The translations under genes and the position numbers were made by a program. From the NCBI GenBank assembly GCA_027886175.1, contig JAJNNQ010000006.1, positions 7,564,001-7,628,000 on the forward strand: DNA of 64,000 nt, read 5' to 3'. The stretch comes from Phylloscopus collybita (Eukaryota; Chordata; Aves; Passeriformes; Phylloscopidae). Shown piece after piece: positions 1 through 64,000 of this stretch (its first letter is position 1; each line of letters opens with the position of its first letter). The notes under the pieces are model-generated. The model worked only from the letters and a program-made list of their open reading frames with translations, did not search any database and was not told the DNA's origin.

Positions 1-3000
1 ATGATTGATAACAATCACTGTGAATTTTAATAAATAAAAAATACAATCTTCATTCAGATACAATCTCATTAAAGAATTAGTGAAATGCTTTTTAAAATTC
101 TCTGCTAAGTAGGTTTTATCAGTGAGAAAATTATATGGAAGTTTGATTTAGCAGCTATAAATGTCATTAAACAAATATGCATTCTTCAGACTTAATTACA
201 CATTACAATATCAAACAGTTGAAAGCCCAAGAGATAATAAAGTGTAACTGTCACTACCAAGAGTATAATATTATCTTAATAATTTAAAACAGATTGGATA
301 TAAGAAATTACAGTCAACGCATGAGAATTTGTAAGTGGGATAAATCATGTATCCTGCCAAATGGTGAAATTACTTTTCTGAAAACATGACCAATATATTT
401 CTAAGTATTTCTATTCTTAGGATCAGCACCTTTTCTCTGAGTAACAAAATTATCTTTAATTATTCTGAAATATATGAATGACTCACCATTTTTTGTTCAA
501 GCATTGTTTACCTGTTCTTTAAATCTATTACCACTTCTCCAAAAGTCTACATTGGTAGAAGAAAGTCCAATTAAACAAAAATTTCAAGTGAGTCATGATG
601 AAATCTCCAGTGTATATCACTCATAAGGGTCAAATTCAGCTTTAATTCTATTAAGTCTTAAACTTGCATATCCCACCCTTAGCAAACAAACCCTTAGCAT
701 GGACAGCACCACTCAAGTGAGTATAAACAATGTATGTGAATGGGATATATGGTATAATGTTTACCCCAAACTGATCATGTTAGAGAAGAAGCCAGCCTGC
801 ACTGGGATTAAACAGTAACCAATGACAAAGAGACTTTTGAAACAAAGAAGCAAACAGCTGGAAGAGAAGTCTAATGAAAACATGAAAGTACTCAACAGAG
901 GGCAAGGGAGAAACCCTGTGGTGGAAGCAGCAGCAGTCAGATCTTGTTTGACACTAAAGACATCATAACTGCAGCCTGTCTGGGCACACCAGCCTCCCCA
1001 AAGGCTGCCTTGAGCTACTGCACTGCATCCAGGTGGGCGGCTCTGCGGGGTGCAGCACACGGGGACCAGCACCTCCGATATGTGTCTTGCCTCACGGGAC
1101 ACTTGACATCTGGCATGTGCCCTTGCAGGTCGTAGGGAGCAGTAGAGCTACAGGCAAAAGCTCAAACACTCACGTCTTCATCAGAAGCCATGTGTACACC
1201 TTGCACTCCCAGGGAAGGAGGTTGTTGGTAACCTACAAGGCCTTTGAGGAAGAGGATATGGATGCAAATGGGGTGTGTGGGTGAGTGTGTGTGGGTGTGT
1301 TGGTGGGAGAAAATAGTAACATTTTTGAAAGATTAATAAGAATAAGAATTCACAGGAATTTGTCAGTTTTTATTAATATTTGTTTTAACTGATCAGTTGC
1401 AGATATTTATCCTAATCATGTAGTTCATTGATTGCTGATTCATATTAATAAATGTTAATAAATCAATTAACCATTTCAATAATGCTTGTTTTGCTAAGGT
1501 GGTCCACCTTGGACAAATCATGTCATAGAATAGGTTAACATCATGTAACACTAGCTAGTGAAATATCAGTGTTGCTTATGTCTCCAAAAAAATAAAAGGT
1601 CACGCTACCATGCCACACAGGGTATTCTATTTACATGAGAAAAATTTGACAGGGAAAAATGGAAGTTCTCCTTAAAAATAAATATATATTAAATAATCCA
1701 TGCTCATCACCTCAAATTCGATATATTTAATATCAACATAGCTTTCTACAAATGCGTCTATGTAAAATCTGAAGAACAAGAACAAGTTTTGGGCAATTTG
1801 CCAGCCTTCAACGATGAACACATAATTACAGCATCCCATAGTCTACCAGTTGACTTAATTGGCTCTTAATTGACATAGGGTTTGCCAAAAAAAGAGATTT
1901 ATATTCGCAGATCATTAGACCGAGGTTGTTAAACATTGTACTGCATGACTCATTATGGCTTATGCTGTTAGTGTAAGAGAAAGCTAAACAGCAAGGACTG
2001 CTGAGACTGATGTATTCAGGTCATTCAGGAGAACAGAGACATGCCTTGTTGTAACCACAGAATTACACAGGTTCTAGGGAACCACTTTTCTATCTCTGAG
2101 TTACTTCCAGAAATATTCCCAGCCTCAGCTTTTGAGATAGTTTTTTAGAGATTTTGAGTTTCCAAATAAACTTCCCACCTTATATTTTCATCTACCATAC
2201 ACGACTTTAGGAAGGATGGTCACCTTTTCTATGGACATACTGAGAATTTTAACCTAAAAGTCAGTTTTTCAGTAGGACCTGGTACCTAAAGTATTTAGTT
2301 CTTTCTGAAATCCAAGTTTAAATGCACTAACAATGCAGACTAAAATGTGAAATATATTTTCAATGTAAAAAAAAAAAAATCCTTTCACATGAAAACCTTT
2401 CTTGGAATACAATAAAGTGCAATGACTTGGTGAAGATAATTCCCTTAGGAAATCTTTCTGATCTCTTCCAAAAAAGTTAGTGTCCAGAATATAAGACAAA
2501 TATTTTAAAGCTGATGAAATATTTGAAGGTATTGACATGTTAAAAAAGTAGTGTTTTTTTCTTTCATTTCACCCTCCAACTCTCCAAACAGAAGTCTGAG
2601 TTTGTGTGTGTGCACTCAGACATACACTCATATTTGTGAAGAAATGGAGTTGCTCCCCTTTCTCCATTCTTACTGCTGTCTGCTTTTTTTCTGTTCCTAA
2701 TGTCTTTGAGAGTTATGTTCTTTTCCTCATTTCTTGGTGATTACTAGAGAAAACTCCTTTTTTATTATTTTTTATATTTTTTTTTTATTTGAGGGTCTAT
2801 TTTAGCAATATATTTAAATATTGCTCTGCAATAGCATTCCCCCTCCCTCACAAGCAAGCAAAGTGAATTTGTCAAGGGTTGCTTGCAGCTTTGGGGGAAA
2901 GGAGAATCACATACGGCAGCCAAGCTACTGCAGTGTCTCTGAGAAATTGATCTTGTTGTGCTGTGTCAGAATAAGACTTTGATGATAATGACATTTTCAG

Positions 3001-6000
3001 CTGCAGACAAAATCCTTTTTAATTTATTTGGTGGGGAGAGGCTGAAATGATTTTCTATTCCAGGATCTGCTTTACAGCTTGATTCACTTTTTAGGACAAA
3101 CTCTCAGTTCAGGGGCAGGTGGGGAGTTCATCCTGACATGACCCTGAAAGAAAAGGAAGCATTCCAAGGACTTGGAGTTTTTAAATATTTCATTGAATTT
3201 TTTTCCTTAAAGATCACATCCTTGAGTCTCTCACTTGAGGACTAAATTAGGGTGATAACAGAAATGCTGTAGAATAATCTGAGAAATTTTAGGAAACTGT
3301 GAGATACAGATGAGGCAGAAGGGAATAGAATCCATTTAAAACCTGCAAATTATTTTAATATCTACAGTGCCTCTCCTATGTTGGTGAGGTCATAATGTCC
3401 AGTTCCACGCCAGCCTAACTTTAAACTTTGTCTTTTCCCTACTAATATTTTGCATGTTTTTCACTGTTTTCATACAGGCAGTTGTATGCTGTCGTAGGGG
3501 AGGATTTCCAGAATGCCCTGAGGTCCAATCCATCTCCAGATACTTGATCCTGTTTCAAGGCATCAGCTAATTTTTCCCTCATATTAAAAAATGCTTCAGT
3601 TTCTAAAATTACTGGTATACCACCTCAGTTAATTGAGAATAGAAAATTTCCTCAGCGCAATAATTGAAAGAACTAGATGATTTATCTTGCAAAAAAGCTT
3701 CTGTCAGTTTCATGAAAACCTGGGAGTTTTGAGAGGTGAATCTGTTTCTGATTCTCTAGACAGCCATTCCTGTGCAATTATTATTTTCAAGGTTTAAAAG
3801 TGACAGTAAAAAGGTTTTATGTGCTTAAATGTACCTTTTTAAATCTTTTCTTCTGCATTTTCATCAGCATTTCAGGTCTGCACATGCAATTTGCCTATGG
3901 ATGCCTGGTGAGAAATAGTTTAATGACATTTTTTACAGAGAATGCATTTCTAGCATAGCCAGATAAGTCCAAAAAATGCATCTACTTAAGCAGCACGTCA
4001 TCAAGCCCATGTTTGTAGTCTGTGCGGTATCAATACTCTTTTCATTCCTTTTCATTCCTGATGGTCTATTCAGTCCATCCAGAGTTACTTGTGGGGATCA
4101 GGCATGTCAAAACAAACTGCATTGTCTCACACTGTGCTCCCATTTCGGAGGGGACTTGTCCAATGGAAAGTAAATGTTGGATCAAAAGCAATAAAGTACA
4201 TTCTGAATCAACAAACTACTAGTCTATGCACACTAGTTGCTTAGCTATTGTTTAGATATTTTTGCTCATCATTTGAGGAACAAGTCATGCAGATAAATGG
4301 AAATTTTCTCACTGAAGGAATGGCTGTCATCAACTAACCAAATTTTGATCCTTGAAATTTCTCTGTATAAATTGTTTGGATTTTGTTCCTTGTTCAGAGA
4401 TAAGGCTTGCAAGTTTACCCTGTATTTTGAGGTTCTTTAGGATTGGAAAGAAAGTAATGAATGCACAGAGAATGGTTTAATATATTTGTGTAAATAAAAG
4501 TGCCATAAAAATATATTTCAGGTTTAAACTCTATATTTTCATAGAAACAGAATTTTGCTTTACGTCTTTTCATGCATGCATCTGAGCAGACATAGATATG
4601 TGGTTACAAACAGATATAAACATAGATATAAAATATAGATAGAGATATAGATAGATTAATATATCATCTTAAGGAAATAAAGAAAAAACACCACATACAA
4701 AGGATTATCATCTCAGCTGGTTGAAAGCAGTGCCTCTATTTTCTAAGACAGAAATTGGCACCATCCCTAGAAAGAATCATGAGAGAAGCACCTGAGAAAT
4801 TCTGAAAATAAGAATTTCAGTAGAGGGCTAACTCACTGTTAGTGCTTATCTATGCCAATTACACCCAAAAGGTAAAAAAAAGGTAAGTAATTTCATATTC
4901 ATGCCAGAGGGACAAGGCTCATAGTAGGAAATTGCCTTTCAGATAAAGAAATCCCCGAACCCAGCAGCAACAACAATACAGAAACAACCAACCAATCAAC
5001 TAAACACAAAACCAAAAAAAACCCCACCACCCACACACAGCAAAAAAATCCCCCAACTTGGAGCAAGGTGTAAAGTACCCAAAAGTGCTGAAATGCAACA
5101 TCAATGACTGTCAGAGATCATTTTTACTACAAAGATGTTGATAGATTCTCTAACACTAATAAGATTTCTCTGTATATAAGTTTTAGTAACTGCTACTTGA
5201 AAAATATTCAATATACTTGCTCCACTCTGACTTGCGTACTTTAGCTCATAAGGTCACAGCAACCCTCTTATCAGCCAACAGCAGAGCTGCAGCAGTAATA
5301 GGAGATGTCATCTTAGATTAATGCAAGTGAAAATTGCCTGCAATTTTTTATACTTCTGTCTCTTGTGTGCACTTTAAAGTTTCATTTTTATCTCAGAACA
5401 TCCTTGGTCACACCACTCCTGATACTTCAGGAAAATATTTGAATGCACCATTAGAAATGATTACGATCTTCAGTAAAAATTATTTCTCTAGAATATGTGA
5501 GAAATCAAAGGAGAATGCAACCCAGGAATTAGATGTGGATCAATGTAAATATATAGGATTCTGCCTAAATTTACTCTCAAAATACACTTACTTATATTTC
5601 AGTTTTTCTTTTAAACCTAGACATTGACCCCCTTGACAAAGTATCAGCCAAAAATATGGATTTCTCCTAGTCTAACAGAAGAGCAATCAGAACTTTTTTG
5701 ATATCTCTATCATTTATAGAGTAGATAATTTTGAATTATGCATGATGCTGGTATATATATATTTTTTTTTTTACTGCAATATGAATGTCATATCTTTACA
5801 TTGTTAGCAGTTTGTATTGCAGTGTCAAAAAAAAGAAGCAAGCTTCTTTTTACCAACTTTATTAAACTACTTGGACAGCAAGAAGCCTGATATATGGGGT
5901 TTATGTATGGACACATATAAATAGAGGAAAAATTATGGAATTGATTTAGCACAATCTGTTTTGGAAGAAAAAGACATGTAGGAATTAGGAAAGTATAAAA

Positions 6001-7589
6001 ATATTTGTTTCTTCTTTTTCTCGATATTTTAAAACAAATTCTCTCTCTAGAACTGTTTTTTGGGGTTTTTTTTAAATCTTCAATTCTTAGAATTGAGTTA
6101 AAGATTGAAGAGATCTTTTTGAAGTTCAAAAAATACTGTTGTGTCTCCTCTGTCCCTGGTAAATAAAAAGTTATAATGAAAAATCTTTAACACAGAAAAA
6201 AAAATCACATTAAAATCTGTGTTATGACCTTGATTTAAATCAACATTGAGGAGATGCTATTCTTCTCTGATTAAAAACTTTTTTCCATTATTATTATTGT
6301 TAGATCATTATTTCCAGAAAGTTAACATTTTTTTGTATTAAGAGTGACATGTAAAATAAAATATTCTCAGAAACATGCCTGGGACATATCTGTTTCAGAC
6401 CAGAAAGTGTGCACAGTAATCACAACCAACACTTTTGTCCATGTCACATCTCATTAAAAGGAACTTTATGTACAACTGTGGAGGACAACCATATCGAGCC
6501 TAACACATTCTGAAGGCAACATAGTTGGAGGCAATGACAATTTAGCATGGAAGCTGCTATTAGATTGCATATATTTTTCATATTTTTAGCATAATTCTAG
6601 TGTGGAAAGCAGGAACTGTAAAAAAGAGATAGATAATGTGAAGAATACCACAGTAAGCAAGTAAAAACTTTTTATGCAATCACAGTGTCATAGAAATACT
6701 AGACTTTACTCAAATTATATACATATAGATACATTTAAAGAACATATTTTTGCATATTTAAAGGAAAATTATCTATAAGAAGGAAAAAGAGAGACAAGAA
6801 ATGCAGAGTCCCTAGTTTGTGTAAAGAAAAAGTCAATATCTCAAAATAGAAAAGTTATTAGGGAATATATTTTAATGTTCATATAGTCATATCTAAACAC
6901 TTTGAAATTTAGTTAGATTATGTATATACTACAACAAAAACAGTTTATGCTTTCATCAAGATATTAACTGACAAGAAAAGATCTGGGTAGATCCCCATCA
7001 AAGTTCTTACATAAAATTCTGGCACATTTGAATTGTAATCTTCCATACAGAAAAGTAACAATACTACTTAGCATTTATTGTCAAAAAAAAAATCTACTTT
7101 TTTAGTAAAATCCAGAATCTATTAAAAATTCCAGAAAATGAAATTAAAAATATATGCTGAGTTTGATCTTTCTGGACAACATATGAGACATTATCTATAG
7201 AATTCAGTACAAATTAAAGCAGATCCACCCCCAAGCATCTGAACAGAGATTAAATAAAATTCTCCCAGGTATTTCAGAATAATTTAATGAGAAGATTCCA
7301 GCAAATAAATAAGAAAAAAGAGGGTTTTTCCATGCTTTTACTTCAAATTTTGGTGAGAACAAAATAAGATACAGTGAAGAGACCACTTGAAGTGGCTGTA
7401 ATTATATTCACATCATAACATGGATGTAAATAGACTAATAAATAAAAGGCATCTCAGTTTAATACAGAATTTTTTTACCCACAAACAAAAAGAAAGACTT
7501 AAAATCTAAATCCTTAAACAAAACACACCATAATAGAAATCCTGTCTCAAATTACAATAATATTAACAAAGGCTTGAACTCTTCTGGTT
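1..7589. other. AT-rich non-coding stretch, no gene seen
   Basis: This stretch has only short chance reading frames and many stops on both strands. I recognise no exon, RNA gene or dated repeat. Local landmarks are a GC-richer patch at about 930-1300 with a GT-rich tail (about 1270-1310), a T-rich run near 2756-2790, a GATA-like run near 4618-4660 and several short A or T homopolymers. It is consistent with avian intergenic or intronic DNA. Confidence 0.6.
930..1300. other. Locally GC-rich patch of unknown nature
   Basis: Base composition rises sharply against the AT-rich surroundings, and overlapping open frames of 60-113 codons appear on both strands because stops become rarer. No frame shows a recognisable domain. 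The right end grades into a GT-rich run. It could be an old repeat, a conserved non-coding element or an exon remnant; the sequence alone does not decide. Confidence 0.3.
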
Positions 7590-7955
7590 TTGGTTGTGAT
7601 AGAGTTAATTTTATTTATAGTCATCCTTCTTGACCTTTGACCAAAACAGTGATAAAAACATGGGAATGTTTTACCTATTTCTGAAGAGTGCTTACAGAAT
7701 GGCAAGGCTTTTCTTGCTTCCCCACCCTGTCACACCAGCAAAGACAGCAGGGGATACACAAGAGGCTGAAAAGGGACACAGCCAGGACAGCTGACCTCAA
7801 CTGACCAAAGGGATGTCCCATGGCATATGATGTGGTGCCCAGCAACAGAAGCTGGGGCAAGGAAGGTCACTTGGAGTGATGGCATTTTTCTTCCCAAGTT
7901 ATCATTGTGAATGATGAGGCTCTGCTATCCTGGAGATGGCTGAACACCTCTCTGG
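7590..7955 (+). mobile_element. Old avian retroviral LTR fragment
   Basis: The stretch resembles a common avian endogenous-retrovirus LTR. It begins with a TGTGATAGAGTTAATTTT-like start at about 7595, continues through a block containing GGGACACAGCCAGGACAGCTGACC and a CCATGGCATATGATGTGGTG-like core. It ends near the GGAGATGGCTGAACACCTCT block at about 7930-7950. No internal retroviral sequence or second LTR flanks it, so it is probably a truncated or solo LTR. The family name is not assigned. Recognition is from general familiarity with avian LTR sequence and no alignment was run. The 61-codon minus-strand frame here is not a gene. Confidence 0.55.
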
Positions 7956-10900
7956 TTACTATCCTTCCTAACATTTTAGTAAAACAAGACTCCACAGAAA
8001 AACATTAAGACTGATTATTAGTATGCAAAAAAATTGTTCTACTAAAAAAAAAACAAATCTGTAAAATGCTCTAAATATGTCATTATCTAGTTTATATGGC
8101 ATGGGGAAAGTTTGTGAAGACCCTTTAAAGTAAGAAGATGCCATGCACAACACATTTGTCTTCACAAAAAAAAAGGCCTCTAGCTGAAGTTTAGGACCTG
8201 TGTGTGAGAGAGAGAGAGAGCATTTAACTTCCAAACTACCATAAATTTCATTAAATCACATAAAAAAAATATATATTCTGCATTATAGTTGTAATTTTAA
8301 ATATTTTCATTAATGGTACAGACAAGTAAAGATACTACCAGTATGCTCTGAGTACAGCAAAGAAAACTGTGTAAGCAGAAGCATTGCTGGACAACAAAGA
8401 ACCAACAGAGAGACCTTTTAAAATTACCCTAATATTAAGAACAAGTTATTGTCTCTTGATTGTAATTTGCACCTTCTCAGACAAAAAGCTAATCACCAGC
8501 TAATTGCCAATCCATAAAATCACACATCATTAGTTCTACTATTCAGTATTCATAACAGCTTGGTTAAAAAAATGTAAACTTACTTCTAGCAAGAAATAAA
8601 TATGCATTAGTGCAAAACAATGTTCGTAACGTTTATTTCACTATCTTTTTTTATTAAACACCTTTCGTTTTCCAGTTAGTCAACTGGCACACTGAAAAAG
8701 TTCATTTTTAAGATTAGATGAATCACAGAATTCTACTTGTTTTGCAATAACAATGTGTTTATAAAAGTATATTCTTCTGTTAGTCTAAAACTCTGCGATA
8801 CATTTTGTTTTGAGAGGGCAATTTTTGGCTTGTCTGTGTGAAACACATACAGGAAATTTTAGATGTGCAACTGTGTCATCTTTTCAGTTTTTTCTTATTT
8901 GCCATTTACTTGTGTTCTGCTTATTATTAACCCTGTTATTAGTGAGTGAGCTCTTGTATAGTAATGAATCTACCAGACCTTTTTTGTGTGTATTTTTTTT
9001 CAGTGCATTATGCTTTCCAAAGACTTAGCAGGTTTGCATATCAAAGCTTTTCCTTGCAGACCCCTAAGGGACTCATTTCTCCATAGTAACACTAGACCCT
9101 ACAGTATAATGCTTGATTTATTCTTCTATCAACTATTGTTCTATACCTACACAGTCTTTTCTATTTGTTACTGTCTAGAGGATACAGCACTGACCCTGCC
9201 TGCTCAATGTGCAGGGACTCATGCCTGCAAGCACTAAGGCTCTATCCCTATGCCTTTACTTGTCATATCAGCAGCTTCATCTGCAGAAATACATTCTGAC
9301 TGAGTAAGCCTGAGGTAGACAATGCTTAATTCTCCATTACAAAATCTTCCAGGAAGAAGAGAGAGATTCAGCTGCAGGGCATCCATCCTGTCAGCACCCT
9401 ATTATCCTAACACAACATTTACTCTGTTACTGGTTTTAAGATGGCCTTATTCAGTCTGATTATCATGTTAGAGCCTTGTCCTGGCTCACTGCACACAGCA
9501 TATTTTTTGTTCTGAGACTCCAGGTATTTGTCTTTTTTGTACCTCCTTATTGTACCCTCATCACTTATCAACAAATGGAGTTCAGAAGATCTCCCAATAC
9601 TTGAATTAGACCTTAAAAAGTCAAAATGTGAGTTAGTTTTATACTAGGAAGGAAAACAAGTAAACCAAGGAGAAACAACTATTTATAAGAAGTTAAAAAT
9701 ATATAGTTTCTAGATTTTGCTCTCCCATAACTGACAATGGATCCACACTTTGCATTGATATGTAGCACAGGCATGTATAACACATATCTGTGCAATGGAT
9801 CACAAAGATCACATAATATTTACCATTTTCCTTCACCTTAATCCACCATACTTTTAATCCACCAAGTCTTCTAGCACCATATAGTAACCTTAACACACAG
9901 AATAAAGTGATCACAGGCTACAGAATCAGCACACAGAGATAAGGAGAGATGAGGGTCATTAGCAACCTATAATTTATGAAACATACCCCCAATTTTATGC
10001 AATTTAAGGATTTCATAGAATACTTGTGAAAGAAATCTTGTTTTCAAAATTTCATAAGTATTCTGACTACATCCAGTTGAAGATGAGGGCGTTTGCAAAG
10101 TTTTACAAAACATAGCTGAGATTTCAAAAGAAGAAACAGCAGAAAAAATACATCAAATAGTCAATAAAAGTTTGGAGCATTACAGTGAGTTAAAAATTTC
10201 AGATTTGAATTTCTATTTCTGTGTTTTTATTCAGTAGCTTAATTCAGTGTTCAAGTTTATTGTTCCTATATTCATAAAAATATAATTATCTTGAATCTAT
10301 TGTCTCCTTTTTTCCGTCTTTAAAACAATGTACAAAAGCATGTTAATGCTCTGATAGAGAACAAGTTTTGAAATAGTACCATTTTACAATCTTGGAAAAA
10401 ATATCAATATGAAACTTTGCACTGCTGTTCCCCAGGCCTAGTTCACCAACGTTCTCATGCCATCAAGGGTTAATGGTTGTTCCACTGTTTGAGGAAGGCA
10501 CTGAGAATATCCTCATAAAGAGTTTGCATGATTAGGTCTTTACAACCAGCAGACCTGTAAATTAGCACTGCAAATAGGCTTTGTGCAGAGAGCATCATTC
10601 ACTAGAGGAGGTGTGATCCTGAATGCACAAGCATGCCCTGTGCACTATTGTGAAACTGAGTTTCCTAAAAGTTAATTTCTTTGTAGCCAACAGAAACAAT
10701 AGCTTTGAAGCGTCCTTTTCTATTTTTTTTCTCACTGTTTTTAAACTCTGCTGATCAATAATATCAAATGATGATTAGTGTCTAGTGACTAGCAAATCTC
10801 GCTATGTGATTCTACATATTTCAATATGAAGGCGAGGAAAGTATTTAAGTAGGCTAAAGTACAGAAATAACAAAAGAAAGTATTCCTGTAATGAAAAATA

Positions 10901-11878
10901 CAATTACTGCGAAGTCTTCTTGAGAGATAAAGTAGATTTGTGATTTTTTTTGTTTTGTTTTGGAGGTTTTTTAAAATAATTAAATAAATAATTCCAGAAA
11001 TTTATGTACTTGGAGTATCCAATATTAAACAATTCTGTAGAGTGAGACTCTTCACTGAAGCAGGAGAACATAATCCTAATGGGTGAGCTGATACTGCAAG
11101 TAAAAATAAAATGATGAAAACATCATTGAAACACAGCTGTGCTAATTGTTGTTTAGAGTTTTCCAGAAGGCATACAGTATTTTTTTTTCTCCCACCGTCA
11201 TAGTCATCATGTTTGGTTAGTCAAAGGTGGAGAACTGTTTTTCGTAGGGAAAGGTCATTTCATGGAATTTCAGAAATTAGGTGACTCTATTCTCAAGAAC
11301 AACGTTGGAGTCTTGTACCAAAGAGAGACAGAAATGTGTTTTATCATTTATCACTTCTGTAGGTTAGAAATATTTAAATTGCAGAATGAAAAAAATGCAG
11401 AATAAGATTGAGTTAAATTGGGAAAAAATGTCATGATCATGAGAAAATTCATCTACATTGTTAAAAGGTTTGATGGGATTGAGTTTAGCTTTTTCTTCAG
11501 AAATGCAGTTATGATTTCAAGATTTTGTTTTGTCATTAAAGTATAATTAGAAGTTAAGTAAATTCTGTTGAAATGTTTATTTGAAGTGGGTATCCTATGT
11601 ATTTAACTACAATCTGGTTTGTGTTCACAGAACATTCAAATTAACTTGAAATCAATGCACTTTTCCAACAGGGAAGACAAACCTTGATAGTAGTTACAGA
11701 AAGTGAACCTGATAATTCATACTCAAAAGATTTTATTATTCTCCAGTGTTTTAATAAAAGAATTATTAATCCAAAAATTATCATTTTTTCATTGTGTCAT
11801 TCTACCTATAACATTCAGGGATGTAGTAAAGACAATTCCTATTTGTTGTTTAATCTTAGCATGAGATTACTTTACTTT

Positions 11879-11905
11879 GTTACTTTGTTACTTTAACAAA
11901 GTAAC
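11879..11905. repeat. Perfect 11-bp inverted repeat
   Basis: GTTACTTTGTT at 11879-11889 is exactly complementary to AACAAAGTAAC at 11895-11905, with a 5-nt loop (ACTTT). The left arm lies in a short tandem of TTACTTTG units, so it may have arisen by local duplication and inversion. No function is inferred. Confidence 0.8.
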
Positions 11906-14319
11906 TGGGTATTCACTTCTGTCTTTATAATACCAAAAATATTCAGATTTGTATCACAGAAAATATTAATATAAGCCCTGCAGTTGGGGCTTATGACAGA
12001 CAGGGCAAAATAATTAATCTGGATGTTTATTTTACATTTTATGGTCCAGATTTAGCCAACATCTGACTTCAAATGTTACTATTAGGGTGTCTAGCTAGTG
12101 AAAATTCAAACAAATAAAAAACCAATGACCTCACGGTGAACAGAGAAACAGTGACAAAGTGGGGAACCCAGATAACCAAATCAACTGCTCCTAAGACCAT
12201 CAAAGATGAATGAGTAAGTTGTAATGCCTGGGAATGTCTGTAGCATCATTTAATTTCTGAAATATGTGAAGTTTCATTGGCCTCATAGTGTTGTGCTATG
12301 TGCAACTGTTTCACTTTATGGTTGCTTTTCATTATGTTTTGTAGCTCATGCTACTGTTTAAATTTTAATTATTTCTTTTTGCTCTTTTTTAATCAGACAG
12401 TTTAACTTTTAAGTATTCAAAATATAAACTTTTTATTTCCTGAAAATCAAAAAGCCAAAATAGAATTATTAGCAGCTAAATATATGTCAATTTTTTAAAA
12501 GGAGACCCTCATTTGTAGGAATATAAACCAGAACAATTTTCAGGAGATAGGTTTCTGAAGTAATTATTTCTGTACTTAAATGTTTTCTAAAAAAAAACCC
12601 TTTTACTTCTTAATAATATATTTAATAGGTATTCCTATCAATTTGATACACAGATGTGAAAAAAAAAGCTTTTTAAAATTAGATACCTATCCTATTTGTG
12701 ACTAAGATTGTTTCAATAGTACTTATCAGAAGAGAGCCAAGTATTTTTAGTAACATTTAGAGGATGGCAAAAGGAACCTTAAATAGTATTCTGCCTTAAA
12801 ACAGTGATCTTTAAAAACACTTCATCTGAATCAAAATATTGTTATTTGAGTATTTTTTGTCAGTGAACTGTGTGTCTGAATAGGATTTTCCCTCATGTTT
12901 CACCACTGAGCACCCACCTACTAAGTGTTAAGAACAAAAGGATGTTTTTTAAGATTGGACAAGAACTTATTCTTTGTCAAATAACCAAAGGATTAACCCA
13001 CCTTTACCCAAAGACTAATAACTAGATATTTCTCTCACATAATAGAACTCTATTCACAAAAATAAAGGGTATCTCAGAGGAGGGAACTCCATGCATTCTT
13101 TTGAAACTAGCCACTTATGCAGGCAAGAAAGCAAATGTATAAGGTTGAAGAAAGCAAATGTGTAAGAAAACTCTCAGGATCATTTAGGTGCAACATAAGA
13201 TTCTGGAAGCTTCTTGACTAATTGACAGCAGCTTAGAGATGGTACCATTGAGATCATCCTATAATGTTTCTGTTCCACACACTTTCCCCACAGCATTAAT
13301 TCCCACCTACTGCAGAGGGTGATGAACAGTGGATTAGTTGATGGGACCCAATGTATAGTTTTCCTATTAGAATAATTTTTAAGTTGCTTATGTGAGAGAA
13401 GAGAAAGTTGTAGTTCCTATCTCTGTTCCCTGGGTATCTTCTGTTTATATCCAATGGCATTCTGACTGTAAAATGTGCATCTGTTTCTTGAGACTAGTGT
13501 AGCTCAAACCAGAGACATCTGTATTTTGAGCCATGCACTATTGATTTTAGATACTTTCTGGAATTAGTTAGAGATTCAGAAGAGAGAAATCGAATCACTA
13601 CATGAAACCACCCCACCCTTATGGTTTTCTGATCCATAGTTTTTGCTAATGTTTGAATTTTATCACCCTGGTGAATGTTTTAGCTCAAACTTTTCTAAAA
13701 TCTGGGAAAAAAAATTGCTTCCTTGTGAGAGAAAATAAGGTGCAGCCTGTCCTATTGAGAGTGGACAAAACACATTTAGAATATTGTATTCAAACTTGAA
13801 CATATGAAAAACGTACATTGCAGTACTAGTTTGGATGAACTGAATTTACTTGTCTCAGACAAAGTCTGACCTAAAATACATAGGGGCATTTTGGTGACAT
13901 TTGCATACAAGGGACAGAGATTAGAAACTGGTGTTCATATGCCTTGAGAAACATCCTGTCTTTAGACACATCCAGTAAATCTTACACCAAATCTTACTAT
14001 GGGTGCAATGACATACAAAAGGCAAGACCTTAATTTTAATCTAATTTGACCAGTAATTACCTAATTCAAACAAAACAATTATTGTTATTAGTGGAGTTAT
14101 AAAAGTGTAAATTATCTAATTATTACAGAAAAGCATGGTTAACAGTACTAAAAATTTTGGTATGGATCCCTTTTCTTTGGCATTATATTCATTCCTCTGT
14201 GCCTTCTTTTAAGGTTCATAACTACTTTCTCCTTCAAGCAGAGGATAGGGAGGGTTTTACTGAGCTATCAGAGTTCTAATTTCATCACCCTGAAGAGTAT
14301 GCTTAGATAGTCAAGATAG

Positions 14320-14392
14320 TGGAGGGAGAAAAGAAAAGAAAAAAAAAAAAAAAAAAAATAAAAAAGAAAAAAAAAAGGAGAGAGACAAAAGA
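14320..14392. repeat. Purine-only low-complexity tract
   Basis: An almost pure A/G run contains a homopolymer of more than 15 A residues and a GGAGAGAGA end. The lysine-rich + frame and phenylalanine-rich - frame here are composition artefacts and not genes. Confidence 0.85.
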
Positions 14393-14914
14393 AAAAGTAT
14401 TTCTGGCAGTTCAGCTAGCCATAAACAACCACATATACTACTACTTTCGCAGTCATCCTGGCACAGACAGTGGGGTGCTGATTGGTAACCTGCCAGGTAA
14501 CTTACCATCTCATATGAGAAAAGCGGCTACTACTTAGCAGAGGTCCCAGAGACGTATAGGTTGGTAGGGTGAATAGAACACCAAAGAAAAATTATATAAT
14601 TTTTGTAATAATAATAATGAGGACATTTTTCGAGTTGTCTTTATTAATTTGAGTGTTAACATTACTGCAACTGGTGTAATAAAAACTGTTATATATATTA
14701 ATTACAGCTATAAAACCATTTCTCCTAATCCAAACACAAACCTGTATTACATAAGGGGCTGGTGTCTATTACTCAGTGACTGCATATGCTTGCTAGACCT
14801 CTTACCAAGCATAATATTTACAGGGCTAAGCTCTCTGTATTCCTCACAGGCTGCCTGTCCTTGCTTCTACCTCTGTAGGCTTCCTTTGTGTGTTTGAGTT
14901 GTCCAGGTGATCCT

Positions 14915-15305
14915 AGTTCATCCATGCAGACCTCCTGGACTTTTTTTCACAGGTTACCCTTCACTGGGCTGCACTGCTGCTGATCTTGGAGAAAGTGATA
15001 GTTGATTATCAGCCAGCTTTATTTATCCCCTCCTTCCTCCAGGGCTTTATTTCACAATACTCTACCAAGAGGGTCCCTGAAGAGCCCAAAGTCTGCTTTC
15101 CCAAAGTCCAGGTACTGAGCTTCCTGTAGACCATCCTCACTTTCCTGAGGATATTAAACTCCATCATTTCATGGTCACTGCAGACAAGCTTTCCCTTGAG
15201 CTTCACATTCCTTACCAGTTTTTCCTTGCTGGTGAGAACAAGGTCCAGCATAGCATCTCTCCTCTCCTCATCAGCTCCTCTTCACTTGGAGAAGTGACAG
15301 ACTAT
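14915..15305 (-). mobile_element. CR1 LINE fragment, endonuclease region (decayed)
   Basis: The minus strand has an 80-codon open frame (15009-15251) with the CR1-type endonuclease signature: LDLVL, then a KLKGKL-like stretch, then CSDHEMMEF with the conserved Ser-Asp-His triplet. Sequence similarity continues on the 3' side of the LINE to about 14915. CR1 is the dominant non-LTR retrotransposon of birds, and this segment lies between its endonuclease and reverse-transcriptase domains. The fragment is missing both ends and is clearly degraded, so it is inactive. The neighbouring CR1 3'-end piece at 15310 is on the wrong side to be the same copy, so two insertions or a rearrangement are implied. 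Confidence 0.65.
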
Positions 15306-15309
15306 GCTA

Positions 15310-15475
15310 GAGTCATGGACTGGCTTGTGTTGAAAGGGATTTTATAGATCATGTAGTTCCAACCCCAGTGTTCTGGGCAGAGACATTTTCCACTAAACCA
15401 GGTTGCTCGAAGTACCATCCAACCTGGCCTTAAACACTTTCAGGAATGGGGTATCCACAACTTAACATTAGGGAA
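15310..15475 (-). mobile_element. CR1 LINE 3'-end fragment
   Basis: Read on the minus strand this resembles the 3' portion of an avian CR1. On the plus strand it shows blocks such as GATCATGTAGTTCCAACCCC, GGGCAGAGACATTTTCCACT and CAACCTGGCCTTAAACACTT, in the order expected for the reverse complement of a CR1 tail. The upstream LINE body is missing at about 15475. It is non-coding and old. Confidence 0.65.
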
Positions 15476-16524
15476 AAGTTCATTTGATTAGGAAAAAGAA
15501 TTGCAATGCTGATGAGAAAGTTACATTGCTATATGGGGAAATGATAGCATAAGTTAACAGTTGATAATTTTTCCCTTACCATTTTGAACATACTGCAATA
15601 CTCGCTCAATATAGCAAGGTGAAATTAACTGGCTTATCAGCTGCCAATCTACTGCTCTTGTGTAGCCAAGCTATATTCACAGTTCTATAGATCTCATCCT
15701 CTAAAAAAGCCTCAAAACCTTGAGTTGTTTACTTACAGATTGGAGGGCATTGAGATAAACTTATCTTCAAATCAAAAATGTAACTCAGTCTTGTCATTTT
15801 GTGTCAGATTGGCTGCTATACTGAAAAAAAGTACTCTTTGGTTCAAATGGGTCTGGAAAAGACAGAAAACATTTGCCTGGTTTGAGCATTCTATCTTCTT
15901 TTCTTGGCAGCAGCCTTTCTCTCACAGTTTATTTCATGTAAAATCAGGAAATGAAAGATTTCCTGGATATTGGAAAATACTTTGATTAAGCCAAAAATGT
16001 TGCAAATGGACAGAGGATTATATGCTAACATTAGAAAGTGATTCAGAGTCACTGATGAGCAACAGATGTAATATTTGACTCAGAATAAACAAAATTCAGT
16101 GGACATGGAAAAAGAATGGAGGTAACTAGGAAGGAGTCCATATAGACTATCCAGACAAAATAGTACTCACCTCTGTTGTCAACACTGCTAGTGTCAAGCC
16201 ATTTGCTAAGATGTTAAAAATTTCACTCATCCAATGATACAGCTGGAATTAGTAATGAGGATTGGGTGTTTTATTTTTTTTTGTTGTTGTTTTCTGTATT
16301 CCTCACCCAATAGGGGTATACACACTCAAAAGGTAAACAAGCATTTGTTGGAAAGCGTAACCCTCCAGACTCACTTCTTCTTTGGCTTTTCTTTGTGTAC
16401 AGTCTAGGAAGTGATGCTATGCATAAAAAATACACATTCAGATTATAGGACCTTGTTTGATCTTTTCTGAACAGCAGTCTGCTGCATTTCATTGGCAGAT
16501 TTTTCTGTCAATTATTCACGTAGG
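15476..16524. other. Non-coding stretch between CR1 pieces, no gene seen
   Basis: AT-rich sequence with short chance frames only. I recognise no repeat or gene. Confidence 0.5.
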
Positions 16525-16990
16525 TCATAGACACTCAGAACAATGTAGCTTAGAAGGGACCTCCAGAGGTAATACTGTCTAGGCTTCTCCTCAGACCAGG
16601 GTACTGTGAATCTCTACAGTGATGGAGACTACACAGGCAACCTGTTCCAGTGTTTGACCCTCTTCATGACAAAATTGAATTTCCTTATGCTGAGTTGAAA
16701 TACTGCATATTGCAACTCATATTGCAGCTCATCATTTACCCCTGCTCCCAGTTTACAAAGCTCAGAAGGCTTTGTCTTTTGCTCTGCCATTATAAACAGC
16801 AGTGTCTCTTTGGCTCATTCTTCTCACCATTGAACAGGCCCAGCTATCTCTGCTTCTCCTGGTCATATGTTCCAGCTTCCTGAACACCTGTGTGTCCCTT
16901 GATGGACTTCCTCCAGTATATCAAATCTCTCTGGTATATAGGAGCCCAAAACCTGATGCAGTATTCCGAGTGCAGTCCCAAATTTTACTG
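16525..16990 (-). mobile_element. CR1 LINE 3'-region fragment
   Basis: This is the reverse complement of a diverged avian CR1 3' region. From low to high coordinate it holds a GACCTCCAGAGG-like tail, the GGCAACCTGTTCCAGTGTTT block (about 16637), the GAACAGGCCCAGCTATCTCT block (about 16833) and the CTGATGCAGTATTCCGAGTG block (about 16953). The order is right for a minus-strand copy. Frames of 66-77 codons here are remnants or chance. Confidence 0.65.
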
Positions 16991-17974
16991 GCAACTTCAT
17001 AAAATCAGAGAACTTTGGCAAAATTTGGAGCAGCGTTCAATCTACATAAAACATTTCACAAAGCATTAACTTAGACCATCCCACTCGGGAAATTCCAAAT
17101 CCATCTGATTTTAAATTACTCAAAACTCCAAGAAGAGAAAATTAGAATAAGAAAGAGAATAAGACAGAAGATACAGAAAAGGATAAATTCAGCTATCACG
17201 CTTGGCTTCCATCAGCGTCTCAGCCGATATAACATGCAAGGAAAGGTAAGGTCATGACGTGTTTTCCTCATGCTTCAGTTTAAATATCCTTTGGCTTTCC
17301 CAGGCCCTTCCTCCAGGTGGGACTGCCTGCCTCGTGGCTGCTCAGGAGCTGGGTTATGGGCTCCAGAGGCAGGTGTGGAGCATTGCCTCTGCCATGCCAG
17401 GGATTGGCAGACACTTCAGAGTGGGATACAGGCCCAGGGGGAGTGGGGTGGGCAGAGCAGGGCATCTCCTCACCAAAGCAAAGCCTGACCTGTCCCTTCT
17501 ACCACACACACCTTCCTGAAATGTTTGGAACCAGTAGTCCTTCTGGTCTCCCACACTGAGATAGCTGTACTTTGCTCAGGCAAAGCAAAAGCAGAAAGCA
17601 AATATCACCAGTCCTTAGATTCTGCATTGGTCCTGCCACATGGATGGCCTGGAGCTGGGGTTTCAAAATAAAGAGAGCTAAAGAGAAAGAGAAAAGAAAT
17701 AGAAGAGAAAGAGAGCTAGAGAATGAAGAGGTAGGGAACCCACCCTCATTTATAGTTCACCTGCTGTATGCCACTAGATTTTTCACACTGTTTTGCTTAT
17801 GTATGTACAGCCAATTCTTCCCTGGGAAGTGAGGAGGAGGGCACAGAGACAGGGATCTGAGCGTGAGTCTCAAGGTGGAGCAGGAACTTGGCTTGGAATG
17901 GTGTAGACTCACCGCAGTGAGACCCTCTCCTCTGACTATGCACTGTCATAACTACAAAAATGTTTGACACAAAA
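16991..17974. other. Non-coding stretch with a GC-rich patch at 17260-17560
   Basis: Several overlapping 60-86-codon frames occur on both strands in the GC-rich part, which is what low stop density produces by chance. I find no domain, and no splice-flanked exon is convincing. The 17670-17725 part is an A/G-rich low-complexity run. The nature of the GC-rich patch is unknown. Confidence 0.4.
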
Positions 17975-18660
17975 CATGCTTAGGTCTGATTCTCTACAGA
18001 AGGCTGCAATTAGGTCACCTCAAAGCTTTCTTTTTTCCAGGCTGAAGAAACATATTTCTCAAAATCATTCCTCACAGAAGAAGTGCTCCATCCCTCCAAT
18101 CTCTTGGTATCCCTCTTCTGTACTCACCCCAACAGGTCCATGTCCTTCTTGGGGAGCCCATAGCTGGATGTAGTTATTTGCCCAACAGGATGACAAGAAT
18201 TTTTTCTGGAAGAGAAACTTTGCTGGAGTTCATGAAGTCTTTTAAACTTGAACAAAATAAACTCAATTATCCAGTTTATTAATGTCCCTTCATACAGCAA
18301 CTCTCCTGTTTATTGTGCCAATTTCTCCTAATTTTTTATCCTCCATAAATTAATGGAGGATGTACTCTATCCATTCTATTGCATCACTCAGATCATTAAT
18401 GAACATATCAACTCTATTGGCCTCAGCATAGATCCTTGAGGCATGCCGTTACTAGCTGGCTGCCAGTTGGATTTTGTGCTACTGGTCACTACTAATTCAG
18501 CCTGAAAATCAAGCTGATTTTCTGTGTACCTTATCATGTACTTATTTAGTCCATCTCCTGTTAATTTGGATTTAAGAAGTATATGTCAAAAGCCTTGCTA
18601 AAGACAATTCAGTAGGTCAAGAGCAATTTCTGCACAACCTTTTCCATAGATATAAGAAGT
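17975..18660 (-). mobile_element. CR1 LINE fragment, reverse-transcriptase and 3' part (decayed)
   Basis: This is the reverse complement of an old CR1 copy. At about 18040-18170 it matches the CR1 segment with TCCAGGCTGAAGAA and the CCATAGCTGGATGTAG block. At about 18390-18640 it shows the segment coding for the RT core: the ATTAATGAACATATCAACTC, CTTGAGGCATGCCG and CAAAAGCCTTGCTAAAGAC blocks, whose minus-strand translation corresponds to the palm region of CR1 RT. Many indels break any frame. The 18181-18380 part is less clear and may include other sequence. Confidence 0.55.
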
Positions 18661-21600
18661 TAATTTTTTAGTTAAGAGTTAGATAAAACAACTGTAAGAG
18701 GAATTATGTTAGTTATGGTTCTTAAGGAACAGCTACATTTAATGGTAAGAAGTGATCAGTGAATCCAAATGAAAATGGTTTCACAACTGATTGAAATATC
18801 AGGGAAAGAGATTTGGCACACACCTAAGGTCTTTTCTTCATCTGAAAAACTACAGCAGAAGGATTCCTCTCATTTTAAAACAAACACTAGCTGTTGGCTA
18901 TCAGAAAGTACTGTGCTAATGCACGAGTCTCAAATATTCATCCTTATTTGTCAGAAAACATGAAACATAAAACATACCTTAAATGCCTACGCTTTTCAGA
19001 GGGACAAATCATATTGGACAATAATAATTTAACAATTGCCAATAATTTATCTTAATTGACGAATTCCTGGAGAGATTACTTGGATATATTAGGCCTGCTA
19101 GTGTAAGAACAAAGAACATAAGAAATATTTATGGCACACAAAGGTGTAAGCAGTTCAAAGTTTGTCTTTTTTTTCATCAGAAGATTCAAGAGTTTTCTTA
19201 TAAATGTGTATTTGAACAGAACATAAATGAAGATTTTTCTATGTAGCAGCTGAGAAGCACTATTTGTGATAACAAATAAATTAATAAACAAATAATCTGT
19301 CACCCTTCACTTTTTTAAGTCTTGTACTGGGAAAGATAGCCAAATCTCAGAAATATTTCAATGGTAACCATACATATGTTAAAAAAAAAAATACTGAGAA
19401 AATAATGTAAAATTCTGAGATTTAATTATGACTTGTCCACTTACTTTTCCCTTTATTTTCAAGAGAATTGCCTAATAATGCTTATTGTCCTTTTTCAGCA
19501 AACACCTAATCATTTTTCTTGGCCTTACTGGAAAATTATTGCTGCTAACCCACACAGTGATGAAAACAAAGTCTTCTAACCACTGCAGAAAGGAACAAAA
19601 AATGACATAAAGCATCATTGATAACATTTATATGGGTTCTGTTTTCAATTATATTCCTTAGAAGTATGCTATAGGGAAGGATGGAGTCCCAAGTCTTATG
19701 AATATTTAGCATAGTACAGGGAAAATAAATTATGTCAAATCTGAGATGCTGCCAACAAAAAAAATGTAAAATAGTGCCATGGAAGTTAAGGGCAATTCTA
19801 GGCCTTAGGCATTATTTCATAGATAGCATCTGGAGATCCCTCTTTTCCTGTTCTGTTCCAAAAGAATCAGTTCTTTGAGACAAAGTCAGAAGGGGATTAA
19901 CTCTGTTACTTCTCTGAGGAAGACACCCTAGGGAATAGGGAACTCTTGGGTATTTAGTGTTTCCTGCTGATTCCCTTGCTGCTGTACAAGTTATAACCTA
20001 GTGCTTCCATAAACCCCTTACAAGGATTGGCTTTTTTTTTTTTTTTTTTTTTTCGTTCAGATTTGCCAAGTATGACTAATAAACCAATGCATTTACATGT
20101 AGTTAGCCCACAGGGGTTTGAGGATTAATCCCTTACAAAGATATCTGGTCCTCAAGTGTAAAGAAAATTATTCTAGCAGGAACAAGCAATTTCCCCTCAA
20201 GGTGAAACAAAGACTACAACTAGGAAAAGATTTAAGAGTAAAGAAAAACAATTCTGTATTGAGTCTGGTCCTGCCAAATAGGACGATATGGAAGATATTT
20301 AAAGGATGTTCATCTCTTGAAAGACTGTTTGTTTCTCTTCAAGGAATATGATTTGGCATGATGATATATATCTGTAGTCCCATATGTAGTCCTGTTTGCA
20401 GAAAGCATATTGATAGCAAGCCTATGAAATTAGCATGAGGATGGTTAAAAAGGTTAGTTATACATAAAACTGTAACTTTTTTGTTTCATTTGAGCATCAA
20501 AGTATGAAGTGCTTTTAAGGAAAAAAAAATCTGTATGTATTAGCAGTTAATAACGTTATGTAAAAGATGTCATTCAGATCTGTCTCCAAAAGTCATGCTA
20601 CAGCTGCATTCTAATTAGTTCATTATAAAGTATGTTGAAATGCAGCAACTGGGATTAATTGTTAAACTGCTCTCTACAGCATTAGAATGACTTTTGAGCA
20701 TCGGGGAAAGAGAGAAAATCTTACAAAGATAAAGTCAGATTTTTATGTGTTGCCAGGTCTGAAATACCAACATAAGAGCAAAACTGTTTGGAAAACTTTA
20801 TATTATTTGCTATTATGAATGCTCATAACTGGCAAATGAGCACCTATCTTTAACTAAGGATATTTGAAATGCAGGAAACAGACTTTTGGACATTTAATAA
20901 TCCTAAAAAGATTGATTTATGACATATGATGTAAACCTGACTAATTCGATCGAATTCTGTGGTACAATGTCAGCCCTACTTATTATGTAATACTTCAGTG
21001 GTTAGGATACTCACCCCAGAAGTAAACAAATTTACGGGACTTCCTTCATTCTAATTTGATTTGAAATAACAGTTTCATCATCCTACAAATGTTCAATAAA
21101 TACCCCCTTCTGACTCTAACATACATTCTGATCCCAACCAGAATTGTGAGCCACTTTATATATAATGCAAACTCAGAACACAACTATTAGATTCCAGAAT
21201 GAGTGCTGATAGAGCTGCAATCAGACATACAGCCATCTTCCATCTAAGGAGGATGGAATCATCAGCACCATCCTTGATGTTTTAAATCAATGATTTTGTA
21301 TTATAAGATACTTTAGCAGAGCAAGAAACTAAATCTCAGACACAGGGACCTGAATCCAAAGTTAAAGTCATCTGTGTTGTGGCCCTCTGTTCTGGATCTG
21401 TGGATCCCAAGCATGTGGTGTCCAACTCATTTTGAACTAGATGAGAGGTAAAATCAATAAATATATTTCCAGAAGTTCATATAGGTGCTTTGTAAGCTAG
21501 AAGGTCTTGTTTTGACCTTATATAAACTGTAATTAAGCAGGTAATTAGATGAGTACTTAGTTTAATCACACAAATATTGTTATGCTGTTGTCATCCATGA

Positions 21601-24600
21601 AAGTGTTCACCTGCTTAGAAGAAGGTACATAGTACTATTACTGAATGAAATCTTTGTCTGACTAGTTCATTTGCATGCATTTCAATTAAATAAGTTCTCC
21701 TTTTCTGGCTTTTTTTTTTTTCCCCCCAATAGATGACTTTAAAAGATCTTCATTACTTTCTAATTGCCAAAACTGCTGTTGACTATTTTGTCTCTTGGTG
21801 ACAAGTAGATTTGAAGTAATTCAGCAATTTAAAACTTTCATTAATTTCATCCTTCTCCCATTTAGGAATTGGACTAATCTTTGTACTATGCTCTCATCAG
21901 AATCTGTTGTAGCTCATCTGATTTCCTCTAACCCTCTGACTACATTAATTTCCACCCCATTTTGGCTACTTTTCACTCTATGAGGTTATCAGTTTTTGTA
22001 CAGCTATTCTTGTCTTAGGGTATCACTTGTTTTTAAGTCCTTAAGTCCTCCAACAGAGGTTTTAAGCTCCTGTTGTAAGGTAAAAAAATCAATTTTTGAT
22101 ATATCTATCCACATGAAAATTGGAAAGATGAGCTGGCTGGAGTCAGATGAGACTGGCTGTGTCATAGGGGCTGTCCTAAAAAAAACCACTGCCAACAAAT
22201 GGGCACTTGTGTCCAAAACTGCTTTATGCTTTCCAACTTGTCCACTTCCTCAGTTTTCTGTTTGGCTGCACAGTGGAAGAACTAGGACCAAGTTCAGCAC
22301 TAAGGTCAAAACTCATTTGTGCTGATGTGTCACAAATACTTAAACCAATAGCAAAAATGCACGGAAATAATGTAAAAATAACTGTTTGGCTGTTAGTTTT
22401 GGATGAGTTAAATCTGTACTGCAAAACATAAGCAACTGAAATAATGAAGTACTGTAAGAGTAAAATGCTCTAGGGTAGATACTTAGAGATGAAAGAAAAC
22501 TTGACAGAAAAGCTCTGTTTTCCTCAGCCTTCAATAACATTTTTTTCTCTTCCTGTTTATCCAGTGTCAAAGATAACACTCCTGCCAAATCAAACTGCTG
22601 CCTCTTTATATTGTAACTTCTGTCAGCAGACAATCCATTTCAAAATCATCTACATATCTGATAATTACTGCATCAAGGAAAGGTAGTACATGAAAATAGA
22701 GCAGGACTGCAGGACTGTAACTCTTTTGAGGCCCTAAATCTCTGACTATATAAAGAAAAATATTAATACAGCAAACCATATGAATCTTTATTCTCGATAC
22801 ATTGCCATTAAAACATTTAATGTGAATTGAATTTATATTGATGTCTTTTCAGACTTCCACAGAAATAAGGGACTTGACGGAAATACATAATGAGAACAGT
22901 ATAAAGTTCCTTAGTCCTTTGTGTTTTACCAGAGACTGATCTGTGTTGCTGGTCTGGTTTTGTGTCACTGAAGCTGGAGGTTTAACCATTGCCTTTATTA
23001 AAGAGGGATGAAAGACCCCCATGATGCATATGTGATATTAAACTGCAGAATACCAAGGGTTTGCCACCCAATCATATAAATAAACAGCTACTCATGTGCT
23101 TACATGTATGCATTAAAAATACAAGACACACGGTGGAAAAGGATGGACAAAGCTGCTGGGCCACACATACAGGTGGATACAGGCTGCTAAAATGACCACT
23201 AGAAGAGTCTTTGCTGAAAGACTGTCTGGGTTAAGTGAAGAATGAGCATGGAAATCATCAGCTGATTTATATCTTTTAGGTTCAGGGAAACAATGTTTAT
23301 TGTTTTTACACTGTTAGTAAACAAGTAACTTCCTTATTCCTAATTCCCTGTGAGCTGCTGTGATTCTGAACTACAGAGGGCCACTCAGGTAAAAGAAAAA
23401 GATGGGTAGAGAAGGGATAAGGGAGTGTGTAAATAAATCGCAAAGAAGAAAGAAGTATTTAAGTATTTTGAATCCAGATTCTGTTTCATTGAAATACATT
23501 ATATATTGAAATACATTTCCTAAGTTATCTCTTGGATTTTTATGGCTAATTCATAACTCAGTTGAAATGACTATGCTAAAATGATCTCATTGCAATTTGT
23601 ATAAAAACTTACAATGTAAGAAAATCCTTCTGTTTTTTCTTAGATTAAATTTGAATGTAATACATTTTCTTCTTTGTTAAGCAGAAATTTGCTTCCTCAT
23701 CTCCAGTATGATCATGTTTGTAAATTTTGTGAATTACCATGAGCCTGCTGTACGGCATCTGGACCATGGGAAGCCCATTAGCATGTTGCTGGATGGTGTG
23801 ATACAGCAATAAAAGATTTATGTATGGGACAGTACTCAAAGGAGATACTGTGTTTCCAGTCTCATGACTACTTCTTCATCTAAATAATTTCCTTTTTACA
23901 TTTTTTTTATAAAAATCTTATCTTAAATAGAAATTAGGTTGGAAAGTAGTATTGATTACTTACCAGTGAATTTCCTGAAAGGGAGCAAAAGCATCTACTT
24001 CTCTCTGGCCTCTTTAATTATGATGTTCAAGTTCCAGTGAAACCATTTGACTTGTTGGCATGTGTTTTTTTTTATTCTCAAAGGAAAATATATCTTCCAG
24101 AAATTATTAAGAAACACTGTTGTTCTCAGAAGACAACATTATGTCTGTTTTTGAGACATATGTGTCACATTTTGATATATCTTGTCAGGTTTAATCAATC
24201 CTGTTGATGTATGTGAGACATGATCCAATTTCACATGATCAGAATTGCTTCATTTGACATACCACCATGTGACATTGAAGGTCAAATTGCAAACAATAAC
24301 AAACAAACAAAAACTTTAAACTCTATTAAAATATTTTAGAAGAACAGAAGTAAATTTTTAAACACAGATAAAGTTCTTAGATTTTAAATACTTACATTTT
24401 AACTATTTGTTGTATTTTGGTGGCCAATTTAGATTTTGTGATATTATGAATTCAACCAGTAGTTGTAACTCAGCACAGGGATGGAGCCTTAAGACTCTTT
24501 GGGTTGATAACTCATTTGTAAAGACAAATAGAACAATCTGAAATGGAGAATGAGGAGGTGTTTGCCCTTTTGTTTGTGAAGGCTGGGTAGATATAGTACT

Positions 24601-25244
24601 GAAGTGTACAGCACAAACCCTTATGAATCCAAAGGTATTCCCTGCCATTACATATACGTTTTCTACAAAAAAATATGTACTAAAAGACAAAATGTTGATT
24701 TATCCTGATTTCTACAAATAAACCTGAACCAAACAAAAAAGCTCCAGCTTCTTATGGAGCTCTGATAAGGGTGGGTATTTATTTATTAATTTACCCAGCT
24801 GATAGCTGATTTCTGGAAAAACAAGCAAGCAAACAGGCAAACTGGGTTATAGCAGATTTTGTTTCAAATGTATGTGAATTCACTTGAATTTGTGTGAATG
24901 ATTTCCTGTGAATGAATTTATTTTTACTATCTTCCATCTGTAGCAAAATTCCAGCTTCTCTTCCAAGTGTCACAGGTGTTGAGCAAAAATTTTTATCATA
25001 AAAAGTTTCTGGAATACTCAGTGTTTCAAATTTGTGTTGAATAATGTTTACTGATATGGTTTTAAGAAGTTCTTTACCAGTAGATTTCAAGTTACTGCTG
25101 GACCATAACCATGCACTTCTAAGAAACCTGGACATTTTTGTTTCTCTGAACTATACCTCACTGAGTTACCTTTTCTTTTATAAGTTTACTTGCAATAAAA
25201 CTATAGAAATTAAGAAATCAGAAATGAGTCAAGGCCTGAAATAA
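18661..25244. other. AT-rich non-coding stretch, no gene seen
   Basis: Only short frames occur, the longest being 114 codons and without any domain. A homopolymer of about 22 T lies at 20032-20053 and a perfect 14-bp palindrome AATTCGATCGAATT at 20943-20956. No repeat family is recognised. Confidence 0.5.
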
Positions 25245-25740
25245 TTGTCTGGTGCTCTATGATGATGGAGCAGGGAATAACTGCATTCTGTGAAGGATCC
25301 CTATCAGAGCAGGTGGATATTCCTGAGAGAGCTGCACTCCAAGAGAACCCCATGCCAGAGCACAGGCCAAGTGTGAGAAGGAAGGATCAGCAAAGAACTC
25401 CCCATAACTACTGACCATAACCCCACGTCCTCAACCTCTGCTGTTTGCACGGAGTGAATCTTATCTAGGAAAGTGGGGGAAGGAAAGCTGTGGTAAAATT
25501 TTTCTGTGTTTTTTCACTATCCAAATAAGTAATTAATTTTTTTCTTATTGCAAATAAATGACATTTGTTTACAAGTTCAGTCTCTGTTGCCTGTGATGGT
25601 AACTAGTAAGTAGTCTCCTTGTTTTTGTCTTGAACCATGAGCTTTCTCATCCCATTTTCTCCCCCATACCACTAGGGAGGGAAAACAAGTGAGCAGTTAG
25701 GTGTGTGTTTGGCTGTTTGCTAAGGCTGGCTCAACACAAA
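25245..25740 (+). mobile_element. Avian retroviral LTR, 3' part (decayed)
   Basis: The right part reads like the end of a widespread avian LTR. A GCAAATAAATGA block at about 25549 carries the polyadenylation hexamer AATAAA. It is followed by TTCAGTCTCTGTTGCCTGTG, then a TTGAACCATGAGCTTTCTCA block, a GGGAGGGAAAACAAGTGAGC block and a GGCTGGCTCAACAC end. The left part (25245-25450) has degraded units with repeated GAGCAG motifs typical of the same LTR. The 5' portion is missing. Recognition is from memory of avian LTR sequence; the family name is not assigned. Confidence 0.55.
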
Positions 25741-27434
25741 TACACAAACATTTTTTATTTATGTGTGACATATGAAGAAGTACAGGTAAATGGTAACTCT
25801 TTTTCAGTGGCAGAGATTTTCTGTGTGAGAAATTTAAAAGAAAGGGGGCAAGAGTATCATATTGTGGTAGTTGCACACTTGCAAAGATAAACTTTAATCT
25901 AAGGAAAAAGGTAATTAAATTTAAATACTTGTATAAAAGTGTAATGGAGATTTACATCTGGAAAAAGTAAAAAGATATCACTGAAGAAAGACACCCTCTA
26001 ACTTTTGAACTGAGCAGATTAGTTTCACAACTTCCTTTTTGTCCATGCTTCTGTTCATAGGTCCAGAATTCATGGCATGAGGATTTGGTTCTTATATTAA
26101 TAAATATTATATTATATTACATATTATCTATATATAAAATTATATTGTGTTTTATTAATTATATTATATTAATTGTATTATAGATATCATATTATAATAT
26201 CTGTGTAGTACTTAGAAGAATTGCATATAAACAGTAAAATACATAATAAAGATAATAGCACTGTAGATATGAAAAAAATCTTCCATCATATAAAGCCAGT
26301 TTATTCAGCAGGGAATGCATTCGGACGCTGACCTTTAAATTCATTAATATAATAGAGATTCTCATATTTATTGAATACAGAAAAATAGCCCTGTGATTTG
26401 TACTTTGGGAATAATTAATTCTCCTTCTGTCAAAGGCTTGTTGAGAATATGAGGTTTTATTTTTATCTCTTGCTAGCTGTGGTCACTTCTGCAACCTGAT
26501 GACAATGTTTTTACCAATATAATCTGAAACAAATTGAGGTCAGTGTACATTTTCTCACTACCTTGCTCTCAGATTTCTTCCATGAACTGAAGAAGGTTTC
26601 AATTTACTGAAGCACTGAAGTAGGTAAGATCCAATCAAAGTAAAAGTAGAATCAATAAATGCTAACCTCAGATGGCTAAATAGTAGTGACATCAGACGGG
26701 GGGAAGTTGTTTGCAGATCCAAAATACTATTGTTTTCTATGAAGCTATATGTTTTTATATTACTTGTTTACTGAGATGTATTTAACATGTTTGAAAAACA
26801 ACAAGATGGATTTTCTGTCTAGGCTAGGAATGCATCTATATGTTTTTGCAAATGTTCAGAAAATATAAACAATCCATGGAAGCCAGTTAGATGCCAATCC
26901 AAATTCTGCTCATTTCTGTAATATGTTTCCCACTTCTTTATCTCCTAACAATTAGTGGTTGTTGTAAACAACCTATGCTTTTTTAAACATTGTAATCAAT
27001 AAAATATGCATAAAATAATCACAAAACAAATTATGTATTGAGCGGGCTACACAAATTAGGTAAAAAAATTAGTTTTAACTTTAAAGTATTCAGTTATCTC
27101 TGCTATTGTGCTTTTTTGGTATGTAAATATTCAGAAAAATATATTTTTGTGTCAGCAGTATCATATAGAAAGTATGATTTAAGAGGAAAAGATGTCATCT
27201 GTAGTTATAGAATCGTTATGGGTTTATATATACATTTAAGTTTGCTTTTAAAACAAACACATTTTTAGTTTTTGCTGAATGCAGTTAAACTGCATTATGC
27301 TCAGCGTAGCTTTGTTGTGTCAGCACTCAGACTCTTTTTTCATTCATCAGAAATTTGTATAAATCAGCATTAGCTATGATTTCCCTGTTCTATCTCCATG
27401 AATGATATATATATTTTTTTTTTCTAAAGTTGTC
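25741..27434. other. AT-rich stretch between two LTR fragments, no gene seen
   Basis: It includes a strongly AT-rich run of TATTA/TATAT units at about 26098-26205. No gag, pol or other retroviral coding trace is recognised between the two flanking LTR fragments, although they share family and orientation. Confidence 0.5.
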
Positions 27435-28340
27435 TAGGGTTTCATGGGTTTACCAGGCTTTGCTATCAGGGGGCTACAGGGGAGGCTTTGGTGAGAGGCT
27501 AGGAGAAGCTTCCATCCTGTCCAGCAGAGGCAATGCCAGTCTGCTCCAAGATGGACATGCTGGTGGCCTATCAGGAAGGATGGTAATGCCTCTGTGATAA
27601 TATATTTAAGAAGAAGAAGAAAAGGTTATTGTGTAGTTGTAATTACAGCCAGAGAAGAGCATGGGGAGAACATGAGAAGAGCAGTTCTGCAGACACCAAG
27701 GACAGTGGAGGAGAGAGAGGAAGCGCTCTAGGTGCTGAAGCTGACCTTCCCCTGTAGTCCCTGGTGCAGACCATAGTGAAGCAGCTGTGCCCCTGCAGCC
27801 CATGGAGGACCACGGGGATGCAGAGATCCACCCACAGCCTGTGGAGAAGACCCACACTGGTGCAGATGGATGCCTGAGAGGAGTCTGTGTACCCATGGGA
27901 GGCGTGTGCTGGAGCAGACAACTGGTAGGTACCTGCAGACCAGTAGAGAGAAGAGCCCATGCTGGAAGAAGTTTTCTGCTAGGACCTGTGATCCTGTGGG
28001 GGACCCACACTGGTGGTCCTTGAGGGACTGCACCCTGTGGAAGAGTGACCCACATTGCAGCATTTTGAGAATGTACTCAGATTGGAGAAGTTAATGGAAA
28101 ACTGTCTCACATGGGAGGGTCCCCACACTGGTGCAGGGGAAGGACTTTTCTCCCCCAAGAAGCAGCAGGAATAACTTGTCATGAATCAACAATAACCCCC
28201 ATTTCCTGTCTTCCTGCACTACTGCAGAGAGGAGGCAGAGCCGGGAAGGAGGGAAGGATAGGGGGCAGGTATCTTTAAGGCCTTATTTTACTTCTCATTA
28301 TCCTGGTCTGATTTTTTTAGCAATATATTTAATTAATAGC
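27435..28340 (+). mobile_element. Avian retroviral LTR, 5' and central part
   Basis: This resembles the same avian LTR family as 25245-25740 but is better preserved. It runs through GAGAAGCTTCCATCCTGTCC, a TGATAATATATTTAAGAAG block (possible promoter area, about 27596), GCAGACACCAAGGACAGTG, and then a series of degenerate repeated units with CCACACTGGTGCAG / CCCATGCTGG / GACCCACACTGGTGG. It ends near CTTCTCATTATCCTGGTCTG and AGCAATATATTTAATTAA, so the LTR 3' end is missing. Long frames on both strands (up to 149 codons) come from its GC-rich repeated composition and are not genes. No Gag or Pol sequence adjoins it. Confidence 0.6.
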
Positions 28341-28849
28341 TGTAATTCAAATCTGTTTTCCCATAACAGTATTTGGTGAGCAATATACAGTAGATGTCCA
28401 TATCTCATCAATGATATTGAAGTATTGATCCATGAAGATTTGTAACAGAAGTAAAGGAGTGGAACTTTGCTTTCCTTTTTTTCTTGATATATAGGTAAAT
28501 TATGAAAGCAATGTTTATGCTCTATTTACATATTTATATCTTATAATGTAATTAAGGTGTATTTCTTAATAAATTTGGCATATCTCATAGCTCAAGACAT
28601 TATAAATATTTTACAATATTTTTATTAATGTACAGTAAAAAAGTCATGTAAGTTGTAGGCTGGATATTATTGTAAAGGTCACTCAGTTCCCCTTTACTGA
28701 AGAAGGATGAAACATTACTTGACTATAAATACAGTCACAGATAAATATCTATTCAGTTCTTCAGAAGCGTATTCAATAATCACACTTCACTGCTTTTATT
28801 ATAAGGAAAATTTCTCTTTATATTTAACATAAACCTCTTCTTTTGCCAA
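28341..28849. other. AT-rich non-coding stretch, nothing recognised
   Basis: No frame, repeat family or structural RNA is recognised. Confidence 0.5.
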
Positions 28850-29600
28850 CAGAATGAGGACATCTGGTTTTTATCCTTTCATGGCAGTCTTTTTTGTCTG
28901 TTAAATAAAACAAAACCATTGTCTTTGACCTTTCCTCTTTAGCTATATTTTCAACTTTTCATACTATTCTTGCTTGCTGTCTTCTACTTTAACTATACAT
29001 TTCTTTCCTAGTGGGTCAAGATAAGACTGAAACTTAGGATGGAAAAATCATATTGCTTCCTAGAAGATATTTTCCTTTTTCATACAGAGAATCATTTTTT
29101 TTTCCCCATCACCAGTGGTTGATTTATGGCCTCCTGTGAAACTCCATCTTTTAAGCAGTAATGTCTCTTAACTGTAGTCTGTATTTTTTTAATCAAATTT
29201 TACAAAACTGAACTGTAACACTGTACTACTGCTATGCACTCTTATCCTTGATGATTTCAAAGCACCTTTATTTTGCAGAATTTAAAATCCAATCATCTAA
29301 TCTGTTTGCAACTCCTCTAACTTGATTTAGTCAGATTTGTTGATGTCGTCAGCAAATTTTAGAATATGCCTTGTATTCTACTAGTTGACTTAATAAAAAT
29401 ATTGACCAAAACTGTGACCAGATCAGAAACTTTACATACTAACCAATCAAAAAGTTGGCATCTGTTCATTCAGTGATATTTTCAACCAGTTTTGTGTCTA
29501 TCACTGAAAATTTAATCTTTGATAATTCTCTGCTTTAATTTTAAGAATGTTGCCTCAGATACTTCCAAAATTTTTGAAAAGAAATATATAATTATTTCAC
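28850..29600 (-). mobile_element. Very old CR1-like LINE fragment
   Basis: Blocks at about 29336-29372 (GTTGATGTCGTCAGCAAATT) and 29478-29500 (TTTTCAACCAGTTTTGTGTC) resemble the reverse complement of the RT region of ancient amniote CR1-type LINEs, with TTAATAAAAATATTGACC between them in the expected order. The rest of the interval is too diverged to place and its limits are uncertain. There is no surviving reading frame. Confidence 0.4.
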
Positions 29601-30866
29601 TGTTTCAATGTTATCTGCTAGGCTAGTTATTATATCAAAGAATATTTGATAATTATTTCCCAATTTGTTAATGAGATCCAAACTCTGTATCATTACATAT
29701 TGAAAATCAATTATTGATATAAAAACACTTCAGGTGAAACTTATGCATTCGCAGTAATAATTCTTGGTTCATACTATGTGCCTTTGTCTTGTCAGGGGCA
29801 GTTAAGTATTGATAACTTCCAGCAGCAGAAAGAAGGCCTAATTTTGCAAACAAACACCAGGCAGCTAGCTTAGTGATCCACTTTTATATGCAAAATTTCT
29901 ACTTTTTTCTCCCTTCCTTAAGATAATATTTTTTTCTCCTTTCTTTAAGCTATTAACAGTTGGAGTTGTAAGCTTTTTCTCCCCAAAACAATTTCAGCTG
30001 CTAACATATTCAGAGGTGTGCAATAAACACTGAATGCATTTGTAGCTTGATTTGAGCTGCATGGCTTCAACCTTCAAGGTTTAAAGGGACAGACACATCA
30101 TTTGCTTATATAATGACATTAAACATACAATGGAAGTACTACATCCCATTCCACAAGCAAAATAACTTATGTAAACTCAGGATCCTATTAGTTATATATA
30201 AGTCATATTTGGTACAAAAGACCACTTAAAAATGTTGTTAAAATCAAAATCATAGAATCCCATTCACAGCTACATTTATATATATAAAAGATGTGATGTA
30301 GTTCCAAATCAGAAAGGGTATTTACTGTTGTTGACAAATATTATTTTCTCTTTAAAGAGATGAAAACTATGGTGTCCCTAGTGTTCAAAACATCTAGATA
30401 AAATTTTAGTCCAAGAGAGAACAATGTACTTGTCACAGGTATAAAAACCTGTATAGACTATGAGGGATTTTCTTCTGTTTTGTGAGGTTTTTAAAATAGA
30501 TTTCCTTGACAGTAGTTAGTTTGTTTAAATATAAAACTTCTAAGACTAAAATATTTTCAGATATTGAGTATCATGTGGAAGTAAAGCAGACAATGTTCAG
30601 GCAAATTGCACTCTGTTTCAAGTGGATGGGCAGGGAGGAAAGATTTTACAAGTGTATGTATATTTCTGCACTCATAAAGCCATTAGTGTCTCCCATTCTC
30701 TTTGCTGCAATTGTACTACAGAATGTGCAGCAAGTGTGGCATGACAAAAGAACCTGAGGAGATAACACTGTTATATCCAGGGTTTCTGTTCAGTGAGAAG
30801 GACTGCATCTGAGCTGCAAAATTGGTAATGGAGAGAAGGCTTTGTGGAATGTAAACAATCAAACAT
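29601..30866. other. AT-rich left flank of the provirus, no gene seen
   Basis: No exon or repeat family is recognised. The last bases AACAT (30862-30866) form the left copy of the proviral target duplication. Confidence 0.5.
30862..30866. repeat. Target-site duplication, left copy (AACAT)
   Basis: AACAT directly precedes the TG that opens the 5' LTR and is repeated directly after the CA that closes the 3' LTR at 37458-37462. Five base pairs is the length known for ERV-L integrases. The match extends two bases leftward (CA) only because the LTR itself ends in CA. Confidence 0.85.
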
Positions 30867-31001
30867 TGTTCTGGGTTGTGGAGCCGGGTTTTGTATATTC
30901 TATTTACATCTGTTTTGAGGCCTGATGACCCACCTTGATAGGCCATTGTTACCTTCCCCAGCCTGTGCGGTGCATTTGCATTTCTATACATCTCATGCCC
31001 T

Positions 31002-31047
31002 GGCGGTGGGGGGTGGGGGGGAGGGGGGGGTGGCCGGGGGTTGGCGG
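31002..31047 (+). repeat. G-rich tract in 5' LTR, possible G-quadruplex
   Basis: Runs of 6, 7, 8 and 5 G separated by single or few bases satisfy the simple G-quadruplex pattern on the plus strand. The third long run has 8 G here and 9 G in the 3' LTR, the only LTR difference I found. The tract lies directly upstream of the 22-bp tandem repeats. Confidence 0.8.
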
Positions 31048-31133
31048 TTCGGCCCGGCTGCAGGAGTGGTTCGGCCCTGCTGCAGGAGTGGTTCGGCCCT
31101 GCTGCAGGAGTGGTTCGGCCCTGCTGCAGGAGC
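31046..31133 (+). repeat. Four 22-bp tandem repeats in 5' LTR
   Basis: Four head-to-tail units begin GGTTCGGCCC and end CTGCAGGAGT. The first differs by a G (CCCGG) and the last ends in AGC. CpG-containing tandem units in a retroviral U3 are commonly enhancer repeats; that role is inferred. The first unit overlaps the end of the G-rich tract by two bases. Confidence 0.9.
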
Positions 31134-31605
31134 GGGGTGCTCGGCGCTTCCTTCGTGGCGGTGTGGCAAGAGCTTTTTTTTTTGTCTCCTGTGCTCGCCA
31201 TCCTGTCTCCCTCCTGGCCGTCCCTGAACCGGTTTCTTCGCAGAATCATCTCTGCTCCAACAGGATCACGTCTGCCACTCCAGAAGTGTTTGGACTGTTT
31301 ACGTTTGGACTGTTATCAACATCCTGAATTACAGGGTCAGATTGAAACTCTGACTTTGTCAGGGTTTTCTTCTAAAATTATTGTTTATTTGTTTATTTGT
31401 TTGTTTGGTTGGGTGGTTTTGTTTCCTATCCCATTTGTATTGTTAATACCTCCTAGTAAAAAACTGTTATTCCTATTCCCAACATCTTTGCCTGAAAGCC
31501 CTTGATTGCAAAATTATAATTCGTCGGGGTGCGAGGGGTTGGTATTCTCCATCCTAGGGGAACCTCAGTTTCCCTGGCAGATACCTGTCTTTCCAAACCA
31601 AGACA

Positions 31606-31695
31606 AATTTTGGCGCCCAAGGGTGGGGCACGAGGGCATTGAGAGAGAGGAATAACAGTTCTTGCGTATTAGATAAAAGCCCACTGGCCAGAATA
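31606..31695 (+). other. Short untranslated leader between 5' LTR and gag
   Basis: Ninety bases run from the LTR end to the first in-frame ATG. They hold a 5-nt spacer, the primer site and a purine-rich GAGAGAGAGG. The open frame runs upstream to a TTG at 31639, but no ATG occurs before 31696, so I set the gag start there. A packaging signal would be expected around here but cannot be identified. Confidence 0.6.
31611..31629 (+). other. Primer-binding site, lysine-tRNA type
   Basis: TGGCGCCCAAGGGTGGGGC begins 5 nt after the LTR. It has the TGGCGCCCAA opening of sites complementary to the 3' end of tRNA-Lys(1,2), as known from other retroviruses. The second half matches that class only with an inserted base and a change (AAGGGTGGGGC rather than AACGTGGGGC). 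ERV-L elements take their name from a leucine-tRNA site, so this type is unexpected for the group. Confidence 0.7.
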
Positions 31696-33456
31696 ATGTG
31701 GTCTAGCTTTCCCTGGTTTGGGTGGCACGTGGTGGTGGCTGTATTTCTGCCATTTGCTACTCCTTATGTTAATATGGGTCCTATGACTAAGGCTACTGTG
31801 GCGGGCATTCAGTTTGTTTTGTGGATTAATAAGGTGAGAAATTCATGGATTTTTAACTTCCTCTGGAAAGCAAGCACATGGATTCATAGCTATCATAGGC
31901 TAACTCTGTGCTTCTGGGGTTACTTTAACAATGGTACCTATTGTAAGGAAATGGCACCGGGGGAAATTTTCTCCCAGCCCTTCACACAGTTTTTTGGGTC
32001 CACCCCACCAGTTTTTGAAGGGTTGAAATCTCTGAGTGCTAATGATATCATACAGTGGCTGGTGTTGCTGGTATGCCTGTTCTGTTTGGCATTCAGAGAT
32101 AAGGGGAAATTGGCCTGGGTAAGCACCTTAATAAGTACCCCAGAGAATAAGAATGCAGCCCAAGAGTCCGCTCCTGCCCCACAGCCTGCCTCAGAGATAA
32201 ACCACCCGGTTTGGGTGGGGGCTCTGATTAAGGAGATGCAAGAAAAGATGAGCCAGATGCTGAGGGAGTACATCTCCCCAGTTAGTGGGAAATCCTTCCC
32301 CTGCCCTGACAAAAGAGAGCCTGATGGTGCAGCAATGAAACCCACAGAGATTACAACTGCTCAGGTCCCAGCTGAACCACAGGGGCAGTCACAGCCAGCG
32401 GCAGTTGCCCCTGTGGAAACAAAGAAATCTAAGGTGAAAACAGCAAACCCAGACAATAAGAAAGGAGGGCCCTCACAACCTGCAGGGGAATCACATGTTC
32501 AGATCATCACCGAGTCCCTGTCGTATGAAAGTCTCCGTAACCTGCAAAAAGATATCGTACGGCGGGGGCGTGAGGCTTACACAGCCTGGCTACTTCGGGT
32601 TTGGGACCTCATGGGTACTGGTGTGCAATTGGACAGTGGTGAGGCAAGGAATTTGGGACCCTTGACCCAGGACTCAGGTATAAATCAGGTATTTGTAAGA
32701 GAGCCAGGACCCCTTTCCCTTTGGGAGCGGCTTTTAATGAGTGTGAGAGAGAGATTTATCCACAAAGAAAGAATGCAGGAGCACCACCATAGAATGCGCT
32801 GGAAAACTCTGGAGGAAGGGATCCAACAGCTGAGGGAAGTGGCGGTGCTGGAGGTACTTTTTGGGAGGAGTGGACAGCATGATAATGACCCTGACAAGGT
32901 TAAATGCACAGGGCAGATGTTGTGGAATCTGGCAAATCTAGGGCCATCTCAGTACACCACCTTTATTGCAACAATTAATGCTGAGGACAATCGAGAGACA
33001 GTGGGGTCTGTTGCCAATAAGCTTAGGAATTATGAAAGTATGATCAATGGCCCGATGCAGGCTCATATCTCTGCCGTGGTTAAAGAACTCAAAGAAGAGA
33101 TAAGGGGGGTGAGGGAGGAGATGAGGACAAACAGTTCCAGTGTGGCACCAGTGCGAGTCACAGGCCCCAGAGTTAGAGCCCAACGACCCCCAGCTCGAGA
33201 GAGAGGGTACACCCCAAGAGCTGACCTGTGGTTTTATCTGCGTGACCATGGGGAAGACATGGGAATGTGGGATGGGAAACCCACTCCTGTCCTGGCAGCA
33301 CGGGTGCGTGAGCTCAAGGAGAGGAACAATCACCAAGGGGGATCTACGAAAATGAAAGTAGCCTCAGCCTCCTATAACCAAGCTGCCAATGCTGTGTTGA
33401 ATCCCCTTGAAGGAACCTCTAGTATGTATGCTCAGGAAGGGGATAACCAGTGCTAG
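31696..33456 (+). CDS. Gag polyprotein, ERV-L type (586 aa)
   Basis: Retroviral structural polyprotein. The ATG at 31696 has A at -3 and is the first in frame. The N-terminal third is unusual: a signal-like hydrophobic segment (residues about 4-21), an NGT sequon (79-81), and a second hydrophobic segment (118-133). There is no Gly2, so myristoylation is not expected. Residues about 150-270 are Pro/Ala/Lys-rich. Residues about 270-460 hold the capsid-like part (LRNLQKDI, WLLRVWD, LSLWERLL, LREVAVLEV). They are followed by a Glu/Lys/Arg helix (VVKELKEEIRGVREEMR). An Arg/Pro-rich stretch (RAQRPPARERG, about 493-504) precedes the conserved ERV-L-like block LWFYLRDHGEDMGMWDGKP (about 511-529). There is no CCHC zinc knuckle. 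The frame ends at TAG 33454-33456 and reopens at once into pol. The ERV-L assignment is confident; subunit borders are inferred. Confidence 0.9.
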   Translation: MWSSFPWFGWHVVVAVFLPFATPYVNMGPMTKATVAGIQFVLWINKVRNSWIFNFLWKASTWIHSYHRLTLCFWGYFNNGTYCKEMAPGEIFSQPFTQFFGSTPPVFEGLKSLSANDIIQWLVLLVCLFCLAFRDKGKLAWVSTLISTPENKNAAQESAPAPQPASEINHPVWVGALIKEMQEKMSQMLREYISPVSGKSFPCPDKREPDGAAMKPTEITTAQVPAEPQGQSQPAAVAPVETKKSKVKTANPDNKKGGPSQPAGESHVQIITESLSYESLRNLQKDIVRRGREAYTAWLLRVWDLMGTGVQLDSGEARNLGPLTQDSGINQVFVREPGPLSLWERLLMSVRERFIHKERMQEHHHRMRWKTLEEGIQQLREVAVLEVLFGRSGQHDNDPDKVKCTGQMLWNLANLGPSQYTTFIATINAEDNRETVGSVANKLRNYESMINGPMQAHISAVVKELKEEIRGVREEMRTNSSSVAPVRVTGPRVRAQRPPARERGYTPRADLWFYLRDHGEDMGMWDGKPTPVLAARVRELKERNNHQGGSTKMKVASASYNQAANAVLNPLEGTSSMYAQEGDNQC

Positions 33457-33474
33457 AGGGGCCCTGCCTCTAGC
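33452..33474 (+). promoter_or_regulatory. Stop-codon hairpin at the gag-pol junction (candidate readthrough signal)
   Basis: GCTAGAGG (33452-33459) and CCTCTAGC (33467-33474) form a perfect 8-bp inverted repeat with loop GGCCCTG. The amber codon TAG that ends gag (33454-33456) lies within the left arm. gag and pol are in the same frame, and no ATG precedes the protease active site in pol, so Pol must be made as a Gag fusion. Stop-codon readthrough is the known strategy of gammaretroviruses, which use a downstream pseudoknot. Here the structure contains the stop itself, and its function is inference. Confidence 0.6.
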
Positions 33475-36400
33475 CAGGTAGAGGAAAGGGATAATCGGAT
33501 CTATTGGACTGTGTGGATCCGATGGCCTGGCACATCTGACCCACAAAAATACACGGCTTTGGTTGACACTGGTGCCCAATGTACCCTGATGCCATCAGGG
33601 TATGTAGGAACAGAACCCATTTCTATTTCTGGGGTGACAGGAGGGTCCCAGCAGCTGACTGTAGTGGAAGCCGAAGTGAGTTTAACTGGGAATGGGTGGC
33701 AGAAACACCCCATTGTGACTGGCCCAGAGGCCCCGTGCATCCTCGGCATAGACTATCTCAGAAATGGATATTTCAAAGACCCAAAAGGATATCGTTGGGC
33801 TTTTGGAGTAGCTGCTGTAGAGACGGAAGAGATCAAACAACTGAATACCTTGCCTGGTCTCTCAGATGACCCTTCTGCTGTGGGACTGCTAAGAGTTGAA
33901 GAACAACAGGTACCAATTGCCACAGCAACAGTGCACCGTCGGCAATACCGCACTGACAGAGACTCTGTGACCCCGATCCATGAGATGATTCGTAAACTGG
34001 AGAGCCAAGGGGTGGTCAGTAAGGCTCATTCACCTTTTAACAGCCCCATCTGGCCTGTGCGTAAGCCCAGTGGGGAATGGAGACTGACTGTAGATTATCG
34101 TGGTTTGAATGAGGTCACGCCACCACTGAGCGCTGCTGTGCCAGACATGTTGGAGTTGCAGTATGAGCTGGAGTCCAAGGCAGCAAAGTGGTACGCGACC
34201 ATTGACATTGCCAATGCCTTCTTCTCCATTCCTGTGGCAGCAGAGTGCAGACCCCAGTTTGCTTTCACCTGGAGGGGTGTGCAGTACACCTGGAATCGGC
34301 TGCCCCAGGGGTGGAAGCACAGTCCCACCATCTGCCATGGACTGATCCAGGATGCACTGGAAAAGGGTGAGGCTCCGGACCATCTACAGTACATAGATGA
34401 CATCATTGTGTGGGGGAACACGGCAATGGAAGTCTTTGAGAAAGGAGAGAAGATCATCCAAATTCTCCTGGAAGCCGGTTTTGCCATCAAGAAGAGCAAA
34501 GTCAAGGGACCTGCCCAAGAGATCCAGTTCCTGGGAGTGAAGTGGCAAGATGGACGGCGTCAGATTCCCACTGAGGTCATCAATAAGATCACTGCCATGT
34601 CCCCACCAACCAACAAGAAGGAAACACAAGCTTTCCTAGGGGCCATTGGCTTTTGGAGGATGCACATCCCTGAGTACAGTCAGATTGTGAGCCCTCTCTA
34701 CCTGGTTACCCGCAAGAAGAACGATTTCCACTGGGGCCCTGAACAGCAACACGCCTTTGCCCAGATCAAGCAGGAGATCGCTCATGCGGTAGCCCTTGGC
34801 CCAGTCAGGACGGGACCAGAGGTAAAGAACGTGCTCTACTCTGCAGCCGGGAGCCATGGTCTGTCCTGGAGCCTGTGGCAGAAGGTGCCAGGTGAGACTC
34901 GAGGCCGGCCACTGGGATTCTGGAGCCGAAGCTACAGAGGGTCTGAAGCCAACTACACTCCCACAGAGAAGGAGATCTTGGCCGCCTACGAAGGAGTTCA
35001 AGCTGCCTCAGAGGTGATTGGCACTGAAGCACAACTCCTCCTGGCACCCCGACTACCGGTGCTGGGGTGGATGTTTAACGGAAAGGTTCCCTCCACCCAC
35101 CATGCCACCGATGCTACATGGAGCAAATGGATCGCCCTCATCACTCAGCGCGCCCGTATTGGTAACCCGAATCGCCCTGGGATTTTGGAAGTAATCACCA
35201 ACTGGCCAGAAGCTGAGAACTTCAGTCTCACTGACGAAGAAGAACAAGTAACCCGGGCTGAAGAAGCTCCACCATACAACCAACTGCCAGCAGAAGAAAC
35301 ACGCTACGCTCTTTTCACTGATGGTTCCTGTCGCATCGTAGGGATGAACCGGAAGTGGAAAGCAGCCGTATGGAGCCCCACAAGACAAGTTGCACACGCC
35401 ACTGAAGGAGAAGGTGGGTCAAGCCAGCTTGCTGAACTCAAAGCTGTTCAATTGGCCCTGGACATTGCTGAAAGAGAGAAGTGGCCGAAGCTCTACCTCT
35501 ACACTGATTCGTGGATGGTGGCTAATGCTCTGTGGGGCTGGCTGGAAAGGTGGAAAAAAGCCAACTGGCAGCGTAGGGGAAAACCAATCTGGGCTGCTGA
35601 TGAGTGGAAGGACATTGCCATCAGGGTAGGGAAACTACCTGTGAAAGTCCGTCATGTGGATGCCCATGTCCCCAAGAGTCGGGCTAATGAGGAGCACCGG
35701 AACAACGAGCAAGTAGATCAAGCTGCGAGGATAAAGGTATCCAAGGTAGACTTGGATTGGCAACACAAGGGAGAGTTGTTCCTAGCTCGGTGGGCCCATG
35801 ATGCTTCAGGTCATCAGGGCAGAGATGCCACCTATAAGTGGGCACGAGACCGAGGGGTGGATCTAACCATGAACAGTATTTCACAGGTTATCCACGACTG
35901 TGAGACGTGTGCTGCCATCAAGCAGGCCAAGCGGGTGAAGCCCCTCTGGTACGGTGGACGGTGGTCCAAGTACAAGTATGGGGAGGCCTGGCAGATTGAT
36001 TACATCACACTGCCCCAAACCCGCCAAGGCAAGCGCTACGTGCTGACCATGGTGGAAGCCACCACTGGGTGGCTGGAGACCTATCCTGTGCCTCATGCCA
36101 CCGCCCGGAACACCATCCTGGGCCTGGAAAAACAAGTCCTGTGGAGACATGGCACCCCTGAGAGAATTGAGTCGGACAACGGGACTCATTTCAAGAACAG
36201 CCTCATAAACACCTGGGCTAAGGAACACGGCATTGAATGGATATATCACATCCCTTATCATGCACCAGCTGCCGGGAAAGTTGAACGGTGCAATGGACTG
36301 CTTAAGACCACCCTGAAAGCACTTGGCGGGGGGACCTTCAGAAATTGGGAAGTGAACTTAGCAAAGGCCACCTGGATGGTCAACACCCGAGGGTCTATTA

Positions 36401-36639
36401 ATCGAGCTGGTCCTGCCCAGTCTACCCCTTTGCACACAGTGGATGGAGACAAAGTCCCTGTGGTACATATGAGAGGTATCTTAGGAAAGGCTGTTTGGGT
36501 AAACCCCACCTTGGGCAAAGGTGAACCCACCCGTGGGATTGTTTTTGCTCAAGGACCTGGTAACACTTGGTGGGTAATGCAGAAAGATGGGAAAACCAGT
36601 TGTGTACCACAGGAAAACCTAATCCTAAGTGAGAACTGA
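33457..36639 (+). CDS. Pro-Pol polyprotein: protease, RT, RNase H, integrase
   Basis: Open frame running on directly from the gag stop. GTG at 33511 is the first common alternative start; residues below count from it. Protease: LVDTGAQ, with Asp19 in the DTG motif, and LGIDYL. Reverse transcriptase: about 150-430, with catalytic Asp232 (TIDIANAF) and YIDD (Asp296/297). RNase H: about 595-745, with Asp604 (FTDGS), Glu642, Asp666 (YTDS) and Asp736. Integrase: zinc-binding His763, His768, Cys797, Cys800, then Asp830, Asp889 and Glu925 with the D-x35-E spacing. A C-terminal domain extends to residue 1042. The YHAPAAGKVER stretch is of ERV-L type. The first ATG (33589) falls after the protease Asp, so separate initiation would lose protease. 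No break or missing catalytic residue is seen. There is no dUTPase domain. Confidence 0.93.
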   Translation, partial: RGPASSQVEERDNRIYWTVWIRWPGTSDPQKYTALVDTGAQCTLMPSGYVGTEPISISGVTGGSQQLTVVEAEVSLTGNGWQKHPIVTGPEAPCILGIDYLRNGYFKDPKGYRWAFGVAAVETEEIKQLNTLPGLSDDPSAVGLLRVEEQQVPIATATVHRRQYRTDRDSVTPIHEMIRKLESQGVVSKAHSPFNSPIWPVRKPSGEWRLTVDYRGLNEVTPPLSAAVPDMLELQYELESKAAKWYATIDIANAFFSIPVAAECRPQFAFTWRGVQYTWNRLPQGWKHSPTICHGLIQDALEKGEAPDHLQYIDDIIVWGNTAMEVFEKGEKIIQILLEAGFAIKKSKVKGPAQEIQFLGVKWQDGRRQIPTEVINKITAMSPPTNKKETQAFLGAIGFWRMHIPEYSQIVSPLYLVTRKKNDFHWGPEQQHAFAQIKQEIAHAVALGPVRTGPEVKNVLYSAAGSHGLSWSLWQKVPGETRGRPLGFWSRSYRGSEANYTPTEKEILAAYEGVQAASEVIGTEAQLLLAPRLPVLGWMFNGKVPSTHHATDATWSKWIALITQRARIGNPNRPGILEVITNWPEAENFSLTDEEEQVTRAEEAPPYNQLPAEETRYALFTDGSCRIVGMNRKWKAAVWSPTRQVAHATEGEGGSSQLAELKAVQLALDIAEREKWPKLYLYTDSWMVANALWGWLERWKKANWQRRGKPIWAADEWKDIAIRVGKLPVKVRHVDAHVPKSRANEEHRNNEQVDQAARIKVSKVDLDWQHKGELFLARWAHDASGHQGRDATYKWARDRGVDLTMNSISQVIHDCETCAAIKQAKRVKPLWYGGRWSKYKYGEAWQIDYITLPQTRQGKRYVLTMVEATTGWLETYPVPHATARNTILGLEKQVLWRHGTPERIESDNGTHFKNSLINTWAKEHGIEWIYHIPYHAPAAGKVERCNGLLKTTLKALGGGTFRNWEVNLAKATWMVNTRGSINRAGPAQSTPLHTVDGDKVPVVHMRGILGKAVWVNPTLGKGEPTRGIVFAQGPGNTWWVMQKDGKTSCVPQENLILSEN

Positions 36640-36717
36640 GTGTGAGGGTTCATTCTGTATAGTGGAGTTTATTAATTTAGGTATGATACAGATGGTAATA
36701 GAATAAGGGGTGGATAA
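36640..36717 (+). other. Pol-LTR spacer with probable polypurine tract
   Basis: The 78-bp segment after the pol stop has no frame for env. A purine-rich AGAATAAGGGGTGGATAA (36700-36717) directly precedes the 3' LTR and is the best candidate for the polypurine tract that primes plus-strand synthesis. It is interrupted by T residues and so is imperfect. Confidence 0.65.
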
Positions 36718-37457
36718 TGTTCTGGGTTGTGGAGCCGGGTTTTGTATATTCTATTTACATCTGTTTTGAGGCCTGATGACCCACCTTGATAGGCCATTGT
36801 TACCTTCCCCAGCCTGTGCGGTGCATTTGCATTTCTATACATCTCATGCCCTGGCGGTGGGGGGTGGGGGGGAGGGGGGGGGTGGCCGGGGGTTGGCGGT
36901 TCGGCCCGGCTGCAGGAGTGGTTCGGCCCTGCTGCAGGAGTGGTTCGGCCCTGCTGCAGGAGTGGTTCGGCCCTGCTGCAGGAGCGGGGTGCTCGGCGCT
37001 TCCTTCGTGGCGGTGTGGCAAGAGCTTTTTTTTTTGTCTCCTGTGCTCGCCATCCTGTCTCCCTCCTGGCCGTCCCTGAACCGGTTTCTTCGCAGAATCA
37101 TCTCTGCTCCAACAGGATCACGTCTGCCACTCCAGAAGTGTTTGGACTGTTTACGTTTGGACTGTTATCAACATCCTGAATTACAGGGTCAGATTGAAAC
37201 TCTGACTTTGTCAGGGTTTTCTTCTAAAATTATTGTTTATTTGTTTATTTGTTTGTTTGGTTGGGTGGTTTTGTTTCCTATCCCATTTGTATTGTTAATA
37301 CCTCCTAGTAAAAAACTGTTATTCCTATTCCCAACATCTTTGCCTGAAAGCCCTTGATTGCAAAATTATAATTCGTCGGGGTGCGAGGGGTTGGTATTCT
37401 CCATCCTAGGGGAACCTCAGTTTCCCTGGCAGATACCTGTCTTTCCAAACCAAGACA
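36718..37457 (+). repeat. 3' LTR (740 bp)
   Basis: Copy of the 5' LTR with the same termini, the same 10-T run and the same four 22-bp units (36898-36985). The only difference I found by eye is one extra G in the G-rich tract (36853-36899). Frames of up to 193 codons inside the LTR appear in both copies and have no recognisable domain; I do not call them genes. Confidence 0.95.
36898..36985 (+). repeat. Four 22-bp tandem repeats in 3' LTR
   Basis: Same array as in the 5' LTR, with the same unit order and the same variant bases in the first and last unit. The array therefore predates the integration and has not changed in copy number since. Confidence 0.9.
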
Positions 37458-37462
37458 AACAT
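37458..37462. repeat. Target-site duplication, right copy (AACAT)
   Basis: Matches the five bases before the 5' LTR. Host sequence continues as AAAGCTAG. The intact pair shows that this locus has not undergone recombination with another element. Confidence 0.85.
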
Positions 37463-38379
37463 AAAGCTAGTCAAAGGGCATTACTGGCAAGATGGGTATG
37501 CTTGATCAAGACTTATCACAACTTACTTTATTATCACTGAGGAATTCATCAAGCATGAGCAATTTTTTTTCCCTTTACAATAGAAGCATAAATGCACAGT
37601 CATAAAAAGATGATGCACTGTAGCTGAGATATCAACTAAGGCTTTTTGTTGTTCCAATGATTTTCTTTACAGAATTTTGTGATAAAAATTCACCCCTGGA
37701 TTAAACACTTGAAGCAGTGGTCCCTTATTACAGTATAATTAAAAGCAATCAGTTAATTTCTGAGTGATTGATGTCATATATTTGCTCTGCTATGTCTCGG
37801 TGGTAAATTTAATGTCTATTAAATGTCTAATCTGAAAAAACAGCAAATTCTAAAGCATTAAAACAGAACTTGCAAGGATCGCAAATGTATAGTACTCACA
37901 GCATCTTGCTACATATCTACATTTGTGAGTCTAGTCTTCTAGATTTGGGCCAAGACTGCACCTATATCCATCTACAGGTGAAAAAACTGAAAAAAACCTC
38001 CAAATGTAATTATAACGACAATAGTATTGCACTTCCCTGCAATACTATTGCAAGGTTGCTGGCTTCAGGTTCTGCTGTGCACTAACCTTGACAGCCCAGG
38101 GATTGCCTCCTGAATTCCTTCTGCTCCAAGACACGAACTTCTTTTTAAATGGTAAATCCAAGGAGCACTGAAATTCCCATCTGCTAATGTAGCTCTTTTC
38201 CCAAGTCATTGTCTTAGAGATTTAGCCTTACTCCTGTTTGAAAAACAAGTTACTTCAGTTTATCTATCAAGAGACACTTCTGCCTAATGAAATTAGTAGC
38301 TCTTGCCTCCACTTAGAGGAAAACAACTTAAAGGTTTATTTTTTTATGATTAAAGGTCTAGACAATCACTAACCACGTA
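37463..38379. other. AT-rich right flank of the provirus, no gene seen
   Basis: No exon or repeat family is recognised. A perfect 13-bp hairpin lies at 38019-38050. Confidence 0.5.
38019..38050. repeat. Perfect 13-bp hairpin
   Basis: CAATAGTATTGCA (38019-38031) and TGCAATACTATTG (38038-38050) are exactly complementary, with loop CTTCCC. It lies about 560 bp right of the provirus. No function is assigned. Confidence 0.85.
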
Positions 38380-39140
38380 AAGTTTAACAAGGGCAAGTAC
38401 TGGATTCTTCATCTGGGATGGGGCAATCCTGGATATATGTACAGACTGGGGAATGAGAGACTGAAGAGCAGTACCACAGAAAGGGACCTGGGGGTCACGG
38501 TCAGTGGCAAGTTCAGTATGAGTCAGCACTGCCCTGGGAGCACAAAGGGCCAACCATGTCCTGAGGGACATCAGGCGCAGCGTTTGCTGCCATAGATGGA
38601 GGGGATTGTCCTGCTCTGCCTCTGCTCTGCTCTGGTGTAGCCTCACCTTGAATGCTGTGTACAGTTTTGGGCATCAAATTATAAGAACAATATAAAGCTA
38701 TAAAGGTTGTCCAAAGGAGACAAAGATGGTGAAGGACCTAGAGGGGAAGCCATACATGAAGTCACTTGGATTGTACAGCCTAGACACCATGAGACATCAA
38801 GGCGAGACCTCATTGACAGCTTCCTCACGAGGAGAAGCAGAGGAGCAGACACTGATCTCTTCTCTCTGGTGACCAGTGACAGGACCTGAGGGAATTGGCC
38901 TGAAGTTGTGTCAGGGGAGGTTTAGCCTGGATATTAGGAAAAGGTTCTTCAACCAGAGAGTGGCTGGGCACTGGAACAGGCTCCCCAGGGAAGTGGTCAC
39001 AGCATCCAGCTTGGTAGAGTTCAAGAAGATGTTGGAGAATATGCTCAGATAGATGGTGTGATTTGGAGTCCTGTACAGTGCCAGGAGTTGCCTCAATGAT
39101 CCTTGTGGGTCCCTTCTACCTCAGGAAATTCTGTGATTCC
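38380..39140 (+). mobile_element. CR1 LINE, 5'-truncated copy (plus strand)
   Basis: The best-preserved CR1 here. It enters at the end of the RT-coding part (TGGGATGGGGCAATCCTGG, about 38413) and passes AAAGGGACCTGGGGGTCACG, GGGCCAACCATGTCCTGAGG and GGAGGGGATTGTCCTGCTCTG. It then reaches AGTTTTGGGCATCAAATTAT, TGGAACAGGCTCCCCAGGGA and the terminal GGGTCCCTTCTACCTCAGG with an ATTCTGTGATTC tail near 39137. Strong 5' truncation is typical of CR1. Stops and indels break the frame, so it is inactive. A 98-codon minus-strand frame here is a shadow. Confidence 0.85.
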
Positions 39141-39299
39141 TCCTCTTAGTATTAGATACATTAGAAAACTGTCGCTGCCATTCCTTACACTGCATTCCTT
39201 GAAGTTAGCTATTAAAAAATTATTCTACAGGTAACTATATTTTCTCTAATTCATATAGAGAATTTGCTCATTTATAATTTTTAGAACATGAGGGTGACC
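39141..39299. other. Short gap between two CR1 copies
   Basis: AT-rich sequence with no recognised feature. Confidence 0.5.
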
Positions 39300-40240
39300 A
39301 CACTGCATCAGATCAATTTTTTTCTCCTAAAATGGCCATGAACAGATACCTAAGGAATGGTCAAAACCAGGCAAACTTATGATATTTCTTCCTAACACTT
39401 TCCCAGTGTCTTCCTAATGCAGCCCAGCAGGCACTCAGCTTTCATTGTTGCAGAAGCACACTGCTGACTTCTGTTTAACTTGTTGTCTCAAAAAAATGAT
39501 TTGTCTCTTTTCTGTCTTGGCAATCAGCTTCCAGCCTGTACTGTTAAATGGTGTTATTTTGTCCAATGTACAGGGCTATTGAAATCGAAGTTATTTTTGC
39601 CTACCCATTTCTGTAGTCAGTTGAAAACCTTTTCAATGGCAGACTGTCCTTCAATGTAAAAGCTGTCCTCCATCCAGGGACATGCTGAAAGTGTAGTTTC
39701 CCTCATCATGCGGGCCACTAATGAGGATGTTGAACAATATCGACCTTAGTATCAACTCTGAGGAGTAACTCAGGCTGACGTATAATATCTGGCTAAAGCT
39801 GGGTTTTGAACTGCTGACAATTGTTCTTTCAGCACGGCAATTTAGTCAATTTTTCACCCAGCTTGTCATTCTATGTATCCAGACCATTTTTTTTTTCCAA
39901 CACAGCTACAAGAAGTTGTGCTATGGGACACCATGTAAAAGATCTTGGCAACACTAATGCAGTCATTTCTCTTCCCTTGCCCACCAAGCTGATCTTCCTG
40001 TTAGAGAAGGAAATTATTTTGGTGAGGTATTAGCCCACCCCCAGTAAATGGCTGTTCTCAGTTGTCCTCTGGTCCTATGTGTGCCTTGTTGTGGTTTCCA
40101 ATCTTCAGCTGAGTAAGGTCTGCACCTCCCTGAGTCTGTCTTTTTTGCCCATCTTGAGGGTGAGTGCGACCTTTGTTTTATTTTTTTTTTTTTTAAGTCA
40201 CCTGAAACCTTGTCTGTCTCAGTTTTTTAAAGATGATGAA
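39300..40240 (-). mobile_element. Older CR1 LINE fragment (minus strand)
   Basis: This is the reverse complement of a diverged CR1. The order is a GCAGCCCAGCAGGCACTCAG block (about 39420), CTTCCAGCCTGTACTG (about 39529), ACTAATGAGGATGTTGAACA (about 39718) within the RT-palm region, and the AAGATCTTGGCAACACTAAT block (about 39938) within the upstream RT region. It lies tail to tail with the plus-strand copy at 38380-39140. Divergence is much greater than in that copy, so it is older. Limits are approximate. Confidence 0.55.
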
Positions 40241-43200
40241 AGATGGACGGTTTTTATGGATTTGCATCATTATCAGGCAATTCTTCAATTATCTTTGAAT
40301 GCTCTCATTCTTTTGTTACTAATATAAGAACAAATTTTAAGGAACTAATCCAATGTTAGAATTAACTAAGAAAATTTTTAAAGATGGAATGTATCTAAAT
40401 TTTTGACACAGAATTGATCCTTTGTTTTTCTCCTAGAATCTGGTTTCATAAAAGCCTACTGATGTTCTGATTCACATTTAATATCACTTCCTTAAGTAAG
40501 TATTTCAGAAGAAATAAAAAGAGAAGGAAAGAAAAATTGTTCTTTTTTATCTTTCTGACTTCAAAGACGAAGTCAGCTTTCTTATAAGTCAAAGCAAATC
40601 TTAAACAGTAATGTTGACAAATAATACTCCATTTATGCTATCTTTGTGTTTGTATAAAGGAAAGAAAAGGTAAGCAAAGGATTATGTTTTGTCTTTTACA
40701 TATAACTACTTAGAAGAAATCAAATATTCTTTAAATAAATATGTTTGAAAGAAATTGCACACAAAAAAAATCCAAACCATTTAGTTGTACTTATGGTTTT
40801 ACAATACAGAAGAGAATAAGACAAGCTCTTGGGAATTCTTCTTGAAAGGGGTATTTTAATTCCTACATAGAAAAAAAGACAGTTAAATATTTAAGCAATC
40901 GAATAGTGCAAGAGTCAATATTGTGCCAACTTTTTATAAACAATTAGTCACTCTCAGCACATATATAACAGTATTGTTATACATTAATAATTTGTATATA
41001 TAGGTAAATCCTCTCTATATACTCTATCCACACTTTCCTTATCTTTGAAATATCCTGCCATCAGATAATACTGAAAATTTAAAATAAAAATGAACTAATG
41101 AATTACTCTGCCTGATTTACTCAAGAAGTGAACATATATTCTACGATAAAAAGGTAGTTAAGTTATGACAAATATAAAAATATTGTCTTTACATAAATAG
41201 GTACATTGAGGGAACAAAAACTGTATGATTTCACAGCTGTCTTAAACTAATCTGTGTACTTCTGTTGAAAGGGAAGGTCCCAGCACACTCTTTCTACCTC
41301 TTCCTTATGACCATGTATTGACTTTGCCATAGCTTCTGTAATGCTGACTGTAACAGTGTATCAGACTAACCTAGTGGTCTGCTGATATTTATTATTTAGA
41401 GAGTTAAAAAACTGTTGTGGTGGGAGTATTCAGAAGAGTACAATTTAAGGCAGTTTTAAACTAAAACCCAAACCGGTTCAATAAACATTTTATTAAATTC
41501 AGGTATGAACAAAAGTTTTATTTTAATGTTCATTTTTGCACATTGTTAGTCCTTTTCACCGCATATTTAAGGCTGTTCACCCTTATTACCTAAGGCTTAC
41601 AATAGCTGTGAATTTACATTGCTAGGGAACTCAAATCATACGGTTATCACTGATGGCTGTGGTGCTTGGTGGCTCTATGTAACCAATATCAGAGTGGTTG
41701 GATGCAAGAATTCTGGGCAAAATAAAAAAGACTGCACTGAAATGAGTTTGACTTCTTTCTTTGCTGATTTACTTCACTTACGCCTAACAGGTTGTTCACA
41801 TCCCCCTCTAATATGTGAAGTGTTTCATCTGCTACTCATCCAGCTTATTTTTTGTTGTTTCAGTTATGTCTCTTGTATATGCAGGAGCATGCACTGCCTG
41901 TTTGATGTTCTACTTCCCTTGTCTTTTTTCTTCTATCACTTGGATGCCTCATGGTGCAGCAAACCCAGTCTTTCTTTAACATTTGAACTGTTACATTGCT
42001 CAAACATTTATTTAAAATCATAATTTGTCTGGTTATGCCATCACAGTGTTATAAATTATTTCTATACTATGGCAAGTTACACTATTTCAGCATTTCGGTT
42101 CAATTTGCAATATTGTATGCTGATTACTGCATTCTCCGTTTATAATTGTCACAAGATTCTCTTTAGCTACAGAAAAAAAAAATCAGTACGTAAAAGTTTT
42201 ACTGGACTTTCTTTCCCACTGTGTTTCTAGGTGAAAATTCCTTGGAGTTTATTTTTACATAAGATTTTTATCTATTTGTTTGATGGTCACTTTACAACTC
42301 AATAAAGTAAATGCAATAAAATTTTAAAATTTCTTCAGCTGGATCTGTTTTTCAATGAGTAGAAAATGTTTAAGCTTATGAAGTATGATCTTTGTTGGGC
42401 CAGTAAAAAAAATTAAGGGCCAAGGAATTTTAAGAATGATAAATATGTCACTCAGTAGCTTGACTGAAAATTTAGTCAGGAATTAGCTCTTAACTTGCAA
42501 AGCTGAGCTGTTGTAATGTGATTATAACCAGTCTCAAAGATCCCAATTCTACCATAATGTAATCATTTTCAAGCCTTCCATGTCTTTATTCTAACAAATT
42601 TGCACTCTATTCGTGTTTAAATAATATTTTACTGTTCTGTCTTCTATAATTTAATTCCCATGTATTTCAGAATTCTATCCACATTAACTTAATATACATA
42701 TAAAGTGTAATTAATGGTTTTCTGCTCAATTATATTTACAAATGTGTACAGAGAACATTAATGTGATTTAGTCTACAGTGTGCACATGTACAAATACAGG
42801 CTTTCTTACACTATAACATTTTCCCATAATAATAATATATATTATTTTCATATATTTAAATTTACTGGGTAGTATCTAGTCTTAGCAAGACAACACTATA
42901 CTGTTCTTGGTAACTACATACTCAGAAAGAATTTATTACTCAAAATATTTGTCATTTATCCCCTTTCTTTAGGTTAATTTCCTGACTAGATATCTTTACC
43001 TACAGTTGCATGAGCTTAAAACATTTTTTACATACCATATTTACATCCATTTATGAGATGCAATCCTCGAAAGCAAGTTCACAGAGTCTTTTTTAAATAA
43101 TCATGGCAGAATATTTTTTGTCTGCATTTTGAAGTACAGTCACATCACAAACCTAGTGTTGTTTGGTCATCTGGACATAGTTGAAATCTGCTGATTTCAG

Positions 43201-43675
43201 TTACCTACCCTGAATAACAATGTGAATCTCTAGAGAATGTACTATTTTTTGCTTGCAAAAAAGCCCCAAAACAAACCAAGAATTTTCTCATCTAGTTTTT
43301 TGAACTGGTTGCACTCAAGGTTTTTTTATTATACATTTAATTGAAAAACATTACTTCAAATTTATTTGCAAAATTTATAATTTTGACTGTTCACACTCAT
43401 CTTTGGCACTATTAGCATTCAAATAGGTTGGCAATTATTTTTGCCATCCCTAGAATAATAATTTGTGTGCATTTAGACTGGAATGATATTTTTAAAGAAA
43501 TTTCTTTATGAATAAACATGCTGGAAGTGTAGAGCAATAAATACTTATTTCTAGGCTGATCCTGATGTTACAGATGTTTATAAGCTTATTCATTATTACT
43601 TATCTAATTTTGCCACCCCACAGATGACAAAATAAATCACCTGCTATGCCATCCACAAGTTTTGTCCCTAAACAG

Positions 43676-43731
43676 AAAAAAAAAAAAAAAAACATAAAAA
43701 CCACCACCACCACCACAACAACAAAAACAGT
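43676..43731. repeat. Poly-A plus CCA/ACA triplet microsatellite
   Basis: About 18 A residues are followed after a short spacer by five or so ACC units and then ACA units. Poly-A next to a simple repeat often marks an old retroposed tail, but no body is recognised. The threonine-rich and valine-rich frames here are artefacts. Confidence 0.8.
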
Positions 43732-46700
43732 AAATAATGCATTCTCCTCCCCCATGCAAGCATCATTGTCTATGGTCAGGTACGTGAATATATTAATATT
43801 CTGCCACTGGTTTCTCTGTCTGAGTGGAATGCATGTCAAATGAGCAGAGGGACAGTTAGTTATGGGCTCTTAACCGGTTGGAAGTTGATTTTACATGAAT
43901 GTCTGTAGAGAATGATAAAAACTGTCCTTGCTTTTCTCTATCATGTCTATTCAGTTTAGACTGATTTGTATTTTCTCAGGCTTTCCATAATTTTGTTTTG
44001 TTTAAGATAGAAAAACCATCTTTTTGTAATAAGATTGTTTTATTTCAGTAATAGATACAGTTGCCCCTACATAAGCAAGTACAAAGCATAATTAGCAATC
44101 AAACAGGAAAAAAGAAAAGTATTTAATTGGATGACTCCATTAACATCTCACTTCCTAAGACTCTCATAGAAAACATACCTTGAATATGTGTAAACCGTGG
44201 CTTATGCAAAGAGATAATACAGATAGCAAGAGATGCTGGACCACTTTGTTTTAATTGCCAGGAAAGGAGTTTGAATTATAGTTAATATCCTTGGAAAGGA
44301 CATGTAATATTTATATTTCTATTTCATCTACTATGGAGATGAGATTTGAATGTAAGTTAAGATATGTAAGATATGTCAATTAAAATAAAACTGGTTTTAG
44401 GCATTGTTAATTTTGAAAGGATTCTGTGTGAAATTATAATGCTGAGAAAAAAATCCTAGATAAAAAAGATAGAAGAAAAGCAGAATTTACTGTTGGTTAT
44501 ATACTGGCAGACTTATTTAGGAACAATGTTGGAAAAAGTTGTCAAGTGTCAATTTTATATCTGAGGTATCAATTAAATACTGACATAGATTTATAATTTT
44601 GAGAGTTATAGATAAGAGTAAGTATTAAAATTTGTAGAACATATTGTTCATATCTTTGCACTTTGATTGTCGTAAAGTATTTCTCTGTCTTTTTAGCTTT
44701 ACTGGATTTTCTTTTGCATAAGAACATATCTTATATTCTTGACATCAGTAATATTTTTCACAGCGTCCAACTACCTTTTTTAATATTTGTTTTATTCCCT
44801 GGAAAATCTTCATTATCTCACGTTGCTTTTTTTACCATGCATATAATGACAATAAATGCTCTATCCCAATTGGATTTTAATTGTGTTTCCATTAAATCAG
44901 CTGTATCAGTAAGAAAGTATGCATTCTTAGCAGCATTTCTGTTTTGACAACCAATGTGTCTAGAAAAATACTTGACACAAGGTGAAAGTATATTTTCTAT
45001 CAAATTTATTGCATTTTTTGTAAAACAGGTGTGTCAAGATAAAATTATGCTTCAGATCTGGTATTAAGAAGCATTCAAATACAAGACAGAATTAGTCTCT
45101 GAGCTAAAGATGTTTATTTCAGATGAGGAGTGTCAATAAAACAGTGTCAATGTTTAAGGTATCCAGCACAGGTGAAATTTTTTTCAAGAAGGAAGTTACC
45201 TGTAAGTTGATGTAAATTTAAATTTATGTTTGTTATGTAGGATTTCTTGTAGGAAGACTGAAATTTCACTGTTTGGTAGAAAATAATTTGCAACAGAAAG
45301 AGAAAATGTGACAGCACCAGATGCCAATTTTACCTGAAAGACACGGCATGAGAAGGAAAACAGAGGTATATATTGACATGAAAAAACCCAAACACAAACC
45401 CCACAGATAAACAGGTTGTTTTTTAAACTGCTAAGTACAATTGGCTTTTGAATAAAATATTTGACAGTCTTTTATAAATTGATAGCCAGCATGCTGGGTA
45501 ATAGATACGTTGCCAACAGTATGATCTACTGCTTTAAGTCCTCCATTGTAATTTCTTGGATTCATGAAAGGATGGTAAATATGACAAATAATACCTGATT
45601 AACAGCCTGGTTTTCAAAGAAAAATGTTGCTTGAATTTTGGAGGATAAGGGTTTTTCACTCCCTAGTCTATCATATATATCAATCTCTGGAGTAAGGGAT
45701 GTCCTGTAGCTCTTTGGGAATGTTGCTTTCAATTTAGGCCCATAACTTAAACCCTCTTATTTCTCCAGTCTAATGACATCACTAAAAGACTCATAATACT
45801 CTACAGAATATAGGAGCATTGCCACTGAGATTATGGAAGAATTTTGTTCTTTTTGTTTCTCAGTTACTCGACTGGACTACCGGACTACTTATCTTTGAAG
45901 CCTCCCTCAGGGACAACATACCTTTCATAATGGACCATCATTCAGATCTGCTACACTGCACTATGAAACTCCTTAAACCTGGGACACAGCCATAGAGCCT
46001 CTCATGGGCAAGAATTAAAGGATGAACTCCTTCAGAGCCTACTAAAGCTACTCTTTCATCAGTACGAGGAACTGCTGCTTGAATAATACAAATTTGTTTT
46101 GCTCTGCTGCTCAGATCCTAAGCCGGTTCCCTCTGCAACACTAACCACCTTCATAAGCCATGTCTACAAATGCAAATATACCATGCAGAGCACATTAGAG
46201 ATCAGGAAAAAGCTAGTTTCCACCTTTTATTTATCATGCTGGAACACATGTGGAAAATAGAGAAGCAATCTCTAGAATTTAATAGAAGCCAGAGTAGCCA
46301 TTATTTCAACATTTAGGAGAAAGTGCACAGAGAGGACAAATCAGAAATATATTTTCCTCTGCTATCTCATGTAATCAGGGTGCTTAGTTAAGGCCCTATA
46401 TAAAGAAGAAAAAATATAAGTACATATACACTAGCTATATATGTATAACAAGATCAAAAAATATTCAGTTTATAGGAGAGAGCTGGAGGTTAAACTGCCA
46501 TGGACAAAGTTATATAAAAAAACCTCATCTCTTCCATTATCCCAAGTTTGCCTCTAATAAAGCAGTGGGAGGTGCTCTCATGAAATCTGTTGTGGGTCCC
46601 TTATTTCTCAGGATGGTGATCCCCAGTGTAGGTTATAGACTGGAAGCTCTCTTATCTCACATGAACTCCTATATTTCTTAAAGGGTTAGACACCAGACAG

Positions 46701-49700
46701 GATTACCTAAAATATGGCACACTTCATCTATGCCTTTTTCTACTCATTTTTGCACACTATGTAACTACAGGTATGACTGCAGCCAACTCTCCTACCTTGA
46801 AGACATAATATTTTTTTCTAATAGCTTTAGCCCACAGGAGTACACAAAAGTATCTCTGATACCAGGTACATGTGCTGAATAAATCCAAAATCTAAACATC
46901 AGACATCTAGAAGACAGCTGCATTCAAAATTTACTGTAAAGCTTCTCAAGCTTTTAAAGTTCTGGACTTCAGTGTGTAACATGGGACCTCATCAGCTTTT
47001 CTAAAATATTGAAATATTCTAAAATACCTTTATAAAATTCAACAGCTAGCTCAACAAAGGTGAAATATAATAAGTACAGTCTTAACCATTACCTACTTTT
47101 ATATATACAACTGTCAAAATAATGCAGGGAACCTGAAAATACATGCAGGCATGGGATATGATAAGAAGGAAGCAAGATTTTAAACAAATCATCAATTATT
47201 TGAGATTAATAATTATACCTAATTGGTTACTATTAAGGTGGGAAAAAGGGGAACTTGGAAATGGTATTATGAATTGTGCTCAGCCTTGCACTCCAGTGTT
47301 ACTCTTTCAAATCTACATAGGTCACAGACAAAACTGTTTCCCAGTAAATATTTATAGCAATCCTCACGGTAAAACAATTAAGGATTGCTCAGTTTGGGAT
47401 GCATCATAATTCTGACTGCCAGATTTTCATGGAAAGGTGTGCAATACTCTGAGCTCTCCAACAGCAGGGCTAGTAATTATTGTGTATTTTTTTTTTAACT
47501 TAAAAAATAAAGAGATAAACATGACAGGTGATACAAATAATTTTCTTACAAATTATGTGAGATATTTTTAGGAGGTTTTATTATTCTTTTGTTAGTAACG
47601 TTTTTGTCCTAGTAGCATTTTTGGAACAAGATGGATTTTTTATTGCATGAAACTGTAGGTGTGAGTTGAACATCCTCGGGCATGGTATAAGAAAATGTAG
47701 TTTCTTGAAGGTTAGGAGTCCTCAGGGATAGTTCTGGAAGACAGTATAAAATGGAGGAAACTGAATCTGGTGCTGTTTCATCTATAATACTTTTTTTTGG
47801 AAGTAGCTCCAGGTGTAAATACCAGAAAAATACCCAGAAATGGCCCTAGCAAGAGCTAAATGGAATTGTTCAAAAGAGAATCAGGGGTTAACCTAATGAA
47901 ATGATAGCAAACAACTCTGTTTTTGAAGTACATTCACTTCCTGACCACCCCTAATTTTCAAATAAACTGAGGCTGAACAAAAAGGGAAAAGTAAAAAAAT
48001 ATTGTCTGAAGTGCACAAGGCAGGGAAAAAAGGGAACAAAATCAGTCTGGATGAGCACCAAATATTCATCAGCATGAGGAAACCAGACTGTGAGCGTAGA
48101 AATAAGAGAAGCAAAGTGAAACTAGACTGGACTTGAAAGACGTAACTGTAGCTAAAAGCACAACAGTGAAAAAGAATATCCGATTTGATTTAAATGGGGA
48201 AACAAGTTCACATGAAAAAATTAGTCAAAACAGCAGAAAGAATGATGGAAGTTTCAGTAGTTTGTGGGCTCAGGGGTCTGATATATGTTGCTGTCTGGAG
48301 CAGGACTGATGAATCTACCTAAGGCAAGAGACACTAACGCTGGCTGCAAAAACACTTCTTGAAAACAGATTACCATTAAAATCAGAATACTCATTTAATG
48401 GCATGAGAGCACATCTCCTGTGCTCCAGCCTTTAAACTGTCACCTTCAGTCAAACCTGAGGTGACAGCCTGGTCCCTGAAAGACTAAGCAGTGATTTTAT
48501 TTCTGTCCCTCTGCCTCCATTTTCCTTTCTTTCCCTGTTTCAGACCATCCCTCAGAAAAGTAATATCTAGTGTAAAATATTGACAATTGATTGGCTGCAG
48601 TTTAAATGAAACAGTAAGTTACACTTGTGTTATTACTGTTTTCTAATTAAACTTTTAAATTGTGAAGGTTCCATTGTCCTTTATAGTCATTAAAAAACAT
48701 TATAACAATCACTCTTCAGAATAAGTAAATTAAGGGGATTTCACATTTAAAATAGTAAATATATTAAAGCTTAGATTCTGATCCTACATAAAAACCAAAA
48801 GTAATCTGTATATAAATAAATTTCTTGACCCAGTACACAGGCACTTACACCTGAGTATATCATATATCTTATATTTTGAAAAATGAGATGTAATCCAATT
48901 TAAAATAATTTTGTAAGCAGGGGTAGTTTTTTTATCTGGTTTGTACATGAACATAAGATCAAAACAGATACAAGGAAGATGCTCTACATTTCTGAGTGGT
49001 AGCCTGATTTTTTTGAAGAAAAAAGATAATCTTTAAAATAACAGAGGCTCAATGCCTTTATACATTGCAAAAACTCAAAAAAAAAAAAAAAGAGAGCATT
49101 TTGATTGTCTGTTCAAAAAAGTGAAATACATTATAAAATAGAGAAAAGATGAAATATTAATTCTTTGTTGCCTTTTTGTCAAAACATCCAATTATGTCTT
49201 GCTTTTGAATTCTGCAGAGAATGTGATGCAGTCTTACTCTTTTTCCTCAATTGTAGGCTTAAAACTGCGTACAATTAATTTAAAAAAAAAAGATAAAAAA
49301 ATTATACATTTTATATGTTTTAATCATATAGTGGTGTGCAATTTATGGTAAGATGCTAGACTTATATAAAATATTTGGCAAAAATGTGGAATTTTTGAAG
49401 GACAATTCATAGACACATGTAAAAAGAATGTGCCATATACCATGAAATATAACTAGACCTGTAAAAAGCTAGACATAGTAAAAAAACTAAGCATAATCTG
49501 GATTCAGTAGGATAATGAACAGAAACCAGTATGAAGATATTGATAGACTGACTTTTTCTGGTAACAAATAGACTCAATTCCTTAATATTTCAGATTGCTC
49601 TTTAATCATTCAATAATATTGGCTATAGGTAACCCTATATTCACATGAGAGAGAGGAAGTGAAGGTTCAGGGCAGTGGAAATAAATGCTGAAAATGTTCT

Positions 49701-51943
49701 CTACTGCCTAACATCAAAATTAAATTCTTTAACTATAAAGGCAGTTGGGTTTCTAAGCTGTGCATCTGCACCTAGAAGTTATGGCACAGGATAAATGGGA
49801 CACGCATATCTTTCTGAATAGGCAGTTCTAAGTCAATGCAGATACATTGCAACATCTTAGGTGTCATTGGGCATTTGTGACTGGGAATTTGAATGAAGTC
49901 TTACCTCTTTATGGTGCATCCTGATACGTTAATCATGTGCATGACAAGTAGACATCAGTGTAGAGAAATCCACCTATAGGAAAACTCATACGCTTTAGCC
50001 CTAACCTAAATTCTACAGCTGGTATCATAATGTCTAGAAACTGTAATGTTTCCAGACCTTGCTTCATGTCTTGATTTGGCCCTGTATTTAAGCTGAAATT
50101 TAGGTATAGATTTTAGGTGATCACCATAGCATGCATAGAGAAAAAAGAAAAGTTTGCCAAAATTCTTATTATGGGCGCAAGAGTATCAATGTTGGAGAAA
50201 GTGAGCAAATGAATATCCATATTTGTCCAGTCTCTGTCTACCACAGTAATTCTTTGTCTGTCACTGTAATTCAGTGACTAACGGCAGGAAATCAGCATAG
50301 GTTTCTTTTCCTAGGATGGTCAGTGTAGTACATCATAAAAATTCATTAAATATATAAGCAGATGAGCCACATTTTTTTTCTGTTAACTTTTCAAGTCTCT
50401 TTTTCTACAGAATAAAATAATTATATTATTCTCCCAAATATACCTACAAAATACATTGCAACACAAAAGGTTGCCTATAGTTTTTATAGGAAACAAAGTA
50501 TGAAGTTGGTGCCATGATTTCTAAATGCATGCAATAACTATTGAGATAGTTTTTTAGGAAAAAAAAAAAAAGAAAAGAAAACTTTCTTCACGATATACAC
50601 ACCCACACACTGAGAGAGATTTATATTAAAACTCAGGCTGAAATGTTAAGGATATTTCAGGACCTGTCCTGTAAAAAGCTAATGACTTTTCCTCATTGAT
50701 TGTAACACAATGAGACATGTTCCACTCAGACATTGGAAAGAGTCAGGATTTTATTTAAATTACATGTCTTCATTATTCATCTATACTGAAGAACATATAC
50801 TAAATGGCACTAGCAAGAAAGCAAGGTTTTCTGCAATTTTCACAGTAACGTGCTATACCTGTCATATTTTTGCAAGTTCACTCTGCCTCAGAATATGTTC
50901 AGAGTCATCTGTCTTCAAATTCTTAAAGTGTATTTTGCTTCCATGTGTGTCATATCCTGAAATACGTTTTCAAATATTACACATAATAGTGTAATTTGGT
51001 GCTTGAATTTGTGAGCCCCAGTTTGTAACCTAAGGAACACTACCAGGAGGCAGAGTTTTAATGGATTTGTCTGGTATATTACAGGAAGACTCAGTACGTT
51101 AAGATGATTGATGGGGCTTACTAATATGGAAATGCACTCCTCCTCTGAAAACAGTGCATGAAAAGGTTTTATTTTTTTCAGTTTCTCATGTCTATGGCAA
51201 ATTTCTGTGCTGGATTTACAAACGAAAGTTTTATTTTCAAACTTGTAGATCTGGAAAACTAGACTGTTTTTTTAGTGGGTTGGTTGGGGTTTTTTTGGTT
51301 GTTTGTTTTTGGGTGTTTTTTTTTTTTTAATTATTATTCCACCTCCCTCCCAAATTAGATCTCAGGTACACCTCATCCTGCAATCTCTCTTCCTCTAACT
51401 GCCATACTAGTGATAATCACAATCTCTCACATTGCCTTGCTCAGATGTAGCTAATAGGAATTTATTCAGATGTTTTGTGATGGTGGATAAACTGAAACAA
51501 GAAATCCTATAGCTCATATGATCTTAGGTGTGATGGTTTTATGGGTTGATGCATGAGATGTGATCATTGTGTTGGCTTTATCAATTGAAATTAATTGGTG
51601 AGTAGAATTTAGCCTTCCTTCCTTAGCCATCCATGAAATTATTTTACAGCAGATAAAGATTATTTTTGTTATAAATTATTTTCTTCAATGTCTCCTTGTA
51701 AGATTTTCTTCATTCTTTCTCTGTGATAAAACTTAAGGACATTGGAAGTTTTCAGCATTATCCCAGCTAGCTTCCCCATTCAAATAACAAATTATATACA
51801 TTTTTCAATTTATAATATTTTGCTAATAAATATTATGATCCATATGAATGCATTCACATGAAACATTTCAACTCAAAGGATCTCAAATTACTACGTGCTT
51901 TATCCTTATCTCATACTTACTAATAAAGTTAAGAAAGAGGCAT

Positions 51944-51966
51944 TGGTTATTTCATTGAAATAACCA
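51944..51966. repeat. Perfect 10-bp hairpin, 3-nt loop
   Basis: TGGTTATTTC and GAAATAACCA are complementary around the loop ATT. No associated gene was found. Confidence 0.8.
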
Positions 51967-52191
51967 GTATTACATTAAGAAAACTCTAGTGTAAGCATAG
52001 ATCTTTAATTTATAGTGATAAAGTAAAGCTTATAAAATTAATACTATTTTCTTTGCTGAAACATATTATAAAGCACTTGTCATCAGATCAAAAAATGCAG
52101 TAGGTGGCAAAGACTAAGTTCAAAAGTTTAACATTTGCTTGGGAAAGTTACTTCCTCAAGTTGCATGAAAATAGTGTCTTGAAAGAGTTTG

Positions 52192-52209
52192 ATGAATCAT
52201 ATGATTCAT
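52192..52209. repeat. Perfect 18-bp palindrome
   Basis: ATGAATCATATGATTCAT is its own reverse complement. It contains two TGAATCAT-like half sites. Any protein binding is speculation. Confidence 0.8.
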
Positions 52210-55200
52210 GTTTCAAAATGTGTGTTCACTCTTCAAAGTATCTGGCACATCTATAAATTTTTATTATTAATTTTTATATTGCTTCAACTGATTACTAATT
52301 ACTGAACAGCAGTTTTGTTGCTTTAAAAAAATGAGCAACTACTATATATCCAGGAACATTATGTTTCATTAATGCACTGCACCCAAGACATCCACAACCA
52401 GTAAATTTATTTGACAGTTATTTGTACCATTTACTACCTGAAAATACATTAGAAGTTGTAGAAATGTAGTATTGATACATATCCAATCTAAGGAAAATGG
52501 GTTATATATTGCATACCAGGCAATGCATTGCTGAAGTAATTGACATTTATAAATGACAATATTTGGCTTCATGTAGCCTAACTTATAGCTGGAGTTTATA
52601 AGAGGCAAACAAAACTACCATATTATTTTAATGTCAAAATTGAGCATCAATAGCCACCAAAAGATCTAGGAAATCCATTGGTTATCAAGTTAAGGGAGTC
52701 CATGCTTCACTAACCATATTCTTCTCTAAGAGTACTTTTTTCCTCAAAAATGCATATACAAGAACTGCATAAATTTCTAAAGCATGAACAATCTTTTTCT
52801 TGCTTTATGATTTTCACAATTACAGGAGGGACACTTAAATCCTCAGAAATGTGAATCATGTTACAGTGTGCCACATCATGTATTTGAAAATGAATGCAAT
52901 CAGACTGATGTGACACAACATGACACGATCCATAAGGTTAGAAATATGGAGACTTTAAATGGTTTTACATTATTACTTTAAACAAAACATACTTGGCATT
53001 ATTTAAATTACCTTTCAATAAGACAAATATCTTAAAATTTTGAGTAAGTAGTTTTTACAGCATACTCTTTACTTGAAAATTTGTAATATTGGCAAAAAAG
53101 CACCAATGGTTGTAATATTTGGTAACTAATATTTTTCTACTTTAATTATCATTATTACTGAACTGATATAACAAAACAATTTTTGCCACCATTTAAAATT
53201 CAGTATGCTACTTAATCATACAAATAAGGCCTTTGCTTTTGTGTGTAACAATGAAGATTTTGATTTGAAGAAGAATGGCTGGTTTCCCTCCCCTTCCTTC
53301 AAACACCAGAGATACCTCTTCTCACATACAGTGCCAATATATTAGCAAGATTGCATTTTGAAAGTGCTTAAATCTGGGGGGAGAAAAAAAAAAGCAAACC
53401 CCAAAACTAACGACCCAAAACAGCTACAAATGGACAGCATCTGCCGAATTATATGAATAAAGTGGAAAAAAAAATATACCAGCATAAAGACAAGTATCTT
53501 CCTTACCCTCTACTCAGCCAGTGCTTCATTTTCAATGAAAACAGCCTGAGTCTGAAAGAGAAACAGCCTGAGTCATAGCAGACACAGGAACGTGGGTATC
53601 CCTGTCCTTGTCGGGCTGACTCATGAAGAAAGAAGTCATTTACTGTGGTAAGCTACTCTTTAACAAGACTATACCACCTATTTTAGCTGTTTTGCCTATT
53701 AATACTCTAGCTGTCTTTCATGCCAGTGTCACATATGTAATGTTAGGCTTCACAAATTTATTAAAAAAACACTTATATGCATTTTTGTCAGAGAAATAAC
53801 TTGTCTGTGGATTCCATTTGTTCCTCTCCACCCACCTTTCCCCTTTTCCCTGTTTGCCAACCCAGGAAATTGGAGATTAGTTTGTTTTCCTGTTGAGTTA
53901 AACTTAATGTCCTAGCAGCAGCTGCCTGAGAGCAAACTCAGAACCACCTACAGGAGAATTGTCTGTTACAGAGGAAGCCATCAAAAGCAGCCTCACTTGC
54001 TTAATTCATACACTCAGATTGAGCCTCTTGACAATAATGTCTTGGTTGGTAAATTGCCTTTCCTTGTGAAATGTGTAGCCAACTCTTCTGCTTTTACTGC
54101 TGTTTAGCCCTTGTGGTTTTGGAACATAATTGGACTTTCTGTACTCGCATTGCAGGGGGCTTTGAGCAGTCCTATTAACAAAAATTAGATCACTCATGTG
54201 AGAAGGTAATAATGTGAAAAAAACGGTGTCCTATTTTTGCCTTTTATTGGAATACTATTTTCTCAACATGGGAGAACACATTTTTACATGACGTTTCTAA
54301 TGTTTAATGGTAATGCGCATTTATAGTTAATATCAGTTTATTTGGTTTCATATATGAGAAAACTAAACAGACAACAGTTGTCTTCTGGCTTGTTTTGAAA
54401 ATGTGCCCTCCCACTGAGACAACAAGTGGCAATGTTTCCTGCTGACCATCGGAAGTAACCAAGCAGAGTAGCTGAAAGAAATTTGTACTTGAGAAGAAAA
54501 AGAGCAGCCAAATTTCCATCTTGATAGTGATATCTGAGTTTCAGGTCTAGCTTATCTTATTAAAGGTAGAAATTCAAAGCTAGGCCTCTGGAGAAGAAAC
54601 TGAAGAGGAATATTATGTGGCTTGTGATTTAGAAGGGGTTGCTTGAAACACAGATGAACAAAATGAAGTGTTGAATGAAACAGTAGATATATTTGCCATC
54701 TGCCTAAGTAATTTTTTTTAAATTTGATTTAACAAAAATGTAAGTCTACACTGGTTTCCCAACATACATCTGACTTTGTGTGTGACCAAACATATTTCAT
54801 GACTTTTAATATGTAAATGTTAGGCATAAATGTTATTTTCAAAGGCAAAAGCTATACAAACCAAGATAGTCAGTACATATCCCATAGAGTAATGTTTGTT
54901 ATTCAAATATGGCTATATTGAAAAATCTATAAATGTCATCTATCTGTAGACGTCCTAGTTTACATGGAGATCAGGTAACTATTAGGTCAGAAATAGAAAG
55001 TGGAAATATCCTAAAAACATTCTCAAGTTCTCTTTTAATGTTCCTTGTAGCGAATGTTACACTGATATTAAATAGAGAATTAAGATTTAAAAAGTAGCAA
55101 ATAATGAGAAATAGTGGTATCAAGATAAGAAAAAAAGCTGGCATAAAAAAATCAGCAAAGAAAGGGACAGTTTTCTTATACAGTTTGAAAACAAAAGTAT

Positions 55201-55575
55201 GTTTCAAATGAAAATTAATACATTTCCATTGACACATGTCCTAATAGAAGTGTACGGAGTTTAATATGCAGTAACTCACTTTAAGAGAGGTCCAATTTAT
55301 GACTTCATAAACTTGTAACATTTTATTCAGTACCAGAAAAACATTAAAGATGAACCAAGCAGAAGCAAAAAAATATAAATCATCTAAAACAAAACAGCAT
55401 GGCTTCACAAAGAAAATGTATATGCTTGTGTAGTATGCTTCTGTATGTATTAGTAGAAGTAAGTAGAGGGAATGATGAATACTATGTTTTTGAATATTTA
55501 CTTTTTTCTATATTAAGGTAAGAGTGAGTGGGTTAAGAAGGAAATTTCATGAACAGATTATTATGTAAGAGACTT

Positions 55576-55608
55576 TTTCAAGTGTAAGTTACCCTCTTAC
55601 ACTTGAAA
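55576..55608. repeat. Perfect 13-bp hairpin
   Basis: TTTCAAGTGTAAG (55576-55588) and CTTACACTTGAAA (55596-55608) are exactly complementary with a 7-nt loop TTACCCT. A further CTTACACTCTTA follows just to the right, so a short unit has been both inverted and repeated. Confidence 0.85.
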
Positions 55609-56194
55609 CTCTTACACTCTTAACAGAAATGTGAGGTTTGCCAGACACACGGATCTTTGTTCTTGGATAGATGCTGGTACATAGTGGTTTGAGAGTTCTT
55701 TAGAACTAAAATTTGTGTTTCCCTTTCAAAGTTTTTGCTGTGGCTGGATCCCAAACAATATCTATTTGTATAGCCTGATCACAAATCATCTATTACCACA
55801 TAACGCATCTCTGTAAGTATGTTAATTTGTGATCAAACCAAAGTTTTCAGCTTTGTAGACCAAAAATCATCTTGAAAACTTCTTTGTGGATAACATAAAA
55901 GAGTAGGATTCTAATGGGATTATTAAAATGTTAATTGTCTTCTGCTTCTCCTTAAGCCTTAAGCTGTGGAACTGGAGCCTCCATTTTTCTGATCTTACAG
56001 CTATGGCTGCAGAGAATCTCCCACACATCCTTTTCTATAGAGTAGGTGTACTCCACTTTGCACACTATGGAACACAGCAGATAAAAAGACATAGCACTAG
56101 TGTTAGAACAGGAAAAATGTAATCTTTCACTTGAGTTCCACCTCATTTCCGATCCCAGACTGAAGTCACAATAAATTTTAGATATCCTACAGGG

Positions 56195-56262
56195 AACTGG
56201 GAGATGGACTCAGTGATCCTTATGGGCTGTTTCAAAATCAAATTATTTTCTGATTCCGTAAG
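56195..56262 (+). mobile_element. Short CR1 3'-tail fragment
   Basis: GGAGATGGACTCAGTGATCC followed by TTATGGGCTGTTTC and ATTTTCTGATTCCGTAAG resembles the last few dozen bases of a CR1 in plus orientation. CR1 copies are often reduced to such tails. The match is short, so confidence is moderate. Confidence 0.45.
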
Positions 56263-59200
56263 AAAAATTATACTTCGGGGGGAAAAAAGTTTTCATAAGA
56301 TAGCTCTAGTTGCAGTTTAATATGTTCTTAAGACCTCATTGTAGTTAATTGACACTGACATAAAGTTCATCATTGTCTTTAGGAGACAAGAACAAACAGT
56401 AATAACAGATCAAAATATGGTACTTTCAAATAGACCCACAAACTCAGAACAAATAGATTTTTATAACCCCCAAAAATCCAGTAATTTATATAAGTGTTAA
56501 CAAAAGAACCTAATACCCAAATATCTGTGTTGCAAGGTGAAACTTACTTGCCTGCATCCTTCCATATTCATTACTCTTAAACATTTGTTTACTCATATTT
56601 TCTTTGATAATTTGAGCCTTCCTTTCAGAGTAATTTTTTTTTTTTACTTACTCATTGTTTCAGGCAAGGAGCAAGACCATATGAGATTTAACCTAAAAAA
56701 AAAATAAAGAGAATATCTGTGCTCCATATGTCTACACAGATTAATCAGTTAGACTGACAATTCTATTGGAAAATCGATACAGAGAAAAGAAGAAAAAAAT
56801 TCAAAGGTTGTCAAGCAAATGGTTTGTGGAGGCAGAAACTTCAGAAAAATAGCCCAATTTATGACTGCTAGCCTATCTGAGTGAAGTACAGTGTGATCAA
56901 TTACAAGCATATCTTATACATCTTTCTTGACCAGTCATGCATTTCTTCCCATTCTGTGCTCTGCATATTTTTTAATTTTCGAACAGATAATGATTACCAA
57001 TGATTACAGGTAAAAGTACGAATCAGGCCCATATGCAACCCTTTCAGACCCTGAAAGTCAAGCATATCTATCACTAAAACAATTAATACCTGTAATAAAT
57101 AGTCAGTCTAATAATTTAACATGACTTGGATCTTGACAGGCTGGAGAACTGGGCAGAGAGCAATAATGAACTTCAGCAATGGGAAATTGTTGGAACACTC
57201 TGAATAAAATATAACAAAGTAAACGGATGTTATCATCATCCACATGAATCATTCAATACGTCATAGCAATTTTGAAAGACACTCATGATACTTAAGTAAT
57301 GTAAAACTCACAAGATGTCTATTATTATTGCCATCTTACTCAAATATAACTTCACATGTTTAGTTTTGTTGTCTTAGGCTTTTTCTATTTTTTATATAAA
57401 TATATCCTTTTATACAAAAACAGTTTTTGAATTTTCAATATCAGACATATTGTATTCATGCAGCATTTAAATTATTTGAAGGGGAAAAAGTTGTAGCATA
57501 AAAATTTAAAAAATTTACTCAAAATCTTTTATAATTTGCATTATTTAGACTTGAACTACAAACATAACTATGCAGTAATAAGAAACTTTCAGGTATTCTG
57601 CAGCTTTGTTTAAATGCAGTCTCAATGAGCATTTCTGTAACAGTTTCTGACATCAGAATATCTAATCAGTACTATTTAAGGCTTATATAATCAGCAAAAT
57701 AAAAATACAACATATTTCTTATACAGAACTCATGTTTCAAGTAAAAATGAAATCTAGAAATAAAATTTATTGCATAAAGATTTATATAATACTCATTGTT
57801 TCTGTTTACCTAATTTCAATATGAGACATAAGCATATAAATTTTTACTGAGAGAAGAAATTATTTACCATCATGAGCAGAAACAATGAATTCATTTGGAC
57901 CTCCTGGTTGAAAAATGGACACATATTGAAGGTCTGAAATCTTACTGTCACAATATATTATTCCATATTTCAATCTTTATATTTTGTTAACTTCTAACCT
58001 ATTTCCCATTTTAGAAACTTCCTTTACATCCAACAGTGTTTAGTGCTATTCTTTAAATCATCAAGTCTATAAGCTGAGAAATCACTTGTCCTTTAATATT
58101 CTGATTTGCACATTATTTAATGTTCCACTTTAATGCATTTGAGACAAAGCTTTCTTTAACCATATGTATTAGTAAATTAATATGAATTTGGTCAGTTTTG
58201 CAGTCCTTACTTTCCACATATAAACAGATTGCCATTGCATAGGATCTGACATGAACTGAAGTGAAGGAAAACACATTAAGGGAGGGAAGAGATCTGATTA
58301 AAATAGATAGATGTCACATTTAATATTTAGAATTTTATTTCAAAAACACATTTTGAATTTTCATCACAGAGCTGCAGTAGTTTGTCAAGTTTACTTGACG
58401 ATACCTGAACTTTGTAGTTGACTTAACCAAAACAAAATTATCTCCTGTAATGTCTGATATGTGCAAGGATTAACCTCAAAATTGCTTCTGCAAATATCTA
58501 ATTTTAAGGGAGTAATTGAGGTGTAAAAGTAAATTGATATTGTACACAAAAAACTAAAGATCAGACTCCAGTACAATATTCTAAGAGAAGTCCAATTAAG
58601 ATCATAACAGCAAATCATTTGTTATTAAACTGTAGTTTTATTAGAAGTGCAAAAGATACAGTGTCACAAGTATACTTAATAAAGAAATATGACAGAAAAG
58701 TTTCCTTTAAAAATCTAAGTTATCATTTACTGAGATGTTTTCTACTAGAAAATGAAATAGGTATTGGAAGCAGACGCAAATCAAATACCAACAACTGACA
58801 TCAGGCTGGATAAAAAATGTAGCATTTAGTATTCTTGCTATTATTTCTGCATACTGAAACATAGTAAAGAAGATTTAAAGAGATCTATTAAATTGTCAAT
58901 ATTAATTAACATGATTAATCGCAAAAGTGCATTCTGCAGATTTTTTTGCCAGGCAAGAATTAATAGCAGCTGACTGATGTTAAGTATTCACTAAAAAGAT
59001 GATACATACCGTTTAAGTACTGAATTTAGAAATCTAACTTAGGATCAAGCATTTATTGAAAAGAAAATAAATGAGTAAGCTGTGATATATGATAGATCAC
59101 AAAAAACTCCTATCAAAAATATCCAACAACCAAACCCACCAGATTTTCCATTGTTGATTAACAACATTTGCACCATTCAATTACAAGCAAGTTTGCTCTG

Positions 59201-59542
59201 CCCAGGAAAAAAGAAACAAAAGAATGTTCATAAACATGGTGCATGCTTTACCTTTTTTTCAGAAAATTACCTCCAAGCACATATGTTGATGCCATACTAG
59301 ATCTTGTTAGTTGTACACCTGATAATACACTGAAGTGATCAGTGTTCAGTATTTCCACTGTGATTCAAAAAAATGCAATGATGAAAGAAAAGAAAAGAAG
59401 AAAAGAAAAGAAAGAAAAGAAAAGAAAGAGAAACTAAATGCTTAGTTTCTTAAACCCTGAAAGACAGTTATGTTTTGTTTTCTGTTGATCACTTCCAAGC
59501 TTTTCAACAAAAAAAAAAAAAATCTGAAGATAATCTTCTTAC
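56263..59542. other. AT-rich non-coding stretch, no gene seen
   Basis: Only short chance frames occur. The right end (about 59387-59430) is an AAAAG/AAAG purine microsatellite. Confidence 0.5.
59387..59430. repeat. AAAAG/AAAG purine microsatellite
   Basis: An imperfect array of AAAAG and AAAG units lies about 110 bp downstream (on the minus strand) of the candidate exon's donor site. Confidence 0.85.
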
Positions 59543-59733
59543 CTTGTGATTGATCAAATTTGATCTTTGAACAAATTCTATGCTTCATGCTGACCCCAGT
59601 CACTCCGGAAGACAGTAACAACAAAAAAATAATTGCCACTAGTTTTGAAGTATGACACTTTTTCATTTCTTTGAAGGTGATTTGTCCATACATAGAAGAA
59701 AGTCTATACAGGGGCTCTTGACATTTTTTCTGT
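59543..59733 (-). CDS. Candidate signal-peptide exon (unrecognised gene)
   Basis: On the minus strand, an acceptor-like CTTGTTCTACTGCAG ends at 59734 and a strong donor, CACAAG|GTAAGA, follows 59543. Between them one open frame has ATG codons at 59693 and 59666. From the second, the product starts MKKCHTSK and runs into LVAIIFLLLLSSGVTG, a good signal peptide, and then SMKHRICSKIKFDQSQ up to the donor (phase 1). This is the shape expected of a first coding exon of a secreted or membrane protein. I do not recognise the protein, and no partner exon was found in the window. It could equally be a chance hydrophobic frame beside a chance donor. Confidence 0.3.
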
Positions 59734-62700
59734 CTGCAGTAGAACAAGGTTGTATAATTTCATCACCTTACCTTTTCATAGTCTTCCTCAAAGTGAAATA
59801 AATTTTTATGAATCAACATAGCACTACCTTATAAATAGTATAGCTTACATTTCTTGGGTATACCCTATTCCTTATTATTAGTGGTCCAATTCCCAACATG
59901 CTTGTTACAAATATTTTATGATTTTAAATCTGTAATTTTAATTTCTTTTTTCACATCAATATAAGTGCTTTCTTTTCTGGATATTATCCTGGCCTGATAT
60001 TTCTGCAACAAATTACTTAACTACTGTCAGCACAGAAATTCCTGTTATAACAAGTTACCTTCTGGTTTATCTTAGTATGTCTATTCATACTTGTGCTCTC
60101 TCTTCCCTGGTTTAAAGATGCTGAATATATAAATTATATAAATCATTATTTGTTTCTTCTTTGGAGACTACAGATAACTATGTTAGACATTGATCCTTAT
60201 GATGGAAAAGAGTTTTTTTTACTTATCCCATTGATGAAAGCTAGTAACTGTATTCCCTGTTCCTTCTCTGTTTTCTTATCAAATAAAATATTTGTGAAAT
60301 GATTGTTTAATTACTGGAATAACTTAGATGAAAAGACCATCTATTTGAAAACGTAAGTTGTCCACATTTCTTCTGTTTTACAGATTAAGTCATTCTAAAC
60401 GTAACTCTTTCATTAGGCATTTCAGAGTAACTCACTCATTTGGGAGGGCTAGCTCAAATATTTTTTTTTTAATACTGTTAAAGGAAATTAGATAAACGAT
60501 AAGTTATCATCATATGGCAGTTTAACCTGTCATGATAATATTTTAGATATTTTGATTAAAACCAAAAATGAATAAACAAACAAACAGCCAACCAAAACAA
60601 GACTTCTAAACTTCCCACTCTTTGGATTTTGTTTCTGTTATTTTGTGTATTATTGGGGAGTAAAGAAAGACTGGGTTGTGTGAAAAATAAGCAGTGAGTC
60701 TGGCACTGCTATTATGCTCAGTTTCACTGAAATGCCATCTTTTGTCTAAGTAACAGAAGGCTTTATCCTGTTCTAGAAAATCTAGTTTAATTTTTCTAAT
60801 TCTCTTATCTTTTATTATTTTAATAATATTAATTATTTTATTTAAAAGATTGGAAATGAAAATGCCATATAGTCATCTCAGTATTTGAGGAATAATGTTG
60901 TATCAGTGATTGATACTTAGTTCTTGTACATTTGCAGATTTTTTTACATTTGCAGGTTTGCAGATGTTTGCTCCCCAACAGACAGAATTATGGTTTTCAG
61001 AAATCATGTTACAGATGAGCATCTGCTCAGCACAGCATCAGTCAGAAATAGAGGCTTTATTGCTATATTGAAGTGATAAAGCACTAATGAAAAACAGAGA
61101 TATTACTGAAAAAGCAATAAAATAATTTCCAATTTTTAAGTTGTACTAGTCACCATTGTATGTAATAGATAATCCACTCTGGGTGAGGGGAGGGGAACCA
61201 AAATAAACCAGAAAAATGCTTGCACATTTGTATTTCTGAATTAAGAGATCTTTAAATGGTATGTGTAAATGCTAGTTTAAATTTTCCAGAGTGACAGCTA
61301 AGAATGCATTAAGAAACAAGAAAAGTTTATGAAAATCAGATAGTAAATGAATGTTTTTCTTAAGCTGAGAGGAAGCTTAAATTTGAATCAGTGGAAAAAC
61401 TGACTTTGTGCAGAAGGGAGTACCATAGACGCAAGCATTCATATCACCAATATGATCTGTTAAATTTCACAACACAATAGGTATTAAAAAGAGAGAAAAA
61501 GTAAAAGAAGCAAGTACATAGATAGATGGAAGTCATTTGACTTAATTACTATTGGAAAGATTTCAGAAGCTATGAACAGGAATGAGGAGAGGAGAGGAGA
61601 GGAGAGGAGAGGAGAGGAGAGGAGAGGAGAGGAGAGGAGAGGAGAGGAGAGGAGAGGAGAGGAGAGGAGAGGAGAGGAGAGGAGAGGAGAGGAGAGGAGA
61701 GGAGAGGAGAGGAGAGGAGAGGAGAGGAGAGGAGAGGAGGACTAAACACTGAACTTTTTAAAAATGTCTTCTAGGAAAGGTGACATTGCAGAAACAGATG
61801 GATCAGCTCTGCCTAGATTTACTTAAGTGTGTGCAGATAATGTCTTATGTTGATGTAAATAACTTCATATAGTGATATAAATATTGTTAATCAATTAGAG
61901 CATGAACTTTCAGAAAGATATTGAAGTTGAAGAAGGAAGGATAAATAGTACTTGGCTTATCTTGAGTACATCTCAAAATTAAATTTCTCTTCTTGATAAA
62001 TATAGAAAAGAGACGGTCAAAATTAGTGGTTGCTGATTACAGGATACTATGTCATTCGGAATGTAGCAAGGACTAGATCTGTTCTCATGAATGTCAAAAG
62101 GATTTTGCAATTAACTTCACAGCATGATAAGGCTCTGGGTCTTTAAAAATAGAGTTGTGGTATAACTCACAAAGTTCTCACTAGTTTTGATTTTTTTTTT
62201 CTATCACATTTTTATAAGAAAGACACAGGCTAACATCTCAGCTATATATTTTTTTTGAAAGCTAGGTATTTTAAAATATTTCATTCTCTACTTTTTTTTT
62301 TTTCCCAACACCAATTATTCTGCAATCTGTAGTGTGCTATTTTTCTTACTTTCATTTTTCTGACAGTTTCAGTTATAGTTCTAAAGAAACACAGCAAGAC
62401 TGAGATTGGAAAAAAATCTGTTATTTTATTGGATAACTGTTTTATTCAAGCAGAAAAATACAAAAGGCAAAAGTGTGTCTTAAATGTCAGCTGGAAATAA
62501 AGCGTATTTGTTCTGCATGTATATCTGCCTTGAGAGAAGCTGCATAAAAGGAGAAAACTTCAGGAAAAATATCACATTTGATTAAAGACATTGTGCTACC
62601 TTGAATTTATGTAAATTGATAATCAAATCTCTATTAATACAATATGATACATTATTGATATATACAGATTGAACTTTTGATATTACATTAATGTTTCAGT

Positions 62701-64000
62701 AGTTGCTTTAATAACTTTGTAATACACAGCAAATTGAGACATTTACTTTTTTATGTAGCTTTAAAAATACTTTAACAATAACTGATTACAAGTTGATTAA
62801 GTACAAGAATGGTTTTCAAAGACACAAAAACTTGTTCAGTATTTGCTTAAAATATTTAGCAAAGCTTTCAGTTGTAAAATGCAACCAGCTTGGTTAAACA
62901 AATTATTGTGCTACACAAACACAAAAAAAGATAACCCAGAAAGAGCATCTATTATGGGTCTTTTCTTAACACTGACATTGTTTCTTAAATGATCATGAAC
63001 TATATTGCCTCTAGACATCACTGCCCCAAATATAGGGAAGTCAGACCAAGCAAGTTTTAACCATGGTACATTTAAGCATATGGGTCACTATTCTGTAAAG
63101 ACCAGCTAAGCTGATTATAAAAATATGTATTCCACTGCAACTGATAACACTGAAGAGAATTAACTGACTTATCTGGAAAACAACTGAATAGTTAAATGGA
63201 AAATGAAACCGAAAAAAACCAAACAATCTGAGACCCCAAAATCCCCAAATTCCTTTACAACCCTTACCACATCCTCTAAAAACCAACATATATTACCCAT
63301 TATTTAATAATTATCAAACCTATCTGCTATTGAAAAAGGGAAGGTTGAAGAGTGACAATAAATCCATATCTACTATTTTCAGCAGTCAGTTTAAAATTTA
63401 AGCTACTGAATGACAGCAGTGCAGAGCAGATTGAAATGTAAGACAAAATGTCTGAGTCCTTTTCTACCTGAAGGGCAAAGTCAAACCAGTTACTTTTTTT
63501 CAGGGCTAAAACCACAAAAATACTGTTCAGAAACAAGGAAGTACTGCTACACTTCCTTTTCCTGGGTGTTTTTGTGTATGTGTGATTTGAGGGATGGGGG
63601 TGTCTTCTTTTCTCTTTCAAGAAAATGACTATGGATGTTTTAAGCAGTATTCAGGATATTCAGAGGGTACCCAGCCTAGCAGGCTGTTTAGTTTGCAAGA
63701 TTAACTAGTAAGTTATAGATGAGTCCTTCATTAATAATTTCAATAAGTGTATTGTTGGAAAATTCCCTCGAATGTCAACATTCAGACTTACCTTAGATGC
63801 TAAAGCAGGTGCATTTATGCTACTCAGTGATTCTAAGAGGAGCTGTATGAGCAGTAAGGTACCATGTAACATGAACAAGAATATTGATATCAACCATTGT
63901 GATAATGTCTAAAATACACATAAAATTTACCTTTTTTATTTGTATTAACCTATTTATTAGAACCCTCCTTAGGTGTCTTCTCTAACACGTGGCACTATTA
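59734..64000. other. AT-rich non-coding stretch with one large microsatellite
   Basis: No exon or repeat family is recognised apart from the GAGGA array at 61584-61738. Confidence 0.5.
61584..61738. repeat. Pure (GAGGA)31 microsatellite
   Basis: Thirty-one uninterrupted 5-bp units (155 bp) are all purine on the plus strand. The only imperfection seen is at the right edge (GAGGAGGAC). Purity of this length implies recent expansion and high mutability. Such homopurine tracts can form triplex DNA in vitro; that is general knowledge, not shown here. Confidence 0.95.

What the first reader, a model, noticed from the sequence alone, without database searches (positions are those of the whole stretch)
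30867..37457. Nearly pristine, probably very recently inserted ERV-L provirus
The two LTRs (739 and 740 bp) appear identical by eye except for one G in a homopolymer. gag and pol are both open, all protease, RT, RNase H and integrase catalytic residues looked for are present, and the 5-bp duplication AACAT is intact. LTRs are identical at integration, so near-zero divergence implies a very young, possibly polymorphic insertion of a potentially mobile family.
Basis: partly seen in the sequence, partly recalled or inferred. Interest (0 to 1): 0.8.

Follow-up and report, generated by a model that had tools for sequence, protein, structure and literature searches.

The report
Very young songbird-type ERV-L provirus
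This is a genuinely fresh copy of a virus-derived jumping element in a bird genome, but it is one of more than a hundred near-identical copies in the same genome and belongs to a kind already described in songbirds.

Summary
The element lies exactly at 30867-37457; its LTRs (739 and 740 bp) differ only by one G in a G-run. AACAT flanks it, and gag and pol are open. [quoted passage not shown]

It is not exceptional in its genome. Of 95 loci found in both the RT and gag lists, 81 have both frames open. Of 57 sampled proviruses with complete LTR pairs, 26 have zero LTR substitutions and 55 have identical 5-bp duplications. At 2.0e-9 per site per year (PMC12047795) the window copy is younger than about 1 My.

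So it is one product of a large, very recent and perhaps continuing ERV-L burst, like TguERVL2 in estrildid finches (PMC6523648). Whether this insertion is polymorphic could not be tested. New member of a known kind; modest interest.

The parts
30862..30866 (.). left copy of the 5-bp target-site duplication AACAT
   Evidence: sequence
30867..31605 (+). 5' LTR, 739 bp, TG...CA
31046..31132 (+). 22-bp tandem repeat in the 5' LTR, 4.0 copies; repeat number varies among copies and between the two LTRs of one provirus
31611..31629 (+). primer binding site candidate, 5 nt after the LTR; Lys-type by recall, primer tRNA not tested; 41 of 57 sampled copies carry this variant
31696..33456 (+). gag, 586 aa from the first ATG of an open frame that starts at 31558; ends with amber TAG at 33454-33456; possible capsid C-terminal part at about residues 354-452 (weak)
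33457..36639 (+). pro-pol in the same frame as gag, 1060 aa: protease (DTG at 33565), RT (YIDD at 34390), RNase H (FTDGS at 35314), integrase (zinc finger from 35797; catalytic core from 35998)
36640..36717 (+). 78 bp from the pol stop to the 3' LTR, with a purine-rich stretch at its end; no room for env
36718..37457 (+). 3' LTR, 740 bp, with the same 22-bp repeat at 36898-36984
37458..37462 (.). right copy of the duplication AACAT

Best explanation
[quoted passage not shown] Inferred from the family: LTR-driven RNA is made, Gag is translated, and occasional reading through the amber stop gives Gag-Pro-Pol. RNA is packaged and reverse-transcribed inside the cell, and integrase inserts the DNA with a 5-bp duplication. 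Shown here: the anatomy, the 5-bp duplications, the amber stop in the 49 other copies looked at, the near-identity of many copies and the near-zero LTR divergence. Inferred: read-through, intracellular life cycle and present mobility.
For: LTRs with no substitutions. Both genes open. Catalytic motifs present. 150 of 150 scored RT matches and 150 of 150 scored gag matches, window included, tie at one score. 26 of 57 LTR pairs have 0 substitutions and 35 of 57 at most 1. 55 of 57 have identical 5-bp duplications, and only one pair among 60 left flanks is shared, so nearly all sampled copies are separate insertions. TAG at the gag-pol junction in 29 of 29 junction loci held (of 39 other matches) and in 20 of 20 copies drawn from the sampled 60. 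Foamy RTs score best among solved structures, 134 bits against 103 for the best MLV-type chain (virus names partly by recall).
Against: No expression, particle or transposition data. Read-through is unproven: the junction RNA folds only slightly better than shuffles (z = -1.68). The junction differs by 0-2 of 250 bases in the 20 copies, so the conserved TAG is weak evidence of selection. Two of 57 copies lack a matching duplication. 23 of 150 RT matches sit in a pol frame outside 1060-1062 aa, 22 of them clearly shortened. No other individual could be examined.
Confidence: 0.92

Rival explanations
1. An older insertion whose LTRs look identical because of gene conversion or an assembly that copied one LTR onto the other.
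For: Either process would give identical LTRs; the only difference lies in a homopolymer, where base calls are unreliable.
Against: Near-zero LTR divergence is common (26 of 57), and 18 of 57 pairs, 11 of them with zero substitutions, differ in length by 20 bp or more, so the assembly does keep LTRs apart. The gag and RT pieces tested are also undamaged and tie with many other copies.
Confidence: 0.05
2. The many near-identical copies come from segmental duplication of one provirus, not from retrotransposition.
For: One inverted duplicate pair was found on contig C20, with the same flanks and duplication. Some RT copies stand in tandem, 5.73-5.85 kb apart.
Against: 55 of 57 sampled copies have an identical 5-bp duplication; only one pair of 60 left flanks matches; the window's left flank is unique in the assembly.
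Confidence: 0.02
3. A class II (ERV-K, betaretrovirus-like) element, as its primer site looks Lys-type.
For: PBS begins TGGCGCCCAA, which by recall fits tRNA-Lys rather than tRNA-Leu.
Against: The duplication is 5 bp (5 bp = ERV3/L, 6 bp = ERV2/K in PMC6523648); RT is nearest to foamy viruses; pro is in the pol frame.
Confidence: 0.02

Closest known systems
TguERVL2_I_Ucy / TguERVL2 / TguERVL1 (ERVL of estrildid finches; PMC6523648: abstract, section 3.4 and search passages seen)
   Same: ERVL superfamily; about 6.4 kb; two long ORFs in one reading frame; AP, RT, RH and INT domains; very recent amplification judged likely still active; vertical inheritance in songbirds
   Different: Sequence identity could not be measured here because no repeat library is held. 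They report a broken envelope-like match inside gag; I found no Pfam match with E <= 0.01 in this gag
MuERV-L (PMC5930517, passages only)
   Same: env-less, gag and pol open in many copies, 5-nt target duplication, intracellular life cycle proposed
   Different: mammalian; tRNA-Leu primer; by recall it carries a dUTPase, not found here in the pol pieces
XtERV-S of Xenopus (PMC8278194, passages only)
   Same: class III; gag and pro-pol in one frame with a stop between; identical LTRs in the intact copy
   Different: TGA stop, tRNA-Ser primer, has env
Pol proteins of other birds (120 of 1014 hits listed)
   Same: 86-94% with Hirundo, Corvus, Manacus and Oenanthe entries in the leading rows (some Hirundo entries further down fall to 73%); 83-84% with the best parrot, crane, duck and pigeon entries
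   Different: gag is less alike: 49-81% with oscine entries covering half or more of it, 34-42% with Manacus, Pithys and Pitangus; no non-passerine name among the listed gag hits (bird orders by recall)

Membership tests
class III / ERV-L (ERV3) superfamily | 5-bp target-site duplication (PMC6523648) | tested here: met
   AACAT at the window copy; 55 of 57 other sampled copies
class III / ERV-L (ERV3) superfamily | RT closest to spumaviruses | tested here: met
   best solved-structure matches are foamy-virus pol chains (virus identity by recall), 134 bits against 103 for the best MLV-type chain; no tree with ERV-L references was possible
class III / ERV-L (ERV3) superfamily | pro in the same frame as pol (PMC8278194) | tested here: met
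   one open frame 33457-36639 with DTG near its start
class III / ERV-L (ERV3) superfamily | no env (typical of ERV-L; XtERV-S is an exception) | tested here: met
   78 bp between pol stop and 3' LTR
mammalian ERV-L subgroup (MuERV-L) | tRNA-Leu primer site | tested here: inconclusive
   PBS begins TGGCGCCCAA and looks Lys-type by recall; the tRNA search did not complete
mammalian ERV-L subgroup (MuERV-L) | dUTPase in pol (recalled) | tested here: not met
   no dUTPase match with E <= 0.01 in three pol pieces; so not filed in this subgroup
TguERVL2-type songbird ERVL | about 6.4 kb, two long ORFs in one frame, AP-RT-RH-INT | tested here: met
   6591 bp
TguERVL2-type songbird ERVL | sequence similarity to the published TguERVL2/1 consensus | not testable with these tools
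   no repeat library held

The most novel reading that the evidence does not exclude
A songbird-type ERV-L lineage in mid-burst: at least 150 and probably hundreds of copies, many with both genes open and zero LTR divergence, still transposing and segregating in the population, concentrated on a few short contigs that may be the W chromosome, and with a gag N-terminal half that diverges among birds far faster than pol.
Probability: 0.5. Interest if true: 0.45.

Novelty: new member of a known kind. Interest (0 to 1): 0.27.

Why it matters
A bird assembly with this many near-identical coding ERV-L copies is a good setting for measuring present-day retrotransposition, insertion polymorphism and the W-refugium idea. 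This one locus adds little by itself, since it is typical of its family.

Tried and rejected

Limits: the genome search scores only the best 40 (DNA) or 150 (protein) candidates. The RT list ends at contig C36 and the gag list at C52, so both are cut by the cap and counts are lower bounds. All rows of the RT list, the window's own included, print 99% identity at one score; I read a tie with the window's own row as protein identity over that piece. The 60 copies sampled for LTR dating were drawn at random from the other 149 tied RT copies, so they are biased to young ones; 3 of 60 were dropped for incomplete LTRs. The repeat count counts one 8-base motif, so 0 can mean a changed unit. The bird assignment rests on PF02422; its 14 control genomes (0 hits) are unnamed to me.

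Full report
What is there. The element lies at 30867-37457 on the plus strand. LTRs: 30867-31605 (739 bp) and 36718-37457 (740 bp); the alignment shows no substitution and one gap, a G in a G-run. Both start TG and end CA and are flanked by AACAT. Between them are a primer binding site candidate at 31611-31629, a gag frame open from 31558 to an amber TAG at 33454-33456 (first ATG 31696), and a pol frame 33457-36639 in the same frame. Only 78 bp separate pol from the 3' LTR, so there is no env. Protease, RT, RNase H and integrase motifs are present. GC content rises from 0.31-0.36 in most of the window to 0.54 inside the element.

Where it is. The window is C6:7564001-7628000 of a 1,247,226,758-base assembly in 517 contigs. 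At least 150 matches to the keratin family PF02422 (150 scored of 228 candidates; 0 of 14 control genomes) fit a bird. The named gag relatives listed are all passerines, by recall of the bird orders.

What kind. RT scores best against foamy-virus RTs among solved structures (134 bits, against 103 for the best MLV-type RT). The duplication is 5 bp, the class used for ERV3/L in PMC6523648. Gag and pro-pol in one frame with a stop between is reported for class III XtERV-S (PMC8278194, passages seen). The best-matching description is TguERVL2_I_Ucy: about 6.4 kb, two long ORFs in one frame, AP-RT-RH-INT, low divergence, judged likely still active (PMC6523648, section 3.4 and passages seen). The primer site looks Lys-type by recall, unlike the tRNA-Leu of MuERV-L (PMC5930517, passages); this could not be tested. 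Recent LTR bursts in songbirds are not always ERV-L: in the blackcap the recent expansion is ERVK (PMC10542752, passages).

How common. A 197-aa RT piece gave 150 of 150 scored matches at one score, window included; 127 of 150 sit in an open frame of 1060-1062 aa, one in 1059 and 22 in shorter ones. A 200-aa gag piece likewise gave 150 of 150 ties. 95 loci are in both lists; in 81 of 95 the gag (at least 586 aa) and pol (at least 1059 aa) frames are both open. A 501-bp stretch over the gag-pol junction gave 39 other matches of 40 scored, all at 900 bits against the window's 904. The lists are capped, so these are lower bounds; first-look candidates that were not scored number 1566-4684 in these searches and were not examined. 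LTRs vary more: the other listed LTRs (38 of 40) are 98-99% alike. Among the 114 LTRs of 57 sampled proviruses the nearest to the window's differs by 1 substitution and 4 gaps over 693 aligned bases, and the median is 17 substitutions.

How old. From 149 other tied RT copies I drew 60 at random; 57 had complete LTR pairs. Substitutions between LTRs: 0 in 26, 1 in 9, 2-7 in 18, 9-15 in 4. The median divergence of 0.00136 gives 0.34 My at 2.0e-9 per site per year, the zebra finch pedigree rate (PMC12047795, passages seen); the largest gives 5.3 My. There are more zeros (26) than a single age would give (6.7), so a fresh burst sits on older copies. For the window copy, 0 of 739 gives an upper 95% bound of about 1.0 My. 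The sample is biased to young copies, and the host's own rate is unknown.

Independent insertions. 55 of 57 have identical 5-bp duplications; 2 do not. Of 60 left flanks only one pair matches, an inverted duplicate on C20. So nearly all sampled copies are separate insertions.

LTR repeat. Each window LTR holds a 22-bp tandem repeat, 4.0 copies. 18 of 57 pairs differ in length by 20 bp or more, 17 of them by whole 22-bp units, including 11 of the 26 pairs with zero substitutions. This argues against assembly copying of LTRs and suggests slippage during reverse transcription (inference).

Gag-Pol expression. The stop is TAG in 29 of 29 junction loci held (of 39 other matches), which are identical to the window over 130 nt, and in 20 of 20 copies drawn at random from the sampled 60. 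Suppression of the stop is the likely route, by analogy with XtERV-S and gammaretroviruses (PMC8278194); the folding test gave no support.

Gag. Among hits covering half or more of gag, oscine entries run at 49-81% and Manacus, Pithys and Pitangus at 34-42%, while RT is 91.5% alike in a Manacus entry and 94.7% in a Corvus entry. In those three suboscine entries residues 1-260 are 21-26% alike against 49-59% for 261-490. Against a strong contrast: gag and pol hits need not come from the same element. In ten single proteins holding both parts the gap is smaller: gag 66-79% and RT 73-87% in nine, one of which (Lonchura, P0153) has gag slightly above RT, while the tenth (Turdus, P0184) joins a 75% gag to an unlike RT, 30%.

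Verdict. It is a typical member of a large recent ERV-L burst in a bird, a kind already in print (PMC6523648).

Noticed in passing
contigs C30, C20, C11, C32, C17 of G000: RT copies of this family are dense on these short contigs (0.75-2.1 per Mb) against 0-0.32 per Mb on the 19 other contigs whose length was known.
   Followed up: partly
C20: RT matches at 1351555 (-) and 1447964 (+): Two proviruses in opposite orientation about 96 kb apart share the same duplication, LTR repeat pattern and 109 of 109 compared flank bases on each side, so they lie in an inverted duplication, perhaps a palindrome.
   Followed up: partly
C20:3000429/3006276, C30:5349318/5355163, C11:4683457/4689190: Same-strand RT copies spaced 5.73-5.85 kb apart, as expected for tandem proviruses sharing a central LTR through unequal recombination.
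   Followed up: no
LTR 22-bp repeat, 31046-31132 and 36898-36984: By a motif count, repeat number varies from 0 to 8 among 116 LTRs (58 proviruses, window included) and differs between the two LTRs in 19 of 58.
   Followed up: yes
31611-31629 and sampled copies: Three primer-site variants: 41, 15 and 1 of 57 copies; the window has the commonest, which departs from the Lys-type form (recalled) after its first ten bases.
   Followed up: partly
gag, 31696-33453: Gag diverges faster than pol among passerines, most of all residues 1-260 in the suboscine entries; no non-passerine name is among the listed gag hits although pol is 83-84% alike in the best non-passerine entries.
   Followed up: partly
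61584-61739: A perfect 31-copy GAGGA pentanucleotide array.
   Followed up: no
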